Part shown: positions 1 to 64,000 of the stretch, piece after piece
How positions within the stretch are numbered: position 1 is the stretch's first letter
Layout of the letters: each line of letters starts with the position of its first letter
Assembly (NCBI RefSeq): GCF_020386975.1
Contig: NZ_JABFNK010000001.1
Coordinates: forward strand, 62,001-126,000
Origin: Thermococcus bergensis
GTDB taxonomy: Archaea; Methanobacteriota_B; Thermococci; Thermococcales; Thermococcaceae
Length of the DNA stretch: 64,000 bases
Reading direction: 5' to 3'
Made by a program: the position numbers and the translations under genes
The notes under the pieces: model-generated
The model's input: only the letters and a program-made list of their open reading frames with translations
What the model was told of the DNA's origin: nothing
Databases searched by the model: none

Positions 1-799
1 ATTCCCAATTCCATACCTCGAGATGGAATACGTTGAAGGAGCTAAGATTGACGACAAAATTGTTCGGGACTTGGACAAATACCCCAAACCAGTTGACGAA
101 AATACCGCTTTAAAACTCATCGTAGGCATTGCTGAGGGTTTGAAACATGCTCACTCGAAAGGAATCTGGCATCTCGATTTAAAACCCCTTAATGTACTCC
201 TCAAACGTGACTTGACTCCCAAGATAACCGATTGGGGCTTAGCGAAAATAAGTACAAGGAGCTCTCTTTCAACCAACAGTGGCTACTCACCCCTTTACGC
301 AGCTCCAGAACAGCTTGACGAGGAGACTTATGGGGTTCCAGATCATAGAACCGACATTTATGGCCTTGGTATTATCTTCTACGAACTGTTAACTGGCAAG
401 CTTCCTTACGAGGGGTATTCACCAGGAGCAGTCGTTGGTAAGATTCTAGCAAAGGACATCAAGCCCACACCCCCATCGAAGATTAACCCTGCTTTAGCCA
501 AGTACGATGGAATCTTTGAGAAGCTTTTGGCAAAAAGAAAGGAGGATCGCTACCAGTCCATTGAGGAATTCCTACAAGCTTTAAACGCTCTGGAAGCCCT
601 CCACAAGGAGCGTGAAGAATTAAAGAAAAGCCTCAAAGAGACCAAGCAGACGCTAAAAAAGAGTCGCTCAAAGGGGGAGATCCAGAAGCTCACAAGAGAG
701 GCCGTTGAAAAAACTGCAAAAATTGCGCTTTTGAGTGCTAGGCTCAATGATAAGGCCGAGCTCTTAAATGCTCTCGAGGATTTGAAGTTTTACACAAAG

Positions 800-1731
800 A
801 CCCTAGTTCCCACCATCTGTGAAGTTGTATAATCTGTCCAGATTCACGGCCAGAATCGCCCCTAAAATCCTGACAACCAACCCCCTCAAACTAACACTCC
901 TGCTCGGCTTCAGAAGAAACTCAGAAAACTTCGAAAACAAAGTCTCAATCCTCCTGCGAAAGTCAGACAAGTACTTGTAAAACTTCTTCTCCTCCAGATT
1001 ACTAACCTGATTCTCCCGCTTCACCGGCGTGTAAACAACGCCAAACTTCAGGAATTCCTCCTGAAGTTCTCTACTAACGTAACCCTTATCCAAAAACAGA
1101 AAACAGCCAGAAAACTCCTCAACAATCACCCAGAACTTTTCCCTGACAACACTCACATCATGCTTATTCGCCGGATCAACAGACAGTAAAGCCAGCAAAT
1201 TTCCATCAGAGTAACAGGTCAGCTTGTACCCATAGTAAAACTTTTTTTAGAGGGAACAAACCCAACTGCGGGCTTTTCAGAGATGATTTCTGAAGAACCC
1301 TTCTTCTCCTTCCTGTTTTTTCTGGCCAACTCCTTGGTCTGAATGGGCTTTGAGTCCAGTATTCTAACGTATTCTCTGGCGTGTTTTTTGAATAATTCTT
1401 CCTGCGCTAGGAGCAGGAGTTTTTCGTGCCTGTTCAAGCGTTCTGTTAGTTTGTTGTACCTGATTTTTGGGAACAGCTTCATTTCTTCGATTAGGACTCT
1501 GTAAGCGTGCTTGTAAACTCCGTTAAAGTGCAAGTGTGCTAGTATTGCGAAGGTTATCAGGTCGTAGAGGCTGATTACTTCCCTGCGAGTGTTTTTCGGG
1601 TAGTGTTTGCTGATTATCGGATAGATTTCGGATTTTATGATCAGGATTTCCTGCTGAAAGTTCATAACAACCACCAATCAACCAAAAGACTTAAGTGCTT
1701 ATAACTCTAACGATCTAATGGGAACTAGGGT
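800..1731 (-). mobile_element. IS982-type insertion sequence, copy 1 (932 bp)
   Basis: The ends are inverted repeats ACCCTAGTTCCCA (left) and its complement TGGGAACTAGGGT (right). The element is flanked by the 7-bp target duplication CACAAAG. It carries one transposase on the minus strand, split at an A7 run, and is nearly identical to copies at 28452-29378 and 30096-31027. It sits inside the kinase gene at the left edge of the window. The 932-bp length, TSD and DDE motifs fit the IS982 family. The family name is from recognition, not from a database search. Confidence 0.88.
803..1665 (-). CDS. IS982-type transposase, two frames joined by a -1 shift
   Basis: This DDE transposase starts at ATG 1665 behind a GGTGG site; the longer GTG start four codons upstream is less likely. 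The first frame runs to a TGA just after a T7 run on the plus strand (1242-1248, A7 on the coding strand). The second frame, one base back, continues SFYYGYKLTCYSDGN and ends at the stop inside the terminal inverted repeat. Acidic residues are visible in ILDSKP, FLDKGY and RRIETLFS. Neither half alone carries the full DDE site, so activity needs -1 frameshifting or polymerase slippage at the A7. All three copies in this window share the site, so simple random decay is less likely. Total about 287 residues, normal for IS982. Confidence 0.8.
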
Positions 1732-1869
1732 CACAAAGGAGAACCTCGACGAGCTGTTGAATGCTATCTCTCAAGTTGAGGTTATGATTAAGGAAGCTAT
1801 TCCCCTTAGCGATGAATTTGTTGAAGGGCTTAAAGTTTTGCTCCCCAGAATTGAGAAGGAGGTTTAAAA

Positions 1870-3051
1870 ATGCCCGTAGATTTGTCCGGTCCGCTGTTGA
1901 GTGAATTTGAAAAAACAAAGAAAGAATTCGACAATGCCGTTTCCAAGGGGGATATGGAGACCGCAAAGAAAAAGGCCTTGAAATGTGCCAGCTTATTAAG
2001 ACAGCTTGCAAAACAAGTCCCATATAATGCCGAATTTTACTTGAAAAAGGCAAAAAAGTGGGAGAAAGTTGCCAAAGATATTGAGAGTGGAAACTTCGGC
2101 AAGAAAGCCGTTATCAGTGCCGAAGGTAAGAGAACTAAGGAAGAAGGTTCCGAGGAGGACGAGTTTAAAGAATATGTTAAAGGGCTGATAGCTAGATCAA
2201 ACGTCACTTGGGGAGACATAGGAGGGCTAGAAGAGGTAAAGGTCTTGATGATGGAGACTGTGGTTATTTCAGCTTTGCAGAGACCCCAAGCTATTCAACC
2301 GTGGAAGGGGATACTCCTCTTTGGGCCGCCAGGGACGGGTAAGACCCTTCTCGCTTCAGCAGCAGCAGGAAGTTTAAACGCCACATTCTTCAACGTTAAG
2401 GCTTCAAACGTCCTGAGCAAGTACTTCGGCGAGTCGAGCAAGATAATTTCCGCCCTCTACGAGGTTGCCCGCGAGAAAGCTCCGAGCATAGTGTTTCTCG
2501 ACGAGATAGATGCACTCACAACGAGGCGTTCCAACGACACGAGCGAAGCCACCCGAAGGATGCTCTCGACGCTTTTGACCGAGCTGGACGGATTCCAGGA
2601 CAAGGGAGGTGATTTGCTAGTTCTAACGCTAGCTGCCACAAACACTCCATGGGATCTTGATGAGGCAGTTCTCTCGCGCTTCCCGCGCAGGATTTACGTA
2701 CCTTTGCCAAATGAGAAGGCCACGAAGGAAATCATTAAGATTAACACCCGTGGATTGGACATTTCAAGGCTTGACTTGGATGCCATAGCTGAGGAAAGCG
2801 TGAGGAGGTTTTATTCTGGAAGGGACATAAGAAATCTCTGCCAGCAGGCCATATGGAACATGATAAGGGAGGAGAACAAGGACTTGCACAGGCTCGCTTC
2901 CCTGCCCTTCGAGGAGCTGAGGAAGCGCTCTTTGAGGACGAGGCCGCTTGAGATGAGGGACTTTGAGGAGGCCTTCAAGAAGATAAAGAGTCCGCTGACG
3001 CGGAAGGACATTGAGCGGTATGAGAAATGGGCGGAGGAGTTTGGGGGGTGA
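1870..3051 (+). CDS. MIT-like domain plus AAA ATPase, Vps4/katanin type
   Basis: This 393-residue ATPase is of the kind that disassembles ESCRT-III polymers. Residues about 5-75 form a helical hairpin repeat resembling an MIT domain. A charged linker follows, then one AAA domain from about residue 115, opening with WGDIGGLEEVK. Walker A is GPPGTGKT (about 150), Walker B IVFLDEID (about 206), sensor-1 region AATNTPWDL, and arginines RFPRR. The single AAA module and linker place it with the meiotic/Vps4 clade rather than Cdc48 or the proteasomal ATPases, although the closest family cannot be settled by eye. The start follows the upstream kinase stop by 2 bp. The first ~350 bases are more AT-rich than the rest. 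It shares the cluster with a Snf7-like protein at 9382, kinases and a phosphatase, which suggests a regulated membrane-remodelling role (inference). Confidence 0.85.
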   Translation: MPVDLSGPLLSEFEKTKKEFDNAVSKGDMETAKKKALKCASLLRQLAKQVPYNAEFYLKKAKKWEKVAKDIESGNFGKKAVISAEGKRTKEEGSEEDEFKEYVKGLIARSNVTWGDIGGLEEVKVLMMETVVISALQRPQAIQPWKGILLFGPPGTGKTLLASAAAGSLNATFFNVKASNVLSKYFGESSKIISALYEVAREKAPSIVFLDEIDALTTRRSNDTSEATRRMLSTLLTELDGFQDKGGDLLVLTLAATNTPWDLDEAVLSRFPRRIYVPLPNEKATKEIIKINTRGLDISRLDLDAIAEESVRRFYSGRDIRNLCQQAIWNMIREENKDLHRLASLPFEELRKRSLRTRPLEMRDFEEAFKKIKSPLTRKDIERYEKWAEEFGG

Positions 3052-3244
3052 GAGAATTTATCATTCAAAGGAAGAAAAGGAAGTGGGAAAATGAGACCAT
3101 ATGCCAAAAGGAATGAAGCTTACCGTTCTCTCTTTGTTGCTTTGTTTTTAGTAGTTGGTCCTTCACAAGATTGAGAGGGAAAAGGGATGCAAGCTATGAC
3201 ACACGTTGGGAGATGGAAATCAAAAAGTTTGGAGAGTAAGAAAA

Positions 3245-5485
3245 ATGAATAGGATTTTTGTTTTTGTTATCTTGTTGGCTGTGGCAATGTCTTGCATTCC
3301 CTTGGCCTCTGCAGGACTGGGCTCCCCCCAACTCAGCGTAAGCGTCAGTGTTTCTCCGAGCACCACATTACAGTGGGGAGATACGGCGACTCTTACAGTA
3401 ACTGTAAAAGAAACAGGAGGAGAGGACTGGGCGAATGATGTTACAGTAACTCCAGTAGTCCCCCAGGAGAGCAAAATCACTATTTCCCCTTCAAAGTCAC
3501 AACCGAAAGACATAAAGAGAAATGGATACGCGACTTTCACATTTACCATAAGAGTCCCAGAATATGAAGAGCCAGGGACAAAAACAATTACATTACTCAT
3601 TGAATATGGTGACACCGGAGCTGGTGACATCGGAGAATGGCGTTATACTATCGAAAGGTACGTTACGCTGACCATTAAAAAACCTCCAGCAACGCTAGCT
3701 GTGGAAACCACGCCAGATGGAGCTTCAGTATACATTAACGACGATTATAAAGGAACAACTCCACTAACTTTAACTCTCGAAGACGGTACATATGACTTAA
3801 AAATCACAAAAGACGGGTATGAAACAATCCAGGAAACCATAACGCTTTACCCCGGCAAGACGATTACCATAACACGTGAACTTAAACCTTTGCCGGCAAC
3901 ATTGACTATAAAGACAACGCCAGAAGATGTTTCAGTATATGTTAATGGGGTGTATAAAGGAAAGACTCCGCTAACTCTCACATTGGAGCCAGGCACATAC
4001 AATTTAAAGCTTGAAAAAGAAGGCTATGAGACGATTCAGATTACTACTACGTTATCACCTGGTGAAACAGGGACTATAACGCGACAACTCAGATCCCTCC
4101 TATCAACGACAACAGCAAAGCAGCAGCAATCCACGAGGTCACCCCAATCTCTCCAGAGTGCCGCTTTAAGAGTTGACAACGAAAGAGCGATCTTAGCAGG
4201 TCTGGGAGCTGTCATTATAATGGGGATACTAGTGGTGATTTCCAGGAAAAAGAGAGCACGGAAAGATAAGAAAACTGTCAAAGAAGCAAAAGAGCTTTTC
4301 CCTTCACAACTGCTCAAGAAGTACGAACCCCTCGAATTTCTCGGCGAAGGAGGATTCGCCAAAGTTTTCAAAGCTAAGCGTAAAAGCGACGGTAAAATAG
4401 TTGCTGTAAAAATCCCCCGCATAGATGAAAGCACAAGCAAGGTCTTCCTGAGAGAAGTAGGTACGTGGCTCCACTTGGATCACCCAAACATTGTCAAACT
4501 CTATGAGGCAGACATCCTACCGGTCCCCCATCTGGAAATGGAGTTCGTTGAAGGTGTTGATCTCAACGGGAAAACAATTAGATCCTTGGAAGAATACCCC
4601 AAGCCCACTGAGGAAGGCCTTGCACTCAAATTTACCAAGGGCATTACCCAGGCCGTGAAATATGCCCACTCCCAGAACGTTCTCCACAGGGATATTAAGC
4701 CATTAAACATCCTCCTCAAGCACGATTTAACGCCAAAGTTAACCGATTGGGGGCTTTCAAAGATAGGAGTCACCACCTCTTCGAAGACCGCCGCTGGCTA
4801 CACGCCACTGTATGCGGCTCCGGAACAGTTGCTGCCGAGCCAGTATGGCCACACCGACTACAGAACTGACCTATACCAGATCGGAGCGGTACTTTACGAA
4901 CTATTAACGGGACGGCCACCTTATGAGGGCCACTCCCCGGCGGAGTTGATAGGGAAAATAACCGACCCGGACTATATTCCAAAGAAGCCCAGTGAGTTCA
5001 ATCCAGAGCTCTACATTTTCGATAGTTTCTTTGAAAAGGCGCTGGCAAAGAGAAAAGAGGATCGCTTCCAAAGTGCCGACGAGATGTTACAGGCTCTTGA
5101 AGAGCTTGAAAGGCTTGTTAAGAAAAGAAAAGAACTCAAAGAAACTGTGGCAGAACTCAAGAAGACACTAAACAAGAGCCAACTGGAGCTGAAGAAGAGT
5201 AAAAGCACAGAAGAGGCTAAGCTGAAAACTCTCGAAATTCTTGACCTTTACCAGAAACTTGCCGCGCTTTACTGCGAGCTCAATTCGAAATCGGAGCTAT
5301 TAGAGATTCTTGAAAGCTTGAAGTACTATACGAGAAAGGATGACCTAAAGAGAGATCTCGAAAAAGCCGAAGAATACCTGAGATCATACATCGAAGAGAA
5401 CCTTCCAATTGGAGAAGAGTTCGCCCAGAAGCTCAACGAGCTGATCTCTCACATAAAGGCTGAAGTGAAGGGGGGCAGTTTATGA
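3245..5485 (+). CDS. Receptor-like Ser/Thr kinase with signal peptide and two PEGA domains
   Basis: The start is ATG 3245 behind GGAGAG; residues 1-24 form a signal peptide ending near ASAG. The exterior has an Ig-like region (about 25-145) and two PEGA repeats (about 149-214 and 219-285; both contain the core SVY-N-YKG-TPL). A Thr/Gln/Ser-rich stalk follows, then one membrane helix (about 314-334) and a basic stop-transfer. The cytoplasmic kinase domain (about 360-625) has FLGEGGFAKVF, Lys in VAVKIP, HRDIKPLN and DWG instead of DFG. A coiled coil and a C-terminal helical region shared with the kinases at 1 and 7267 end the protein. It overlaps the PEGA phosphatase gene by 4 bp (ATGA), so the two are translationally coupled. 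It probably senses cell-wall or membrane-surface state and phosphorylates cytoplasmic partners (inference). Ligand unknown. Confidence 0.9.
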   Translation: MNRIFVFVILLAVAMSCIPLASAGLGSPQLSVSVSVSPSTTLQWGDTATLTVTVKETGGEDWANDVTVTPVVPQESKITISPSKSQPKDIKRNGYATFTFTIRVPEYEEPGTKTITLLIEYGDTGAGDIGEWRYTIERYVTLTIKKPPATLAVETTPDGASVYINDDYKGTTPLTLTLEDGTYDLKITKDGYETIQETITLYPGKTITITRELKPLPATLTIKTTPEDVSVYVNGVYKGKTPLTLTLEPGTYNLKLEKEGYETIQITTTLSPGETGTITRQLRSLLSTTTAKQQQSTRSPQSLQSAALRVDNERAILAGLGAVIIMGILVVISRKKRARKDKKTVKEAKELFPSQLLKKYEPLEFLGEGGFAKVFKAKRKSDGKIVAVKIPRIDESTSKVFLREVGTWLHLDHPNIVKLYEADILPVPHLEMEFVEGVDLNGKTIRSLEEYPKPTEEGLALKFTKGITQAVKYAHSQNVLHRDIKPLNILLKHDLTPKLTDWGLSKIGVTTSSKTAAGYTPLYAAPEQLLPSQYGHTDYRTDLYQIGAVLYELLTGRPPYEGHSPAELIGKITDPDYIPKKPSEFNPELYIFDSFFEKALAKRKEDRFQSADEMLQALEELERLVKKRKELKETVAELKKTLNKSQLELKKSKSTEEAKLKTLEILDLYQKLAALYCELNSKSELLEILESLKYYTRKDDLKRDLEKAEEYLRSYIEENLPIGEEFAQKLNELISHIKAEVKGGSL

Positions 5486-7083
5486 AAAAAGCCGTTTTAT
5501 TGGCTTTTTTATTTTTACTTTTCAGCAATTTTGTTGGGGCAGGGGTTATTGAAGTTATTACCTCTCCAGAAAACGCCAGTGTATACGTTAATGACAAATA
5601 CTACGGCCAAAGTCCGTTAAATATCCCAATAAACCCAACAGGAAGACACTACGAATTGATTATTGAAGTTAAAAAAGAGGGATATTTACCAGAAAATAGA
5701 ACACTACCCATATCTCCTGATATTTTTGATGCTCCCATACCAGTTGAATTTAACCTAACCCCATTAAACGGAACACTTTACGTCTGTTCTAACCCATCCC
5801 ATGCTCCTGTTAAAATAATTGGAGTTAACGGTTATGAATTTGTTGGCAAAACTCCACTCAATGTCTCTTTAAAACCTGGAAACTACACCATAGAAATTAT
5901 ATTGAAGGACTACCTGCCACATTCAACTCGCGTAGAGATTTTACCTAATGAAACGGAATCTCTATCAATTGATCTAATTCCACTTAATGGAACCTTGGTA
6001 ATAATGTCAGAACCCACTAATGCTTCAGTTTACATAAACGGGTCATTTAAAGGCAATACACCCCTAAATCTGAGTGTAGAACCAGGAAAATACATTATCA
6101 ATGTCACAAAAGACAACTCCTGGAATGCCACATCTATCATAATTAATCCAAACAAAACATATTCTATCCACCTAATAATCCCAAAGAAAGGCCTGCCACT
6201 GGGGTTAATTTTGGTAATTCTTCTCGTGATTGTAGGAGGTGGAGTAGGGGTTTATTTCACGAAGTTCAGAAAAGATAGAGGAGAAAGAGTTAATCATAAA
6301 GAGCAGGAAAGAGCTCTAAAAAACATCCTTTCAAACACAGTCAAACCTTACATGACCATGAAAACCCCAGATGAAAGGACCTTCGGCATGAGTCACGTGG
6401 GGGGAAGAGAGAACAACGAAGACAACCTGCTCGTCCTCAAGCTCCAGGATGCATGCCTTTTGGCTGTCGCCGACGGCCTCGGTGGGCACAACGCGGGAGA
6501 GGTAGCGTCGAAGATAGCAGTGGATACCCTAAGGGAGGTCTTCGAAGAAGAGTATTCCCCAGGAATGAGTGATAAAGAGGTCAAAGAACTTCTCATGAAG
6601 GCCTATGAGGAAGCCCATAGGAGGATAAAAGAGAGCGCCGTTGGAGAAAGGGAGGGCATGGGGACGACCCTCGTGAGCGCCTTTGTTAGAGACGGGAAGG
6701 CTATAATAGCGAACACCGGCGACAGCAGGGCTTATCTGATACGGGATGGGAAAATCCTCGAGAGAACCAAAGACCACTCCCTCGTGCAGGAGCTTTTGGA
6801 CAAGGGCGAGATAACCGAGGAAGAAGCCAAAAGGCACCCGATGAGGAACATAATCACGAAGGCCCTCGGGGTAGACTTCGGCGTTGACCTCTACGAGTGG
6901 GAGATTCGAGAGGGTGACATTTTGCTCCTCAGCTCCGACGGACTGCACGACTACGTTGACGAGGGAAGAATTATTGAGATAACCTCAAAAGGGAAAAGTG
7001 CTGAAGATATTGTAAGAGAGCTGATTGATGCTGCTCTGCCCGTTACGAAGGATAACGTGACGGTGGTTTGTTTGAAACTATGA
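5482..7083 (+). CDS. Membrane PP2C-type phosphatase with three PEGA domains
   Basis: This 533-residue protein has a signal peptide (1-20), three PEGA-like repeats outside (about 22-90, 95-165 and 170-235), a membrane helix (about 237-259), and a cytoplasmic PPM/PP2C Ser/Thr phosphatase domain (about 300-532). Metal-site motifs are present: ENNEDN, ADGLGGHNAGE, GMGTTL, NTGDSRAYLI, LLSSDGLHDYV and DNVTVV. It overlaps the upstream receptor kinase by 4 bp. Kinase and phosphatase have the same kind of ectodomain, so they could read the same surface cue with opposite outputs. The PEGA part is AT-rich, whereas the phosphatase part from about 6380 is clearly GC-richer, which suggests domain swapping at the membrane boundary. 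Confidence 0.9.
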   Translation: MKKAVLLAFLFLLFSNFVGAGVIEVITSPENASVYVNDKYYGQSPLNIPINPTGRHYELIIEVKKEGYLPENRTLPISPDIFDAPIPVEFNLTPLNGTLYVCSNPSHAPVKIIGVNGYEFVGKTPLNVSLKPGNYTIEIILKDYLPHSTRVEILPNETESLSIDLIPLNGTLVIMSEPTNASVYINGSFKGNTPLNLSVEPGKYIINVTKDNSWNATSIIINPNKTYSIHLIIPKKGLPLGLILVILLVIVGGGVGVYFTKFRKDRGERVNHKEQERALKNILSNTVKPYMTMKTPDERTFGMSHVGGRENNEDNLLVLKLQDACLLAVADGLGGHNAGEVASKIAVDTLREVFEEEYSPGMSDKEVKELLMKAYEEAHRRIKESAVGEREGMGTTLVSAFVRDGKAIIANTGDSRAYLIRDGKILERTKDHSLVQELLDKGEITEEEAKRHPMRNIITKALGVDFGVDLYEWEIREGDILLLSSDGLHDYVDEGRIIEITSKGKSAEDIVRELIDAALPVTKDNVTVVCLKL

Positions 7084-7100
7084 AGAAGGAGGATTAAAGA

Positions 7101-7172
7101 TATGAAGGTGGTTTTGCCAAAGTTTACTTGGCTTATGAATTTCATGGGAAAAAGATATTGAGCATTAGATGG
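7101..7172 (+). pseudogene. Kinase glycine-loop fossil
   Basis: In one frame this stretch reads YEGGFAKVYLAYEFHGKK, a near match to the kinase G-loop (GEGGFAKVFKAKRKSDGK) of the neighbouring genes. No start, no conserved Lys motif and no downstream kinase sequence follow. It appears to be the remnant of another kinase copy deleted between the phosphatase and the next kinase. The rest of the 183-bp gap (7084-7266) shows only the GGAGGTG ribosome binding site of the next gene. Confidence 0.55.
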
Positions 7173-7266
7173 TTATTAGAAGGTGTTTTAATGCCCCCAA
7201 TAAAAAACTTTTGGAGTCAAAAACTTATACTCTTTGTAAACTTGGAGATCTTGGAGGTGTAGCACA

Positions 7267-9351
7267 ATGAAAGAAACCTCAAGATCGCAAATCTTGGCTT
7301 TTGCTTGGTTCTTGATCTCGTTTATAGTTGTTTCAGTCCTGTTTTTCACTTCACTTCTTGAAGATTCACTGCTCAGATATATCTGGTGGTTGTTGAGTAT
7401 AGCGGCCTCGATATTGGTGGCAAAAAACGGAAAAAAGACGGAAGGTAAAACCTTTGCAATACTGGCGATTCTTTCGGGAGTATTCTTCCTAGGTCTTCAT
7501 TTGGTTTTGGTCTATCTGGTCGTAAAGTGGATAGAAAGAATGGGAAACTTCGGCATCCAAACAAATGCACTAGAACAAAAAGCTGGAGAAGCCCAAAAGA
7601 CAACAAGTCCGGAAATAAAGGGAAAACACTCACTAAGTAAATCAGAAATTAGACCAGAACGGTTATTACCTACAAAGAGAGAAACACACCTAAAATCCCT
7701 TTCTGGTTTTCTGCCAGAGCTCCTCGATAAGTACGAACCTCTAGAATTTCTTGGCGAGGGCGGCTTTGCTAAAGTATTCAAAGCCAAAAGAAAAAGCGAT
7801 GGTAAGATAGTGGCTGTGAAAATCCCAAGGATTGATGAGAAGACGAGCAGAACGTTTATACGAGAAGTATCAACTTGGCTTCACTTAGATTACCCAAACA
7901 TTGTCAAACTCTATGACGTGGACATTCTGCCAGTCCCACATTTGGAAATGGAGTATGTTGAGGGCGTAAAACTTGGGGACAAGATAATTAGGGATTTGGA
8001 TAAATATCCAAAACCTGTTGAAGAAAACACTGCCTTAAAACTCATCAAGGGCATTGCTGAAGGATTGGCTTACGCACACTTTAAGGGTATCTACCACCGC
8101 GATCTAAAGCCCCTCAACGTCCTCCTAAAGAGCGATTTAACTCCCAAAATCACGGATTGGGGACTGGCAAAAATAGGAACCATGAGTTCTGGCAGAAGCG
8201 TGTTGGGTTATACGCCACTCTATGCTGCCCCTGAGCACTTGCTTCCCGGTAAGTACGGGCACACAGATGCGAGAACAGACATCTGGCAGTTGGGAGTAAT
8301 TTTCTATGAGTTGTTAACTGGAAAACTCCCGTTTGAGGGATATACTTACGAGGAAATCTTTGGAAAAATCGTGGATGAAAGCTACAAATTCACTCCACCC
8401 TCAGAAATCAACCCTGAGCTTGCTAAGTACGATGGAATCTTTGAGAAACTCCTCGCTAAGAGGAAGGAAGACCGCTACCAGTCAGTTGAGGAGTTCCTCA
8501 AAGACCTTGAGAATCTTGGGGAGGCTAAGAAGAGGAAGGCAGAGCTAGAAAAAGAGGCCGAGGAGCTTAAGAAGTCCTTGTCAAGGAGTGTCGCGGCACT
8601 AAAGCAAAGCAAGAGCACCGAAGAGGCCATCAGGAACAGGAGGATGGTCGTTGAAACCCTTGGAAAGCTGGCTCTAGTCTACGCTGAACTCAACAGGAAG
8701 GCTGAGTTACTCAACACGCTCAACGATCTCAAGTTCTACACGGTGCAAAACCTGAACGACCTCCTCAACGCCATAAACACCGTTGAAACCCTGCTCAAGG
8801 AGAACCTACCTGTGGGTGGGGACTTCATCGAAAGGCTAAAGGTTCTGGTCCACAACATCAAACGAGAAAATGAAGAGATAGTTATCGTAAAACAACCCCC
8901 ACAAAAAGAGAAAAAATCAGCCAAAAAAGAGGACTGTAGAGAATATCCCTCTAGGGTAATACCTATTGAAAAAGCCAGACATTCTCTGAGATCAAAAATT
9001 AGAGCGATACATGTTTGCCTTGATGGAAGATGGCATAGACTTGAAATTCCTGGCGGATATTGGAGCCAGACACTTAGAACAGTTGCAGAGTTCCTGATTG
9101 ACAAGGGATTCCGAAACCTTCAAGTTGACAGGTTTATTGAAGACAGGCCTGAAAAGTTGGTAAGAGGAGATGGTGCTTGGGATAAGATAGATGGGTGGTA
9201 CATATATCGCCCCCGTCCTTCTGAGGCCATTGACAAGCTTATAGAGCTTCAAAGAAACCTAGGTCAGAGATATCCAGATAGAGCCGTCAAATTTGCTTTA
9301 GAAATGTCTCAACCTCAAACATATACAACTTCAAAGTTTTATATTGTATGA
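7267..9351 (+). CDS. Multi-pass membrane Ser/Thr kinase with an extra C-terminal domain
   Basis: The start is ATG 7267 with GGAGGTG upstream. Residues about 10-29, 36-52 and 63-89 are three hydrophobic helices, and there is no large ectodomain. After a basic linker the kinase domain (about 158-420) shows FLGEGGFAKVF, VAVKIPRID, HRDLKPLN (about 276) and DWG (about 296). A coiled coil and the helical region ending in LPVGGDFIERL follow. From about residue 540 a Lys-rich linker leads to a further ~150-residue domain (IRAIHVCLDGRWHRLEIPGG, GWYIYRPRP) that I do not recognise and that the other kinases lack. That part is AT-rich. The kinase core is very close to those at 1 and 3245, so the family expanded by local duplication with exchange of sensor ends. 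Confidence 0.88.
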   Translation: MKETSRSQILAFAWFLISFIVVSVLFFTSLLEDSLLRYIWWLLSIAASILVAKNGKKTEGKTFAILAILSGVFFLGLHLVLVYLVVKWIERMGNFGIQTNALEQKAGEAQKTTSPEIKGKHSLSKSEIRPERLLPTKRETHLKSLSGFLPELLDKYEPLEFLGEGGFAKVFKAKRKSDGKIVAVKIPRIDEKTSRTFIREVSTWLHLDYPNIVKLYDVDILPVPHLEMEYVEGVKLGDKIIRDLDKYPKPVEENTALKLIKGIAEGLAYAHFKGIYHRDLKPLNVLLKSDLTPKITDWGLAKIGTMSSGRSVLGYTPLYAAPEHLLPGKYGHTDARTDIWQLGVIFYELLTGKLPFEGYTYEEIFGKIVDESYKFTPPSEINPELAKYDGIFEKLLAKRKEDRYQSVEEFLKDLENLGEAKKRKAELEKEAEELKKSLSRSVAALKQSKSTEEAIRNRRMVVETLGKLALVYAELNRKAELLNTLNDLKFYTVQNLNDLLNAINTVETLLKENLPVGGDFIERLKVLVHNIKRENEEIVIVKQPPQKEKKSAKKEDCREYPSRVIPIEKARHSLRSKIRAIHVCLDGRWHRLEIPGGYWSQTLRTVAEFLIDKGFRNLQVDRFIEDRPEKLVRGDGAWDKIDGWYIYRPRPSEAIDKLIELQRNLGQRYPDRAVKFALEMSQPQTYTTSKFYIV

Positions 9352-9381
9352 GTAATACTACCTACGAGAATGGAGTGTGAT

Positions 9382-9951
9382 ATGATGGTCCGCCTCTGGA
9401 AGTCTAAAGAGGAAAAGGAAATTGAAAGAAAGGTTAGAATGCGTAAGGCAAAAATGGCCCTCCAACAATACATAAACAACCTCGAGAATTTTAAGCACAG
9501 GGTGTTTCTGCAGGGGAAGGAGGCTGCCAAGCTTGGAGATGAAGCCCTGTTAAAGAGAAGTGCTGTCAAATACCTCGCATTAGAGCAGAGGATAAAACAG
9601 GCAAAGCGTCTCTTGCTGTTAATGGAAGAGGCCGAGCTTCAGAGAGAGTTAGTAAAAGTTTCCGCCGATTTTATTCAATTTAGCAAGGATATAGTGGCAA
9701 GCATTGCGGAAGGTCCTGGGGCAGAGGACGTGGCAAAAATTCAGGTGGAGTTTGAGAAGGCCATGGGCAAGGTAGAAAACATTGATGAAGCTTTAAACAC
9801 AATGCTAGACTTAACTAGTGAAAGCATATTGACGGGTAATTTTGACGTTGAGACCATTGAGGCTGCAGAAGAGCTTATAGTTTCCTCCGCGGGAAGGGAG
9901 CTCGAGCCTGGAAAACGGCTTAAGGAAATAGAGGACATGATGCGGGAGTAG
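9382..9951 (+). CDS. Snf7/ESCRT-III-like helical protein (also resembles PspA-type coiled coils)
   Basis: This protein of about 189 residues begins at ATG 9382, six bases after GGAG. It is almost wholly helical. A basic N-terminus (KSKEEKEIERKVRMRKAK) leads into long heptad-like helices, then a more acidic region with KAMGKVENIDEALNTML, and a short C-terminal helix. The order basic N-half, acidic C-half and terminal helix is that of Snf7/ESCRT-III proteins. The last residues (ELEPGKRLKEIEDMMRE) partly match the MIM1 motif bound by MIT domains: RLxxI is present and an acidic residue lies upstream, but the middle Leu is Pro. Together with the MIT-AAA gene at 1870 this suggests a polymer-disassemblase pair. 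PspA/IM30 relatives share the fold, and I cannot exclude that branch without a profile search. Confidence 0.6.
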   Translation: MMVRLWKSKEEKEIERKVRMRKAKMALQQYINNLENFKHRVFLQGKEAAKLGDEALLKRSAVKYLALEQRIKQAKRLLLLMEEAELQRELVKVSADFIQFSKDIVASIAEGPGAEDVAKIQVEFEKAMGKVENIDEALNTMLDLTSESILTGNFDVETIEAAEELIVSSAGRELEPGKRLKEIEDMMRE

Positions 9952-9980
9952 CCTTATACTATGCTAAGTAGGGTGGTGCT

Positions 9981-12807
9981 ATGAGGAGGGCACTGGCGCT
10001 CGTAATGATACTTCTCGTCCTGACAATCGTGCCAGCGGCCAAGGCCGAGGGGAGGCCGGATTTGTGGGCGAAGACTTACGGGGGAAGCAGTTATGATGAG
10101 GCTTACGCGGTTGCTATAGCTCCAAACGGGGACATTATTGTTGCAGGCTGGACTGTAAGCTTCGGCGCTGGTTATAAAGATGTTTGGGTTCTCAGGCTCG
10201 ATGAGAACGGGGAGCTTCCTTACTCTGATATGGTCAAAGATTCCAGCGCCGAAGTTGAAGCCACAAACGCCGATATAGGAAACAAAAATGCTGAAATTGA
10301 GACTCCGGATGTCGTGGTAAAGTCCACGGACGTCAATCCCAGGGATTCCAACGCAAATATTGAGACGCAGTACTCAAAGTACGACCAAGCCCTCAAAGCC
10401 ATAAAAAACGCCGAGGGCTTCCTCTCGGATTCAAAAACCCTTGGACAGGCAAAGGCCGCCTTTGAAAAAGGAGATTACGTTACAGCCTACCAGCTCGCTA
10501 TGAAGGCAGAGCAGGCGAAGAAGACGAGGCAAACGCTTTTTGCCCTCATGCTTATCGCGTTAGCTGGGGCCGTTGCGGGAATGTACTACCGTTCTCAGAA
10601 AAAAGAAAGAAGCGGAGCGCCTGCGCGGGGAAGTCAAGAGTGCCATTGAAGAGGCAAGGAAGCTCAGGGCTGAGGGGAATTTAATCAAAGCCGCCGAAAA
10701 ACTCAAAGTGGCCCTTGAAAAGGCCAGAAACCTCGGGGATGTTAAGGCCGAGGTCGAGCTTGAGCTCTCGAAGCTCGGGGAAGAGCTTTCAAAGGCACTC
10801 TCTCAGGGGGACGCTCTTCTCGCCGAAGGCAAGTATGCTGAGGCCATAAAAGCCTACGAGTCAGCCCTTCCGCTCGCCCAAGCCCTCGGAAGGGAGAAGG
10901 AAGTCAAAGAAAAGATATCCCTGGCCGAGAGGAAGGCCGAGGAGGACAAGAAGAGGAGGGAGCTTGAGAAGCTCCTCGCCGAAATCAGTGGGGCGGTTGA
11001 GAGGAAGGACTACGAGAGGGTCAAAGAGCTGATGGACAATGTCGAACCGCTCGCAAAAGAGCTAAACGCTGAAAGAAAGCTTGAAGCTATTAAAGCCGAG
11101 CTGAAGACGAGGCTTGAGAACCTGACGGCGAGGGCAAGGGAGGAGGAGCTCTCGGGCAACTACTCCCAGGCTTTGGCACTCTACACCGAGGCATTAAGCA
11201 TAGCGGGTGTTATAGGAGAAAGCGGAGGGGAGATAAGAAAAGCCATAACGACCATAGAGGAGCGCCAGATGGAGGAGCTCCTCAGGAAGAGTGTGAGGAT
11301 AGAGGTTCCGAGCGAAATGGCCCACAAGGCCGAGAACGAGGTGTCAATACTCGTTACCAACCGCTTCTCCGGTGACATAAGTGTAAGCGTTGACCTGAGC
11401 GCCAACAGGGACTACTTCGAGCTGAGCGAGGAGAAGGTGGAGTTCCCGAGGGTGAAACCGGGCAAGACGATAGGCGAGGACGTTACAGTTAAGCCCAAGT
11501 TCCTCGGCGAGTTTGACTTCACCGTTAAGGTGAACTCCAGCGCCGGGAGCTTCGAGAAGAGGGTCCCCGTTAAGGTCGTGAAGACCGCAAGGGCTGGGGC
11601 AACGCCAACGCCGACCCCGGTGACCTCCACCCCGGTTATCAACCCGGTTGAGAGCTTAACCGAGCTTTATTCTGAGATGCAGTACATCGGGGAGGGCGGC
11701 TTCGCCAGGGTTTACAAGGCGAAGAGAAAGGACGGAAAGGTAGTCGCTGTCAAAATCCCCAAGACTCTCGACCCGGCCATCGGTAGGGCCTTTGTGAGGG
11801 AGATAAGCAACTGGCTCCACCTGAAGCATTCGAACATCGTTGAACTCTACGACGTGAACGTCATCCCGATCCCCTACCTTGAGATGGAGTACTGCGAGAG
11901 CTCCCTGGCCAAGCTTCCCAAGCCACTACCCCTCGAGGAGGCCTCGCTCATAGTCTTCAACATCGCGGAAGGATTGAAGTACGCGCACTCCAAGAAGATC
12001 GTACACCGTGACCTTAAGCCGAGCAACGTGCTCCTAAAGAACGGCCTCCCGAAGATTTCCGACTGGGGATTGAGCAAAGTCCTTGAGGAGAGCATGAGCG
12101 CGACAACGACGGCAAGCTTCACGCCCTTCTACGCCGCCCCGGAGCAGATCGACAGGAAGTTCGGGCACACCGACGAGAGAACCGACATCTGGCAGCTGGG
12201 TGTAATCTTCTACGAGCTCGTTACCGGAAGGCTTCCCTTCGAGGGCTCACTAAGCCAGGTGATGATGGGCATAATCAGGGACGACCCGGTTCCACCGAGC
12301 GAAATAAACCCAGAGGCGAAGAAAGTCGAGCCGATAATAATGAAGATGCTCGCTAAGAGGAAGGAGGAGCGCTATCAGAGCATCGAGGAACTCCAGAGAG
12401 ACCTTGCGGGAGTGCTCAACCTGACTTATTCGGAGAGCCTGAAGAAGAGCAAGACAATGGGGGACGTTAGGAGAGCAGCGTATTACCTCACCGAGCTCCT
12501 CCTCATCAACATGAAGACGAACAACGTTGGGGAAGCTTACAAATACGCAACCGACCTCGTTCTCTACGCCAGGGGCGAGCTCAAGGACGAGGTCAGAAAG
12601 CTAGCGGAGCAGCAAAAACTAAAAGAAAAAACAAATTATGAGAGTTTTAAAATTAATGGCAATGAGGCGAGAAAATTCAGTCAAAGGGAACTCAAAAAGC
12701 TATTTGAAGAGTGTTTAAAATCCAACGGAGCCATAATTAGCTTAAAAACTGAAGAACAAGAAGCCATTATCTTCATTCCTATTCGAGAGGACCTGGAGTG
12801 GAATTAA
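9981..12807 (+). pseudogene. Receptor-like Ser/Thr kinase, frameshifted at an A6 run
   Basis: The first frame (9981-10649) gives a signal peptide (about 1-23), one beta-propeller-type repeat (KTYGGSSYDEAYAVAIAPNG), a low-complexity stalk with N/D/E repeats, a helical segment, and a membrane helix at about 185-203. It shifts at A6 (10599-10604): removing one A joins it to the second frame (open from 10573), which starts in KKKEAERLRGE. The second frame holds TPR-like helical repeats (10606-11270), a beta-sandwich (about 11290-11580), a Pro/Thr linker, a kinase domain (YIGEGGFARVY, HRDLKPSN, DWG) and an AT-rich tail after about 12610. A single propeller repeat is too few for a closed blade set, so the ectodomain is probably shortened. 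A sequencing error, a real mutation or slippage could each explain the shift. The C-terminal frame could still be translated from 10573. Confidence 0.75.
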
Positions 12808-12880
12808 GATTTTTATTTAATTCGTAAGATTAAATATTCGCCTGCACGCTACGCCATAATGCACTAGTGGGTCGGAGGTG

Positions 12881-13396
12881 ATGTGCCTGGAAGGAGTTTT
12901 AAGAGAGTTTTTCGAGAAGGATGGAGTGCTATTGTTCGCAAACAACACAAACGCACTGAAAAAAGCCGTGAACTATGCTCAACTCTTCGAAAGAGAAGCC
13001 TTGAATTTGAGAAACCTACTTGGCCTTGCATTCAAGCAAGAGTTGCAAAAACTCGCTGAAAAGCCAATTAAACTCTTGCTAAAACAAGGAGCGGAAGTAA
13101 GACAGATTTACGTGCTCGAGCTTGGAGAAAAGCACTTGGTTGAAGTTCTTGAAGACGTTTCAGAGGTAAAGATAGTCATCGGACTGAAGAGAGACGCAGA
13201 ACTCGTCGAGGTCATTAAAAGCTTCCCAATCAAAATTCTCAAAGAGCTTGGCTATGATATTGAGCGGGTCGAGAAGAAAGACACTGAAATTGAAATTGTA
13301 TGCAGAAAGGGCAGGATCGTCCTTTCTGGCGGGATTAGCGTAGAAGGCCTGGTCGAGGAGTTTGAAGGGTTTGTCTTCTGGGCTGGAGAACTTTAA
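12881..13396 (+). CDS. Uncharacterised protein, end of kinase cluster
   Basis: This protein of about 170 residues has no motif I recognise. It is predicted to be mixed alpha/beta, with a helical N-half (LREFFEKDGVLLFANN, LRNLLGLAF) and a strand-rich C-half (VEVLEDVSEVKIVIGL, IEIVCRKGRIVLSGG). No signal or membrane segment is seen. The ATG abuts GGAGGTG with no spacing, while the in-frame CTG two codons later would have normal spacing. The true start may therefore be non-canonical or the ATG may be read leaderless. It follows the frameshifted kinase by 70 bp in the same direction and may belong to the cluster. Confidence 0.6.
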   Translation: MCLEGVLREFFEKDGVLLFANNTNALKKAVNYAQLFEREALNLRNLLGLAFKQELQKLAEKPIKLLLKQGAEVRQIYVLELGEKHLVEVLEDVSEVKIVIGLKRDAELVEVIKSFPIKILKELGYDIERVEKKDTEIEIVCRKGRIVLSGGISVEGLVEEFEGFVFWAGEL

Positions 13397-13571
13397 GTGG
13401 TTCTCTTTTTCATTTTTTATTTTAACGGGGGTGAACTCAGAACTAAGCTCGCAACTTTTTAAATTAAGAGCTTTACTGTTCTGAATTTTCCAGTGAAAAC
13501 AACGGAATTTTAAAAGAAAAAAGAAAAACCACTCGTCACTTCCTGCACTTGTGAATATTTTTTTGTACCCC

Positions 13572-14810
13572 TCAATCTTCTGGTGAAATCCCTCCTCGTG
13601 AGAATGGGAAAGCAAAGAGTAGGGGAACTCTTTCAGAGAACCCACCAAACACCTTGCCCTCGAAAAATGGTCTTTCGCTTATCACGTAATACATGGCATC
13701 TTCCGTAACTATCTCGAAAGCATCATGAAGGTACTCCTCGTCAAATAGAATTACCAGAGTGTTTCTGCCAGTAGGCCAAACCTTACCAGTAAACGAAAGC
13801 TTCCCGCGAGTTCCTGACAATAATCCAGTGACCCTTCTGAAAACCTTGACATAATCAATATCCTTCTCAACCCAGCTGCTATACATTCCATCTGAGATGA
13901 ACATTATCCTCCCGTTGTTCCCAGCTGCAATAGTGGCGATAACGGCGGAAATTTCATCTCGATAAAACTTGAACTTCCCTGGAAGGTCAAGGTAAGTTCT
14001 ACCCTCAGGCGTATTAAAGATAACAACATTCCAATCCTTCTTTTCTGGATCGTTTGCTATCTTTCTGAGCAAGTGGTTAAGCCCCCCTGCCAGTCCCCCA
14101 AGAACGTGGGTAGCTTTGTCTTTATCAAGCTCCTCTGTCTCTACTCTTTCTGCAACCTCTAAGAAGTGGAGTGCGAGGGTCATTGGTGGGATGTCAAGGT
14201 TTTCGACGATTACTGGATCGGCGAAGAATACTGAGAGCGCCTCAAGGGTGCTCTTGTATTTAATGTCGTTCAAGTGGGTGAGCACGTGCATGAGTAGGGG
14301 CTTGTATTGGTATGTTCTTATTAGCATGTATGCAGTGTTGTCTGGGTCGTTGTCGTTTAGGAGTATTTGGTTGGCTAGGGTTACTCCCAAGTGTTTTTCG
14401 AGGTATTCTTCAACTTCACTTGGGACTGAGTAGTAAGAGTAAAGTTCGGTTTTTGTGCGGGGCATTTCTTTGATTAGTTTTTTGAGCTGGTTGGCGTATT
14501 GGTTTGGTTCTTCTTTGTGGATTTTGTGGTAAATTTCGATGAAGTTTATCACGTCTCCTAGGTGCATGATTGCGTTTGGTGCGAGTTTTTTGAATTCTTC
14601 TGGGGTTGGTTTTGTTGCGGCTAGTGCTGTTAGTGCGAAGATTCTTGAGAGGTGCTTTTGCCTTATTATTCTCAAGAATTCTGCTTTTTCTTCGAGCGGT
14701 ATTGGCCCGAAGGCTGTTTTGATTTCTTCGATGTAATCTTCAGTGTACTTCCTCTCGAAAGAGAGGGCATCTTGAAGGTATATTTCATAGAGAGTTCGTT
14801 TTCCCGACAT
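13572..14810 (-). CDS. Uncharacterised 412-residue protein
   Basis: I do not recognise this family. The N-terminal two thirds is helical (IPLEEKAEFLRIIRQKHLSRI, YLEKHLGVTLANQIL). The C-terminal third looks alpha/beta, with strands such as VVIFNTPEGRTYLDL, IMFISDGMYSSW and TLVILFDEEYL. No membrane segment is present. The start is ATG 14810 or the adjacent ATG 14813, behind GGGGTG. It is convergent with the gene ending at 13396 across a 175-bp gap that shows nothing clear. It marks the left border of the defence island. Its upstream region (14814-15027) is AT-rich and shared with the divergent gene at 15028. Confidence 0.7.
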   Translation of the reverse strand: MSGKRTLYEIYLQDALSFERKYTEDYIEEIKTAFGPIPLEEKAEFLRIIRQKHLSRIFALTALAATKPTPEEFKKLAPNAIMHLGDVINFIEIYHKIHKEEPNQYANQLKKLIKEMPRTKTELYSYYSVPSEVEEYLEKHLGVTLANQILLNDNDPDNTAYMLIRTYQYKPLLMHVLTHLNDIKYKSTLEALSVFFADPVIVENLDIPPMTLALHFLEVAERVETEELDKDKATHVLGGLAGGLNHLLRKIANDPEKKDWNVVIFNTPEGRTYLDLPGKFKFYRDEISAVIATIAAGNNGRIMFISDGMYSSWVEKDIDYVKVFRRVTGLLSGTRGKLSFTGKVWPTGRNTLVILFDEEYLHDAFEIVTEDAMYYVISERPFFEGKVFGGFSERVPLLFAFPFSRGGISPED

Positions 14811-15027
14811 CATTCACACCCCCTTTAACATAAACCAAATCAGAACCCTATAATAAATATTGTTTTTTCGATTGTTGAACATATGTCTCGAAATAAATTG
14901 TAAAATATATTAAGATTATTAGGAATATGTAAAGAAAAGGACCAGCATATCAAGCTCTCCTAAAAAAGAAAGTATGACTTAGAAATATTTTTAAGTAGTT
15001 CAAATTAATACTTTTCTGGTGATTTGT

Positions 15028-15552
15028 ATGAAAAAAGATTTCGGGAAAGTGGTTAGATTAACTGAAGATGCATACAACGCTTTAGACAAGATAAAAAAGA
15101 CCACTAATAATACTTACAAAAAAACTTACTCTTATTCAGACATTGTATTGGCAAGCTCGTTCTTTTTAGATACTCTTTTTGAATTAAATCCAGAACTTGT
15201 AGAAAAAGTACTTGATGTCGCTAAAGAGCTTAGAACTAAAAAATCTAAGGAAGGCGAGCTTCCTGGCAAGGTAGATCTCCTTAAAGAGTTAAGAAACAAT
15301 TTTGGGACGTTTTTTGATGATCTTTTGAATAATCAAAAAAGTGAGTTTTTAACTGAGATTATTGAGCGCTTATTAGATGATGGACACGCAGCAGCGGCAG
15401 CTGATCTTATTATTATGTACAAAGAACTGATCCCTGAAGAGAAATTTAGCTGGCTAACTTATGAAGTTCTCAAGCAAAAGATTGAGGAAGAGAAGAGACA
15501 GAAAAAGTTCTTTGAGGAACATACCTTAAGGGAAAATGAGGCAGAGAGGTAA
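15028..15552 (+). CDS. Uncharacterised small helical protein
   Basis: This protein of about 174 residues starts at ATG 15028 after CTGGTGATTT. The N-terminus (VVRLTEDAYNALDKIKK) resembles the opening strand and helix of an archaeal RHH-like or antitoxin-type DNA-binding protein, but the fit is weak. The remainder is charged helix with a Glu/Lys-rich C-terminus (EEEKRQKKFFEEH). It is AT-rich like the restriction gene 236 bp downstream, so it could be a controller or accessory of that system (inference). The gap 15553-15788 holds a T-rich stretch and a TATA-like TTATATA at about 15725 that may drive the downstream gene. Confidence 0.6.
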   Translation: MKKDFGKVVRLTEDAYNALDKIKKTTNNTYKKTYSYSDIVLASSFFLDTLFELNPELVEKVLDVAKELRTKKSKEGELPGKVDLLKELRNNFGTFFDDLLNNQKSEFLTEIIERLLDDGHAAAAADLIIMYKELIPEEKFSWLTYEVLKQKIEEEKRQKKFFEEHTLRENEAER

Positions 15553-15788
15553 CGAGGACAAGGTCTAGCTCTGGGGATTATGCCGATTTTTTCCTAATCC
15601 TTTTTTGCCCTACACAATGTCTCCTCTTTCAAATATCAAAACGAATGAAAAAACCTTTCAAAATAAAGGCATTTTTGATTCCCAAAGGCCGCTTTTGCAC
15701 ATCATAAAAAGACTGTTGAAAAAAATTATATACCATTGAGCATAAAATGAATTAGGAAGTATAATACTAACGTAGGGGGTATTCTCAT

Positions 15789-18700
15789 ATGTATCGGCTT
15801 GTTGGAGAAATTGAAAGTAATCTTAAAGAGCTTAAACCTGATATGGGAACAGAGGAAGCAATAAACTATTTTAGAAATATTTTCATTGATGCGTGGAAGT
15901 TCAATTATGTTGATGAGATCATCCCTGAGGACATGCTTAATGAATTTGTGGCACAAAACACTGATATGATTAAAATCATTGCAAAAACAAACCCGCCTGA
16001 AGGTGAGAGTTTCTACGTTGTCTACGCTAAAAGTAAAAGTGACACCATAAAATACAGACAAAGACTTGTTAAGGATCTTCTCGACTTCACGTATTCAGTT
16101 GGATTGGAATTCGCGAATTTTCTGATAATCTTGGACTACTCAAAATACTGGAAGCTTGTAGTTCCAATCTACAGGAGAGAGCTTGAAAATGCCAAGCTCA
16201 ATATCTATGTAATTGACCCAGAGGAGGGAAAATTCAGGACTCTTGTGAAGAACTTGGCCAGTGTTGCTCAGGAGCTTGAAGAATTTTACAAGAAATCGAA
16301 AAAGCATCCACCGGCAATCCAAATAAAAGCCCTCATAGATGAATACATGCACGTTAGGCCTCTTACAGAGGAGTTTTTCAAGGAGTACAAAGAGTACTAT
16401 TCCAAACTTAAGGACTCAATAAAAAAGCGTTACGGGAAAAAACTTGGGGAATCTTATGTTGGCGAGTTGCAAAAAGAGATATTTGTTGAAAGAGCCGCCA
16501 AGACCTTTGCTCATACATTCCTCAACAGATTAATGTTTGTCTATTTCCTTCAAAAGAAAGGATGGATTGTCGAGAAACCAGCTCTCAGGAAGGATCTACA
16601 GGAGAGTGTTGACGTCAAAAACTTCGTCAGATGGCTGTATGAGCAGTGGGTGGAGTATGGAGGGGAGTTTTACAAGGATTACCTTAGAATTTTGTTCCTT
16701 TATGCAATGAATACGCCAAGAGTGGGATATGCAAGAAGGGATATAAAGGAAATACAAGCGATTCCATCCCCAATAGTTAGGGACGTGTTCACCTACGGGA
16801 TTCCCTATTTCAACGGTGGTCTGTTCAACCATGTTACAATAGAGGGCATTGATTTGGACGAGATCATAACTTCCCTTCCAGATAACGTTGTGAAAGAACT
16901 TATATTTGATTTCTTTGAAGAATACAGCTTCACAGTTACGGAAGATACTCCCTATGAAGTTGAGGTTGCTGTTGATCCAGCAATGTTAGGAAGAATTTAC
17001 GAGTCACTTATAACCGCCGAAGAGCAGGCTGGAAGTGAGGAAGAGGAGAGAAGAGCATCAGGAATCTTCTACACGCCGAGGAGCGAAGTTGACTTCATGT
17101 GCAGGATGGCAATTTATGAGTATTTGAAGAAGAACACCAAAGTTGATGACGTTCTTCTAAGGGAGTTCGTGTTTACGCCGCTTCATGAATGGGAAGGAAG
17201 GTCACTACCAAGGGAACTACTCAGTGCTCTCGAGAGCGTTAAGATAGTCGATCCAGCAGCTGGAAGCGGAGCTTTTCTCGTGGGAATGTTTCATCTTTTA
17301 ACGGAACTCTACGAAAAGGCTAGGGTAAAGGTAGATTATGAAAGAAAGCTCGCTATAATCAGGGAGAACATCTACGGCGTTGACATCAAAGAGTGGGCGA
17401 TAAGGGTTGCCAAGCTCAGGCTTTGGCTGGCATTGATTGAAAAGGAAGAAGAGAGTCCAAACGAACCAATTTTACCAAATCTCGAGACGAAGTTAGCAGT
17501 TGGCGATTCACTTGTGCCTCCTCACTTTGTTCTTAGAATAAATGGGAAGAAAAGGATAATCGAAATACCCCTTGCCAAATTTAGAGAGAGTCTCAAGCTC
17601 CTTTGGGCTAAAAAGGGTGCGGGTGAAGCAATAGTCCATTACAAAGATCTAGTGAGAAAGTACTTCATGGGTGAAAAAATTGATGGAAAGCCTGTGAAAT
17701 TAAAAGATATCGAGGAAGCTAAATGGGGAGCTCTTCAGGAGTTCCTAGAGACAGCACTTGAAGAAGATTTAAAGGCCAAGGAGAAGAAGGAAATAAAGCT
17801 GCTCTTAGAAGCGGTATCAAAGCAGGATTACTCGGCTCTGGAAAAACCACCATTCATCTGGGAACTTGATTTTCCCGATGTGATGCTCGAAAAGAAGGGC
17901 TTTGACATAGTAATAGCAAATCCGCCCTACGTGAGGCAGGAAAAGATTTATCCAGAGTATTACGACTTGGCAGAGTTTCAGATGCTTCCAAAGAAAGAAC
18001 AGGATAGATTAAAGAAGGAATACAAGGAGAAGATAATCGAGCATATGAAGACAATAATCAAAGAGAAGTTTGAGCACGAGATGAAGCTGAACAAGAGGAG
18101 CGATTTATATGTTTATTTCTTCATCCAAGGTGTCAACCTGCTCAACCCCAAAGGAGCTCTAGTGTTCATTACCTCCAACTCATGGCTTGATGTTGATTAT
18201 GGAACATCTCTGCAGGAGTTCTTCCTGAGGTTCACGAACTTGAAGAGGATTATTGACTACACGACAAGGTCTTTTGAGCAGGCCGATGTAAATACCGTAA
18301 TCACCGTGCTAACTAGAAAACCCAAAGAGCTGTTTAACACCGTTGATGAGGGTTGTGTGAACTTTGTCCTCCTAAAGAGGAGCTTTGATGAACTGAGCCG
18401 TGAAATAATAGAAAAGATGCTCGAATGTTATGCCGGAAAAGTTAAGGAAGTCGAAGTCTTCGGAGGAAAAGTATACTCCTACGAGGACGATGACATCAGG
18501 GTGAGGAGCGTCAAAGCTGTAGAGCTCGCAAAGATGGGCGGGCTTGAGATAGGTACAAAGAACCTCCTGCTCGGCTCCTACAACGTCTTTGGTGAATACA
18601 AAGGTATGAAGTGGGGCGGGATACTCATAAGGGCTCCAAGGATATTCTACGTGATCCTCGACAAGGGGAAGGACAAGCTTGTAAGACTAGAGCGGATTGC

Positions 18701-19646
18701 AGATGTTACTAGAGGATTCACAACGGGAGCGAACGAGTTTTTCTACCTTGAGCCGATAAGGAACCCGGTAGAGTGGCCGGTGTGCAAAATCTGCGGCAGA
18801 GTCCATGAGCCGGGAGAGGGTTTGGTAGCCGTCAAGAATAAGGCGGGATGGGAGGGTTACATTGAGGGGGAGTTTCTGAAACCCCTGATTAAAAGTCCCA
18901 AGGATCTAAAGCATCTCATTGTAAAACGTGAAGATCTAACAATGATGGTGTTTATGTGCGATATCTCTCCAACTAACCTTGAGAATGAGTACTTCCATGC
19001 GTTTAACTATGTCCAATGGGGAGAGAGCAACAAATATCACTTACGTCCAACAGTTAGAGGTCGTAAATATTGGTATTCACTACCAGAACTTAGACCTCCT
19101 CAAATATTAATCCGACAATTCTTCAATCACAAATTTGACAGTCCGTACAATCCAAACTATTACCCCACTGACCATACCTTTTATTATCTTACTAGCATAC
19201 CTCAAGAGCAGGAGGAGGTCATAGCTGCAATACTAAATTCGACAATCACAGCGCTATTGATCGAGTTGTTGGGGCGTAAAAACATGGGAGAGGGCGTTTT
19301 AACTTTGTATGGGCCAGAGTGGAGGAATTTGCTAGTTGTGGATGCGAATCTGCTAAATAGTATCCAACATAGAAGGCTAGTACAAGCCTTCGAACAGATG
19401 GCCAACCGCGAAATCAAGTCCATCTTCGAGGAACTCGGCCTTCCAAAGCCAAACAGAGACTTCAGCAACATCAACCCAGAGGACGTCTCCCTCGACAAGG
19501 TTCTCCCCGACAGGCGCGAGCTTGACAGAGTGATCTTTGAGGCGCTTGGCCTTACGGAGGAAGAGCAGCTTGAGGTCTACAGGGCGGTTGTCGAGCTCGT
19601 GAAGGCGAGGCTGGTGAAGGCGAAGACGTTTTCGAAGAGGAGGTAG
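15789..19646 (+). CDS. Type IIG-like restriction-modification enzyme, Eco57I-type methylase
   Basis: This 1285-residue single-chain enzyme carries the gamma-class N6-adenine methyltransferase motifs: FYTPRSE (motif X region), DPAAGSGAFLVG (motif I, about 488), IYGVDIKEWAIRVAKLRLW, NPPYVRQ (motif IV, about 711), and a downstream TaqI/Eco57I-like specificity region with a CxxC pair (CKICGR). The N-terminal ~200 residues (FYVVYAKSKSDT, FLIILDYSKYWK) could be a degenerate PD-(D/E)XK nuclease, but I cannot place a full catalytic set. No separate REase or S subunit adjoins it, which favours type IIG. A phage-exclusion methylase such as PglX is an alternative, but no pglZ or brxC is in view. GGGGGTAT precedes ATG 15789. 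It converges on the HEPN-MNT pair with 66 bp between. Confidence 0.8.
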   Translation: MYRLVGEIESNLKELKPDMGTEEAINYFRNIFIDAWKFNYVDEIIPEDMLNEFVAQNTDMIKIIAKTNPPEGESFYVVYAKSKSDTIKYRQRLVKDLLDFTYSVGLEFANFLIILDYSKYWKLVVPIYRRELENAKLNIYVIDPEEGKFRTLVKNLASVAQELEEFYKKSKKHPPAIQIKALIDEYMHVRPLTEEFFKEYKEYYSKLKDSIKKRYGKKLGESYVGELQKEIFVERAAKTFAHTFLNRLMFVYFLQKKGWIVEKPALRKDLQESVDVKNFVRWLYEQWVEYGGEFYKDYLRILFLYAMNTPRVGYARRDIKEIQAIPSPIVRDVFTYGIPYFNGGLFNHVTIEGIDLDEIITSLPDNVVKELIFDFFEEYSFTVTEDTPYEVEVAVDPAMLGRIYESLITAEEQAGSEEEERRASGIFYTPRSEVDFMCRMAIYEYLKKNTKVDDVLLREFVFTPLHEWEGRSLPRELLSALESVKIVDPAAGSGAFLVGMFHLLTELYEKARVKVDYERKLAIIRENIYGVDIKEWAIRVAKLRLWLALIEKEEESPNEPILPNLETKLAVGDSLVPPHFVLRINGKKRIIEIPLAKFRESLKLLWAKKGAGEAIVHYKDLVRKYFMGEKIDGKPVKLKDIEEAKWGALQEFLETALEEDLKAKEKKEIKLLLEAVSKQDYSALEKPPFIWELDFPDVMLEKKGFDIVIANPPYVRQEKIYPEYYDLAEFQMLPKKEQDRLKKEYKEKIIEHMKTIIKEKFEHEMKLNKRSDLYVYFFIQGVNLLNPKGALVFITSNSWLDVDYGTSLQEFFLRFTNLKRIIDYTTRSFEQADVNTVITVLTRKPKELFNTVDEGCVNFVLLKRSFDELSREIIEKMLECYAGKVKEVEVFGGKVYSYEDDDIRVRSVKAVELAKMGGLEIGTKNLLLGSYNVFGEYKGMKWGGILIRAPRIFYVILDKGKDKLVRLERIADVTRGFTTGANEFFYLEPIRNPVEWPVCKICGRVHEPGEGLVAVKNKAGWEGYIEGEFLKPLIKSPKDLKHLIVKREDLTMMVFMCDISPTNLENEYFHAFNYVQWGESNKYHLRPTVRGRKYWYSLPELRPPQILIRQFFNHKFDSPYNPNYYPTDHTFYYLTSIPQEQEEVIAAILNSTITALLIELLGRKNMGEGVLTLYGPEWRNLLVVDANLLNSIQHRRLVQAFEQMANREIKSIFEELGLPKPNRDFSNINPEDVSLDKVLPDRRELDRVIFEALGLTEEEQLEVYRAVVELVKARLVKAKTFSKRR

Positions 19647-19712
19647 GGCCGATGGATGCCCTTCAATTTCTTCCTTACACCATCGGTGTCCTGAAATTAA
19701 TGAATGCACGAC

Positions 19713-20357
19713 CTAAAACGTGTAAAACAAGTCCGACCCTTTAAGGACCGTGAAGGCCTCGTACTTAATCCCCCACAGCTCAAGAAACTCCCTAAAGCGG
19801 TACGTGTGCTGGACGGGCACCGCTATCACCCACGCTCCCCACTGCTCGCCGTTGAGCTCCCTCAGCAGGCCGCTTCTCATGTCCCTTCCCTTCAGCGCGT
19901 ACTGGAAGCGCACCCTATCCTTCCTCTGAAGACCATCCAGAGTGAAGCGGAAGATGGCGTAGGCTTTTCCGTTAATCAGCTCCGCGAGGTTCTTGCCATG
20001 ACGGAGGGAGTAGCCCTCAACCAACACCCCAAGGCTCGCGAGGTTGTTGGGATCGAAGAGCTCTTCGATGCTCATAGCCCTAATGTCGAGTTTTTCCCGG
20101 GGGATCGCCTTGGATAGGTCCCCTTTCAGCTCGAGTATCAGCTCCCGGAGTTTCAGGGGCGGAAGTTTCCCGCGGGTGAGTATCATCAGGTCTATGTCGT
20201 TGGGTTTTTCCTTTCCCAGCACCGTCGAGCCGTAAAGGACTACATCGAAGACTTCCTCGTGGTTTTTTAGAAAGTCCCCCACAGAATCTCTGAGGTGCCA
20301 GAGGAAGGAAAAGGAGAGAAGACGTTCAGATTTTGGTGTAGAGTCCGTGGACGTCAT
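19713..20357 (-). CDS. MNT-type nucleotidyltransferase, partner of HEPN protein
   Basis: This 214-residue protein has the minimal nucleotidyltransferase signature LYGSTVLGKEKPNDIDLMIL, that is GS with a paired DxD. A third acidic candidate is in LDIRAMS. A C-terminal extension of about 90 residues (YALKGRDMRSGLL onward) is longer than the smallest MNTs. The gene overlaps the end of the HEPN gene by 32 bp on the same strand, so the two are coupled. In HEPN-MNT modules the MNT protein acts as antitoxin, in studied cases by adenylylating the HEPN ribonuclease. That role is inferred here from family and order. Confidence 0.85.
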   Translation of the reverse strand: MTSTDSTPKSERLLSFSFLWHLRDSVGDFLKNHEEVFDVVLYGSTVLGKEKPNDIDLMILTRGKLPPLKLRELILELKGDLSKAIPREKLDIRAMSIEELFDPNNLASLGVLVEGYSLRHGKNLAELINGKAYAIFRFTLDGLQRKDRVRFQYALKGRDMRSGLLRELNGEQWGAWVIAVPVQHTYRFREFLELWGIKYEAFTVLKGSDLFYTF

Positions 20358-20655
20358 TCTTTAACACCTCCACCCATTCCTTTGTGGCTCTCATTAGATA
20401 GGCTTTCCTATAGTTGTTGAAGTGGAAGTCCACAATATCATAAATCTCTGGATACTTGATCTCTAGAATCCTGAAACGTTCAGTATGGTTTCTTGGAAGT
20501 TTTCCAGTATCCCTGAGGATGATATAGTCGCAAATCGCCGCGAGGGCCTTGAAGTAGAGGTTTAAAGCCGAGTTGTAGTGGCCTTTGTTGAATAAGTAGT
20601 CTGCGTCTTCGAGGTATTCTTTGGCGTTGGCCTTGAGTTCCTGAGGACTAACCAT
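20326..20655 (-). CDS. HEPN-domain protein, probable toxin
   Basis: This protein of about 109 residues starts at ATG 20655 (VSPQELKANAKEYLEDADYL). It is a four-helix HEPN bundle with LFNKGHYNSALNLYFKALAAICDY, then RDTGKLPRNHTERF in the loop where the ribonuclease motif lies. The spacing between Arg and His here does not clearly give the classic R-x4-6-H, so RNase activity is unproven. Directly upstream is an array of palindromes around TATA sequence that is likely its operator. It is first in the operon and overlaps MNT. Confidence 0.85.
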   Translation of the reverse strand: MVSPQELKANAKEYLEDADYLFNKGHYNSALNLYFKALAAICDYIILRDTGKLPRNHTERFRILEIKYPEIYDIVDFHFNNYRKAYLMRATKEWVEVLKNDVHGLYTKI

Positions 20656-20668
20656 CCGATTCTCCCCA

Positions 20669-20760
20669 TTGTCATGATAACCAATAGCATATATATAAAG
20701 CTTTTTGTTATCATGATAACAAAAAAGATGAAAATAGGAGAATTTATTATCATGATAACC
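20669..20760 (-). promoter_or_regulatory. Three-site palindromic operator of the HEPN-MNT operon
   Basis: Three sites share the core TCATGATAAC. The middle is a perfect 14-bp palindrome GTTATCATGATAAC (20707-20720). The third is TTATCATGATAA (20747-20758) and the first TGTCATGATAAC (20670-20681). The CATG centres at 20673, 20712 and 20751 are exactly 39 bp apart. A TATA run (ATATATATAAAG, about 20689-20700) lies between sites one and two, so binding would block the promoter. This looks like toxin-antitoxin autoregulation by cooperative binding. Confidence 0.75.
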
Positions 20761-20789
20761 CCGGCAGGCAAGATGGGTCATAAGAGAAA

Positions 20790-20950
20790 AATCCGGCACA
20801 AAATCTTTAATCAAATGAGGGCCTCTCACCAGTGATCGGGTTTTCACTTAAGGAGACAATTTAACTAACAACACCAACTTTTTACGGGTTGTTGGTCAAA
20901 TTGAAAATCATGAAGTCCATCATCCAGTACTCCTATCGACGTACGGAGGC
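20790..20950 (+). repeat. Regulatory scar: degenerate copies of two downstream promoters
   Basis: Bases about 20795-20850 (CTCACCAGTGATCGG...TTTTCACTT) resemble the promoter and start of the AAA gene at 20975-21025 (CTCATCACTAGTGATGAG...TGTTCACTT). Bases 20858-20950 resemble the AbiE operator and start at 23050-23140: the arms CAATTTAACTAACAAC and GTTGTTGGTCAAATTG frame a T-rich core, followed by ATGAAGTCCATCATCCAG, against ATGAGACCGATCACCCAG in abiEi. No coding sequence follows either copy. The order matches the intact cassette downstream. Confidence 0.6.
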
Positions 20951-20999
20951 AGAAACTCACGAGTCTTCAGTGGGCCCAAAAACCTTAAATAGATGAAGG

Positions 21000-21017
21000 C
21001 TCATCACTAGTGATGAG
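21000..21017 (+). promoter_or_regulatory. Perfect 18-bp palindrome touching the AAA gene start
   Basis: CTCATCACTAGTGATGAG is a perfect palindrome that ends one base before the GTG start at 21018. A TATA-like CTTAAATA lies at about 20982, so transcription would begin in or next to the palindrome and the mRNA may be nearly leaderless. This is the position of an operator or roadblock. A degenerate copy (CTCACCAGTGATCGG) lies about 175 bp upstream in the scar. Confidence 0.65.
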
Positions 21018-22118
21018 GTGTTCACTTTGTTCAGCACGCGCCCGGTTCGAGAGGAGAAAAACCTCCATGGAGGACAACACAGAGAAGCAGTAAAGAAGCT
21101 GAGAGAAACCATTGAAGATGGCGACTTTGTGGCAGTCCTTGGGCCAAGAAGAGTGGGAAAGACTAGCGTTATCAACGTTTTCTTAAACAAGTATGGTTCA
21201 AAGTACAGGTACCTCTATTACGACCTTGCATTTGGAATGGGGCGGGAAGCGATAAGCTACACCGAGCTTACGCCAGTATCGACCAACATCTCGGAGGAGG
21301 AGCTTGAGTACTCGGCGACACTTAACCTAGGTCTCGTCAAAATGGACATAAAACCCAGAGGAATAGCGGAGTTCCAAAACGCCTTCATCAACCTTCTGAG
21401 GTACATCAACAGTCAAAAAAAGAAAACAGTAGTCATCTTTGATGAGGCCCAAGTCCTTCCGAGATTCGCTCCCCTGAGTATGCTTGGAATGCTTCAAACT
21501 ATCTCGGATAGTTTTGAGAACGTTACTGTAGTCCTGTCGGGTTCGATGCCAGGTCTCTTAGAAAGGATAATAAATCCAACTGAGGACAGGCCTTTCTTTG
21601 CGAGGTACGTTGAGAGGATAAACATCCCCCGATGGGACATAGAGGAGAGCGTGGAATATCTGAAAAAGGGCCTTCCAGATGCTCCAGAAGAAGAACTCAA
21701 GGAAGCTGCGAAGGAGCTTTCAAACGTACCTGGTTTTTTGGCATATTACGGTAAGCTCAGAACTAAAGGAAAAACCCATGAAGAAGCCCTCTCAATGACA
21801 GTTAATTATGGGGTTAAGCTCTGGAAGGAGGATTTGAAGAACTTTATCAGGATTTATAAGTCCCCTGCCTACATTATTGCCCTGAGGACTATCGCAAAAG
21901 GTCCTTCTTATGGAGTGACGACTGAAGAAGTCGTTACTGAAATAACATCAACGTTGAAAATCTCTGAAAGGCGAGCCAAGGAAGTGTTGAAAAACCTTAT
22001 TGATGGAGGTTTTCTCGTAAAGCCCAAGAGAGGAATCTATCAAATCCCCGAGAGGCCTCTGAGAAAAGCTGTGCTGGAGTTTAAAGTTGATGTTTCAGGA
22101 GGTGTTGTTGTCCTATGA
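21018..22118 (+). CDS. Archaeal AAA/STAND-like ATPase paired with a nuclease
   Basis: This 366-residue ATPase of the archaeal MoxR-unrelated P-loop group (PF01637-like) has Walker A GPRRVGKTS (about 43) and Walker B VVIFDEAQ (about 138), with a sensor-type VVLSGS. The C-terminal ~70 residues form a winged helix (TTEEVVTEITSTLKISERRA, LIDGGFLVKPKRGIYQI). It starts at GTG 21018 directly after an 18-bp palindrome. It overlaps the nuclease gene by 4 bp (ATGA), so the two act together. Family members are often found in mobile and defence regions of archaea. The trigger and partner are not known from sequence. Confidence 0.8.
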   Translation: MFTLFSTRPVREEKNLHGGQHREAVKKLRETIEDGDFVAVLGPRRVGKTSVINVFLNKYGSKYRYLYYDLAFGMGREAISYTELTPVSTNISEEELEYSATLNLGLVKMDIKPRGIAEFQNAFINLLRYINSQKKKTVVIFDEAQVLPRFAPLSMLGMLQTISDSFENVTVVLSGSMPGLLERIINPTEDRPFFARYVERINIPRWDIEESVEYLKKGLPDAPEEELKEAAKELSNVPGFLAYYGKLRTKGKTHEEALSMTVNYGVKLWKEDLKNFIRIYKSPAYIIALRTIAKGPSYGVTTEEVVTEITSTLKISERRAKEVLKNLIDGGFLVKPKRGIYQIPERPLRKAVLEFKVDVSGGVVVL

Positions 22119-23059
22119 AAATCCTCCTCAAAGACTGTGCTAAATATGTTCCTTATGAATATAAAAATGAGGCTGAGCTTGAAGGCATGGTTTTTGAACA
22201 CTACAAAGAAATCTTCGGAGAAAATTCCCTCCTTTTTTCAAAGAGGAAAATCAAAAGCCCTGCGAAGATAGGGACGATTCCAGATGCATTCGTAATCGAC
22301 TTTAAGTCGAAGAAATGGTTTGTGGTAGAGATTGAGTTAAGTAATCATCCAGTTTATGAGCACATTGTGACTCAGGTAACCAAATTTATGACTGCAACTA
22401 AATTTCCAGAATCAAAACAGGAACTCGCTAAAGCAATCTATAACGAAATAATAAGCGATCCATACAAAAGAGCTCTTCTTGAGGCAAATGGGATAAAAGA
22501 AGACAAATTCAAGGAAATTCTTGAAATCATAGAAACTTCACCGGCAATAGTGGTGATAATTAATGAGCTAACCAAAAAGATCAATGAAGCTGTTAACTTG
22601 CTCTCAAATGCCCTAAAATTCAACGTTAGAGCAATTGAATTTAAAACATTCAGAAGAGAAAATTCACATAGTTTGAATGACCACATTCATGTATTCGAGA
22701 TTATCACTCAAAGAAGTGGGTTACCAGAAGACCATAAAACTAAACCGAAAAGTTCGCACATCTTAAAAGGAAAAAAGATTATCCTTAAGATGATTGAGGA
22801 AGGATACCTATACCCAGGATTTAAGATTCACGGGGAATATAGGGGAGAACTATATGAGGCAGAAATTCTTGAAGACGGTAGGATAAGGATAATTAACGAT
22901 GGTAGCATACACACTAGCCTATCAAAAGCAGCATTTCATATAACAAAGAAAGGTACAAATGGGTGGTATTGGTGGAAATATAAGGATGAAGAAGGGCGTG
23001 AACATGAGATTGACGAGCTCCGTCAAAAGTACTTCCAGCATGAAAGCAAATTGATTTGA
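22115..23059 (+). CDS. PD-(D/E)XK-like nuclease with C-terminal RAMA/DUF4357-like domain
   Basis: This 314-residue protein has IPDAFVIDF followed by KKWFVVEIEL in the N-terminal half (about 54-75). This fits a PD-(D/E)XK core with Asp and ExE-type acidic residues, although the usual Lys is not certain. The C-terminal ~80 residues contain SLSKAAFHITKKGTNGWYWW, the pattern of RAMA/DUF4357 domains that accompany restriction and methylation systems and are proposed to read modified DNA. It is coupled to the upstream AAA ATPase by a 4-bp overlap, and its stop codon lies within the AbiE operator. I infer an ATPase-driven, modification-aware nuclease system. Confidence 0.65.
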   Translation: MKILLKDCAKYVPYEYKNEAELEGMVFEHYKEIFGENSLLFSKRKIKSPAKIGTIPDAFVIDFKSKKWFVVEIELSNHPVYEHIVTQVTKFMTATKFPESKQELAKAIYNEIISDPYKRALLEANGIKEDKFKEILEIIETSPAIVVIINELTKKINEAVNLLSNALKFNVRAIEFKTFRRENSHSLNDHIHVFEIITQRSGLPEDHKTKPKSSHILKGKKIILKMIEEGYLYPGFKIHGEYRGELYEAEILEDGRIRIINDGSIHTSLSKAAFHITKKGTNGWYWWKYKDEEGREHEIDELRQKYFQHESKLI

Positions 23060-23095
23060 ATAACAACCACTAATTTTTTATAGGTTGTTATTCAA
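23056..23095 (+). promoter_or_regulatory. AbiE operator: perfect 13-bp inverted repeat flanking the TATA box
   Basis: TTGAATAACAACC (23056-23068) and GGTTGTTATTCAA (23083-23095) are exact complements separated by 14 bp holding TTTTTTATA. The ATG at 23106 is about 26-29 bp from the TATA, so the mRNA is likely leaderless. A protein bound to both arms would cover the transcription-factor sites. AbiEi-type antitoxins are known to repress their own promoters by binding inverted repeats. Confidence 0.8.
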
Positions 23096-23105
23096 AATTA
23101 ACATC

Positions 23106-23732
23106 ATGAGACCGATCACCCAGATACTCCTCGCTGAATTTGGGGGCAAAGTTATAACCCGGGAAGAACTCGAAAAACTCTCCGCTTATTTAAAAGTAGA
23201 TGACGTTGACTACCTCGTGAATTACCTCATCCAATATGGCTATCTTATAAGGATTCTGAGGGGACTTTATTATGTTAAAACGCCAGTCGAGTTTTCCCTT
23301 AAAAGTCCACCCTCCATCTACAAGCTTCTTTCACTGGGAATGAACAAAATAACGAAGAACTGGTACTTTGGCCTGTTCACGGCATTGGTTTTGAATGGGT
23401 TAACCCATGAACACTATACGACAATTTTCATAATCAACGATAAGATAGCGAGGACAAAAATTATTCACGTGAATGGGATACCAGTCAGGATAATCAGAAC
23501 CAGAAAGGAGCTTTTTGACTTCGGAATACTCAGAAAAAACGGGATAAAAGTTTCCGATTTAGAAAAGACACTCTTAGATTTCCTTTACTTTGGGAGCTAT
23601 GGAACGGTTTCACGAGAACTTGCCTTAAAAATCTGGATAGAGTATAGAGATAGTGCAAACTGGGAAAAGTTGAAGAGGTACTTGGGTAAATATCCAAAGT
23701 CCCTTGCAAAGGTGGTTGGAGATGCCAAATAA
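23106..23732 (+). CDS. AbiEi-type antitoxin and autorepressor
   Basis: This 208-residue protein has an N-terminal winged helix (VITREELEKLSAYLKVDDVDY, LIRILRGLYYV) and a C-terminal domain (VSDLEKTLLDFLYFGSYGTV) typical of the AbiEi/type IV antitoxin family. The ATG 23106 has no ribosome binding site and fits a leaderless transcript from the TATA at about 23077. The end overlaps the toxin start by 11 bp. It likely binds the inverted repeat immediately upstream. Confidence 0.85.
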   Translation: MRPITQILLAEFGGKVITREELEKLSAYLKVDDVDYLVNYLIQYGYLIRILRGLYYVKTPVEFSLKSPPSIYKLLSLGMNKITKNWYFGLFTALVLNGLTHEHYTTIFIINDKIARTKIIHVNGIPVRIIRTRKELFDFGILRKNGIKVSDLEKTLLDFLYFGSYGTVSRELALKIWIEYRDSANWEKLKRYLGKYPKSLAKVVGDAK

Positions 23733-24741
23733 TGAAATTCTGTTCAAAATCAAAGAAAACGAAAGAAAAAGCTTCGCTAACTTTGTTTCAAGAAAAACAG
23801 GCATTAAAAACATAGACTTAGTTGAGTGGGATTACATCATCCACACCCTCCTCAAGGAACTTGAAAAAGATCCCTATTTTAGGGAAAACTACATCTTTAA
23901 AGGCGGGACGTGCTTGGTTAAATGTCATTTGGGTTATTACCGCTTTAGTAGAGATTTAGACTTTGCATACAGAAACAGTGGGGAACTTCAGGAGATGTCA
24001 AGAAGCAAACTCAAGAAATTCCTGAGTGAAGAGACAGGGAGAATAGCCGAAACCCTAAACTGTGTTGCGAAAGACCTTGGATTGGAGTTTTACTACAGAG
24101 ACCACAAGGACTTTAACAACAACCGCTACTTTAGTTTTTTGATAGGGCCTGGATGGTTTAGAGAAATAATTGCCTATTCTCCAGCAGGAGAGAAAATAAA
24201 GTTGGAGTTCAACTATGCTGAAAGGTTCGCTTTTAGACCAAGAACTGTCAAAGCACACACTCTTCTCTCATGGAAGAAATCAAAACTGGAGGTTAGAGAT
24301 TACGAAAAATACGCTGAGTTTCTTGGAAACTATTATCCCCTTAAACTCCTAGCGTACCAAGATAAGGAGATCTTAACTGAAAAAGTCCGTGCCATCCTAA
24401 CGAGGAGAGAGTTTAAACTTCGGGATCTGTATGACCTTTACAAGCTCTATCAGGTTAAGGGTCTAAAGCTCAAAAAGTACAAAAAACAAATAGGCATGAA
24501 AATAGAAAATTATCTCAGCATGAGTAACAATGCCCGTGAGAACTTTTTAAAAGCTATCCAGGAGCTTAGACGGGAGGATTACTCGCGTACAATCAGATCA
24601 GAAATTGAGAAGGACATCATTCTAATCGTTGAAGAGTTTGAAAAGGATAAGTTCCTTAAGTTTGTAGAGTCCCTCAGGAGAGAACTGTTGGAATTCATTG
24701 AATCAGGTGCATTCGGACATCTCATCGGGAGGAGGGAATAA
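23722..24741 (+). CDS. AbiEii-type nucleotidyltransferase toxin
   Basis: This 339-residue nucleotidyltransferase carries FKGGTCLVKC and FSRDLDFAYR, the GG-T and DxD-type motifs of the AbiEii/MenT-like family. It starts at ATG 23722 behind GGTGGTTGGAG, inside the end of abiEi. Family members block translation by modifying tRNA; that is knowledge of relatives, not shown here. The stop is 2 bp before the helicase start, so the toxin pair and the helicase may share one transcript. Confidence 0.85.
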   Translation: MPNNEILFKIKENERKSFANFVSRKTGIKNIDLVEWDYIIHTLLKELEKDPYFRENYIFKGGTCLVKCHLGYYRFSRDLDFAYRNSGELQEMSRSKLKKFLSEETGRIAETLNCVAKDLGLEFYYRDHKDFNNNRYFSFLIGPGWFREIIAYSPAGEKIKLEFNYAERFAFRPRTVKAHTLLSWKKSKLEVRDYEKYAEFLGNYYPLKLLAYQDKEILTEKVRAILTRREFKLRDLYDLYKLYQVKGLKLKKYKKQIGMKIENYLSMSNNARENFLKAIQELRREDYSRTIRSEIEKDIILIVEEFEKDKFLKFVESLRRELLEFIESGAFGHLIGRRE

Positions 24742-24743
24742 AA

Positions 24744-27700
24744 GTGTCCGCGATTAGTCTCTTGAACAAATACGGCCTTGTTGATAACCAGAGAGTAACC
24801 CTCCTTGATGTTTTGAGAGAGGTATTAACCTCTGGCAATTACAAACAAATAGATGCCGCAGTCGGCTTTCTCTTCATAAGCGGGCTAAAAGAAATTCAGC
24901 AGGAACTCGATAATTTTTTCTCTCAAGGAGGGAGAATGAGGATAGTAATTGGAAACCAAACTGACAGAGAGACTTATGAACAGCTCAGCATGGCTTACCA
25001 CTCTCTTGAAACACTGAGGGAACTCAAGGAGAAGAATCAAAGAACTAAGCCCGATCTCGATGAGCAAGCGGAAGACTTAGAAAAGAACACAAACTTCATG
25101 GAGCAAACTGAGGAGAATGAGAGGTTCCTCAACAAACTCGTCTCATGGCTTGAGAACGGAAGCATCGAGATTAAAGTGTATGTCAAGGAGTTCATGCATG
25201 CAAAAGCATATCTCTTCTATCCAAAAAGTGAGTCAATTTCCCCAATTGGCCTTGTTGGGTCAAGTAACTTCACACTTGCTGGATTTTATGGAAACACTGA
25301 GCTGAACGCGGGGCTGTTTGCAACCCACTTTGAGAGTCTAAAACAGTGGTACGAGTGGCTGTGGGAAGAAGCAGAACCGTTCAATCCAAAGTTAATTGAG
25401 GTCATCAATAGAAGCTGGTCTGGCCAGAAACCAGGAAGTTTTCCCTCTCCATATGAGGTTCTCATAAGGGGTCTCTATGAGCTCTACAGGGATATCGTTG
25501 AAAAAGATACTGGATTTTTGCTCAGAAGCCTCTATGATGTCCTTTATGATTTCCAGCTGGATGCTGTCAAAAGGGGTATTTCAATAGTGAACAAGTATGG
25601 AGGGGTCTTGATAAGCGATGTCGTTGGCCTGGGAAAAAGTTTTATAGGTTTGGCAATACTGGAACACTTCTCACTTCTGGACTTGCTTAATGGAAAATCC
25701 AACAAAGTTGCAGTAATCGCTCCCCCAGAACTCGTTAGCTACTGGGAAGAGTTGCTTAAAAACTACAACATAGAGGGAAGAGTGTTCTCTTCAGGACTGC
25801 TACCGAGAAAAGAAACGTCTCCAGAAAAGTACGCCGAAATGGAGAACTACATTAAAAATCAAGTAAATACAGTTTTGGTTGATGAGTCTCACCATTATGC
25901 AAATCCACAGATAAAATCCTACAAGAATCTCCAAGAGCTCCTTCTTGGAAAAAGGGCAATACTCTTAACAGCTACCCCGTATAGAAAGCAGTACCGCGAT
26001 ATTATCAATCAAATTCGCCTCTTCAGACCCGAAAGAAAGCATCCCTTCCCGATAACGCCTCAGACGTGGGACGATTTAGTCAGGGCTATTGAAAAGGGCG
26101 AAGTGGACCCATCCTATGTCCTTAGGGAGATTATGATAAGGAGAACAAGACATGATATCTTGAAGCTCTATGGGGGAAAAGAGAATTGTATCAGAGTCAA
26201 AAACAAGAAGTTGTGCTTCCCAGAGAGAAGACTGAAAGTTCTTGAATACAAGATTTCTGAAATTTATCCCTTAGAAAAAGTTCCTAAAGAGCTTGTGGAA
26301 GAAATTTCAGAAGGCTCAACAATCCAACCAGTTGACATTTATACATTATTTTTAGCGGGCATAAATTCAATGAAGTATGCAAGGTTTGCCCTTCATGATT
26401 ACGTTAAGCCACAGTTTAAAGACAAAAACCCATACTCTGACTTATCTACCGTTGGGAGGAATTTGAGGGGATTAGAAAGAATACTCTACCTAAAACGTCT
26501 TGAAAGTTCCTGGTACTCAATGTACCAGACTCTCAAGAGAGACATTATCAAAACAGAGAACTTTTTGAAGTTTGTGAAGCATGGATTTATTGCTGCTGGT
26601 GAAGAGTTCAGCGATGTTCTGCTGGGCAAAATTAATGGTAAAGAACCCCACATCCTAAGTGACGAAGAAATAAGAGAGTTTATTGAAAATTACACGAAAA
26701 CGACGGAGCCAGAATACAAAGCAGGAGCTTTTGATATAAAACGACTGATATCAGATTTAGAGTACGATTTAAAGAAGCTCAAAGCTATGGAAGAGGTGTT
26801 AAGACCTCTTAAAGAAGATCTTGAAAAAAAGCCTTGGAAAGATCCAAAATTGTCAAAACTAGCATCACTGATAGATGATCTAACGAGGTATCAAAAAAGA
26901 AAAATTTTAATCTTCAGCGAATTCGAAGAAACTGTTCAGTGGATTTATACCGGATTGGACAAACTTGGCTACACCAAAAATCACAAAATTGAAATGGTCA
27001 GCTCCAATACAAAAGGAATAGTGGACAAGATTAGGCGTTTTGCCCCCAAGTCCAATAATTATGAAACCGAGGACGAAATTGACATATTGATTTCCACAGA
27101 TGTCCTCAGCGAAGGTCTGAACCTTCAGGATGCAAATGTTGTTGTTAATTACGATTTACATTGGACTCCGATAAAGCTAATCCAAAGGATTGGTAGAGTT
27201 GACAGAATTGGAACTGAGTATGATGAGATACTGGTTTATAACTTCTTCCCAGAAAAGGGACTAGAAGAAAATCTTGGTCTGCTTGAAAAGGTTAGGAGAA
27301 GAATAACTGAATTCAACAATGCGTTGGGTGCAGACGGTAAGATTCTTGAGGAAAGCGAAGAATGGAATCCTTCAGCAATTGAAGCAATTTATAGGGGACA
27401 GATTGAGGCTCTTGAAAGCACCACAGACATTTTTTCGGTAACGACATTAGCTGAAAAGCTCGTTAGAGAATTTAAAGAGAATAACAGAGAGCGCTTTGAA
27501 GAGCTAACAAGAAGATACTCAATGAGAAGTGTTGCTAGATACAAAGGTAATGACTACTATGCCTTTTTTGTGTGCAGTGACGGCGATATCTCCCAGTATT
27601 TCATTTACAAAAGGCATGAGGACACCTGGATCCAGCAGAACATTTCCTTGGAGGAGCTCCTAGAACTCACGAAACTAAATGAAAAGACAGAGCCGTTCAA

Positions 27701-28136
27701 CGAATTTAAGGAGATGCATGTATACTATGAAGCTGCGGAAAGAGTTCTACAGGATTTCGAAGAGCTTAGGATAATTAAGGAAAGCAGCTTAACCTTCAAA
27801 AAACTAACGAAACATCCTCCAAATGTGAAAAAGATACTCGGAAAGCTGTACAACAGGATGATTAAGAGTAAAAAAGAGTCTGAAAGAGAATACCTCGGAA
27901 AACTAATAGATTTGGTTAAGTGGGGTTATGCAAATCACGAGTTGTTTGCAAGGGCGCTCAGAGAGATAAACCCGAATATGGGTGTCGAAAAGATTATATC
28001 AGCTTGTGAAAGATTAATTCAAAAGTATAGAATCCCGGCAAGAAAAGAAGAACTAGAAGCAAAGAAAAGAGAACTAGGCACTAAAGGAGTTAAGCCACAT
28101 ATTGTTGCTGGTATTCTCTTTGCTCCAGAGATCTAA
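24744..28136 (+). CDS. PLD-nuclease-like plus SNF2/Superfamily 2 helicase
   Basis: This 1130-residue protein starts at GTG 24744, preceded by GGGAGGAGGG. Residues about 1-210 are phospholipase-D-like, with one clear HxK (FMHAKAYLFY, about 150) and GSSNFTLAG; with one HKD per chain it would need a dimer. The helicase follows: DVVGLGKSF (Walker A, about 293), VDESHHY (DEAH-type box, about 380), LLTATPYR (motif III), STDVLSEGLNLQ and QRIGRVDRIG (motifs V-VI, about 790-820). A ~300-residue C-terminal extension is unassigned. PLD-helicase fusions are typical of prokaryotic defence loci. Its end overlaps the convergent DUF365 gene by 4 bp. Confidence 0.85.
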   Translation: MSAISLLNKYGLVDNQRVTLLDVLREVLTSGNYKQIDAAVGFLFISGLKEIQQELDNFFSQGGRMRIVIGNQTDRETYEQLSMAYHSLETLRELKEKNQRTKPDLDEQAEDLEKNTNFMEQTEENERFLNKLVSWLENGSIEIKVYVKEFMHAKAYLFYPKSESISPIGLVGSSNFTLAGFYGNTELNAGLFATHFESLKQWYEWLWEEAEPFNPKLIEVINRSWSGQKPGSFPSPYEVLIRGLYELYRDIVEKDTGFLLRSLYDVLYDFQLDAVKRGISIVNKYGGVLISDVVGLGKSFIGLAILEHFSLLDLLNGKSNKVAVIAPPELVSYWEELLKNYNIEGRVFSSGLLPRKETSPEKYAEMENYIKNQVNTVLVDESHHYANPQIKSYKNLQELLLGKRAILLTATPYRKQYRDIINQIRLFRPERKHPFPITPQTWDDLVRAIEKGEVDPSYVLREIMIRRTRHDILKLYGGKENCIRVKNKKLCFPERRLKVLEYKISEIYPLEKVPKELVEEISEGSTIQPVDIYTLFLAGINSMKYARFALHDYVKPQFKDKNPYSDLSTVGRNLRGLERILYLKRLESSWYSMYQTLKRDIIKTENFLKFVKHGFIAAGEEFSDVLLGKINGKEPHILSDEEIREFIENYTKTTEPEYKAGAFDIKRLISDLEYDLKKLKAMEEVLRPLKEDLEKKPWKDPKLSKLASLIDDLTRYQKRKILIFSEFEETVQWIYTGLDKLGYTKNHKIEMVSSNTKGIVDKIRRFAPKSNNYETEDEIDILISTDVLSEGLNLQDANVVVNYDLHWTPIKLIQRIGRVDRIGTEYDEILVYNFFPEKGLEENLGLLEKVRRRITEFNNALGADGKILEESEEWNPSAIEAIYRGQIEALESTTDIFSVTTLAEKLVREFKENNRERFEELTRRYSMRSVARYKGNDYYAFFVCSDGDISQYFIYKRHEDTWIQQNISLEELLELTKLNEKTEPFNEFKEMHVYYEAAERVLQDFEELRIIKESSLTFKKLTKHPPNVKKILGKLYNRMIKSKKESEREYLGKLIDLVKWGYANHELFARALREINPNMGVEKIISACERLIQKYRIPARKEELEAKKRELGTKGVKPHIVAGILFAPEI

Positions 28137-29516
28137 AATTGGCTTTGGATTTCTTGATATTCTTTTTCTTTCACATACCTTCCCGAAACTGCGATAAATC
28201 GTTTTGGTTTCACAACCTTCGGATACTTTTTAACGTTACTTAAAACTATTGCCATCCACGGTCTCTGCCTTTTTCCCTTTGTTTTCCATCGTTCAGAAGT
28301 TTTAACATACTCTTTGAACTCTTTCTCAGTTAAGAAAATTCTATCTCCATATTTCTCTAAGATCTTCGCTGGACTCTCAAAGAACTCAACCTCTCCAATT
28401 TCTGCTTCGCCATAAAATCCTTGATCTTCCCTTGAGGCATAGAATATTATTACCCTAGTTCCCATTAGATCGTTAGAGTTATAAGCACTTAAGTCTTTTG
28501 ATTGATTGGTGGTTGTATTGAGCTTTCAGAGGAAAATCCTGATCATAAAATCCGAAATCTACCCGATAATCAGCAAACACTACCCGAAAAACACTCGCAG
28601 GGAAATAATCAGCCTCTACGACCTAATAACCTTCGCAATACTAGCACACTTGCACTTTAACGGAGTTTACAAGCACGCTTACAGAGTCCTAATCGAAGAA
28701 ATGAAGCTGTTCCCCAAAATCAGGTACAACAAACTAACAGAACGCTTGAACAGGCACGAAAAACTCCTGCTCCTAGCGCAGGAAGAATTATTCAAAAAAC
28801 ACGCCAGAGAATACGTTAGAATACTGGACTCAAAGCCCATTCAGACCAAGGAGTTGGCCAGAAAAAACAGGAAGGATAAGGAGGGTTCTTCAGAAGTCAT
28901 CTCTGAAAAGCCCGCAGTTGGGTTTGTTCCCTCTAAAAAAAGTTTTACTATGGGTACAAGCTGACCTGTTACTCTGATGGAAATTTGCTGGCTTTACTGT
29001 CTGTTGATCCGGCGAATAAGCATGATGTGAGTGTTGTCAGGGAAAAGTTCTGGGTGATTGTTGAGGAGTTTTCCGGCTGTTTTCTGTTTTTGGATAAGGG
29101 GTATGTTAGCAGGGGGCTCGAGGAGGAATTTCTGAGGTTTGGCGTTGTTTACACGCCAGTAAAGCGGGGGAATCAGATTAGTAATCTGGAGGAGAAGAAG
29201 TTTTACAAGTACTTGTCTGACTTTCGCAGGAGGATTGAGACTTTTTAGGTTTTCTGAGTTTCTTCTGAGGCCGAGCAGGAGTGTTAGTTTGAATGGGTTA
29301 ACTGTCAGGATTTTAGGGGCGATTCTGGCCGTGAATCTGGACAGATTATACAACTTCACAGGTGGTGGGAACTAGGGTTATTATTTTCATTCCGGGCTTA
29401 AGTCTTGTGAGTGTTGCTGGTTTTACAAAAACATCTTTTCCCTCCTCGAAAATCCTTCTCAATAATGGCTTTGGTACGGGAAAAGTTGCTCCAATGATAG
29501 TCTCCCCTTTACTCAT
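28133..29516 (-). pseudogene. DUF365-family gene split by IS982 copy 2
   Basis: The N-terminal part starts at ATG 29516 behind GGAGGTGATTTT and encodes SKGETIIGATFPVPKPLLRR up to GMKII. The C-terminal part (28133-28451) continues IFYASREDQGFYGEAEIGEV. They are separated by the element at 28452-29378, with the 7-bp duplication TATTATT on both sides (28445-28451, 29379-29385). Joined, they give a small archaeal protein of the DUF365 family, a PUA-like domain group. The neighbour on the other strand is an EVE-domain (also PUA-like) gene. Confidence 0.75.
28452..29378 (+). mobile_element. IS982-type insertion sequence, copy 2 (927 bp, defective)
   Basis: It has the ACCCTAGTTCCCA and TGGGAACTAGGGT ends and TSD TATTATT. 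The transposase has the A7 split (28935-28941) as in the other copies, but its ATG is replaced by TTG in VLSFQRK. A net 5-bp loss at about 29245 stops the second frame early (RRIETF), removing the C-terminus. This is the most decayed copy and should not make active transposase. Confidence 0.85.
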
Positions 29517-29615
29517 CAAAATCACCTCCAATCATCTTGGTTTCCTAAGAATAAATAATTTTTGGAAGAGCAATCCTTATTTAGAACTTCAACATAAAAA
29601 ACTTAGGTGGTTTCA

Positions 29616-30047
29616 ATGGCGTATTGGCTCTGCATAACGAATAGGGATAACTGGAAGGTTATCAAGGAGAAGAACGTTTGGGGCGTGCCAAGGAGGCACA
29701 AGAATACCATTGCCAGAGTAAAACCCGGAGACAAACTCGTAATTTACGTAAAGCAGGAAAGAAAAGATAAGCAAATCCTTGAGCCGAAGATCGTGGGAAT
29801 TTTTGAGGTTGTGAGCGAGCCTTATGAGGATTCAAGCAGGATTTTCAAGAGCCCACCGCACTTGAACGAAACCTATCCGCTCAGGGTGAGGATCAAGCCC
29901 ATAAAGCTTGGAGAGGTTGAGTTCAAGCCTTTAATTCCAAAATTGAAGTTCATTACCAATAAGAAGAAGTGGAGCGGGCATTTAATGGGCAAGGCAATGA
30001 GAGAAATCCCGGAGGAGGACTATGAGCTAATAAAGAGCTTGTTGTGA
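29616..30047 (+). CDS. EVE-domain protein (PUA-like fold)
   Basis: This 143-residue protein, [20 protein letters not shown], starts at ATG 29616 behind AGGTGG. EVE domains adopt the PUA/YTH fold and bind modified bases in DNA or RNA. Typical features seen are the opening YWLCI, the Trp in WGVP, and the central GDKLVIYV and [12 protein letters not shown] strands. The gene lies between two IS982 copies in direct orientation. EVE proteins in archaea often sit in or near defence and restriction loci, consistent with this position. Confidence 0.88.
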
Positions 30048-30095
30048 AATTCAGGAGAACTCCCAATCAAAATACCAGCGTAGCGAGATACAATA

Positions 30096-31027
30096 ACCCT
30101 AGTTCCCATTAGATCGTTAGAGTTATAAGCACTTAAGTCTTTTGGTTGATTGGTGGTTGTTATGAACTTTCAGCAGGAAATCCTGATCATAAAATCCGAA
30201 ATCTATCCGATAATCAGCAAACACTACCCGAAAAACACTCACAGGGAAATAATCAGCCTCTACGACCTAATAACCTTCGCAATACTAGCACACTTGCACT
30301 TTAACGGAGTTTACAAGCACGCTTACAGAGTCCTAATCGAAGAAATGAAGCTGTTCCCCAAAATCAGGTACAACAAACTAACAGAACGCTTGAACAGGCA
30401 CGAAAAACTCCTGCTCCTAGCGCAGGAAGAATTATTCAAAAAACACGCCAGAGAATACGTTAGAATACTGGACTCAAAGCCCATTCAGACCAAGGAGTTG
30501 GCCAGAAAAAACAGGAAGGATAAGGAGGGTTCTTCAGAAGTCATCTCTGAAAAGCCCGCAGTTGGGTTTGTTCCCTCTAAAAAAAGTTTTACTATGGGTA
30601 CAAGCTGACCTGTTACTCTGATGGAAATTTGCTGGCTTTGCTGTCCGTTGATCCGGCGAATAAGCATGATGTGAGTGTTGTCAGGGAAAAGTTCTGGGTG
30701 ATTGTTGAGGAGTTTTCTGGCTGTTTTCTGTTTTTGGATAAGGGTTACGTTAGTAGAGAACTTCAGGAGGAATTCCTGAAGTTTGGCGTTGTTTACACGC
30801 CGGTGAAGCGGGAGAATCAGGTTAGTAATCTGGAGGAGAAGAAGTTTTACAAGTACTTGTCTGACTTTCGCAGGAGGATTGAGACTTTGTTTTCGAAGTT
30901 TTCTGAGTTTCTTCTGAGGCCGAGCAGGAGTGTTAGTTTGAGGGGGTTAGCTGTCAGGATTTTAGGGGCGATTCTGGCCGTGAATCTGGACAGATTATAC
31001 AACTTCACAGGTGGTGGGAACTAGGGT
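30096..31027 (+). mobile_element. IS982-type insertion sequence, copy 3 (932 bp)
   Basis: It has terminal repeats as in copy 1 and a 6-bp duplication ACAATA (30090-30095 and 31028-31033). It is full length, with an intact start and no change beyond the A7 split. It is almost identical to copy 1 (for example LLRPSRSVSLRGLAVRI against LLKPSRSVSLRGLVVRI), which suggests recent transposition. No gene is interrupted. Confidence 0.88.
30162..31024 (+). CDS. IS982-type transposase, -1 shift at A7
   Basis: It starts at ATG 30162 (NFQQEILIIKSEIYPIIS) after GGTGGTTGTT. The first frame ends at TGA 30606 after the A7 run (30579-30585), and the second frame (SFYYGYKL, then LALLSVDPANKHD) ends at 31024 in the terminal repeat. 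The product would be about 287 residues with DDE residues in ILDSKP, FLDKGY and RIETLFS. Identical architecture in copy 1 supports programmed use of the A7. Confidence 0.8.
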
Positions 31028-31186
31028 ACAATAGATAACAAAAGGCTTCAATGAGCAACGGTACTTTTTTCTTTTATTTGAGAACAAGTGTGAAGAAATT
31101 TCTCCAGGAAAATTTACATGATCAAGCACGAAAATACACGGGGTAGAGGTACAAATGGGGAATCATGAAGAAAAGAAATTTGAACA

Positions 31187-31381
31187 GTAACCGATGACGC
31201 ATAACAATTGCTGGTGAGATTGCTATGTTTGAGAAAACAAAAGATTATTAAGCTTCTTTATGAAGTACTTAACAGAGCGGGGATGACAGTGGGGTTGTAA
31301 CCGATGACAACGTCTCCGAGGAAAACCGTCTGTTTGGGAAATAAAGCCTAAAGAAGGGAGTTTGATGTTAGTAACCGATGA
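31187..31381 (+). repeat. Three direct repeats of GTAACCGATGA in a gene-free stretch
   Basis: GTAACCGATGA occurs at 31187-31197, 31297-31307 and 31371-31381 within the 400-bp stretch 31028-31430 that holds no protein gene. The third copy leads into a C/D box sRNA. The first two lack the other boxes. They could be decayed duplicates of the sRNA 5' region or protein-binding sites. No inverted symmetry is seen. Confidence 0.5.
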
Positions 31382-31430
31382 TGAGTGTCATCCCAGCCGA
31401 GTGGTGACGACGTTTATCCCCACCTGAGGT
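31376..31430 (+). ncRNA. C/D box sRNA (probable rRNA or tRNA 2'-O-methylation guide)
   Basis: The box order and spacing fit archaeal guides. Box C is ATGATGA (31378-31384), followed by a 12-nt guide, box D' CCGA (31397-31400, one base off CTGA), a 3-nt spacer, box C' GTGACGA (31404-31410), a 13-nt guide, and box D CTGA (31424-31427). Complements of the guides, CTGGGATGACAC and GTGGGGATAAACG, would be the targets. Box D runs into the GAGGTG ribosome binding site of the gene at 31438. Confidence 0.68.
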
Positions 31431-31437
31431 GTGGAAA

Positions 31438-31896
31438 ATGTTCGGATTTTTTAAAAAGAAAAGGAAATACGGTTCCTTGATATACGTAAGCGAGCCCACG
31501 ATTATTTATCATACTCAAACCGAGAAGGTAGTGCTGAAAGTTATTGAGGAAAAGCTTAACTCAAACAACTTCATCATCCCCTCCGATTATGGACTAAAGC
31601 CTACCCACCACATGATAAAAGACGCAGAGGTATTTGTTGCCATTGGGATAGTCGGTAAGTTTACATCTCTCGTCTGCAGAGAGATAAAAATCGCACAGGA
31701 GCTTAAGAAAAGGATATACACAATAAACGTAGCAAGGAAAGGCGATATGGTTTATTATGATTTCTTTGAAGGCATTCCTGATGATATCGAGTGGCTAAGT
31801 GAGGAAGAGACTAGAAAGCTCTACGAGGAGTTCAGAAGAGAAGAATTCTCAGGCTTCATGAAAGTCTTCCTGGGAGATAGAAAAAGACAGTGGTAA
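31438..31896 (+). CDS. Uncharacterised small alpha/beta protein
   Basis: This 152-residue protein starts at ATG 31438 seven bases after GAGGTG. The N-terminus is basic (FGFFKKKRKYGS). The core SLIYVSEPTIIYHTQTEKVV, EVFVAIGIVGKFTSL, REIKIAQELKKRIYTINV has a Rossmann-like pattern vaguely reminiscent of nucleoside deoxyribosyltransferase or TIR-like folds, but catalytic residues are not evident, so no function is claimed. No membrane segment is seen. It is in line with the surface protein at 31939, 42 bp away. Confidence 0.65.
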   Translation: MFGFFKKKRKYGSLIYVSEPTIIYHTQTEKVVLKVIEEKLNSNNFIIPSDYGLKPTHHMIKDAEVFVAIGIVGKFTSLVCREIKIAQELKKRIYTINVARKGDMVYYDFFEGIPDDIEWLSEEETRKLYEEFRREEFSGFMKVFLGDRKRQW

Positions 31897-31938
31897 ATCT
31901 TATTTAGGAGAAATCAAAGATACCTTTTGGTGAATTCC

Positions 31939-33456
31939 ATGAAAAAATTAGTGATCTTTGCCTTTGTAGTAGTATTATTTCTGTTGCCATTTACACATGC
32001 CCAGGAGCTGGAGTATCTTACATGGGGCGGTAATGAAGTCGACAGTGGAGTGGCTTACCTCCCTGGAGAAGCATACTCAATCTTGGTAGGTTCCACAAAA
32101 AGCTTCGAAGATGTGAGAGCTGGCTTTATTGTTAAAGTTGATGACAAAGGGAACTTAGGATTTCAAAGGCTCATCTACTCCTCCAAACCAATTTCCATCA
32201 AGGACGCAGTCCTTTATGAAGACCGGATATATTTTGCGGGGCAGGTGGGTTCCATAAGCTTTCAAGATGCCAATGCATTTGTGGGAGCATTCAGTGCAGA
32301 TGGTGAGCTTCTCTACTTCAAAACTTTTGGCAGGAGCCTTAATGACGGTGTCGAAGCCATAGATATAGCGAATGACAGAATTTACGTGGCGGGATATACA
32401 ACTCCCACAGGAAGCATTCAACGGGCATTTCTAGCTGAGCTGTCACTCAATGGTCACGTAAATTGGGTAGTTGAATTCGGAAATGAAAATGCCAAAGCAA
32501 CTGCAGTAAAAGCTACTTCATCCCATATCTACGTTGCTGGATCTTATGACAAAGGCGTTTTTGTCTGTGCCTTTGACCTAACCGGAGAACTGAGATGGGC
32601 TAGAGCATATCCACTGAAGGAAGTAAGGGCAGTGGAATTCAAAGACAACTACGTATATGTAGCCGGAAGCACAGGGGATAAGATAGGGTTTGGGAATGCA
32701 TTCATACTGAAAATCTCTCAAAACGGAGATACAATCTGGAAAAAGCAGTTTGGAATAGGATATGGAGATGAGTTCGTTTCCATAATGTTCAACAACTCCG
32801 AAATAATTCTTTTGGGCTCCAGCGGCAATTTTACCTCTGGCAATCACGACGCTCTTCTTTCAAAGTTCGATGAATCGGGAGAGCTGCAGTGGTTCGGGAT
32901 AATCCAAGGAGGGAAAGAAGATATGGTGGCCAAAGGAATTCTAAAAGACGGTGTGATATATGCAGCAGGTTACACAGAAGATTTCTCCAAAAAGTTCATT
33001 GTTCCCAGTGTTTCAGAGGTTACATGGGAAACACTATATGGGTCTCTTGACATACCGGAAGAAAAATATTCACCTGAGCCCAAGAAAATAACCTTGGAGT
33101 CTTCCGACTATGAAGTGCACATAAAAACGGTCAGCGGAACATTGAACTCTCCAAAAAATGGCGACGCATGGTTCTTCAGATTTGGAAAAGAGAAAACTAT
33201 AGCCGAAACAACCACTTCAACAACTGAAACAACCTCTTCCACATCTACAACAATCACAACAACTCAAACTACACAATCACAAACCACCACTTCTTACACC
33301 ACTACAACGGATACATCCTCCACACCCCAATCTTCCTCAACAACCCCAACATCTACCTCTTCAACTACGAGTGAGGAAAGCAAAGGTATTTGCGGACCTT
33401 CGGCACTTGTGCTCTTTACACTGGTTTCTCTGCTCTGGAGAAAGAGAAAGAGATGA
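31939..33456 (+). CDS. Surface beta-propeller protein with CGP-CTERM anchor
   Basis: This 505-residue protein starts at ATG 31939 after TTTGGTGAATTCC, with a signal peptide (KKLVIFAFVVVLFLLPFTHA). Repeats of about 45-50 residues with the pattern IYVAGYT...GDAFVLKIS form a propeller-like domain to about residue 400. A Thr/Ser-rich stalk of about 60 residues follows. The end, GICGPSALVLFTLVSLLWRK, is a CGP-CTERM sorting signal known in Thermococcales, for removal or lipid anchoring at the cell surface. The propeller repeats resemble the single repeat in the ectodomain of the frameshifted kinase at 9981. Confidence 0.88.
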   Translation: MKKLVIFAFVVVLFLLPFTHAQELEYLTWGGNEVDSGVAYLPGEAYSILVGSTKSFEDVRAGFIVKVDDKGNLGFQRLIYSSKPISIKDAVLYEDRIYFAGQVGSISFQDANAFVGAFSADGELLYFKTFGRSLNDGVEAIDIANDRIYVAGYTTPTGSIQRAFLAELSLNGHVNWVVEFGNENAKATAVKATSSHIYVAGSYDKGVFVCAFDLTGELRWARAYPLKEVRAVEFKDNYVYVAGSTGDKIGFGNAFILKISQNGDTIWKKQFGIGYGDEFVSIMFNNSEIILLGSSGNFTSGNHDALLSKFDESGELQWFGIIQGGKEDMVAKGILKDGVIYAAGYTEDFSKKFIVPSVSEVTWETLYGSLDIPEEKYSPEPKKITLESSDYEVHIKTVSGTLNSPKNGDAWFFRFGKEKTIAETTTSTTETTSSTSTTITTTQTTQSQTTTSYTTTTDTSSTPQSSSTTPTSTSSTTSEESKGICGPSALVLFTLVSLLWRKRKR

Positions 33457-33503
33457 AAGAAAGGCTTTTATTTTCTTTCCGTTATATTCCCGTGGTGATA
33501 AAA

Positions 33504-34292
33504 ATGGCGAAATTTTTTGTCCCGAAGTCGCATCCCAGGTATTGGAGCCTTTACTACAGACATAAACTGGAAGAAGCCCTTGAAAAAGGCATTTTAGCTA
33601 CAGCAGGGCTAATTGCTCATGGAAGGGGGGAAGCTTTTGATTATCTTATCGGGGAAACAACTATCGAACCAGCAGAAAAAGCCATGAGAGCTGCAGTCGC
33701 AAAAATTCTTTTAGCCGAGCACCCAGTGCTTTCAGTAAATGGAAATGTGGCGGCACTGGTTCCAAAGGAGACAATAGAGCTTGCAAAGGTCCTCAATGCA
33801 AAACTTGAGATAAACCTCTTCTACCGGACAGAGGCAAGGGTTAGGGCAATAGCAGAAGAGCTCAGAAAATATGACCCGGAGATTGAGCTTCTCGGCATAA
33901 ACCCAACCAAAAGGATCCCAAACCTAGAAAGCGAAAGGGGCAAAGTTGATGAGAACGGCATATGGAAAGCAGATGTTGTCGTTGTACCATTGGAGGACGG
34001 GGACAGGACAGAAGCGCTCGTAAAGATGGGCAAGTTCGTTATAACAGTTGACCTAAACCCCCTCTCAAGGAGCGCAAGAATGGCGGATATAACTATAGTC
34101 GACAACATAGTGAGGGCATACCCAAGAATGATTGAGCTTGCCAAGGAGATGAAGGAACTCCCTAGAGAGGAACTTGAAAAAATAGTGGCGGAATACGACA
34201 ACGGGAAGGTACTCAGCGAGGTCTTAATTCATATGAAGGCTAGGCTGGAAAAATTAGCCGAAGAAGGTATTTGGAGACGGGAAAGCCTTTAA
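33504..34292 (+). CDS. 4-phosphopantoate--beta-alanine ligase (archaeal phosphopantothenate synthetase)
   Basis: This 262-residue enzyme starts at ATG 33504 behind GGTGATAAAA; upstream in-frame starts would lie inside the surface protein gene. It condenses 4-phosphopantoate with beta-alanine using ATP in the archaeal CoA pathway. Recognised by the opening PKSHPRYWSLYYRHKLEEAL, the HGRGEAFDYLIGE segment and VPLEDGDRTEALVKMGK. It overlaps the convergent regulator gene by 4 bp. Confidence 0.88.
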   Translation: MAKFFVPKSHPRYWSLYYRHKLEEALEKGILATAGLIAHGRGEAFDYLIGETTIEPAEKAMRAAVAKILLAEHPVLSVNGNVAALVPKETIELAKVLNAKLEINLFYRTEARVRAIAEELRKYDPEIELLGINPTKRIPNLESERGKVDENGIWKADVVVVPLEDGDRTEALVKMGKFVITVDLNPLSRSARMADITIVDNIVRAYPRMIELAKEMKELPREELEKIVAEYDNGKVLSEVLIHMKARLEKLAEEGIWRRESL

Positions 34293-35017
34293 ATTTTTTC
34301 AACCTTTTCTACCAGTGCCCTTAGGCTTACAATTAGCTCGTTTTCGTCTTTGGCATTTGATATTACCAGCGGAACTCTCTCCCTCTCCGCTATTTTTACA
34401 GCGAGTTCATCAAGCTTTTTGACTCCATGGAGGACAACTACCGCCGGTTTTAATCCCTGAACCCTTATGGCAATCATTGGGCTTCTTCCCGTGGTCACCT
34501 TGGTAAAGACTAGTGCCCTTTCAGTAGTCCATCCATAGAGCTTCAAGAACTCGTCGCTGCTCATTTCTAAAATGGCCTGTATGCTGTCTATAACAGTATA
34601 GCCGTAGATTTTTCTCCCAAGAAGGTCTTCGTTTGCGACGATTTCTCCCTTTACTGCCTCAACTATATCAGCAACTGTAACGGGGAACGCAAACTCCCTT
34701 ATGTCGAGGATAGCATCTGTGGGGAGATCACTGCCTATAGTCCTGCTGAAAGCCCGTATGACGTTCCCTCCCCGCTTCTCATCTATCTCAAGGAGGGCCT
34801 CAACGAATTTCCTAATCGTGGAAGCACCGGGGCTTTTCCTTCTGCCGCCTTCATAATCGCTGATAACGGAAGAGGAAACGCCAAGAAACTCGGCAAGCTC
34901 AGTTTGACTTACACCAAATATCTCTCTCCATTTTCTCATGGTCTTTCCGGGATCAGAAGATAGGGTTATTTCCCCAGCAATTCTTTTTGCCAGAGCTTCC
35001 TTTTCTTTCTCCAACAT
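34289..35017 (-). CDS. XRE/Cro-C1-type transcriptional regulator
   Basis: This 242-residue regulator has a helix-turn-helix at about 28-62 (WREIFGVSQTELAEFLGVSS, SDYEGGRRKSPG). A C-terminal ligand-type domain follows (KIYGYTVIDSIQAILEMS, LVFTKVTTGRSPMIAIRVQG), as in the COG1709-type archaeal regulators. Start ATG 35017 follows GAGGAGTTAATT. A minus-strand TTTTATAG at about 35063 could be its TATA box. Targets unknown. Confidence 0.85.
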   Translation of the reverse strand: MLEKEKEALAKRIAGEITLSSDPGKTMRKWREIFGVSQTELAEFLGVSSSVISDYEGGRRKSPGASTIRKFVEALLEIDEKRGGNVIRAFSRTIGSDLPTDAILDIREFAFPVTVADIVEAVKGEIVANEDLLGRKIYGYTVIDSIQAILEMSSDEFLKLYGWTTERALVFTKVTTGRSPMIAIRVQGLKPAVVVLHGVKKLDELAVKIAERERVPLVISNAKDENELIVSLRALVEKVEKI

Positions 35018-35081
35018 AATTAACTCCTCACAGCAGACAGTTATAAGTCTTTCGGCAATTGACTATAAAAGGGGGTAATAA

Positions 35082-35128
35082 CCCGCCCGAGTTCATTGAC
35101 TCCGCCTTCGGCGGTGCTCCCCGGGCAG
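35082..35128 (-). other. Stable two-tier hairpin between aminotransferase and regulator
   Basis: An outer stem GCCCG (35085-35089) pairs with CGGGC (35122-35126), and an inner stem CCGCC (35102-35106) with GGCGG (35110-35114). Between them are asymmetric unpaired loops (12 and 7 nt). Read on the minus strand it follows the aminotransferase stop by about 30 nt and is trailed by a TTTT tract near 35070. It could be a terminator, a small RNA or a scar of an IS200/IS605 end. The sequence alone does not decide. Confidence 0.4.
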
Positions 35129-35160
35129 GAATACTTGGAACTTTTCATTAATAACCTTTG

Positions 35161-36414
35161 CTATTTCTTCATTTCCTCTTTTATTGTCTCGGCAAGCCTT
35201 TTTATACCTTCTCTGATCTTCTCCTCTGGAACGTAGGTGAAGTTAAGCCTCATTGTGTTCTTGACATCCCTGTGGGCGAAGAAAGCTTCTCCCGGAACGT
35301 ATGCAACACCCTTTGCAACAGCCTTTTCAAGCATTAGCTTTGTATCGATTCCCTCGGGAAGGGTTACCCAGACGAACATTCCGCCCTCTGGCTTTGTCCA
35401 TTTAACGCCTTCTGGCATGAACTCTTCTAAGGCCTTCAACATTGCATCCCTTCTCGGCTTGTAGAACTCAATTATATTTGGTATGTGATTGTCGAGGTGG
35501 CCTCCCTCCACGTACTTCCACGCTATAACCTGGCTGAAGGGGTTTGTACAGAGGTCAACGCTCTGTTTGGCTATCTCGAGTTTTCTTATCAAGTGTGGCT
35601 CTGCCGCTATCCATCCAATCCTAAATCCTGGAGCAAGGATCTTGGAGAACGTTCCCAGGTACATAACTCTGCCCTCGTCGTCCCATGCCTTAATGGGTTT
35701 TACTGGTTCGCCGGAATAGCGGAGCTCTCCGTATGGGTTGTCTTCAACTATCAGGAAGTCATACTCGCTCGCAAGCTCAAGAAGCCTTTTTCTTCTCTTT
35801 TCACTCATTGTAACGCCAGCTGGGTTCTGGAAAGTGGGTATTGTGTAGACCAGTTTTACTTTCTTCCCCTCTTTCTCCAGTTCCTGCAGCTTCTCCTCGA
35901 GGAGATCAACCCTCATTCCTTCATCGTCAAGCGGTATTTGGACAAATTCGGGCTCATAGTACTTGAAAGCCTGGAGTGCGGCGAGATAAGTTGGGGCCTC
36001 GACAACAACGATGTCACCCGGATTTATGAAGACCCTGCCAATTAAGTCAAGGGCTTGCTGTGAGCCGCTTGTAATCATAATGTCTACCTTAGAGATTGGA
36101 ATATCATATCTCTTTCTCATCCACTCAGCCAATGCAAGCCTCAAAGGAGTAAAACCTTTTGTAGTTCCATACTGAAGGGCTTGGGCTGCGTGCTTTTCAA
36201 GAACCTCTTTAGTAATTTCCGCAATTATCTCTACCGGGAAGGTCTCCGGTGCTGGAAGACCCCCAGCAAGTGAGATCACATCCGAAGTTTCAACGAGCTT
36301 TAAAAGCTCCCTAATTTCTGAAGCCTTCATCCCAAGAGCCTTTTCCGAGAAGTATTTTTCATAATCCAAAGTTGGTGCCTCCAATTTCTCCTTAAGCCTT
36401 TTCTCAAGCTCCAT
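35161..36414 (-). CDS. PLP-dependent aminotransferase, LysN/kynurenine aminotransferase II-like
   Basis: This 417-residue fold-type I aminotransferase has the PLP lysine in GTFSKILAPGFRIGW (about K258), an ISLAGGLPAPETFP N-terminal strand, TSGSQQALDL, the FQNPAGVTMS loop and RLNFTY (substrate Arg). It is of the subgroup acting on aromatic, alpha-aminoadipate or branched substrates. The exact substrate cannot be assigned by sequence reading. It is divergent from the R15P isomerase across 260 bp of AT-rich promoter DNA. Confidence 0.85.
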   Translation of the reverse strand: MELEKRLKEKLEAPTLDYEKYFSEKALGMKASEIRELLKLVETSDVISLAGGLPAPETFPVEIIAEITKEVLEKHAAQALQYGTTKGFTPLRLALAEWMRKRYDIPISKVDIMITSGSQQALDLIGRVFINPGDIVVVEAPTYLAALQAFKYYEPEFVQIPLDDEGMRVDLLEEKLQELEKEGKKVKLVYTIPTFQNPAGVTMSEKRRKRLLELASEYDFLIVEDNPYGELRYSGEPVKPIKAWDDEGRVMYLGTFSKILAPGFRIGWIAAEPHLIRKLEIAKQSVDLCTNPFSQVIAWKYVEGGHLDNHIPNIIEFYKPRRDAMLKALEEFMPEGVKWTKPEGGMFVWVTLPEGIDTKLMLEKAVAKGVAYVPGEAFFAHRDVKNTMRLNFTYVPEEKIREGIKRLAETIKEEMKK

Positions 36415-36628
36415 CTTAATCTTCCTCCGTACAGTTTATTTAATGTACTAAAGTGAACACATATCCTATTTTATGCATTGATAGTTTTGTTGCAATTAAA
36501 TATAAAGCTTTCGGCGTTGGTCGGAAATGTGCTTTATATTTGTAAAAACTTAAAGTGCAAAATATTTATGTACATAAAAGAACATATAAAAACATCAACG
36601 AACAGAAATTGAAACGATAGGAGTGAGC

Positions 36629-36636
36629 TATATAAA
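36629..36636 (+). promoter_or_regulatory. TATA box of the R15P isomerase gene
   Basis: TATATAAA at this position is 38-45 bp upstream of the ATG 36675, giving a 5' leader of some 15-20 nt that includes GGGGGGAT as ribosome binding site. The rest of 36415-36674 is AT-rich, with further TATA-like runs near 36570-36595 that may serve the divergent aminotransferase. Confidence 0.55.
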
Positions 36637-36653
36637 CCCATCTGAGGAATTAA

Positions 36654-37643
<990 letters not shown>

Positions 37644-37703
37644 AGTCTTTTCTAGGCCTTTCCACTTTTTTCCGAAAGCCTTGCCGTTCACGTCGGGAGA
37701 AAG

Positions 37704-38738
37704 TCAAAACAGTTCCTCCATCTTCTCATACAGGCGGGCTCTTTTAAGGACTTTTTCTACCTTCCACTTGGGAGTGCGCATTATCATCATCTCATAGAAG
37801 CCCTCAAGGTTGCCCCAGAACTTTTGAGCCGCCATGGCGAGGTATATAACCTCCTTCGGCTTGAGCTTCCTTCCAAGGTCAACACACAGTATGTTTATGG
37901 CCCTCTCGAGACTTTTGAATGCCCTGCTACCACTGAGGATAGCCAGCATAAAATCCTCAACAGTCGGCTTTTCCCACTCTATGCAGGGTCCGAGTTTGAT
38001 CCTCGTTCCTATAAGAAGGGGCACTACCACTGTTTCTCCAACCTGGAAGTTCTCACCTTGCCTTTCAGAGGCAAAGGATGACAGCTTACCAGTTATTGAC
38101 TGTATAACCCTCTCCTCGTCCTCATCGATGTCAATGGCAACACCTATCTTATCCACATTAAAATCAAAAACATCCATCGCTCTGAGGAAGTTGCCAAGGT
38201 TCCTCACGACGCCAGAGTTGCCCTCACTGGGTATTATCGCAAGATATGTCCCCTCACGTACTATAAGTTCGTAGTTGTCCTTATCAAAGAGAGTTTCAAT
38301 TGGTTTTAGAGCCTTGGGCACGTTTCTAGAGTTTCCTCGCGTGCGTGACTCTGTGAAGCCAAAGACCTTCTTATAAGCAGCCTTAAAAAACTTGGAATCC
38401 GTTTTTCCCTCCACAAATAGAACGGAAACTTTCTCTTCCCCTTTGAAGTCACCACCACGGAGGTCGAAGTCTAGGTATTTCCTGAGTTCGAAGGCCTCCT
38501 TAAAAGTGAGCGACTTTCCGGTGTCCGAGTAAACCAGAACGTTATCTTCTCCCCTAAAGCGGGCTAATAACATGTCTATCAGCTCTAAACTGGCAGTAAC
38601 TAAAACCTCCTCGCCCGTGAGGGAAGAAACGAAGGTCTTAAGTTCCTCTCTGGTCTTGCCGTACTCAGGGAAGAGTATTTTCTCATGGTTTCTCTCTTCA
38701 AGTGCAGATTGGTAATTCTTTCCGGTAATCACTATCAT
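37704..38738 (-). CDS. TOPRIM-like protein (DUF3226-type)
   Basis: This protein of about 344 residues starts at ATG 38738 (IVITGKNYQSALEERN) after GGTGGTTGGA. A central TOPRIM-like core is seen, with VSVLFVEGKTDSKFF (acidic motif) and VAIDIDEDEERV (DxD). The C-terminal part has KLGPCIEWEKPTVEDFMLAI. TOPRIM proteins cleave or join nucleic acids or act as small primase-like units; the role here is unknown. Just upstream and co-directional is taw3. Confidence 0.7.
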   Translation of the reverse strand: MIVITGKNYQSALEERNHEKILFPEYGKTREELKTFVSSLTGEEVLVTASLELIDMLLARFRGEDNVLVYSDTGKSLTFKEAFELRKYLDFDLRGGDFKGEEKVSVLFVEGKTDSKFFKAAYKKVFGFTESRTRGNSRNVPKALKPIETLFDKDNYELIVREGTYLAIIPSEGNSGVVRNLGNFLRAMDVFDFNVDKIGVAIDIDEDEERVIQSITGKLSSFASERQGENFQVGETVVVPLLIGTRIKLGPCIEWEKPTVEDFMLAILSGSRAFKSLERAINILCVDLGRKLKPKEVIYLAMAAQKFWGNLEGFYEMMIMRTPKWKVEKVLKRARLYEKMEELF

Positions 38739-38782
38739 TCCAACCACCACGTTCTGCAAAGCACATATGAGCACTGCAGGGA

Positions 38783-39397
38783 TTAAAATGAGCCCTGGAC
38801 TTCATAAAAGAGCTCATCCTCTCCAATCTCCTCTTTTAGCTTTTTGAAATTCTCTCCAAGCCGTGATAATCTTGATTTGCTCCGCTCGAGCATTTCATTT
38901 GCTAATGCAATTGAAAACTCAAGGTATTCGTCGCTTATTAATATTTTCCCATCTCTGCCGAGAGGGGCGGTTAAGTATTCGGTGCCGTTTATCTCCACCA
39001 GGACTTTCTCTTTACCCAAGGCTTTGAATGTGGTGTACTTAAAGCCCGAAGAAAGGCCAATCTCATGAAGCTTTTTCCCTATTTCTAGGCTTTCTCCAAC
39101 TACGTGAAAAATCGGTGGCTGAGCTTTGAGGAATATCATTCCTTTCTGAGCAGCTTTTAGACTTTCTTTTGCTTCTTCGAACGTTATTGGAGCATGTTTC
39201 TTGATGAGCCACCTTGACAGCGGCTTGGCCCCTATTTCGGGCTCTTCGATTATTCCAACCCTTCCTGAGCATGAGCTTGTTGTGTAGACTCCTTTTATTG
39301 AGTTGATGAGCAGAAGAAGGTCCATTATATCACTATCAACTTTACCCTCGTTTATTGCTGTGAAGAGTGATTTTAGAGCTTCCCTCTTCGCTCTCAT
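38783..39397 (-). CDS. taw3: Taw3, tRNA-Phe wybutosine-pathway methyltransferase
   Basis: This 204-residue TYW3-family N4-methyltransferase acts on a wyosine intermediate at position 37 of tRNA-Phe. The family signature VYTTSSCSGRVGII, the KHAPITFEEA block and SSGFKYTTF are present. Start is ATG 39397. The next gene, the TOPRIM-like protein, follows after 44 bp on the same strand. An IS lies about 100 bp upstream of its start. Confidence 0.9.
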   Translation of the reverse strand: MRAKREALKSLFTAINEGKVDSDIMDLLLLINSIKGVYTTSSCSGRVGIIEEPEIGAKPLSRWLIKKHAPITFEEAKESLKAAQKGMIFLKAQPPIFHVVGESLEIGKKLHEIGLSSGFKYTTFKALGKEKVLVEINGTEYLTAPLGRDGKILISDEYLEFSIALANEMLERSKSRLSRLGENFKKLKEEIGEDELFYEVQGSF

Positions 39398-39498
39398 GTA
39401 AAGCTCACCCCCAAAGGCTCTTATCCTTGATAAAACTTTGACAATAGGGCCAACTGGTCATTAATCTATTCTCAGCACTTTTTGAGCATATTCTGGCG

Positions 39499-40367
39499 GG
39501 GCGTGTTTATAGTAACCTTTATTAGGGTTTTTGCCGAATTCTTTCAGGTGGTTGCCGTGATCCCCAGATGGGATCACAGACTCAAAGACCCTGAAAGCGT
39601 GGCATTCACAATTCTTGACGTTTTAGCAGACTTCGAATCAGAAGGAAAGCTGAAGAACCTGCCAAAATCCAAAAAATTTCCAGTAAAAACAATACTGGCA
39701 ATACTCCTCTTTAAACAATACTACAACCTACCCCTCAGAGACGCCCAGCACTACGGCAGAAAATTCTTCGGAGCAAACATTCACTACTCAACCCTCCACA
39801 ACTGGGAGAAAAAGCTGAACCTCGAAGAACTGACAAACCACCTCCTGAAAAAACTCCAGAAATTACCCTACGCCAGCACTCAAGCAGACTCAACCATTAT
39901 CACAAATAAAAAAAGGGCAGGATAGAAGTTCAGGCAATAACGAGAATCCTGCCGGGTTTACTGTATCCGGTTGCTGTGAGGATCACAACTTCTGAGAACG
40001 AGCTGATTGAACTCCTGCCGGAGGGTTCTGGGAATTTTTATGCTGATGGGGCTTATGATTCAAAGAAAGTTCTGAACACTGTGGTGGAAAAGGGTTATCG
40101 GCCGATTGTTAAGAAAACTAAGAACCCTCCAGGTGGTTTTGGTAGTAAGAGGAGAGATAGAGTGTTTTCTGAAGAAGAGTACAGGCATAGGAATCCTCAT
40201 GAGGGGTTCTGGGGTGCGTTTACAACGTGGTTTGGCAGTAGGATCCCCTGTTTTCTGAAAAAGACTACTGTAACCCGAATCCTGCTTGGGGTAATGTGTT
40301 ATGGTCTGAAAATCCTCCTCAGAGTCAAATACTGTTTAAATAACAGGGGGTGAAACTAAACACGCCC
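39499..40367 (+). mobile_element. 869-bp insertion sequence, copy A
   Basis: The terminal inverted repeats begin GGGCGTGTTTA. A 10-bp duplication TATTCTGGCG flanks it (39489-39498 and 40368-40377). It is near-identical to copy B at 56366-57234. It sits between the divergent taw3 and tRNA-His promoters, directly upstream of the TTTATAAAG box of the tRNA. Family not certain: a DDE element with a 10-bp TSD, IS4/IS5-like. Confidence 0.87.
39557..40353 (+). CDS. DDE transposase of the 869-bp IS, -1 shift at A7
   Basis: The likely start is GTG 39557, five bases after AGGTGG (IPRWDHRLKDPESVAF). The first frame stops at TAG after the A7 (39908-39914, AATAAAAAAAGGG). One base back the frame continues KKKGRIEVQAITRILPG and runs to the end. 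Acidic residues are in QADSTI, YADGAYDS and NPHEGFWGAF. The DDE residues lie on both sides of the shift, so a -1 event is needed for an active enzyme. Total about 265 residues. Confidence 0.78.
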
Positions 40368-40382
40368 TATTCTGGCGAAAAG

Positions 40383-40391
40383 TTTATAAAG
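40383..40391 (+). promoter_or_regulatory. TATA box of tRNA-His
   Basis: GTTTATAAAG-type sequence lies about 27-35 bp before the tRNA 5' end, with AAAAG upstream as a possible BRE. The IS duplication ends at 40377, five bases before it, so the promoter core was left intact. Confidence 0.65.
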
Positions 40392-40417
40392 ATATCCCAG
40401 ATAGCTAAAGTGGACAT

Positions 40418-40495
40418 GGCCGGGGTGGTGTAGCCTGGTTAGCACAGGGGACTGTGGATCCCCTAGCCCGGGTTCAAATCCCGGCCCCGGCCCCA
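40418..40495 (+). tRNA. tRNA-His (GTG), with encoded G-1 and CCA
   Basis: Acceptor stem GCCGGGG pairs with CCCCGGC. G-1 (40418) faces discriminator C, the tRNA-His hallmark. The anticodon arm is GGGGA-CTGTGGA-TCCCC, with anticodon GTG. The T arm is CCGGG-TTCAAAT-CCCGG, and CCA is encoded at 40493-40495. No intron. Confidence 0.95.
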
Positions 40496-40499
40496 GAAC

Positions 40500-40840
40500 A
40501 ACACTTCTCCCAAAATACAACGCCTTCAAAACTTCTTCAAGCAAACGAGACATGTTAATGTTATTTTTCTTCGCAAACTCCACCAAATCAGCCCATCTAC
40601 CAGAGGAACAAAAACATCGGTGTTGTCGCTCCCTTGCCCTTGAGGAGTACTGCGATGAAGAAGTTATGGGGGAACCATTCAAGAAGGTTATTGAAACTCT
40701 CAAGGAGATTGGATTCAGAACAACTACCGGAATGTAAGGATCAAATTCCTTTCTTCTTTGAAAATTTTTATGCCAGGTTTTTAGAGCTTACTTGGTCTAA
40801 ATGTTTCCCCAATGATCCTGAAGAGAGAAAACTATAATTA
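40500..40840. pseudogene. Decayed coding fragments downstream of tRNA-His
   Basis: On the minus strand (about 40500-40610) a frame reads ADLVEFAKKNNINMSRLLEE. On the plus strand two frames read ALEEYCDEEVMGEPFKKVIE (to 40737) and QIPFFFENFYARFLELTWSK (to 40837). None has a proper start and full length. They look like remnants of two or more small genes next to the tRNA 3' end, a common place for integrated elements. No attachment-site duplicate of the tRNA is visible in the window. Confidence 0.35.
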
Positions 40841-41766
40841 CCATTAAGTGAAATTCAAATTAGTGGCTTTCGTCGTGGTGTTCATAATGGATGAGGCAAA
40901 GATAGCAGTCTTTGCATATTCAGAAGACAAATTTGAGGAAAAGAGGGTTAAAACGGTCAAAGATGTCCTCAAATACAAAGATTACAAGGTGGTTTGGGTA
41001 AACATAGACGGAATTGCTTATCTCCAAGAGCTTAAAGAAATCTTCAACTTTCATGAAGTTGCTATTAAGTCAATTCTTAGAGCAAAGACCCGGGCAAGGG
41101 TTTCCATTCTAAAAGACCACATTTTTGTTTTACTTCACCAAGTCTACGAGCTGAAAGGGGGCCTGAAAAAAGAGAGAACCGCGGTTTTTCTAAAAGATAA
41201 CTTCGTCATAACAATGCAGGAACGGCCTGGCGACGTGTTTAACACAATTAGGGAAAGCATAAGGCACGGAGAAGGAATTTTTAGAAAAAAAAGGTGCCGA
41301 TTACCTACTCTTTGCCCTTCTCGATGCAATAGTTGAAAACTACGTTCCAATTCTAGAGAACATCAGCTCGCAAATGGAGCTCATAGAAACCAAAGTCCTA
41401 AAAGACGGAGACAGAGAAGTGCTCCGAAAGATACATGGAATTAGGAGAAGGATACTGTTTTTGAGAAGAACAATATTTCCCCTGTTAGAGATTTTTAGAC
41501 GGTTGAGAGTAGAAGGAAAAGAATTTTTCACTGAAGAGACGCAGAGATACCTGGAAGAACTCCATGAGCACGTCATGGAAATCCTCGATATTATTGAAAA
41601 TCACCGAGAAATGACCAATGGATTGATAGATATCTACTACTCCACCCTCTCCATGAAAACAAACGACATCATAAGGATTCTCACTGTAGTCTCTACGATC
41701 TTCATCCCTCTAACCTTCATAACAGGTATATATGGAATGAACTTCAATACACATGTCTCCCGTTCT

Positions 41767-41814
41767 GGTCAGCCGTGATTTGTGTAAAGTTCGTAAACAT
41801 CAGCACGGCTGACC
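41767..41814 (-). ncRNA. Hairpin at the tnpB 3' end, probable omega-RNA element
   Basis: GGTCAGCCGTG (41767-41777) and CACGGCTGACC (41804-41814) form a perfect 11-bp stem with a 26-nt loop. It covers the last 15 codons and stop of tnpB. In TnpB systems the guide RNA is made from the tnpB 3' end and right end. The position and stem fit that, but the RNA itself is inferred. Confidence 0.55.
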
Positions 41815-42947
41815 TTCCCCACTCTAACCTTCATCGTGGGGCTTTCGGGGGGAACGGAAACTCCCCACATCTTCAAGGCTCTAAGTGAAATATTCCAACT
41901 CCCAACAACATCCCTATCAGCCTCAAAACCACACTCGCATTTCAAAACCCTGCGCCCATTCGGGCTTAACTTACCCCCACATACCGGGCACAGGGAGGAA
42001 GTGAAAGCAGGATTAACGAAAACAACCCTAACACCCTTTAACTTAGCCTTGTATTCGATTATGCTCTGGAGTTTTCTAAAACTCCAGCGGTGCAAACGAC
42101 CATTCATCTCAGCCGAATACCTTATCGAATCCCTGATTTCCGTTAAATCCTCCAAGGCAATACCACCGTATTTTTCAGCTAATTCAACAATTTTATTAGC
42201 CAATTTGTGATAAAGGTCATCCAGCCTGTTCCTCTCCCTTCTCCCATACTTTTCCAGAAGCTCTTCCCTCTTCTTTCCAGCCCTAAGCTTCTTCTGGATT
42301 TTTCTCCTCTTTACGAAGTAACCAGTCCTTAACTCCCGCTCGTGGGTGATAATCTGGACGAATTCGCCGTTTGGAAGGCTCAGCGTTACGTTGTTCTCGT
42401 TCAAGTCCACGCCGACAAAGGTTTCAGGCTCTCTCACTTCAACCTCTCTGGAGAAGACTACGTTAATGAAGACACCCTTTTGAGTCCTCACCAACCACGC
42501 TTGGCCGATTTTCCAATCCCCAAACTTCTCGTGATATTTGGCTGGATAAAACTCCAGTTCAATCCTCCCGCTTGGAGTGGAGAGTTTTACTATTCTTTTT
42601 TCAAGGTCGAGTTTAAAGAGATGATCGTCGAGCATTATAACTTCCTTCTTGAAAACTGGCTTACCATTGGCTTTTCCCTTCTTTCTCCTCTTGCGGTAGC
42701 TCTTGTAAATCATTGTTGCCATTTGGGTGGCCGTGTAGTGGTAGTGGCTTGGTAACTCTGGATACTCCTTGCGGAGGCTTTTGTACGTTTCCTTTTTGAG
42801 CCTGTAAAAGCTAGTAACGTTGTTCTCGAAAGCATAACCGATGAGGTAGTTCACAATCTCCCGATAAGTGGAGAAGAGAGCATCTAACCCATTGGGTATT
42901 TCCTTGAGTTTGAGCTTGGCGGTTAGTTTGATTGTTTCACTCGGCAT
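41769..42947 (-). CDS. tnpB: TnpB, RNA-guided nuclease of IS200/IS605 type
   Basis: This 392-residue RuvC-like protein retains all catalytic positions: GVDLNENNV (Asp I), IALEDLTE (Glu II) and EADRDVVGSWN (Asp III), with a zinc finger CPVCGG...CECGF. N-terminal and WED-like regions (LTAKLKLKEIPNGLDALF) are normal. The protein looks intact. The start overlaps the upstream RHH stop by 11 bp, so it is co-translated with it. The 3' end carries a long hairpin. TnpB cuts DNA at a TAM next to a guide match and helps its element persist. Confidence 0.92.
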   Translation of the reverse strand: MPSETIKLTAKLKLKEIPNGLDALFSTYREIVNYLIGYAFENNVTSFYRLKKETYKSLRKEYPELPSHYHYTATQMATMIYKSYRKRRKKGKANGKPVFKKEVIMLDDHLFKLDLEKRIVKLSTPSGRIELEFYPAKYHEKFGDWKIGQAWLVRTQKGVFINVVFSREVEVREPETFVGVDLNENNVTLSLPNGEFVQIITHERELRTGYFVKRRKIQKKLRAGKKREELLEKYGRRERNRLDDLYHKLANKIVELAEKYGGIALEDLTEIRDSIRYSAEMNGRLHRWSFRKLQSIIEYKAKLKGVRVVFVNPAFTSSLCPVCGGKLSPNGRRVLKCECGFEADRDVVGSWNISLRALKMWGVSVPPESPTMKVRVGKVSRADVYELYTNHG

Positions 42948-43092
42948 TTTCTAGCTCCTTCTTGGTTTTTCTGATCCACATTTTTATGGCCTCGCTTATT
43001 GCTACTCCAAGAACCCCCTTTCGTGTCCCGTATTTTAGGGCGACAAGTCTTCTGAATTCTTCTTCTAAATCATCATCAATCACTATAGTCAT
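42937..43092 (-). CDS. Small ribbon-helix-helix protein coupled to TnpB
   Basis: This 51-residue protein, MTIVIDDDLEEEFRRLVALK, starts at ATG 43092 after GGGGAAG; upstream in-frame starts would add a weak extension. The opening strand and two helices (GVLGVAISEAIKMWI) match CopG/RHH DNA-binding proteins. Its stop lies inside the tnpB start by an 11-bp overlap. It may repress the element promoter. RHH partners of TnpB are not the usual IS605 arrangement. Confidence 0.75.
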   Translation of the reverse strand: MTIVIDDDLEEEFRRLVALKYGTRKGVLGVAISEAIKMWIRKTKKELENAE

Positions 43093-43304
43093 CTTCCCCA
43101 CATACATCCACCGCCATACATATGGCTTTAGAAGTTTATAAACTTTTTGATGATACAAACCACCAAACTTAACGCTTTCAACTATTTATGAAACATCCCT
43201 ACAACATGCCCAAGCTCAACTGGTATTATGGCTATCCGGCCACACTTCTGGCTATGCTCATAATAGTTCTCGGAATGCTTTATTACTTCAAAAAGAAAGG
43301 ATGG

Positions 43305-43991
43305 TTATAAACCAAGGGCAAGTTTCACGGCCTTTTCAGCCAGTATATCCATGGGATCTACGAGGGGAACGCTTAAATCTTTCGGCTTTAAAGCTACACT
43401 TACTTCCGTACATCCGGCTATTATAGATTCAACATCCTTTTCAAGTTTTTTTGCGACCTCGAGAAGCAGTTTTTTTCCGAGTTCTATATCCCCGGCCTTT
43501 ACTCCTTCATAGATAGCTTTCATGACTTTTTCCTGATCCTTTTCTGAGGGAATGAGCGCTTCAATTCCTCTCTTTTTGAGGGCTTTCTGATAGATCCCGC
43601 TCACTATCGTGCCCGTCGTTGCAAGGATGCCTACCCTTTTCACGCCCAAGGCTTCTACATAAGATGCGGTCTCCTCTATCATGTTTATCAGCGGTATCTT
43701 GATAGCCTTTTGAATTTCATCCGCAAAGTAATGGGCAGTGTTGCAGGGCATAATTATGAAGTCCGCTCCCCAGCTTTCAAGTTTTTTTGCACTGTCAATG
43801 AGCTCTGGAAGCGGGTTTTCGCCTTTTCCGAGAATATATGCTGTCCGGTCGGGGATTTTGGGATTGTTGTAGATAATTATTCTCGGGTGATCTTGATCTT
43901 TTTTGGCTGGCGTCTTGAGTACTATCCTTTTGAAAAGCTCTACAGTTGCAAGAGGGCCCATTCCACCCAGAATTCCTATGACCTTCTCCAT
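43305..43991 (-). CDS. Aspartate/glutamate racemase
   Basis: This 228-residue cofactor-independent racemase has the catalytic cysteine pair in MPCNTAHYF (C83) and AGCTEVSVA (C194), and the [11 protein letters not shown] opening. It interconverts L- and D-aspartate. Its start lies 6 bp after the adenosyltransferase stop (same strand). Its stop overlaps the last codons of the corA remnant on the opposite strand. Confidence 0.92.
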
Positions 43992-43997
43992 GCTCGA

Positions 43998-44513
43998 TCA
44001 CTTCGCGTATTTGATTTTTCCTTCCTTGAGTTCAACATAGCGAGCCATTATAAAGAGCAGGTCGCCCAGACGGTTGAGATATTTAAGAACATCTTCTCCA
44101 ATCCCATATTCCAAGACTACCTTAGCAACTTTCCTCTCAGCCCTTCTAGCTACTGCTCTGCAGACGTCAAGCTTTGCACTCCCCAGTGTAGCTCCGGGAA
44201 CAACGAACCCTTCGAGCTTTACTTCGCCTTCAAACTTTTTGATAAGCCCTTCCAAATGCCTTATCTCTTCTTCCCCAATTTTTTTGTATTCTCCTTTACT
44301 TGCAATTTCGGCCATGAGCGAATAAAGCTCAACCTGGATTTTCTCAAGGAGTTCTTTCAGCTCTTCATCGAGGTAGTGCTTTGCTTCTCCTAAAAACGAG
44401 CTCAGTTCATCTATTGTGCCGTTGGCCTCTATTATCGGGGCGAATTTTACTATTCTTTCTCCAGTAAAGATTCCCGTTGTTCCTTTATCTCCGGTTTTGG
44501 TTGTGATTGGCAT
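43998..44513 (-). CDS. ATP:cob(I)alamin adenosyltransferase, PduO type
   Basis: This 171-residue enzyme converts cob(I)alamin to adenosylcobalamin. Start ATG 44513 follows GGTGGGAGC. The signature TKTGDKGTTGIFTGER, the EANGTIDELSSFLGE block and CRAVARRAERKV are present. Normal single-domain length. It forms an operon with the aspartate racemase. Confidence 0.92.
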   Translation of the reverse strand: MPITTKTGDKGTTGIFTGERIVKFAPIIEANGTIDELSSFLGEAKHYLDEELKELLEKIQVELYSLMAEIASKGEYKKIGEEEIRHLEGLIKKFEGEVKLEGFVVPGATLGSAKLDVCRAVARRAERKVAKVVLEYGIGEDVLKYLNRLGDLLFIMARYVELKEGKIKYAK

Positions 44514-44656
44514 GCTCCCACCACTTGATATCAATGTATTAAATCAAAATTAAACTTTACTGTAAAGTATCTGTAAGCTCAAGTTCTAAAGTATACCATT
44601 GTTCATAAAAGAAAAATTAATAACATCCAACACCATTTTTTTTATGAGGTGACCTT

Positions 44657-46801
44657 ATGAAAAGAAAGGCCTTATTTTTGATATCTATTCTGATTTTAAG
44701 CCTACTGCCAGCAATCTCGCCAAAATTTGTAAACGCCGTCCCTTATGTTTCCATACAAGATATCCAGTACACCACAAGTTCAAGTGGGGACTCTCCTTAT
44801 AAGGGCCAAACGGTAATTACAACCGGGGTAGTAACTGCAATTACCAGCGATGGATTTTTCATTCAAAATGGAACCGGACCATGGAGTGGCATCTACGTAT
44901 ACACAAAATCGGCACCTAACGTTAATATCGGAGATATTGTGGAGGTAAAAGGATACGTAAAAGAATACTATGGGCTCACAGAGCTCTCTGTAAATCCCTA
45001 CTATGGAGATTATGTCAAGATTTTAGGCACTAGCTCAGTACCAGAACCTATCACACTTCCAACAGGAAATGTCTCTCAAGAGCAATGGGAAGGTGTCCTG
45101 ATTAAAGTGGAAAACGTTGTAGTAACCAATGCAAACTTAGGGTATGGAGAATGGGAAGTTGACGACGGTAGTGGTCCCGTTAGGATAGATGACCTCATAT
45201 ACAAGTATACTCCCCAAAAAGGACAAAAATTTGAGTACATAATTGGAGTAGTTTACTACTCTTTTGGAGCTTTTAAGATAGAACCAAGAAGTGCTGAGGA
45301 CATAAAGGAATATATTCCTCTGGTAAAGATAACTAGCCTTACAGCCCCAGATGTTGTTTATAAAGGCATGCCAGCTTTGATCGAGATAGCTATTAAAAAC
45401 GAAGGAAGCTTTGATGAGAATGTAACGATAATCCTTTCAATAGAAGAAACAGTTGTACTCAACAAAACGATGGAAATCAAAGCCGGAGAAACTGAGACAG
45501 TTAAGTACGAGTGGACACCTCAAAACCTCGGCAACTATGGGATTAAGGCAGAGATTCTGGGGTATGATACAAAATATTTGTCAACAAAGGTAATTGAGCA
45601 TCCCAGAATTGTAATTAATTATCTTCTGAAGTTCTACGATTTCAGGTATACAATGAGCTTGAGACCAGAATTTGAAGAACAATATGCCCAGTACTCGGAG
45701 ATACTTTCGGAATTACAAAGCTATGGCGTAGATTTTGGTTCAATAGAAGATAAAATCAACGAAATAAATGAAAATGTTGAACAAATTGAGGAATACTATT
45801 CAAAGTATCTCGAACAGAAGTCGGTTTATTGGACTAAATATCCACTAGTGCCAATGGCTAACATTAGAAAAGCATACTTCCTTACAAAAGAAACCGAAGA
45901 AAAAATAAAAGAGATACTGCCGATACTGAACGCCACTCTTCAAGAAGTTAGGGAGTTAATCGCCCAACAGGCAAACCAAACCCTACCATCAGGAAATGAA
46001 ACAACTCCGGGACCAAGCAACGTTACACAACCTTCAAATCAAACTATGAATCAAACAACCACAGTAACGGAGAATCAAACCCAGATAATAGTTAAGGTAG
46101 TTAGAGTTCTCATCGATGCAAGCCATGACCAATATTATAATGACCAAAGACTTAGCGGATTAATGACCAGAATAAAAGACGAGCTCGGATGGTTAGTGGA
46201 TGTGAATCACCAAGAAAGCCTGAGCAAAGAGCTTCTCTCAAAGTACGACGTGCTTATTATAACAAATCCGGGAGAAGATATCACCGAACAAGAAGCGCAA
46301 GCAGTTAAAGAGTGGGTAAGGGAAGGTGGGGGACTGCTTATAACTGGAGACTGGTATAGATATGTGTATTACAAGAGCCTCAACAGGATTACAGAAGAAT
46401 TTGGAATCAAATTCAACCCAGACGAGCTTATGGATGATGATAAGAATACAGGACGTTCATATTTCCCATTAATAGGTGAATTCAACTTCGACCATCCGGC
46501 AACTAGATTCCTAAACGAGGACTCACAGCTCTACTACAATGGAGGCACTTTAGATATAAGTGGAAATGCGGTCTGGATTGTCAGAGGATACCCAACCTCC
46601 TATGCAGTAGATAGCAGCGGAAAAGTAACAAAAGAGAAGGGCTCAAAACCCGTTGTAGCAGCAGCTGTTGAAGTAGAAAACGGCAGAATAGTCGCCTACG
46701 GCTCAAGCAAATCCCTCAGCGACGATTACTACGGAAAGTACATAGAAAGCAACTGGCCATTCCTTAAAGGGGTTTTGCTGTGGTTAGCAGGAGAAATCTG
46801 A
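44657..46801 (+). CDS. Secreted OB-fold plus GldG/GATase-like protein
   Basis: This 714-residue protein has a signal peptide (ALFLISILILSLLPAISP). An OB-fold of the kind found beside extracellular nucleases covers about residues 30-215 (YKGQTVITTGVVTAI, GDIVEVKGYVKEYYG), followed by a CARDB-like Ig domain (about 220-310). A coiled coil (320-430), an Asn/Thr/Gln linker, and a C-terminal GATase-like/GldG-type alpha/beta domain (about 480-714; VRVLIDASHDQYYND, VREGGGLLITGDW, GRIVAYGSSKSLSDD) follow. No nuclease core is seen, so the substrate may be glycan or DNA at the surface. No membrane anchor at the C-terminus. Confidence 0.75.
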   Translation: MKRKALFLISILILSLLPAISPKFVNAVPYVSIQDIQYTTSSSGDSPYKGQTVITTGVVTAITSDGFFIQNGTGPWSGIYVYTKSAPNVNIGDIVEVKGYVKEYYGLTELSVNPYYGDYVKILGTSSVPEPITLPTGNVSQEQWEGVLIKVENVVVTNANLGYGEWEVDDGSGPVRIDDLIYKYTPQKGQKFEYIIGVVYYSFGAFKIEPRSAEDIKEYIPLVKITSLTAPDVVYKGMPALIEIAIKNEGSFDENVTIILSIEETVVLNKTMEIKAGETETVKYEWTPQNLGNYGIKAEILGYDTKYLSTKVIEHPRIVINYLLKFYDFRYTMSLRPEFEEQYAQYSEILSELQSYGVDFGSIEDKINEINENVEQIEEYYSKYLEQKSVYWTKYPLVPMANIRKAYFLTKETEEKIKEILPILNATLQEVRELIAQQANQTLPSGNETTPGPSNVTQPSNQTMNQTTTVTENQTQIIVKVVRVLIDASHDQYYNDQRLSGLMTRIKDELGWLVDVNHQESLSKELLSKYDVLIITNPGEDITEQEAQAVKEWVREGGGLLITGDWYRYVYYKSLNRITEEFGIKFNPDELMDDDKNTGRSYFPLIGEFNFDHPATRFLNEDSQLYYNGGTLDISGNAVWIVRGYPTSYAVDSSGKVTKEKGSKPVVAAAVEVENGRIVAYGSSKSLSDDYYGKYIESNWPFLKGVLLWLAGEI

Positions 46802-46942
46802 TTCAGTTCTCTTCCCCTATATTTTTACTCCATTTTTATATAAGCAAGGGATAATAAGAACATCATTTCTACATTCATCGAAACGAAACGATTTTATACT
46901 TCAAGGAGGCACTTTTATATGCATTAACCCGAGGTGATGTGC

Positions 46943-48361
46943 ATGCATGAGCTTGTTGAATTTGCTGTCGAAAAAGCCCAGGAGCTGGGTGCGAGTTATG
47001 CAGAAGCAAGGTTCGAGGAGAAGAACGGAACGGAAATAGTCATGAAGAACGGCAACCCGGAAGGGCTTGGGATATTAGCCGATAGAGGTATAGGTATTAG
47101 GGTTCTTGTGAACGGCGGGATGGGCTTTGCTTCTACAAACGTCTTAACAAAGGAAAGCGTGGAAGAAGCCGTTAAAAAAGCTGTAAAGCTCGCAAAAGCC
47201 GCGGCAAAATTAAGAAATAGGCCCATACAGTTCAGCGAGGAAGACTTCCATCAGGTTTTCTACGAAGTGAAGATGAAGAAGGACTTCAGAAATGTTAGTG
47301 CCGAGGAAAAAATGGAATACCTCAAGCTCATCGAGGAGAGTGTAAAAGAAACCGGCGTAAACACCCCAATGCGCTTCTTGAGGTATGGAGACTTCATGTG
47401 GCACAAGGTTTTCATGAACAACGAAGGAGCCCTTGTCGAGAGCCTTATACCTAGGGTTTCCATAACTTACAATCTAGTTGTCTTCGAGGACGGACAGATG
47501 GAGCAGGCCCCATTCGTCCAGAGGGCATTTTCCGGCGGGCTTGAGCTTATTGAGAAGGATAAGCCATGGGAGTGGGCCGTTAAGGATGTCAAAGCCCTTC
47601 AAAAGCTAATAAAGGAGGGACAAAAGCCGCCGGAGGGAAAAGTCGACTTAGTGCTGGCCCCAGAAGTTGCTGGTATAGCAGTCCACGAGAGTGTTGGGCA
47701 TCCCTATGAGCTCGACAGAATAATGGGAAGAGAAGCGGCTCAAGCTGGAGAGAGCTTTGTAAAGCCCGAGATGCTTGGAGAAAGAATTGGAAGTGAAGCT
47801 GTGACCGTTATAGAAGACCCAACAATTCCGAACAGCTGGGGCTTCTACCTATACGATGACGAGGGTGTAAAAGCGAGGCCGAGGTATCTCATCAGAGAGG
47901 GTATAATAAACGAGTTTCTCATGAACAGGGAATACGCCGCTTATCTTGGAATGAAATCAAACGCAGCTGCGAGGGCAATTAACTACAACCGCGAACCAAT
48001 AGTGAGAATGGCAAACACCTACTTAGCTCCGGGTGATTATTCCTTCGAGGAGCTTATTGAGGACGTTAAGTTAGGAGTTTACATGGTGAGCTTTAACGAG
48101 TGGAACATAGACGATAGGAGATACCAGCAGAGGTACATTGGTAGAGAGGCTTATTTAATCGAGAACGGCGAGATAAAGCACCCCGTAAGGAGACCAATTC
48201 TTGAGATAACCACCAAAGGGCTGTGGAGCAGTGTCGATGCCGTTGGAAAGGAAGTGGAATTTTACCCAGGCACATGTGGAAAAGGTGAACCCGGACAGGG
48301 AGTTCCGGTATGGATGGGAGGGGCCCATGCGAGACTTAGGGATGTCGTACTGAGGAGGTGA
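46943..48361 (+). CDS. tldD: TldD-type metalloprotease subunit
   Basis: This protein of about 472 residues has the HExxxH zinc motif (AVHESVGHPYEL, about 247). TldD with TldE forms a heterodimeric peptidase that trims unfolded peptides. The start ATG 46943 lies seven bases after GAGGTG; two earlier in-frame starts overlap the ribosome binding site. The next gene is its partner, whose start is six bases after the stop. Confidence 0.92.
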   Translation: MHELVEFAVEKAQELGASYAEARFEEKNGTEIVMKNGNPEGLGILADRGIGIRVLVNGGMGFASTNVLTKESVEEAVKKAVKLAKAAAKLRNRPIQFSEEDFHQVFYEVKMKKDFRNVSAEEKMEYLKLIEESVKETGVNTPMRFLRYGDFMWHKVFMNNEGALVESLIPRVSITYNLVVFEDGQMEQAPFVQRAFSGGLELIEKDKPWEWAVKDVKALQKLIKEGQKPPEGKVDLVLAPEVAGIAVHESVGHPYELDRIMGREAAQAGESFVKPEMLGERIGSEAVTVIEDPTIPNSWGFYLYDDEGVKARPRYLIREGIINEFLMNREYAAYLGMKSNAAARAINYNREPIVRMANTYLAPGDYSFEELIEDVKLGVYMVSFNEWNIDDRRYQQRYIGREAYLIENGEIKHPVRRPILEITTKGLWSSVDAVGKEVEFYPGTCGKGEPGQGVPVWMGGAHARLRDVVLRR

Positions 48362-48366
48362 AAAAG

Positions 48367-49692
48367 ATGTTCGAGATTAACGAACTAATCCTGAAAAAGG
48401 CGAAAGAGCTCGGCTTTGGCGATGTTGTTGTATTGGCTTACGAGCAAAACAGAAGACAGGTGAGGTTTGCCAACAACGAAATAACTGTTGCAAAGAACTG
48501 GCACACACAAAAGGTAAACCTTTTCGTTGAGTACCAGAAGAGATTGGCCTCAACAACTTTAACAGCTCTGGATGAGAAGACGATAGAAAAAACTCTTCAG
48601 ATGTTGATGAAGAGCGTTAAAAACCTCGCTCCCAAAGAGGACTACTACGGAATAGCCGAGGGGCCTTTTGAGTACAAAGACATTCCAGAGACCTTCGATA
48701 AGGCAATAGTAGAGCTTGATGAGCCAAACGAATACGTTGAGGTCGCAATAAACGCTGCTCTTGAAGAGGGGGCAAAGAGAACCGCAGGTGTCCTTTACAC
48801 AGATCACAATAAGCTCTACCTAACAACGAGCAACGGCGTCGAGGCTTTTGACGAGGGAACGGGAATAGAGATAAGCATAAGGGCATTTATAGGCGATGAA
48901 GAGAGCGGGCATGGGACTAATTCGGTAAGGGTTCTCAAAAAGTTTGACCCCGAGAGTGCGGGAAGAAAAGCTGGGGAAATTGCAAAGATGGCCGTTAATC
49001 CAGTCCAAGGCGAAGCTGGGACTTTTGATGTAATATTCGACCCGCTAGCATTCGCCAACCTAATGAGCTACATGAGCTTCATGGCTTCAGCTTTTGCCGT
49101 AGAGGCTGGGTTCAGCTTCTTGGTTGGCAAACTCGGACAGAAGGTTGCAAACGATATCGTAACAATCAAGGACGTTGGAAACATGCCAAACGCCTATGGC
49201 ACAAGGAAATTTGACGATGAGGGTGTTCCTACAAGGGAAACCACAATCATTGAGAACGGAACTCTGAACACTTACCTCCTCAACACAAGCTTTGCAAGGA
49301 AATATAAGAGGGAAACCACGGCAAACGCAGGTTTATTGATGCCTGAAGCTTGGAACGTCTATGTAGGGCCCGGCGATTATTCAAAGGAGGAGCTCTTCAG
49401 CGAGGTTAAGCGTGGAATCTACATAACCAACGTATGGTACACAAGGTTCCAAAACTATGTTACCGGGGATTTCTCAACAATTCCAAGGGACGGGGCGTTT
49501 TTAATTGAGAACGGCGAAATAGTAAAGCCCATAAGAAATATAAGGGTAAGTGACAACTTCCAACACATACTTGAGAGCATTGCAGCATTAGGAAAAGACC
49601 TCTATCACATCCACTGGTGGGAAGTCAATACCCCAGTGTTTACACCCTATGTCCTGGTAAAAGATGTTGGAATAACAAGGGCTACAAAGTAA
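48367..49692 (+). CDS. TldE/PmbA subunit
   Basis: This 441-residue partner of TldD lacks the HExxxH motif, as expected. It starts at ATG 48367 behind GGAGGTGAAAAAG, the ribosome binding site overlapping the tldD stop. Features are VRFANNEITVAKNW, GTFDVIFDPLAFANLM, TRKFDDEGVPTRETTI and NYVTGDFS. It forms the active site groove with TldD. Confidence 0.9.
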   Translation: MFEINELILKKAKELGFGDVVVLAYEQNRRQVRFANNEITVAKNWHTQKVNLFVEYQKRLASTTLTALDEKTIEKTLQMLMKSVKNLAPKEDYYGIAEGPFEYKDIPETFDKAIVELDEPNEYVEVAINAALEEGAKRTAGVLYTDHNKLYLTTSNGVEAFDEGTGIEISIRAFIGDEESGHGTNSVRVLKKFDPESAGRKAGEIAKMAVNPVQGEAGTFDVIFDPLAFANLMSYMSFMASAFAVEAGFSFLVGKLGQKVANDIVTIKDVGNMPNAYGTRKFDDEGVPTRETTIIENGTLNTYLLNTSFARKYKRETTANAGLLMPEAWNVYVGPGDYSKEELFSEVKRGIYITNVWYTRFQNYVTGDFSTIPRDGAFLIENGEIVKPIRNIRVSDNFQHILESIAALGKDLYHIHWWEVNTPVFTPYVLVKDVGITRATK

Positions 49693-49706
49693 AGCCTTTT
49701 TCTTTT

Positions 49707-50174
49707 CTAAATTATTTTCAACAGGCCCAAGCTTGGTATTAGGGTTATGAGGATGCTCAAAAGCCCTCCAATGATGAGGGCTGGTATGGTCTTTCTTTTT
49801 TCCATTCCAAAGATATAAGCGGCTAAACTGCCCGTCCACACTCCCGTCCCCGGAAGAGGTACGGCAACAAAGATGATAAGACCCAAAAAACCCCACTTCT
49901 CCACGTAGGGATGCGCTTTCTTCCTAACCCTTTCCATATACCTCAGATACAAATCGGCAAATTCCCCCAGGGGAGTGTTTTTGAGCCCGAGCATTACCCA
50001 GTCTATCAGGGGCAGAAGGAGCGGCAAAGCCAAGGAAAGCAGCAACACTCCAAGAGATGCCATAATCAAAGTACCGGGAAGAGAGTAACCCCTACCTATG
50101 CCATATACTATGGCATACCTCCCCTCAAACGTTGGAACAAGTGAGAGCAAAAACACCTCGAGCAGACCGTTCAT
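49707..50174 (-). CDS. Small multidrug export-like membrane protein (COG2426)
   Basis: This 155-residue protein starts at ATG 50174 after GGTGCTCAAA. It has four to five hydrophobic helices (TLIMASLGVLLLSLALPLLL, FLGLIIFVAVPLPGTGVWTG, IPALIIGGLLSILITLIPSL). The GTFEGRYA-like opening and the VPLPGTGVWTG segment mark the Sm_multidrug_ex family. Transport substrate unknown. Confidence 0.85.
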   Translation of the reverse strand: MNGLLEVFLLSLVPTFEGRYAIVYGIGRGYSLPGTLIMASLGVLLLSLALPLLLPLIDWVMLGLKNTPLGEFADLYLRYMERVRKKAHPYVEKWGFLGLIIFVAVPLPGTGVWTGSLAAYIFGMEKRKTIPALIIGGLLSILITLIPSLGLLKII

Positions 50175-50207
50175 TTTGAGCACCAAACTCATAAAAATAA
50201 AGAGGGG

Positions 50208-51470
50208 TTAAAAATCTATTCCCGCTCTTTCGTTTACTTTCTTCCAGTTTCGCCCATAGAAGAACGAATATCTGCCACGGGCAATTTTCCCTTCCCACTT
50301 CTCTACAAGCTCTTTTTCCTTTTCAAAGGCCCATTTTGTGAGTTCTGCAAGGCTTTCGCTCTCTTTAAGTTCCCTCGTCCTTCTTATTATTTCCATCTGC
50401 AGCTCATCTCTCTCCTTTGAGAATTCCTCAATATACTTTTGGTAGTTGGTCTGGAACAACCTGTGGAACTTTTCAATTCTCCACCAGTAGTTTTTGGGAT
50501 TATAGAGGTTCGTAGGTGACTCTGACTCTGGAATTCCACCTTCAAAAAATATTGGCTTGAAAATGCTCAAACATGGAAGCGAAGTCCCAGTAAACCAGTG
50601 CATATCCTTGCCAAGCTCCGAAATTTGAGATGAAGCAGTTTGAGAAGGTCTTGTTAAACCACCGTAGTGCATGCATATATCTCTCATGGAGCCTTTTTCT
50701 GGGGAATACGGCTCGAAGCTGTGAGACCTTAGAATTTCCATCATGTATTCAAGCGTTATCTCACCTTCCTTCTCCTTAAGCTTCCTGTAAGTAAAGGCTC
50801 TCCTCTCCCTTCCATGGGCAAAATGAGTATAGAATCTATCAGAGAAATGCTTGGCAAAACTAAACTTTGGTCTCTTGGCAAGGCTCTCGACGCTCTCTGA
50901 AGCTAAGTCCCAATCATCCTCTATCGTGAGAGCATTTGAAATAGAGTATACATCCTCAATTCTCTTTGCAACCCAGTGTTTGCCCGCAGTTTCTAGAACC
51001 CATGCCTCTTTTGGGTCCGCAATTATAAATGAGTTGCTGTAGAGCAGTTTGTGCTCGTAGCTACCATTTCCTCCTTGTCCATAGCTCTCGATTATATCAA
51101 TTATGAAATGAAGAGCCTCTTTAGAGGTTTTTGTTCTTTCAAGAGCGAGCCTTATCATGTCCATTCCCAAGATGCTTTTCTCTGGAATCTTCTCCTTGGT
51201 GAAAACTGCAGTATTACCTATAGCTAAACCGAATTCGTTAACTCCCATCTCCGCGCCCCAGATCCACCAAGGGCGTGAGAGAATTACCGCGTAGGTTTCT
51301 TTAACTTGAGGAAATTCAACATAGGTTAGCTTAACAGCCTCTTCCTCATGTTTTTGCCTTGGGATGACCTCGAGAACCTGAGCCTCATTTGGATCTCTAT
51401 CGCTGTTTTTCGCAAAAAGCATAACCCTTTCTTTAGTTGCTTTGGGGGTTGCAACGAGAATGTCGCACAT
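50208..51470 (-). CDS. C69-type dipeptidase, secernin-like (Ntn hydrolase)
   Basis: This protein of about 420 residues starts at ATG 51470 with Cys2 (CDILVATPKAT), the nucleophile expected after Met removal in peptidase family C69. FAKNSDRDPNEAQ and WIWGAEMGVNEFGLAIGNTA are family signatures, and a C-terminal extension of charged helices is present. Predicted to cleave dipeptides in the cytoplasm. Confidence 0.88.
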   Translation of the reverse strand: MCDILVATPKATKERVMLFAKNSDRDPNEAQVLEVIPRQKHEEEAVKLTYVEFPQVKETYAVILSRPWWIWGAEMGVNEFGLAIGNTAVFTKEKIPEKSILGMDMIRLALERTKTSKEALHFIIDIIESYGQGGNGSYEHKLLYSNSFIIADPKEAWVLETAGKHWVAKRIEDVYSISNALTIEDDWDLASESVESLAKRPKFSFAKHFSDRFYTHFAHGRERRAFTYRKLKEKEGEITLEYMMEILRSHSFEPYSPEKGSMRDICMHYGGLTRPSQTASSQISELGKDMHWFTGTSLPCLSIFKPIFFEGGIPESESPTNLYNPKNYWWRIEKFHRLFQTNYQKYIEEFSKERDELQMEIIRRTRELKESESLAELTKWAFEKEKELVEKWEGKIARGRYSFFYGRNWKKVNERAGIDF

Positions 51471-51524
51471 CCACAGCACCTAAAAAAGATTAGAGGTAGA
51501 GGTTTTTAACAATTTGGAAAAGCA

Positions 51525-52046
51525 TCAAAGCTTCAAGCAATCTGTGGAGTCTAAGTACTCTCCTTTCTCCTTGTCCCAGTGGGAGTGGTAGAACCACTCA
51601 GCAGCCTTGCAGTATTCAAAGAGTTCGTCCTCTTTGAAGTAGAGTGCTATTTCTCTCTTTGCAGTTTCCTCGCTGTCTGAGGCGTGAATAACGTTGTAAA
51701 TCGCATCTCCAACATCAAGACCATAGTCGCCCCTTATAGTTCCCGGCTCTGCATCCTTGGGGTCAGTTGCGCCGCACATCTTTCTTACGACGCTTATAGC
51801 ATACCTACCTTCGAGAACCATGACTACGCTTGGCGCTTTTGTGATGTAGTCTATCAGGGGCTCAAAGAAGGGCTTTCCTTTGTGCTCTTCATAGTGCTTT
51901 TCTGCCAGTTCTCTATCGATGTGAATCATCTTCATTCCGATTATTTTGAGACCTTTCTTCTCGAATCTGCTTATAATTTCACCTATAAGACCTCTAACAA
52001 CAGCATCGGGCTTTATAATCACAAGAGTCCTTTCCGTCTTGTTCAT
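51525..52046 (-). CDS. ndk: Nucleoside diphosphate kinase
   Basis: This 173-residue enzyme transfers phosphate from NTPs to NDPs. Start ATG 52046 follows GGTGTTGCC; an upstream in-frame extension is unlikely. The active-site His is in NVIHASDS, with [16 protein letters not shown] and RGDYG also present. It is longer than bacterial Ndk by about 30 residues, as in other archaea. Its promoter is shared with divergent gltX. Confidence 0.95.
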
Positions 52047-52144
52047 TGGCAACACCAAGAAGAATAAGCCCGAGGATTTAAAATCCTTTTTAGTCCCGCA
52101 CAAGATTTATAACTTACCTCTGCCTTTTCCCTCTGGTGAAGAAA

Positions 52145-53866
52145 ATGGAGTTCAGGGAAATCATACTCAAATATGCGCTCATCAATGCAGTGCAGCATGA
52201 TGGAAAAGCAAACCCTAAAGCTGTTATAGGAAAAATACTGGGCGAGAACCCGGAGTTGAGACCAAAGGCAAAAGAGATAATTCCTCTTGTCAATGATGTT
52301 GTTCAGGAAGTTAACTCCATGAGCAAGGAGGAGCAGGAAGCAAAACTCAGAGAGATCTATCCCGAGTTCTTTGAGGAGAAGAAGGAGAAAAAAGAAGAAA
52401 AGAAAGGCCTCCCACCACTACCAAAGGCAGAAAAGGGAAAAGTGGTCACGAGATTTGCGCCAAACCCGGATGGAGCTTTTCACCTTGGAAATGCAAGGGC
52501 AGCTATCCTAAGCCACGAGTATGCAAGGCTCTATGATGGAAAGTTCATCCTCAGATTTGACGACACCGATCCAAAGGTTAAAAGGCCAGAGCCCATATTC
52601 TACGACTGGATAATTGAGGATTTGAAGTGGCTCGGCTTCCAGATAGATGAGATTCACTACGCGAGCGACAGGATCGAAATTTATTATAAATACGCTGAAG
52701 AGCTCATAAAGATGGGAAAGGCGTATGTATGTACCTGTGAGCCGGAGCACTTCAGAAAGCTTAGAGACGAAGGAAAAGCCTGCCCCCACAGAGACCTTCC
52801 CCCAGAAGTCCAGCTAAAAGAGTGGGAAAAGATGCTCAACGGGGAATACAAAGAGGGAGAAGCTGTTGTTAGAATTAAGACCGACCTAAACCATCCAAAC
52901 CCGGCTGTTAGAGACTGGCCGGCCCTTAGGATAATTGACAACCCCAACCACCCAAGAACCGGAAACAGGTACCGCGTATGGCCGCTCTACAACTTTGCCT
53001 CCGCTATAGACGACCACGAGCTTGGTGTTACACACATCTTCAGAGGGCAAGAGCATGCCGAAAACGAGACGAGGCAGAGATACCTCTACGAGTATTTTGG
53101 GTGGGAATACCCGGAGGCAGTCCACCACGGAAGGCTCTCCATTGAAGGGGTAATCCTAAGCAAATCCAAGACAAGAAAGGGTATTGAAGAGGGCAAGTAT
53201 CTCGGCTGGGACGACCCAAGACTTGGAACTATCAGAGCACTGAGGAGAAGAGGCATTCAGCCAGAGGCCATTAAGGAACTTATACTTGAAGTCGGGCTCA
53301 AGAAGAGCGACACAACCGTAAGCTGGGACAATCTAGCTGCAATAAACAGAAGGATACTTGAGCCAATAGCAAACAGGTATTTCTTCGTCGCCGACCCAAT
53401 TCCGATGGAGATTAAGGGGTATGATGAAGAATTCATAGCAGAAATACCTCTCCATCCCGATTACCCGGAAAGGGGAGTTAGGAAACTCAAATTCACCCCC
53501 GGAAAGCCAATTTATGTCTCAAAAGACGACCTTGAGCTATTGAAGGACAACGAATACATCAGGCTCAAGGATCTGTTCAACGTCAAAATAGTCGAAGTTA
53601 GCGAAGAAAGGATCACAGCAGAGTTTGACAGCATTGAATACGAGAAAGCCAGAGAGAACAAATGGAGGATGATTCACTGGGTCCCCGAAGGCAAGCCGTG
53701 CGAAGTTCTTGTCCCAGAGGGAGAAGAGCTTATCGTGAGAACCGGACTGCTCGAGAAGACTGCGAACTTAAAAGTTGACGACATCGTGCAGTTTGAACGC
53801 TTTGGCTTCGTGAGGGTGGACAAAGTTGAAGGGGATAAAGTGATAGCGATATTTGCTCACAAATGA
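52145..53866 (+). CDS. gltX: Glutamyl-tRNA synthetase (archaeal type)
   Basis: This 573-residue class I synthetase has a HIGH-like motif FAPNPDGAFHLGNAR (about 105-115) and a KMSKS-like motif VILSKSKTRKG (about 335). The N-terminal helical extension (GKANPKAVIGKILGENP, then a Lys/Glu run) and beta-barrel C-terminal anticodon domain mark the archaeal/eukaryal GluRS group. Start ATG 52145 lies behind GGTGAAGAAA. Tail-to-tail overlap of 10 bp with the PP-loop gene. Confidence 0.95.
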   Translation: MEFREIILKYALINAVQHDGKANPKAVIGKILGENPELRPKAKEIIPLVNDVVQEVNSMSKEEQEAKLREIYPEFFEEKKEKKEEKKGLPPLPKAEKGKVVTRFAPNPDGAFHLGNARAAILSHEYARLYDGKFILRFDDTDPKVKRPEPIFYDWIIEDLKWLGFQIDEIHYASDRIEIYYKYAEELIKMGKAYVCTCEPEHFRKLRDEGKACPHRDLPPEVQLKEWEKMLNGEYKEGEAVVRIKTDLNHPNPAVRDWPALRIIDNPNHPRTGNRYRVWPLYNFASAIDDHELGVTHIFRGQEHAENETRQRYLYEYFGWEYPEAVHHGRLSIEGVILSKSKTRKGIEEGKYLGWDDPRLGTIRALRRRGIQPEAIKELILEVGLKKSDTTVSWDNLAAINRRILEPIANRYFFVADPIPMEIKGYDEEFIAEIPLHPDYPERGVRKLKFTPGKPIYVSKDDLELLKDNEYIRLKDLFNVKIVEVSEERITAEFDSIEYEKARENKWRMIHWVPEGKPCEVLVPEGEELIVRTGLLEKTANLKVDDIVQFERFGFVRVDKVEGDKVIAIFAHK

Positions 53867-54468
53867 GCCTTTTCTTTTTTCCACCCCAATACTCTTGACT
53901 GCAGGTGCCTTTTTGGAAAAATCGTGAGAGGGTCTATTCCTCTTTCCCGCAAAAGATGTCTAAGCTCAACCTCATAGTCAGATTTTTCGAGCTTTTCACT
54001 TTCTTTAAGCTCCACCACGAAAAGCTTCTCCGTAAGCTCTCGTATTGTCTTATAGCCCAGACCGAGAAGAGGCCTTATGTACTGAACGTTAAACCTGTCC
54101 TCAAGGCTTCTCGTTTTTCTCTGATCAAGGAAGGGCACTCTGTCATCTCTTCTTGTTCCATCGCTTATCCTTTCCACATGCTCAAGCTTTGCAACTTCCT
54201 CCAACGCTCTTTCGTGGATAAACTGAATTGCATTGCTAGGATGGGAGTCCCTTATGCACATCTCAGCCGCTTCCTCAAGGATTTCCCTGTCAAGGAAGAT
54301 TACCTCATGGGGAAAGCCAAGGGCTTCAGCAGTCTCTTTTGCATATTTCCAGCTGTCGAGGACTCCAAAGTTAATCGTGATAAGCTTTACCTCATATCCC
54401 AGCTGTCTCAGGATGTATGCCGCGAGTGAAGAATCTTTTCCACCGCTGTAAAAATGATAAACCTCCAT
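53857..54468 (-). CDS. PP-loop ATP pyrophosphatase-type protein
   Basis: This protein of about 203 residues has the PP-loop FYSGGKDSSLAAYIL. Typical of N-type ATP pyrophosphatases that adenylate tRNA or small substrates before thiolation or ligation. Further conserved-looking regions are SDGTRRDDRVPFLD and GLGYKTIREL. No zinc-binding cysteine pairs are seen. The start ATG 54468 follows GGTGAGCTCT. Substrate unknown. Confidence 0.82.
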   Translation of the reverse strand: MEVYHFYSGGKDSSLAAYILRQLGYEVKLITINFGVLDSWKYAKETAEALGFPHEVIFLDREILEEAAEMCIRDSHPSNAIQFIHERALEEVAKLEHVERISDGTRRDDRVPFLDQRKTRSLEDRFNVQYIRPLLGLGYKTIRELTEKLFVVELKESEKLEKSDYEVELRHLLRERGIDPLTIFPKRHLQSRVLGWKKEKAHL

Positions 54469-54498
54469 AGAGCTCACCAGTGGTTAAAAAGGTTAAAA

Positions 54499-56292
54499 TC
54501 AGAGAGCACTCCAAAATGGATCCTGCTGGGCCTTCACCTTTGCAGTCTCTTTTAATGCCCTTATATCGCTCTCGTCCAGTATGTCTTTGAGCTCTTTCAC
54601 AAGCCTTACTGCGTCGTCTCTGCTTATATCGACGTAGAGTATCTCTCCGGGATGAATGTGCCTTCCTACTATTGCACCGTCGATGGCTATAGCAACCTGA
54701 TCTCCTCTCTTTGCCTCCTGCAGGAAGTCTTCTTTTGACTTGATTGATTTTATAACGCCGACTCTCTCTCCGTTCTGCTTCATAAGTGGATACCCTGGCT
54801 TTATTCTGCCTTCAAGGACCTCTATCCCTACTATCGCTGGGTGGCTCCTTCTAAAGATGTAGCGTTCGTCCGGAAAGATTCTAATGACTCCGGGGAACTT
54901 CGTCTGAGCCAAGAGCTCTTTTTTCTTCTTTTCTTCCTCAGCTTTTACCCACGCCTCGTAGTCTTCTATGACTTTGTAGATAATGTTTCCAACGAATATC
55001 GGGACATTTTTGGCCTTTGCAATTTCCTCTGCATCTTCGTTAACTTTCACATTGAAGCCTATGACAACACCGTAGCGGGGCTCTTCCTCTTTTACGCTCA
55101 GTGCTTCCATAACGTCTGTTTTGCTTATGTTCCCAACATCTGCCTTTCTTATTGGGATGTTCTTTGCTTGCAGCTCTTTGCTAAGTGCTTCAAGGCTTCC
55201 TATCGTATCAGCTTTTACAATGACCCCAACTTTGTCGGTGCTTATAATTACACTCTTTATCTGCTCAAGGATTTCCTGCTTTGCTCTTTCTATCTCTTCC
55301 TCACTTCTCGCCGCTATAACGGGCGAACCCGCAAGGGCATCTTCTAAGTTTGGAGCGGCTATCTTAATACCAGCCGCGGCAGAAACTTCTTCCACCTGGT
55401 CAAAGCGGTATCTTGGGTCTCTTATCTCATCGAGGGGTTTCGGTTTAAGGAGAGCCCTTATTTTCGTAACGATTGCCTTGTCCTTGCCACCCACGACTAT
55501 TATGTCGTCTTTTCTCAGTGTTCCATCATAGATTATCACATCTATTGTGGTTCCAAATCCGACTTCTTCCCTAACTTCTAGAATAGTTCCTCTCGCAGGC
55601 CCTTCAACCTCTATCTTCAGCTTTTCTTCGAGATATTTCTGGGCCAAACCGGCTATAAGTACCAGCAGCTCTGGAATGCCAATTCCATATTTGGCTGAGA
55701 TGGGTATTATAGCAAGCTCTCTTCTGAAGTCCTGAACACGGTCAAATCTGTTGGCCTGGAAGCCGAGTTCATAAAATTTTCCAATTAACTCCCAGAGCTT
55801 TGTCTCAAGCTCCTGAACTGCTCTTTGGTCTTGTTTTTTGATATTCACCAGGAAAGGCTCGTTTTCAACGATTTTCCACCCTTTTATACGGTCAATTTTG
55901 TTTGCAGCAACAACAAAAGGAGTCCTGTATTTTCTCAAAATCTCTATGCTCTCAAGAGTCTGGGGCTGGAAGCCCTCGTTTATATCAACAATAAGGATTG
56001 CTAGATCAGCTAAACTGCTTCCCCTAGCCCTTAAGCTTGTAAAAGCTTCGTGACCGGGAGTGTCTATAAAAAGCAAGCCCGGAATCTTGATTTCACCCTT
56101 CCACAAGCTTAAGAGGGGCCCGGCAAGTTGTCTGACCACTTCGATAGGAACTTCAGTAGCACCAATGTGCTGGGTAATCCCACCGGCTTCTTTCTCCGCT
56201 ACACGTGTATTACGTATCCTATCGAGTAATGTGGTCTTACCGTGATCTACGTGCCCAAGAACGGCTATAATTGGTTGTCTAATCTTTTTCAT
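54499..56292 (-). CDS. infB: Translation initiation factor IF-2 (aIF5B)
   Basis: This 597-residue GTPase promotes subunit joining. Start ATG 56292 (KKIRQPIIAVLGHVDHGKTT), with G1 GHVDHGKT, G3 DTPGHE and G4 NKID. Archaeal length, with no long N-terminal extension and no intein. Its minus-strand TATA-like TTTAAAAAG at about 56349-56357 lies just beside the 10-bp duplication of the IS at 56366. The promoter therefore probably survives. Confidence 0.95.
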   Translation of the reverse strand: MKKIRQPIIAVLGHVDHGKTTLLDRIRNTRVAEKEAGGITQHIGATEVPIEVVRQLAGPLLSLWKGEIKIPGLLFIDTPGHEAFTSLRARGSSLADLAILIVDINEGFQPQTLESIEILRKYRTPFVVAANKIDRIKGWKIVENEPFLVNIKKQDQRAVQELETKLWELIGKFYELGFQANRFDRVQDFRRELAIIPISAKYGIGIPELLVLIAGLAQKYLEEKLKIEVEGPARGTILEVREEVGFGTTIDVIIYDGTLRKDDIIVVGGKDKAIVTKIRALLKPKPLDEIRDPRYRFDQVEEVSAAAGIKIAAPNLEDALAGSPVIAARSEEEIERAKQEILEQIKSVIISTDKVGVIVKADTIGSLEALSKELQAKNIPIRKADVGNISKTDVMEALSVKEEEPRYGVVIGFNVKVNEDAEEIAKAKNVPIFVGNIIYKVIEDYEAWVKAEEEKKKKELLAQTKFPGVIRIFPDERYIFRRSHPAIVGIEVLEGRIKPGYPLMKQNGERVGVIKSIKSKEDFLQEAKRGDQVAIAIDGAIVGRHIHPGEILYVDISRDDAVRLVKELKDILDESDIRALKETAKVKAQQDPFWSAL

Positions 56293-56365
56293 AATCTCAC
56301 ACTCCACAAAACTTTTGATAAGCGTTACGGGATTAACTAAAACACCCGCTTTTTAAAGGTTAGGG

Positions 56366-57234
56366 GGGCGTGTTTATAGTAACCTTTATTAGGGTTTTTG
56401 CTGAATTCTTTCGGGTGGTTGTCGTGATCCCCAGATGGGATCACAGACTCAAAGACCCTGAAAGCGTGGCATTCGCAATTCTTGACGTTTTAGCAGACTT
56501 CGAATCAGAAGGAAAGCTGAAGAACCTGCCAAAATCCAAAAAATTTCCAGTAAAAACAATACTGGCAATACTCCTCTTTAAACAATACTACAACCTACCT
56601 CTCAGAGACGCCCAGCACTACGGCAGAAAATTCTTCGGAGCAAACATTCACTACTCAACCCTCCACAACTGGGAGAAAAAGCTGAACCTCGAAGAACTGA
56701 CAAACCACCTCCTGAAAAAACTCCAGAAATTACCCTACGCCAGCACTCAAGCAGACTCAACCATTATTACAAATAAAAAAAGGGCAGGATAGAAGTTCAG
56801 GCAATAACGAGAATCCTGCCGGGTTTACTGTATCCGGTTGCTGTGAAGATCACAACTTCTGAGAACGAGCTGATTGAACTCCTGCCGGGGGGTTCTGGGA
56901 ATTTTTATGCTGATGGGGCTTATGATTCAAAGAAAGTTCTGAACACTGTGGTGGAAAAGGGTTATCGGCCGATTGTTAAGAAAACTAAGAACGCTCCAGG
57001 TGGTTTTGGTAGTAAGAAGAGAGACAGAGTGTTTTCTGAAGAAGAGTACAGGCATAGGAATCCTCATGAGGGGTTCTGGGGTGCGTTTACAACGTGGTTT
57101 GGCAGTAGGATCCCCTGTTTTCTGAAAAAGACTACTGTAACCCGAATCCTGCTTGGGGTAATGTGTTATGGTCTGAAAATCCTCCTCAGAGTCAAATACT
57201 GTTTAAATAACAGGGGGTGAAACTAAACACGCCC
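56366..57234 (+). mobile_element. 869-bp insertion sequence, copy B
   Basis: It has the same ends (GGGCGTGTTTA and complement) as copy A, and a 10-bp duplication AAGGTTAGGG (56356-56365 and 57235-57244). It lies between the divergent promoters of infB and the SWIM gene. It is almost identical to copy A. Confidence 0.88.
56424..57220 (+). CDS. DDE transposase of the 869-bp IS, copy B
   Basis: It starts at GTG 56424 after GGGTGG. The first frame ends just after the A7 (56775-56781), the second continues one base back to the stop at 57220. Differences from copy A are single substitutions, such as NAPGGFGSKK against NPPGGFGSKR, and none repairs the split. The shared split in both copies supports functional -1 frameshifting or slippage. 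Confidence 0.78.
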
Positions 57235-57287
57235 AAGGTTAGGGATAATCTTAAAAATCCCCACGCTTACCACATTTAGTGGTTATC

Positions 57288-57827
57288 ATGGAGAAGAAAA
57301 CACTGCAGAAAGGTAAGAGCTACTACAAAAAAGGGAAGGTTTTATGGGTTCTCAAATACAAAGAAAAGCTGTTTTCGAAGGTTTTGGGTACTTATCCTTA
57401 TTATGTGGAAGTTGATCTGGCAAAAGACTCAAGCAGATGCACCTGTCCACAGGGAAAGGACTGCAAGCATGCCGCTGCCACAATAGTGGCTTTTGAAGAA
57501 GGATTTTACGTAGAAAGCCATGAACCAGTCTCAGAGTTTTTTCCAGAGGCGGCTTTAAAGAGATACCTGCTTCACGACAATCCGGAACTGGGACTTGAGA
57601 TTGTTTTAAAGGAGCTCCACTATCAGATAAGCAACGACGAGAGCGGGAGTGAAGTTGCCAAACTCTTGAGGGAGGCGCTAAAACTCTTTACTCTTGCTCC
57701 GTCTAAGGAAATAGGCTTCCAGATATTGGAAATTTTTAAAGAATTCAAGAGGCTTTTTTCGGACTACAACCTAACCAGAGAGCTGGAAATGGAAGTTAAA
57801 GAAACTCTAGAAGGCTGCTCTCTTTGA
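57288..57827 (+). CDS. SWIM zinc-finger protein
   Basis: This 179-residue protein has the SWIM motif CTCPQGKDCKHAAA (CxC...CxH, about 46-58). SWIM domains bind DNA or proteins, for example in recombination complexes and SNF2 partners. The C-terminal half is helical, without recognised domains. It starts at ATG 57288 after GTGGTTATC. A TATA-like CTTAAAAAT at about 57250 lies just beyond the IS. Converges with and overlaps the next gene by 32 bp. Confidence 0.85.
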   Translation: MEKKTLQKGKSYYKKGKVLWVLKYKEKLFSKVLGTYPYYVEVDLAKDSSRCTCPQGKDCKHAAATIVAFEEGFYVESHEPVSEFFPEAALKRYLLHDNPELGLEIVLKELHYQISNDESGSEVAKLLREALKLFTLAPSKEIGFQILEIFKEFKRLFSDYNLTRELEMEVKETLEGCSL

Positions 57828-58167
57828 GCTTTCTCCTTAGGGAATCATATACTTCTTTTCCATCTAAGGTAAAGGTGTACTCAACTCCAGCTTCATCTAA
57901 AAGAAGCTTCATTATTTGGAAGGCATACTTCGCCTTAGTACCCTCCATCTCAACTGAAACGAAATAGTTTTTCCTTTTCCCGAGAGTTATGTCAAAATTA
58001 AGCCTTTCAGTAAGCTCTACACCAAGGAAAGTCAGTTTTTTCTGTGTTTTGTATTCCCTCACCATAACGTGTGGGAACTTTTTTCTCAGCTTTTCCACTA
58101 TTCTCTCCACCTTGTTGTACTCTTGTTCATTAAGCTCTTCGGTGAGCTTAAGTTTTTCCACTATCAT
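57796..58167 (-). CDS. Uncharacterised small protein
   Basis: This 123-residue protein starts at ATG 58167 ([18 protein letters not shown]) after GGTGAAGTGC. Strand-rich core ([37 protein letters not shown]), no known motif, no membrane segment. It converges with the SWIM gene with 32 bp overlap, and is divergent from reverse gyrase, sharing the 77-bp promoter gap. Confidence 0.6.
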
Positions 58168-58199
58168 GCACTTCACCAAAAGAGGCCTTCAAAAAAAGT

Positions 58200-58208
58200 C
58201 TTATAAAG
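58200..58208 (+). promoter_or_regulatory. TATA box of reverse gyrase
   Basis: CTTATAAAG lies 37-45 bp before the ATG 58245. The ribosome binding site GGTGGTGAT directly precedes the start. Confidence 0.6.
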
Positions 58209-58244
58209 TTTGCATCCCTTAAAAGAGCATCGGAAGGTGGTGAT

Positions 58245-61200
58245 ATGAAGGCCATATACAGAGGCATGTGTCCTAACTGTGAGGATAGAATAAGTGACTC
58301 ACGTTTATACAAGAAGCATCCCTGCGAGGTATGTCTTGATGAGGAAATAAAAGCTGAGGTATATTTTGACCTGATAAAAGGGATTAGAGATGCCCTAAAG
58401 CTAAAAGGGACTTTAAAACACTGGGAAGAACTGTATTCTCTTGAGAGAAAGTTAAAAGAGGCTGAAGAACTTTTCGAGAAAGCCACTGACTTCACTTTCT
58501 GGAGCGCCCAAAAAACCTGGGTCAAACGTTTAGTGAGAGGAAAGAGCTTTTCTATAATCGCCCCCACTGGAATGGGAAAGAGCGTTTTTGGGGCTTTTAT
58601 GTCAGTTTATTATGCAAAAAAGAATAAAAAATCGTACATAGTCCTGCCAACAACACCTTTGGTAATTCAAACAATCAAGAGAGTTCAGACATTTGCAGAA
58701 AAAGCCGGGGTAAGCGTTAACTTAGCTTACTACCACGGAAACATGAAGAAAAAAGAAAAGGAAGAAATGCTCCAGAAGATACAGAGCGGAGAGTTTGACG
58801 TCCTCATAACCTCTGCACAGTATTTAGCGAGGAATTTTGACATCTTAAAGGATAAAAAGTTTGACTTTATATTCGTGGATGACGTTGATGCCTTCCTCAA
58901 AGCCTCAAAGAACATAGACCGCTCCCTCATTCTCCTCGGCTTTACCGAAGAGATCATTCAAAAGGCCTGGGAAATTATAAAGCTCAAAAAACAGATGGCG
59001 AAATACCTCAACGGCAACAGTAGTGACAAGAATGAAAAGCTAAAAGAGCTGAACAAGCAGATAAATGCCATTGAGAAGGAGATTAGAAAGTTCAAGCGTG
59101 AAAATAAGATAGGAGTTCTAATTGTAGCATCCGCCACAGGAAGTGCAAGAGGGGACAGAATAAAGCTTTACCGTGAGCTTCTCGATTTTGAAGTGGGAAG
59201 CGGCAGATCTGCACTGAGAAACGTCGTGGACAGCTATCTCTTCCCAGAAAAGCCCATAGAAGAGCATGTCAAAGAGCTGTTGGAAACCTTAGGCCCTGGA
59301 GGACTCATATTTGTCCCGGTTGATCAGGGAATAGCGTATGCAGAGAAGCTGACGAAGTACCTTCAGGATTTAGGATTCAAGGTGGAATTGGTCTCAGCGA
59401 AGAACAAAAAGGGGCTTGAGAAATTCGAGAAGGGAGAGGTTGACTACCTGATAGGCGTTGCTACGTATTACGGTTCCATCGTGAGAGGGCTTGATTTGCC
59501 CCACCTAATAAGATACGCCATATTCACCGGTGTTCCAAAGTTCCGGTTCAGCATAGACCTTGAACAGCCCACCATATACAGGGTTTTAGGGTTAATGAGC
59601 GAAGTCATGGAGTTTCTCGAAGATGAAGATAGGAGAGAGGCAGAGAAGCTGTATGCCAGACTAAGGAGACTCATAAGAAACATCCCGCAATTTGAAATCC
59701 TGAAGATAGAGGAAGCACTTGCAGAAGGCCTGCCCTTAGAAGGGTTCTCAAATCATGTTCTTGGGGTCTTTAGAGAAGCCGTTGAGTTCCTCAGGAATGT
59801 GTTAAGAAAGCCCGAAGTTCTAAAGAGGATAGAAGAAGACCCATTTGTAAGCCTCAAGAAAGAGGAAGGAAAATGGTACATAGAGATTCCCGACGTGAGA
59901 ACGTACATACAGGCCACGGGAAGAACTTCGAGGCTTTTCGCTGGAGGTATCACAAAGGGTCTCAGCGTTTTAATAGTGGATAACGAAAAGATCCTCAACG
60001 GACTTAAGAGGCAAATGCGCTGGCGCTTTGCGGAGTTTGACATGAAGCCCTTCAATGAGCTCAACTTGGAGGAGATACTAAAAGAAATCGACGCTGATAG
60101 GGAGAAAGTTAGGCTCATTATGGAGGGCAAAATAGCGGAGAAGACAAAAGACCTCGTAAAGTCAGCCCTTATGATTGTGGAGTCACCGAACAAGGCTAGA
60201 ACCATTGCAGGTTTCTTTGGACAGCCAAGCAAGCGGCGTATTGGGGATTTAGTGGCATATGAAGTAAGCATAGGCGATCTGATGCTCACCATACTGGCAA
60301 GCGGAGGGCACATGTTCGATCTCGTTACTACAGAAGGTTACCACGGAGTTTTGATAAAGGAAAATGATGGGAAGCTTTACTTTATCCCGGTTTACGATAC
60401 CTTAAAGCGCTGTAGAGACTGTGGCCATCAGTTCGTGGACTGGGAAGAGAAGGGGGTATGCCCCAAGTGCGGCTCAAGGGATGTGAGGGATGCCCTTGAA
60501 AACGTCGTTGCAATGAGAGAGATTGCCCAAGAAGTTGATGAGATACTGATCGGAACTGATCCCGATGTTGAGGGTGAAAAGATAGCCTGGGACATAAGAA
60601 ACGTTCTTTCTCCGTATACTCCAACCATAAAGAGAATAGAGTTCCACGAAGTCACGAGGCCGGCTATTCTAAAGGCCCTTAAAGAGGCAAGAGACGTGAA
60701 TGAGGGAAGGGTAAATGCTCAACTCGTGAGGAGGATAGAAGACAGATGGATAGGGTTCGAGCTCAGCCAGAAGCTCTGGGAAGTCTTTGAGAACACTTAC
60801 CTCTCAGCTGGGAGAGTCCAAACTCCCGTTCTGGGCTGGATCATAGAGAGATACAGAGAATTCGTGGAAAGCGAAACCGACTTCATGAGGTTAACCCTTG
60901 AAAACGATCTGGAAGTGACGCTTGAGGGAGCTAAGGAAGAAGTCCAAGAGGTAGTCGTTGAAGATGTCCAACTGGAGGAAAGAGAACTAAACCCCCTCCC
61001 ACCATATACAACCGATACTCTGCTCCAGGATGCCTCAAGATTCCTAGGATTTTCAACCGACTACACTATGAGGCTCGCCCAAGACCTATTCGAACTGGGT
61101 CTGGTGACTTACATAAGAACGGACTCCACTCACGTAAGCAACGTCGGCCTTGAAGTCGCTAAGGAATACATTACCGAAGAGATTGGCGAGGATTACTTTG

Positions 61201-61892
61201 CTCCAAGGAAGTGGGGAGAAGAAGGGGCGCATGAGTGTATAAGGCCCACAAGACCCATAGATACCGGAAGGCTCATGCAGCTGCTGAGGGATGGGATAAT
61301 AACTCTGGCAAGAAGTCTAACAAGGGACCACTTTAGGCTCTATGACATGATATTCAGGCGCTTTATGACTTCCCAGATGAAAGCGGCAAAGATACTCTAC
61401 GAAAAGGCCGTTATCGACGCAAAAGTAGCAAAAGCGGAAGTGGAAGGCTATGTGGAGATACTCTTCGATGGGTGGACAAAGCTCAGAGCTCCGCCACTGA
61501 GGCAGATACCGAAACTTGAGAAGGGACAGATAATTAAGGTTAAGGAAATCAAGAAATGGAGGGCTCCGAAAGTACCTCTGTTCACCCAGGGAGACATAAT
61601 AGCCCTTATGAAGGAGCGCAAAATCGGAAGGCCATCTACATATGCAAAGATCGTCAAAACTCTCTTGGACAGACACTATGTTATCGAAACGAAGGGAAGG
61701 AAGAAGTTGGTGCCAACAGAGCTTGGTACGAAGGTCTATCACTACCTAATAAGCAAATACAAGGAGCTCGTAAGCGAAGAAAGGACCAGACAGCTGGAGG
61801 AGCTCATGGATCTCGTGGAGGAGAACAAGGTAGATTACCAGGAAATACTGAACGATATGTACAAGGAAATAAGGAAGTACATCGCTTCTTGA
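58245..61892 (+). CDS. rgy: Reverse gyrase
   Basis: This 1215-residue fusion of SF2 helicase and type IA topoisomerase introduces positive supercoils, the marker of hyperthermophiles. N-terminal zinc finger (MCPNCEDR...HPCEVC), Walker A APTGMGKS (about 105), FVDDVD (about 210) and [13 protein letters not shown] are present. The topoisomerase part has a second zinc finger (CRDCGHQF...CPKCGS, about 722), [11 protein letters not shown] (TOPRIM acidic) and the catalytic Tyr in [11 protein letters not shown] (about 955). Full length, and no intein is present. Confidence 0.97.
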
Positions 61893-61949
61893 TTGCTTCT
61901 CTTCCCATTTCTTCTTAAAACTTGAGATGAAAAGAGAAGAGAAAAGAAA

Positions 61950-63338
61950 TCACTCTTTTTTGTGCTTCATTTTCCAGTGGTGCCACTTGTAGAGGGCAGC
62001 AAGTGACTTGATTGCCCTTTCTGGCTCTGGGTAGGCTGGGATGCCGTGTTCGTTGAGCATGTCAATTGCTTCCTTGGCTTCAACGCCACCTACTATTGCC
62101 ACTACGAGCGGTTTCTTCCTTCCGCTTGCCTCGTACTCCTTGATGACTATCTTTGCGAGGTCTCTTGGGTCAAGGACAGCTGTCTGGCAGTAGAGGACTG
62201 CTATGGCATGCATCTCTGGGTGTGCCAGGGCATCTCTAATTGCACCTTCGTAGGATTCAGCTCCAGCCATACCTGTAAGGTCTACCGGGTTCTTGTAGCT
62301 TCCGAATGGTGGCATGTGGTTTGCAAAGACCTTGAGCTCCTCAAGGTTGTCGTAAAGCTTCAATCCTTCTTCCTCAGCGGCGTCAGTTGCCATAACGCCT
62401 ATTCCACCACCGTTTGTGAGGATTACAACGTTCTCTCCTTGTGGCTCTGGGAGGTTTGAAAGTGTTCTTGCCCAGTCAAAAGCCTCGCCAATTGTTAATG
62501 CTCTTAAAACACCGCTCTGCTTGAATGCAGCTGTGTAAATGTTGTCAGCACCAGCAAGTGAACCCGTGTGAGATGCAGCTGCCTTGGCTCCCCTTTCACT
62601 CCTTCCAGCTTTGATGATTATGATTGGCTTCTTCATTGAGACCTTCTTTGCGACTTCCATGAATTTTCTTCCGTCTTTCACACCTTCCATGTAAATCAAG
62701 ATGGCTCCGGTGTTTTCGTCAGTCTCAAAGTATTCGAGCAGGTCTGCATCGTCAATATCGCTCTTGTTTCCAACGCTAACAACAGCTGAAAGACCGACCT
62801 TTTCAAGTATTGTCCATCCCATAAGGGCTATTCCAAGGGCACCGCTCTGGCTGATGAGGGCAAGCTTTCCAGGCATTACATCTGTTGGACCGAAAGTTGC
62901 GTTGAGCTTGGCTGGGGTGTAAACAACACCGAAGATGTTTGGACCGAGTATCCTCATTCCATACTTGTGGGCTGTCTCTACAAGCTGCTGCTCGACTTTC
63001 TTCCCTTCTTCGCCAAGCTCTCCAAAACCTGAGCTTATAATTGGGAGGACTTTTACTCCCTTCTTTCCGCACTCTTCTACCACTTGTGGGACAAACTTAG
63101 CGGGAACAACTATAACTGCCATGTCTACTTCATCAGGGACATCGAGAATGCTCTTGTATACTGGGAATTTTCTTCCACCGATCTCTATTTCTCCGCCCTT
63201 AACGTTAACTGCATAGATTTTGCCCTCGTAGCCATAGTCGATAAGGTTTTTCATAATAGCGTATCCTATCTTTCCGGGTGTGCCAGAAGCGCCTATAACG
63301 GCAACGCTCTTTGGTTTGAAAAGTGCTTCTAGGCTCAT
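61950..63338 (-). CDS. Acetyl-CoA synthetase (ADP-forming), alpha subunit
   Basis: This 462-residue subunit of the ATP-yielding acyl-CoA synthetase makes acetate and ATP from acetyl-CoA and ADP, an energy-conserving step of peptide and sugar fermentation. It has the CoA-binding fold (SVAVIGASGTPGKIGY), the ligase-CoA domains, and the phosphorylated His in AASHTGSLAG (about 255). The beta subunit is not in the window. Start ATG 63338 follows GAGGTGAAGGA. A TATA-like GTTATAAC lies about 50 bp upstream. Confidence 0.93.
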   Translation of the reverse strand: MSLEALFKPKSVAVIGASGTPGKIGYAIMKNLIDYGYEGKIYAVNVKGGEIEIGGRKFPVYKSILDVPDEVDMAVIVVPAKFVPQVVEECGKKGVKVLPIISSGFGELGEEGKKVEQQLVETAHKYGMRILGPNIFGVVYTPAKLNATFGPTDVMPGKLALISQSGALGIALMGWTILEKVGLSAVVSVGNKSDIDDADLLEYFETDENTGAILIYMEGVKDGRKFMEVAKKVSMKKPIIIIKAGRSERGAKAAASHTGSLAGADNIYTAAFKQSGVLRALTIGEAFDWARTLSNLPEPQGENVVILTNGGGIGVMATDAAEEEGLKLYDNLEELKVFANHMPPFGSYKNPVDLTGMAGAESYEGAIRDALAHPEMHAIAVLYCQTAVLDPRDLAKIVIKEYEASGRKKPLVVAIVGGVEAKEAIDMLNEHGIPAYPEPERAIKSLAALYKWHHWKMKHKKE

Positions 63339-63570
63339 TTCCTTCACCTCATGAACTTTACAAAGGTTAATGCGAGAGAGGAGTTATAACTTTTCTCTTC
63401 TTCATTTGACGACCTAGATATCGGCGTTTGTTTAAAGAACCAATGGTTTTCAACAATAATAAGAGAACAAGTAGTTTGCAGGAGTCATAGTGTTATTAAA
63501 ACGACAAACTGTGATAAACTGTAGTGTTAAAGGGCAATGTTTTAAAGTGCTAGAGAAAAAATAGAAAGTG

Positions 63571-63621
63571 GTGATGACCCTTCCCCTCCCTGAGAGGGTG
63601 ATGAACACACCGGTAGGCTGA
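63571..63621 (+). ncRNA. C/D box sRNA (2'-O-methylation guide)
   Basis: Box C GTGATGA (63571-63577), a 12-nt guide, box D' CTGA (63590-63593), a 4-nt spacer, box C' GTGATGA (63598-63604), a 13-nt guide and box D CTGA (63618-63621) are all canonical. The guides predict targets GGAGGGGAAGGG and CCTACCGGTGTGT, methylated at the fifth base from each D box. It lies in the 280-bp gap after acdA, with its box D touching the next start codon. Confidence 0.88.
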
Positions 63622-64000
63622 TGAAGATGACGAGGATGGAAGACGAGGAGAAAACCGCCCAGTATACTCACATTCATAAGCTTTTTAGAAAAGCATTAGA
63701 GATTTCCTTTGATACAGTTATTATGCTATTCCTGTTTTTCATCCTCTACCTAACCGTCTACTCGATATACCTTAATTTCAAGCTAACCTACAATGTTAGC
63801 GACCCAAAGCTCCTTATTGCGAATATACTAGTCACTATTATCCTGATAGAAACCTACAGAATTTTAATAATCTATCTAAGGCAACACCGCGTTAGCATCA
63901 CTCACATCCTCGAAGTTGGAATCGTGGCACTCGTCCAAAAGCTCATCGTTGCCTCGGATTTTAAGGAGCTCGATGCCTTAAAGCTCTTTGCTGTTGGTGG
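63621..64000 (+). CDS. PsiE-like membrane protein (3' end outside window)
   Basis: Frame open to the window end, 126 residues seen. Membrane helices cover about 35-55 (DTVIMLFLFFILYLTVYSIY) and about 70-90 (LLIANILVTIILIETYRILI). The pattern (helix pair, then IETYRILIIYLRQHRVSITHI) resembles the phosphate-starvation-inducible PsiE family. Starts at 63627 or 63636 are also possible, since 63621 overlaps box D of the sRNA. Confidence 0.7.
   Translation, partial: MKMTRMEDEEKTAQYTHIHKLFRKALEISFDTVIMLFLFFILYLTVYSIYLNFKLTYNVSDPKLLIANILVTIILIETYRILIIYLRQHRVSITHILEVGIVALVQKLIVASDFKELDALKLFAVG

Follow-up and report, generated by a model that had tools for sequence, protein, structure and literature searches.

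The DNA analysed here is a 64-kb window (G000:C1:62001-126000) of the 2.08-Mb genome of Thermococcus bergensis (G000). It contains only the right half of an ESCRT locus that begins ~10 kb upstream of the window, at G000:C1:52120, and ends at about window position 13400. A sequence-only reading of the window had described a co-directional cluster of a Vps4-type ATPase, an ESCRT-III-like protein, receptor kinases and a PP2C phosphatase; all of these genes are present and co-directional (Table 1), but that reading covered only part of the locus. In the region upstream of and into the window (L001, G000:C1:50001-64500), the genes share one direction, and the first three encode a helical protein of 244 aa, a protein of 174 aa and a coiled-coil protein of 611 aa. 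Next come E3a and E3b (helical proteins of ~200 aa) and, on the opposite strand, a copy of an insertion sequence (IS). A multi-TM kinase and a TIR protein (L001:9534-10244, G000:C1:59534-60244; 60 bits with TIR_2) follow, and the last gene is that of a beta-propeller kinase, which extends into the window (826 aa as read, start at G000:C1:60352). Besides these two upstream kinases and the TIR protein, the locus also holds a TPR kinase downstream. Beside it, at window positions 15789-19646, lies a 1285-aa protein that resembles a type II enzyme uniting restriction and methylation (NPPY motif).

Table 1. Features of the ESCRT locus within the window (window coordinates unless stated).
Feature	Position	Strand	Basis and remarks
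Beta-propeller Ser/Thr kinase, 3' part	1..799	+	Kinase domain and first half of tail; Pkinase 148 bits
Insertion sequence, IS982-like by eye, 932 bp	800..1731	-	Ends ACCCTAGTTCCCA/TGGGAACTAGGGT; transposase in two frames
Severed second half of kinase tail	1727..1867	+	Profile positions 58-104 at G000:C1:63727-63867; ends just before Vps4 start
Vps4-type AAA ATPase, 393 aa	1870..3051	+	MIT-like N-terminus ~1885-2085; AAA 2311-2706; Vps4_C 2914-3045
Receptor Ser/Thr kinase	3206..5485	+	Signal peptide, two PEGA, TM, kinase 4322-5089, tail ~5174-5470
Membrane PP2C phosphatase, three PEGA domains	5482..7083	+	Overlaps stop of preceding kinase gene
Membrane Ser/Thr kinase	7267..9351	+	TM hairpin, kinase, tail 8563-8877, extra C-terminal domain
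E3c, ESCRT-III-like, 189 aa	9382..9951 (likely start 9385)	+	Snf7 match, profiles, AF2, Foldseek
E3c C-terminal helix, RLKxIExMM, MIM1-like	9907..9945	+	Conservation; AF2 helix 176-188, last-block pLDDT 92
Receptor kinase remnant	9981..10649	+	Signal peptide, delta-60 beta-propeller repeat, TM
TPR/CARDB Ser/Thr kinase, truncated tail	10573..12807	+	Different frame from 9981-10649
Protein of unknown family, 172 aa	12878..13396	+	End of co-directional run; no Pfam match

The ATPase has a single AAA domain (136 bits) and a Vps4_C oligomerisation domain (35.4 bits against a cut-off of 21.3), both above their Pfam cut-offs. Its N-terminus is modelled by AF2 as three helices (residues 6-25, 29-49 and 51-72; pLDDT mostly 78-92). 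A profile of 80-aa N-termini from homologues of this Vps4 aligned in hhalign with the MIT N-termini of CdvC proteins (probability 90%, E 1.5e-6, 70 columns), the references coming from other archaea with a TACK-like gene layout, where they are encoded beside evident ESCRT-III genes; the kinase tail and ESCRT-III profiles described below gave no such alignment. The Pfam MIT model has no match in the whole genome and is by itself too narrow for this N-terminus. The AF2 model of the whole protein (4 sequences) has a low-confidence AAA core, so that its Foldseek matches mainly restate the sequence, and only the N-terminus was usable. The ATPase is a Vps4-type AAA with an MIT-type N-terminus, as the sequence-only reading had it.

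Snf7 is the only meaningful Pfam match of E3c (E 0.0011, 19.1 bits, under the cut-off of 27.3), and 6 sequences in a set of eleven E3 proteins match this family, the best with an E of 2.3e-4. A profile was built from twelve ESCRT-III sequences of other archaea, each over the Snf7 cut-off; run against every ORF of the surveyed loci, it gave E3c and E3b proteins the first twelve places. AF2, from five sequences (mean pLDDT 79), predicts an alpha1-alpha2 hairpin and further helices (9-51, 54-108, 114-150, 156-169 and 176-188), and the two best Foldseek matches of this model are CdvB of S. islandicus (prob 0.99, E just 0.08); phmmer found no match to E3c in the PDB. Its close relatives on named contigs come mostly from Thermococcus/Thermococci MAGs. 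E3a and E3b are evidently paralogous (99%), and in profile comparison E3a reached known ESCRT-III proteins solely via E3b, with no direct link detected. The sequence signal is weak. By the model, its Foldseek matches and the profile matches, E3c is a divergent ESCRT-III protein with a Snf7-type helical fold, and the ESCRT interpretation in the sequence-only reading is mostly right.

After an otherwise variable linker, RLxxIE is retained at the C-terminus of 20 of the 22 E3c homologues. The motif in E3c agrees at ~4 of 6 positions with the MIM1 consensus. The last helix thus fits a MIM1-like motif, which would make it a candidate partner of Vps4. Where no E3c was seen in a locus, a comparable helix is present at the end of some E3a proteins, e.g. 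EELFKRLEKE.

Could the locus be no more than an unrelated coiled coil that happens to lie beside a Cdc48-like AAA? The sub-threshold Snf7 score would allow this, as would the NCBIfam models, which score the ATPase alike: CdvC gives 206, below its cut-off of 650, and CDC48 slightly more. The alignment to CdvC N-termini and the specific ranking of E3c by the ESCRT-III profile argue otherwise. So does a tree, unrooted and with long branches, in which the window Vps4 groups (100/100) with Vps4 proteins from loci of this kind in distant archaea and is separate from both CdvC and CDC48; the sole other close Vps4 relative in the T. bergensis genome is CDC48. Finally, the order 174-aa protein, coiled coil, E3a, E3b, kinase, Vps4, kinases, PP2C, E3c was found again in more than 20 Thermococcaceae genomes, a linkage beyond chance, and the core is shared by archaea further removed (L171-L173). 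The matches obtained thus did not come down to unrelated coiled coils and a non-MIT hairpin, and the synteny that the sequence-only reading had proposed to survey is kept. Accidental linkage is scarcely credible and already largely refuted.

The core of the locus is constant, and the ectodomains of its kinases are highly variable. In compact loci there is a single kinase with a single PP2C. In expanded loci the kinases number up to seven, and PEGA, beta-propeller, lectin and TPR domains are found among them. The distribution is patchy: the 174-aa marker gene occurs in 26 of 61 sampled family genomes, so that more than half are without it. Nine compact loci (L048-L054, L066, L067) are flanked by a metal P-type ATPase on one side and a DUF302/Met-rich protein on the other (DUF302 by Pfam). 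In one genome, G044, such a metal island (L187:4134-12473) has a tail-bearing kinase only and the expanded ESCRT locus is elsewhere; the island kinase may therefore act in trans. In some expanded loci E3c is directly followed by another Vps4-like ATPase, which is shorter and has an MIT-like N-terminus of its own (L057 in G039, L021:8051-9205, L087 in G088). Several expanded loci are adjoined by an SPFH/stomatin-like gene and a small gene for a TM protein, NfeD-like on inspection (L073/L074 in G087, L076/L077 in G089, L021:13072-14482).

In the window, Pkinase scores 152 bits, with PEGA at 127 bits, in the gene at 3206-5485 and 162.7 bits in that at 7267-9351, and the phosphatase scores 228 bits with the NCBIfam Stp1 model, whose cut-off is 230. 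C-terminal to the kinase domain, a module of ~100 aa is common to 72 of 77 locus kinases, a count that is partly true by construction because the tail profile was seeded from locus kinases. The profile identified the tail at 3206-5485, and the genome's best match (147 bits) is the tail at 7267-9351, itself in the seed. Searches independent of the seed covered whole genomes, the TIR proteins and distant kinases. Among the 61 family genomes the tail is present in all 26 with the 174-aa ESCRT marker and in 3 of the 35 without it (Fisher 3e-14, a value that overstates independence since the genomes are related); two of these three show fragments only and one an orphan kinase. Several genomes encode further tail kinases far from the locus, and the kinases of L171-L173 are also tail-bearing. 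The tail domain is probably already known, since Makarova et al. (2024; PMC10936438) describe a small C-terminal PCI-like helical domain on the membrane STKs of ESCRT loci; the co-occurrence test and the link to TIR proteins are additions of the present analysis.

The copy of the locus in T. bergensis has been damaged. The IS in the window, bounded by a 7-bp target duplication (CACAAAG, at 793-799 and 1732-1738), splits the tail of the kinase preceding Vps4; the first part of this tail (profile positions 1-62) lies at window 617-802. Its twin at L001:6506-7437 is 98.6% identical over 932 bp, and G005 has an empty site there. The two copies, both with 7-bp target duplications, enclose the genes of the multi-TM kinase, the TIR protein and the propeller kinase. 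Downstream, the remnant at 9981-10649 aligns with the N-terminal portion of a receptor kinase that is intact in G041 (1528 aa), and 10573-12807 is 67% identical to residues 850-1499 of the same protein; these alignments suggest that the two are pieces of a single receptor kinase, frameshifted and with an internal deletion. With one kinase tail split by the IS and this frameshifted pair, the T. bergensis copy thus has an intact core and at least two damaged sensors.

The TIR protein ends in part of the kinase tail: the proteins of T. bergensis and G005 carry its last half (E 2.5e-6) and that of G081 (L081:12403-13182) most of it (59 bits). Strong matches to this protein were found in these three of the 61 genomes only, always inside the ESCRT locus. 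A literature search on TIR and archaeal ESCRT gave nothing relevant, and the main text of PMC10936438 makes no mention of TIR. It may be that the locus serves a conflict or stress response, in which ESCRT remodelling would be put to use by a TIR effector and the sensor kinases, either in defence or in response to damage. The tail-bearing TIR proteins, the patchy occurrence of the locus and the IS elements in it would agree with this, but the reading is improbable, as a TIR protein is present in just three of the genomes and distant archaea lacking TIR share the core. A broader proposal, tentative and rather unlikely in our view, is that the tail is a general plug through which many surface sensors, including the TIR protein and distant kinases, feed one ESCRT machine. 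If true, this would be an archaeal signal-integrating, possibly immune, membrane-remodelling hub.

We consider it likely that the locus encodes signal-gated ESCRT membrane remodelling or cargo sorting under kinase/PP2C control, and not a cell division apparatus. E3a, E3b and E3c would assemble at the inner membrane surface, with the upstream coiled-coil protein probably positioning them, and the MIT-like bundle of Vps4 would dock on the MIM1-like helix of E3c and disassemble the polymer. Receptor kinases with PEGA, beta-propeller or lectin ectodomains would sense outside conditions, plug into the machinery through their shared tail and phosphorylate ESCRT parts or cargo, which PP2C would reverse. 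Alternatively, the kinases could mark cargo rather than regulate ESCRT, with phosphorylated membrane proteins being recognised and sorted. For phosphorylation-linked systems, such cargo of phosphoproteins has been suggested by Makarova et al. (2024; PMC10936438), who also suggest a key role of phosphorylation in function, and variable ectodomains around a constant core would suit such a role. We nevertheless think it somewhat unlikely, as a Pfam scan of this locus revealed no FHA or other phospho-binding domain and the shared tail suggests that the kinases dock on the machinery itself.

ESCRT membrane remodelling outside Thermoproteota and Asgard archaea is, as far as we found, so far a prediction. 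How Thermococcales form their vesicles is not established, according to PMC10117752; a 2021 review described this order as being without ESCRT-III and mentioned unpublished work in T. kodakarensis in which disruption of any of three Vps4 homologues left vesicles unaffected. The locus joins ESCRT with kinases at the cell surface, with a phosphatase and, in some genomes, with a TIR protein, and Thermococcaceae include genetically tractable species, so that control of an archaeal ESCRT system by phosphorylation is testable.

With the Cdv system of Thermoproteota the locus shares the core families Vps4/CdvC and ESCRT-III/CdvB, from which a Cdv-like role in cell division might be supposed. Unlike Cdv, it has kinases and a phosphatase, no CdvA was noticed in it, and more than half of the family genomes do without its marker. 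The genome has three FtsZ/tubulin-family genes, by which division would be covered; a division role was accordingly rejected, and we regard it as very improbable. The Halo_FHA ESCRT systems are similar in combining ESCRT with an STK and an STP, and differ from this locus, where no FHA domain was found.

The closest likeness is to the euryarchaeal 'Main clade' of ESCRT systems (Makarova et al., 2024, mBio, PMC10936438, which cites earlier work on these systems by Makarova et al., 2010). The sequence-only reading had taken such machinery to be best known from groups other than Thermococcales, and its coupling to transmembrane Ser/Thr kinases to be new, but both are already in that paper, which places Thermococcales in this clade and reports membrane-anchored STKs and STPs in their ESCRT loci. 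Our locus is probably a member of the clade, and its kind is not new. Vps4 and ESCRT-III lie in one locus, the membrane STKs have a small C-terminal helical domain and are accompanied by an STP, and upstream are a coiled-coil protein and a small partner, in a clade of which Thermococcales are named members. According to the same paper, arCOG09748 (coiled coil and winged helix) and arCOG08177 (Cas2-like and TBP folds) mark the 'Main clade'; our two upstream proteins match these in description, layout and order, an assignment made by description and not by number, and their profiles gave just generic coiled-coil (apolipoprotein) or chance matches in the PDB and Pfam. We did not find the tail co-occurrence, the tail-bearing TIR inside the locus or the metal-transport island setting of compact loci in the main text of PMC10936438. 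Beyond that text, some of it perhaps listed in the supplements, the loci described here have up to seven kinases, a third ESCRT-III protein (E3c) after the kinase/phosphatase block, in some genomes a second Vps4-like ATPase, a tail-bearing TIR protein and an IS-broken kinase.

Follow-up and report, generated by a model that had tools for sequence, protein, structure and literature searches.

The closest described relatives of the gene pair considered here are fusions of an archaeal ATPase with an HTH and a RecB-type nuclease domain. PDC-S01 and PDC-S27 are ATPase-HTH-PD-(D/E)XK fusions listed as defence candidates (PMC12988326), and arCOG03166, an archaeal ATPase fused to an HTH and a RecB-type PD-(D/E)XK domain, is regarded as likely to act in defence (PMC4158269). 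Nucleases are also joined to the RAMA domain, which has been proposed as a reader of adenine methylation (6mA); such fusions are noted as candidates, and the RAMA-Mrr-NTPase and GIY-YIG-RAMA forms are suggested to work in type IV restriction (PMC11037411). In addition, it is an established idea (“guilt-by-embedding”) that one defence system can harbour the genes of another, the Hma-embedded candidates being a case.

A locus on contig NZ_JABFNK010000001.1 of Thermococcus bergensis contains the same ingredients as PDC-S01, PDC-S27 and arCOG03166, namely ATPase, HTH and PD-(D/E)XK domain, but those are fused, whereas here the nuclease is encoded by a separate, overlapping gene, is from a different PD-(D/E)XK family and has a RAMA tail. 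The split into two coupled genes, the nuclease family and the RAMA tail are what is new in comparison with the known fusions. With the RAMA-nuclease fusions the pair shares RAMA and a nuclease, and with one of them also an NTPase; those, however, are single-chain proteins of the Mrr-type PD-QXK or GIY-YIG class, while the pair has a PD...ExE nuclease, the order nuclease-RAMA and its NTPase in trans. The sequence-only reading knew of no named system with this pair. Indeed, no PADLOC or NCBIfam model describes the exact combination, and NCBIfam has no model for either protein; the claim needs the qualification that ATPase-HTH-PD-(D/E)XK fusions are recognised candidates. The exact combination is without an established name, each half resembling known parts, and a 2024 embedding preprint may already list the pair.

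In the window, that is, the whole stretch of 64,000 nucleotides that was analysed, the ATPase gene occupies 21018–22118 on the + strand, starts with GTG and encodes 366 aa, and the nuclease-RAMA gene occupies 22115–23059 (+; ATG start, 314 aa). The 4-bp overlap described from the sequence is confirmed: ATGA is common to the ATPase stop and the nuclease start, and a Shine-Dalgarno-like GGAGGTG is found 5′ of the latter at 22098–22104 (+). The pair with its ATGA overlap also occurs in two of 114 other Thermococci genomes (G068 and G072, both Thermococcus MAGs). Across the phylum, the nuclease is present in 3 of 115 genomes, in all three of which the ATPase lies directly 5′ with the same overlap; a RAMA profile scan of the 115 genomes, for which a Caulobacter control was positive, returned these three genomes only, and no unpaired RAMA nuclease was found in this sample. 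That both MAGs encode the two proteins with the same overlap shows that the pairing is not a matter of chance. These counts comprise three paired loci, two of them in MAGs; further copies may be hidden where genomes are fragmented (completeness is 79% for the close relative G102), and much of sequence space was covered by pattern-based scans only.

The ATPase matches PDB entries 2qen (E 6e-24) and 2fna (E 3e-23) over nearly its full length and scores above the cutoff for ATPase_2 (PF01637; E 1.2e-10). Its Walker A motif, GPRRVGKTS, lies at residues 42–50, its Walker B motif, VVIFDEAQ, at residues 138–145, and a C-terminal winged-helix-like region at residues ~290–345. The protein had been called an AAA ATPase from the sequence; it is an archaeal ATPase, for which “AAA” is a loose term and ATPase_2 with a winged helix the precise type. 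By eye, LHGGQHREAVKKL and NVPGFLAYYG look similar to the N-terminal (G)RE-like and the GxP motif of STAND-type NTPases, but the match to nSTAND3 is weak (E 0.084). In PADLOC, the ATPase partially matches PDC-S27 (E 8.8e-14, profile positions 13–299 of 474) and PDC-S01 (E 2.8e-10). No PD-(D/E)XK domain is found in the ATPase chain, which comes to an end with residue 366, beyond the winged-helix region. The family has many solo copies across the phylum, and relatives of this ATPase are mostly solo. Two such solo relatives (L009 and L010) stand directly behind a tyrosine-recombinase-like gene, an adjacency suggestive of mobility of the ATPase gene itself.

The predicted promoter of the pair (20980–21017, +) comprises a TATA-like AAACCTTAAATA at 20980–20991 and a palindromic, operator-like CTCATCACTAGTGATGAG at 21000–21017, which abuts the GTG start of the ATPase. 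The palindrome lies between the TATA-like box and the start whether or not a nuclease gene follows, and is found at the same place 5′ of all paired ATPase genes and the closest solo ones. Solo relatives with 73–79% identity have nearly the same palindrome at the same position, and ATPase groups at 68–70%, 50–52%, 45% and 36% have other palindromes there, some of them imperfect. Such subgroup-specific palindromes would be expected of ATPases that each bind an operator of their own via the winged helix. In the loci L006–L035, the palindrome set 5′ of the starts differs from one ATPase subgroup to the next, often with several half-sites.

The nuclease domain is placed at 22169–22726 (+; about residues 19–204) by alignment, structural model and fold match. 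Its N-terminal ~200 residues match no family in profile searches, and a PDB sequence search with the nuclease gave chance matches only. In the AlphaFold model of the nuclease-RAMA protein (pLDDT 78), P56-D57 and E72-x-E74 are on adjacent strands, the strands 58–62 and 67–74 carrying or adjoining D57 and E72/E74. Structure comparison of residues 12–204 gave Z scores of 8.5 for PaqCI, 8.1 for FokI, 7.6 for EndoMS and 7.3 for N.BspD6I; as a Z near 8 is modest by itself, the fold assignment leans on the conserved motif and on the top-ranked structural matches, most of which are PD-(D/E)XK enzymes. An eight-row alignment keeps E19, E23, D57, E72, E74, H78, H83, Q87 and K90, and the acidic set is conserved from Thermococcus through Planctomycetes to one viral contig. 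The catalytic lysine of (D/E)xK is absent, E72-x-E74 being present in all aligned relatives; because this lysine is a glutamate, cleavage cannot be assumed. The same replacement of lysine by glutamate is found in BamHI, an active enzyme. A PD-(D/E)XK fold with the BamHI-like motif PD57...E72-x-E74 is a supported prediction, and the nuclease fold assigned from the sequence stands, the conserved acidic residues being found in the structural model.

The one addition from a global genome scan was a protein from a Phycisphaerae MAG, with 35% identity to the nuclease over the full length. It has no adjacent ATPase, and the ORFs of its locus, judged by eye, include a Vsr-like endonuclease, C5 and N6 methyltransferases and a putative restriction enzyme. 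Other Planctomycetes and one viral contig encode the N-terminal nuclease module joined to DUF5655-like or other C-terminal domains. The DUF5655-containing PD-(D/E)XK proteins share a homologous N-terminal module with the same PD...ExE...H...H...Q signature, but differ in the C-terminal domain, which is RAMA in the nuclease of the pair. No relative of the nuclease was found in plasmid and phage collections. A viral scan with the full nuclease alignment returned nothing, and one with the N-terminal domain alone returned a single viral contig, L073, on which the module (1219–2175) is fused to a DUF5655-like domain and lies beside apparent virion genes. The best viral structure match, gp54 of Bacillus phage G, is PD-(D/E)XK-like with no evident RAMA, and was set aside for its different architecture.

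The C-terminal part of the protein (22730–23044, +; residues 206–310) had been described as RAMA-like and as a possible reader of modified DNA. The profile search shows a true RAMA domain: residues 206–310 score 62.4 bits against PF18755, for which the cutoff is 35.2, the structure comparison of this part gave Z 12.0 to MPND (7ydw) and 11.4 to CcrM (6pbd), and the best NCBIfam match of the nuclease is the RAMA part of CcrM. The reading of modified bases stays a proposal. Binding by MPND was unchanged by 6mA in one study, and solved RAMA domains touch the DNA backbone with no base contacts (PMC9963953), so that modified-base reading is only one option for RAMA. The domain also matches the RAMA region at the C-terminus of the PADLOC candidate PDC-S14 (E 3.3e-13), but only profile positions 176–274 of 280 are covered, the N-terminal part has no match, and PDC-S14 is listed as a single-gene system.

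The pair had been placed in the middle of a defence island, and Pfam and PADLOC profile searches agree that the neighbouring genes are defence genes. The larger unit is a cassette found at ~15 Thermococcaceae loci, mostly without the pair, which is one of its cargoes. The left fixed gene (15789–19646, +) encodes a type IIG-like adenine-specific DNA methyltransferase with NPPY and DPAAGSGAF motifs (PF07669, E 1.4e-32; PADLOC REase_MTase_IIG, E 1.7e-55), relatives of which are present in 16 of 115 genomes. The right fixed gene (24744–28136, +) encodes a PLD (HKD) and SNF2-type helicase (PF00271, PF00176, PF13091; PADLOC C3a139 HKD+Snf2, E 2.8e-57) with relatives in 18 of 115 genomes. The two mostly point in the same direction with a few kb between them, and most cassettes are flanked by genes for a DUF365 protein, usually after the helicase (28133–28465, −; PF04033, E 1.3e-41), and an EVE-domain protein (29607–30047, +; PF01878, E 9.3e-25). 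Among the 17 loci mapped, some of them cut by contig ends, the pair lies between both ends in all three paired loci and is missing from at least 12 other cassettes. Sitting inside a cassette that occurs with various cargo, the pair is a module embedded in another system and does not stand in isolation; as most cassettes are without it, it was no longer regarded as a necessary component of the methyltransferase-helicase system.

The methyltransferase and the PLD/SNF2 helicase form fixed ends, between which swappable defence cargo is arranged in a recurrent order. The first position is held by TIR, KwaA/KwaB (Kiwa), MBL+OLD or a ~600-aa protein. A ~250-aa helical protein comes next, and then SMC-like/OLD ATPase, HEPN, HEPN/MNT or PIN genes; these are succeeded by the ATPase-nuclease pair, by AbiEi/AbiEii and lastly by the helicase. 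Kiwa, AbiE, OLD/Gabija-like and TIR genes, all of them known defence, share the slot with the pair, as do HEPN/MNT and PIN. In the window, the other cargo consists of an MNT nucleotidyltransferase (19713–20357, −; Polbeta PF18765) and a HEPN protein (20326–20847, −; weak HEPN matches), a pair also found in G053, and of AbiEi (23085–23732, +; PADLOC E 4e-109) and AbiEii (23704–24741, +; PADLOC E 2e-136). The ~250-aa protein (L061:7125–7865 and relatives) directly follows the first cargo module in ~11 cassettes, and the ~600-aa protein takes the first position in three (L005:5398–7212, L065:3839–5641 and L072), its L005 copy having no Pfam or PADLOC match. A 413-aa protein encoded beside the cassette at 13572–14813 has no Pfam or PADLOC match either. 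Two near-identical transposase gene pairs (28506–29248 and 30150–31024) flank the EVE gene 3′ of the helicase. In a second cassette of the same genome (G000:C5:457500–477400; L069), the methyltransferase and the helicase are both broken by transposon genes.

Several described systems resemble this cassette in part. The archaeal SNF2-nuclease, methyltransferase and EVE systems of the COG1743-DUF499 type have in common with it the adenine methyltransferase, the PLD/SNF2 helicase and the EVE gene, but the cassette has an Eco57I/type IIG-like methyltransferase and variable cargo between the two genes, and a DUF499-centred system was rejected since no DUF499 match was found among the neighbours scanned. 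DISARM, which needs drmA, drmB and drmC, was also rejected: there is one helicase with only partial DrmD/DrmA similarity, and a PADLOC scan of ten neighbouring ORFs found neither DrmB nor DrmC. BREX was considered and set aside after profile scans of the neighbours. The Hma-embedded candidates are like the pair in being modules within a host defence cassette, but their host cassette differs, the Thermococcaceae helicase being only partially HmaA-like.

The paired ATPases form one branch of the tree (support 98/95), which is most simply explained by the pairing having arisen once. The coupling of ATPase and nuclease is genomic and holds in all three loci, but the recent histories of the two genes differ. 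Ks is 0.48–0.65 for the ATPase and ranges from 1.9 to saturated for the nuclease, these being simple NG86 values from three sequences that indicate a direction only and no dates. Between G068 and G072, identity is 92–95% across the gene junction and ~65% from about nuclease codon 35–55, which looks like a replacement of the nuclease allele downstream of the junction under a constant ATPase. The RAMA part is the least conserved (68 and 52% identity). Furthermore, 20795–20849 (+), which is 74.5% identical to 20973–21027, is a remnant of an ATPase promoter and start, and 20859–20934 (+), 77% identical to 23054–23131, is what is left of the promoter and initial codons of an AbiEi gene. The window and G068 have both kinds of remnant 5′ of the pair, the AbiEi remnant at this place being longer in G068, and an ATPase-promoter remnant lies 5′ of the helicase in G056. 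They are read as scars of rapid cargo turnover in the slot. The HEPN ORF (20326–20847) is N-terminally extended into the ATPase-start remnant; because the matching ORF in G053 has 109 aa, its GTG start as called is probably wrong and the true start inside the ORF.

The best explanation, to which a probability of roughly 0.42 is given, is that the pair is a DNA-defence module, in which a self-repressing ATPase switch licenses a RAMA-guided DNase, carried as cargo of a restriction-like cassette. The ATPase would bind, via its winged helix, the palindromes at its own promoter and keep expression of the operon low. On an invasion signal, its nucleotide state would change and the operon would be released, and the ATPase would then license its translationally coupled partner. 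RAMA would place the PD-(D/E)XK DNase on duplex DNA, and the DNase would cut, as a second line, invading DNA not stopped by the outer methyltransferase/helicase system. Autorepression, switching, ATPase-nuclease contact, cleavage, trigger and RAMA target are what we infer here; the domains, the ATGA overlap, the embedding in 3/3 loci, the single ATPase branch, the subgroup palindromes, the conserved acidic set, the slot shared with known defence and the bacterial relative beside methyltransferases, a Vsr-like gene and a putative restriction gene support the explanation. The differing histories and the occurrence of the N-terminal module elsewhere without the ATPase mean that cutting may be possible without the ATPase. 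It is conceivable, if only tentatively so, that the nuclease alone carries out type IV-like restriction, its RAMA targeting a foreign modification pattern and the ATPase being a transcription regulator only. The proposed reading of adenine methylation and the candidate RAMA-nuclease fusions (PMC11037411) would fit this, as would the palindromes at solo ATPase copies and the Phycisphaerae relative, which is without an ATPase, yet has methyltransferases at its locus. However, the indifference of MPND to 6mA speaks against it, simple 6mA dependence would endanger a host whose own adenine methyltransferase adjoins the pair, and a purely regulatory ATPase would not require a conserved coupled overlap.

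Recruitment of the nuclease by the PLD/SNF2 helicase, as an extra effector of the methyltransferase-helicase system, is unlikely, as at least 12 other cassettes do without the pair, AbiE stands between nuclease and helicase in two of the three loci, and the helicase already has a PLD nuclease domain; in its favour, the nuclease of G068 ends ~40 bp before the start of the co-oriented helicase, the pair is found only inside the cassette in the phylum sample, and archaeal EVE and PD-(D/E)XK/PLD-SNF2 associations have been described. The operon is coupled and looks autoregulated, and HEPN/MNT, AbiE and PIN modules occupy the same slot, all of which would suit a toxin-antitoxin-like arrangement, with the ATPase restraining a self-toxic DNase that is freed on infection as an abortive response; this too seems improbable, given that a nuclease relative exists without any ATPase and that the antitoxin-first reading comes from gene order only. 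Finally, a mobile solo ATPase could have landed 5′ of an unrelated nuclease with which it has no joint function, and the mostly solo ATPase relatives, the unequal synonymous divergence and the promoter scars, read as rapid turnover of the slot, would accord with such gene drift. That is very hard to reconcile with an overlap, order and pairing kept in three lineages while the nuclease alleles approach saturation, and with the lack of unpaired RAMA nucleases in the phylum sample.

A bolder and rather doubtful proposal is that a constant, self-regulating ATPase switch controls exchangeable RAMA-guided nucleases differing in the DNA they recognise, the pair being the prototype of an unnamed two-component system that travels as a plug-in for the ordered methyltransferase-helicase slot. 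ATPase_2 is a strongly expanded family in hyperthermophilic archaea, and most of its members are without a known job. This locus links one ATPase_2 protein to a recognisable DNA-targeting nuclease and to subgroup-specific palindromes, and thereby opens the role of the ATPase to direct tests. With fixed ends that enclose ordered, exchangeable modules, the cassette is an obvious target in the search for further archaeal systems.
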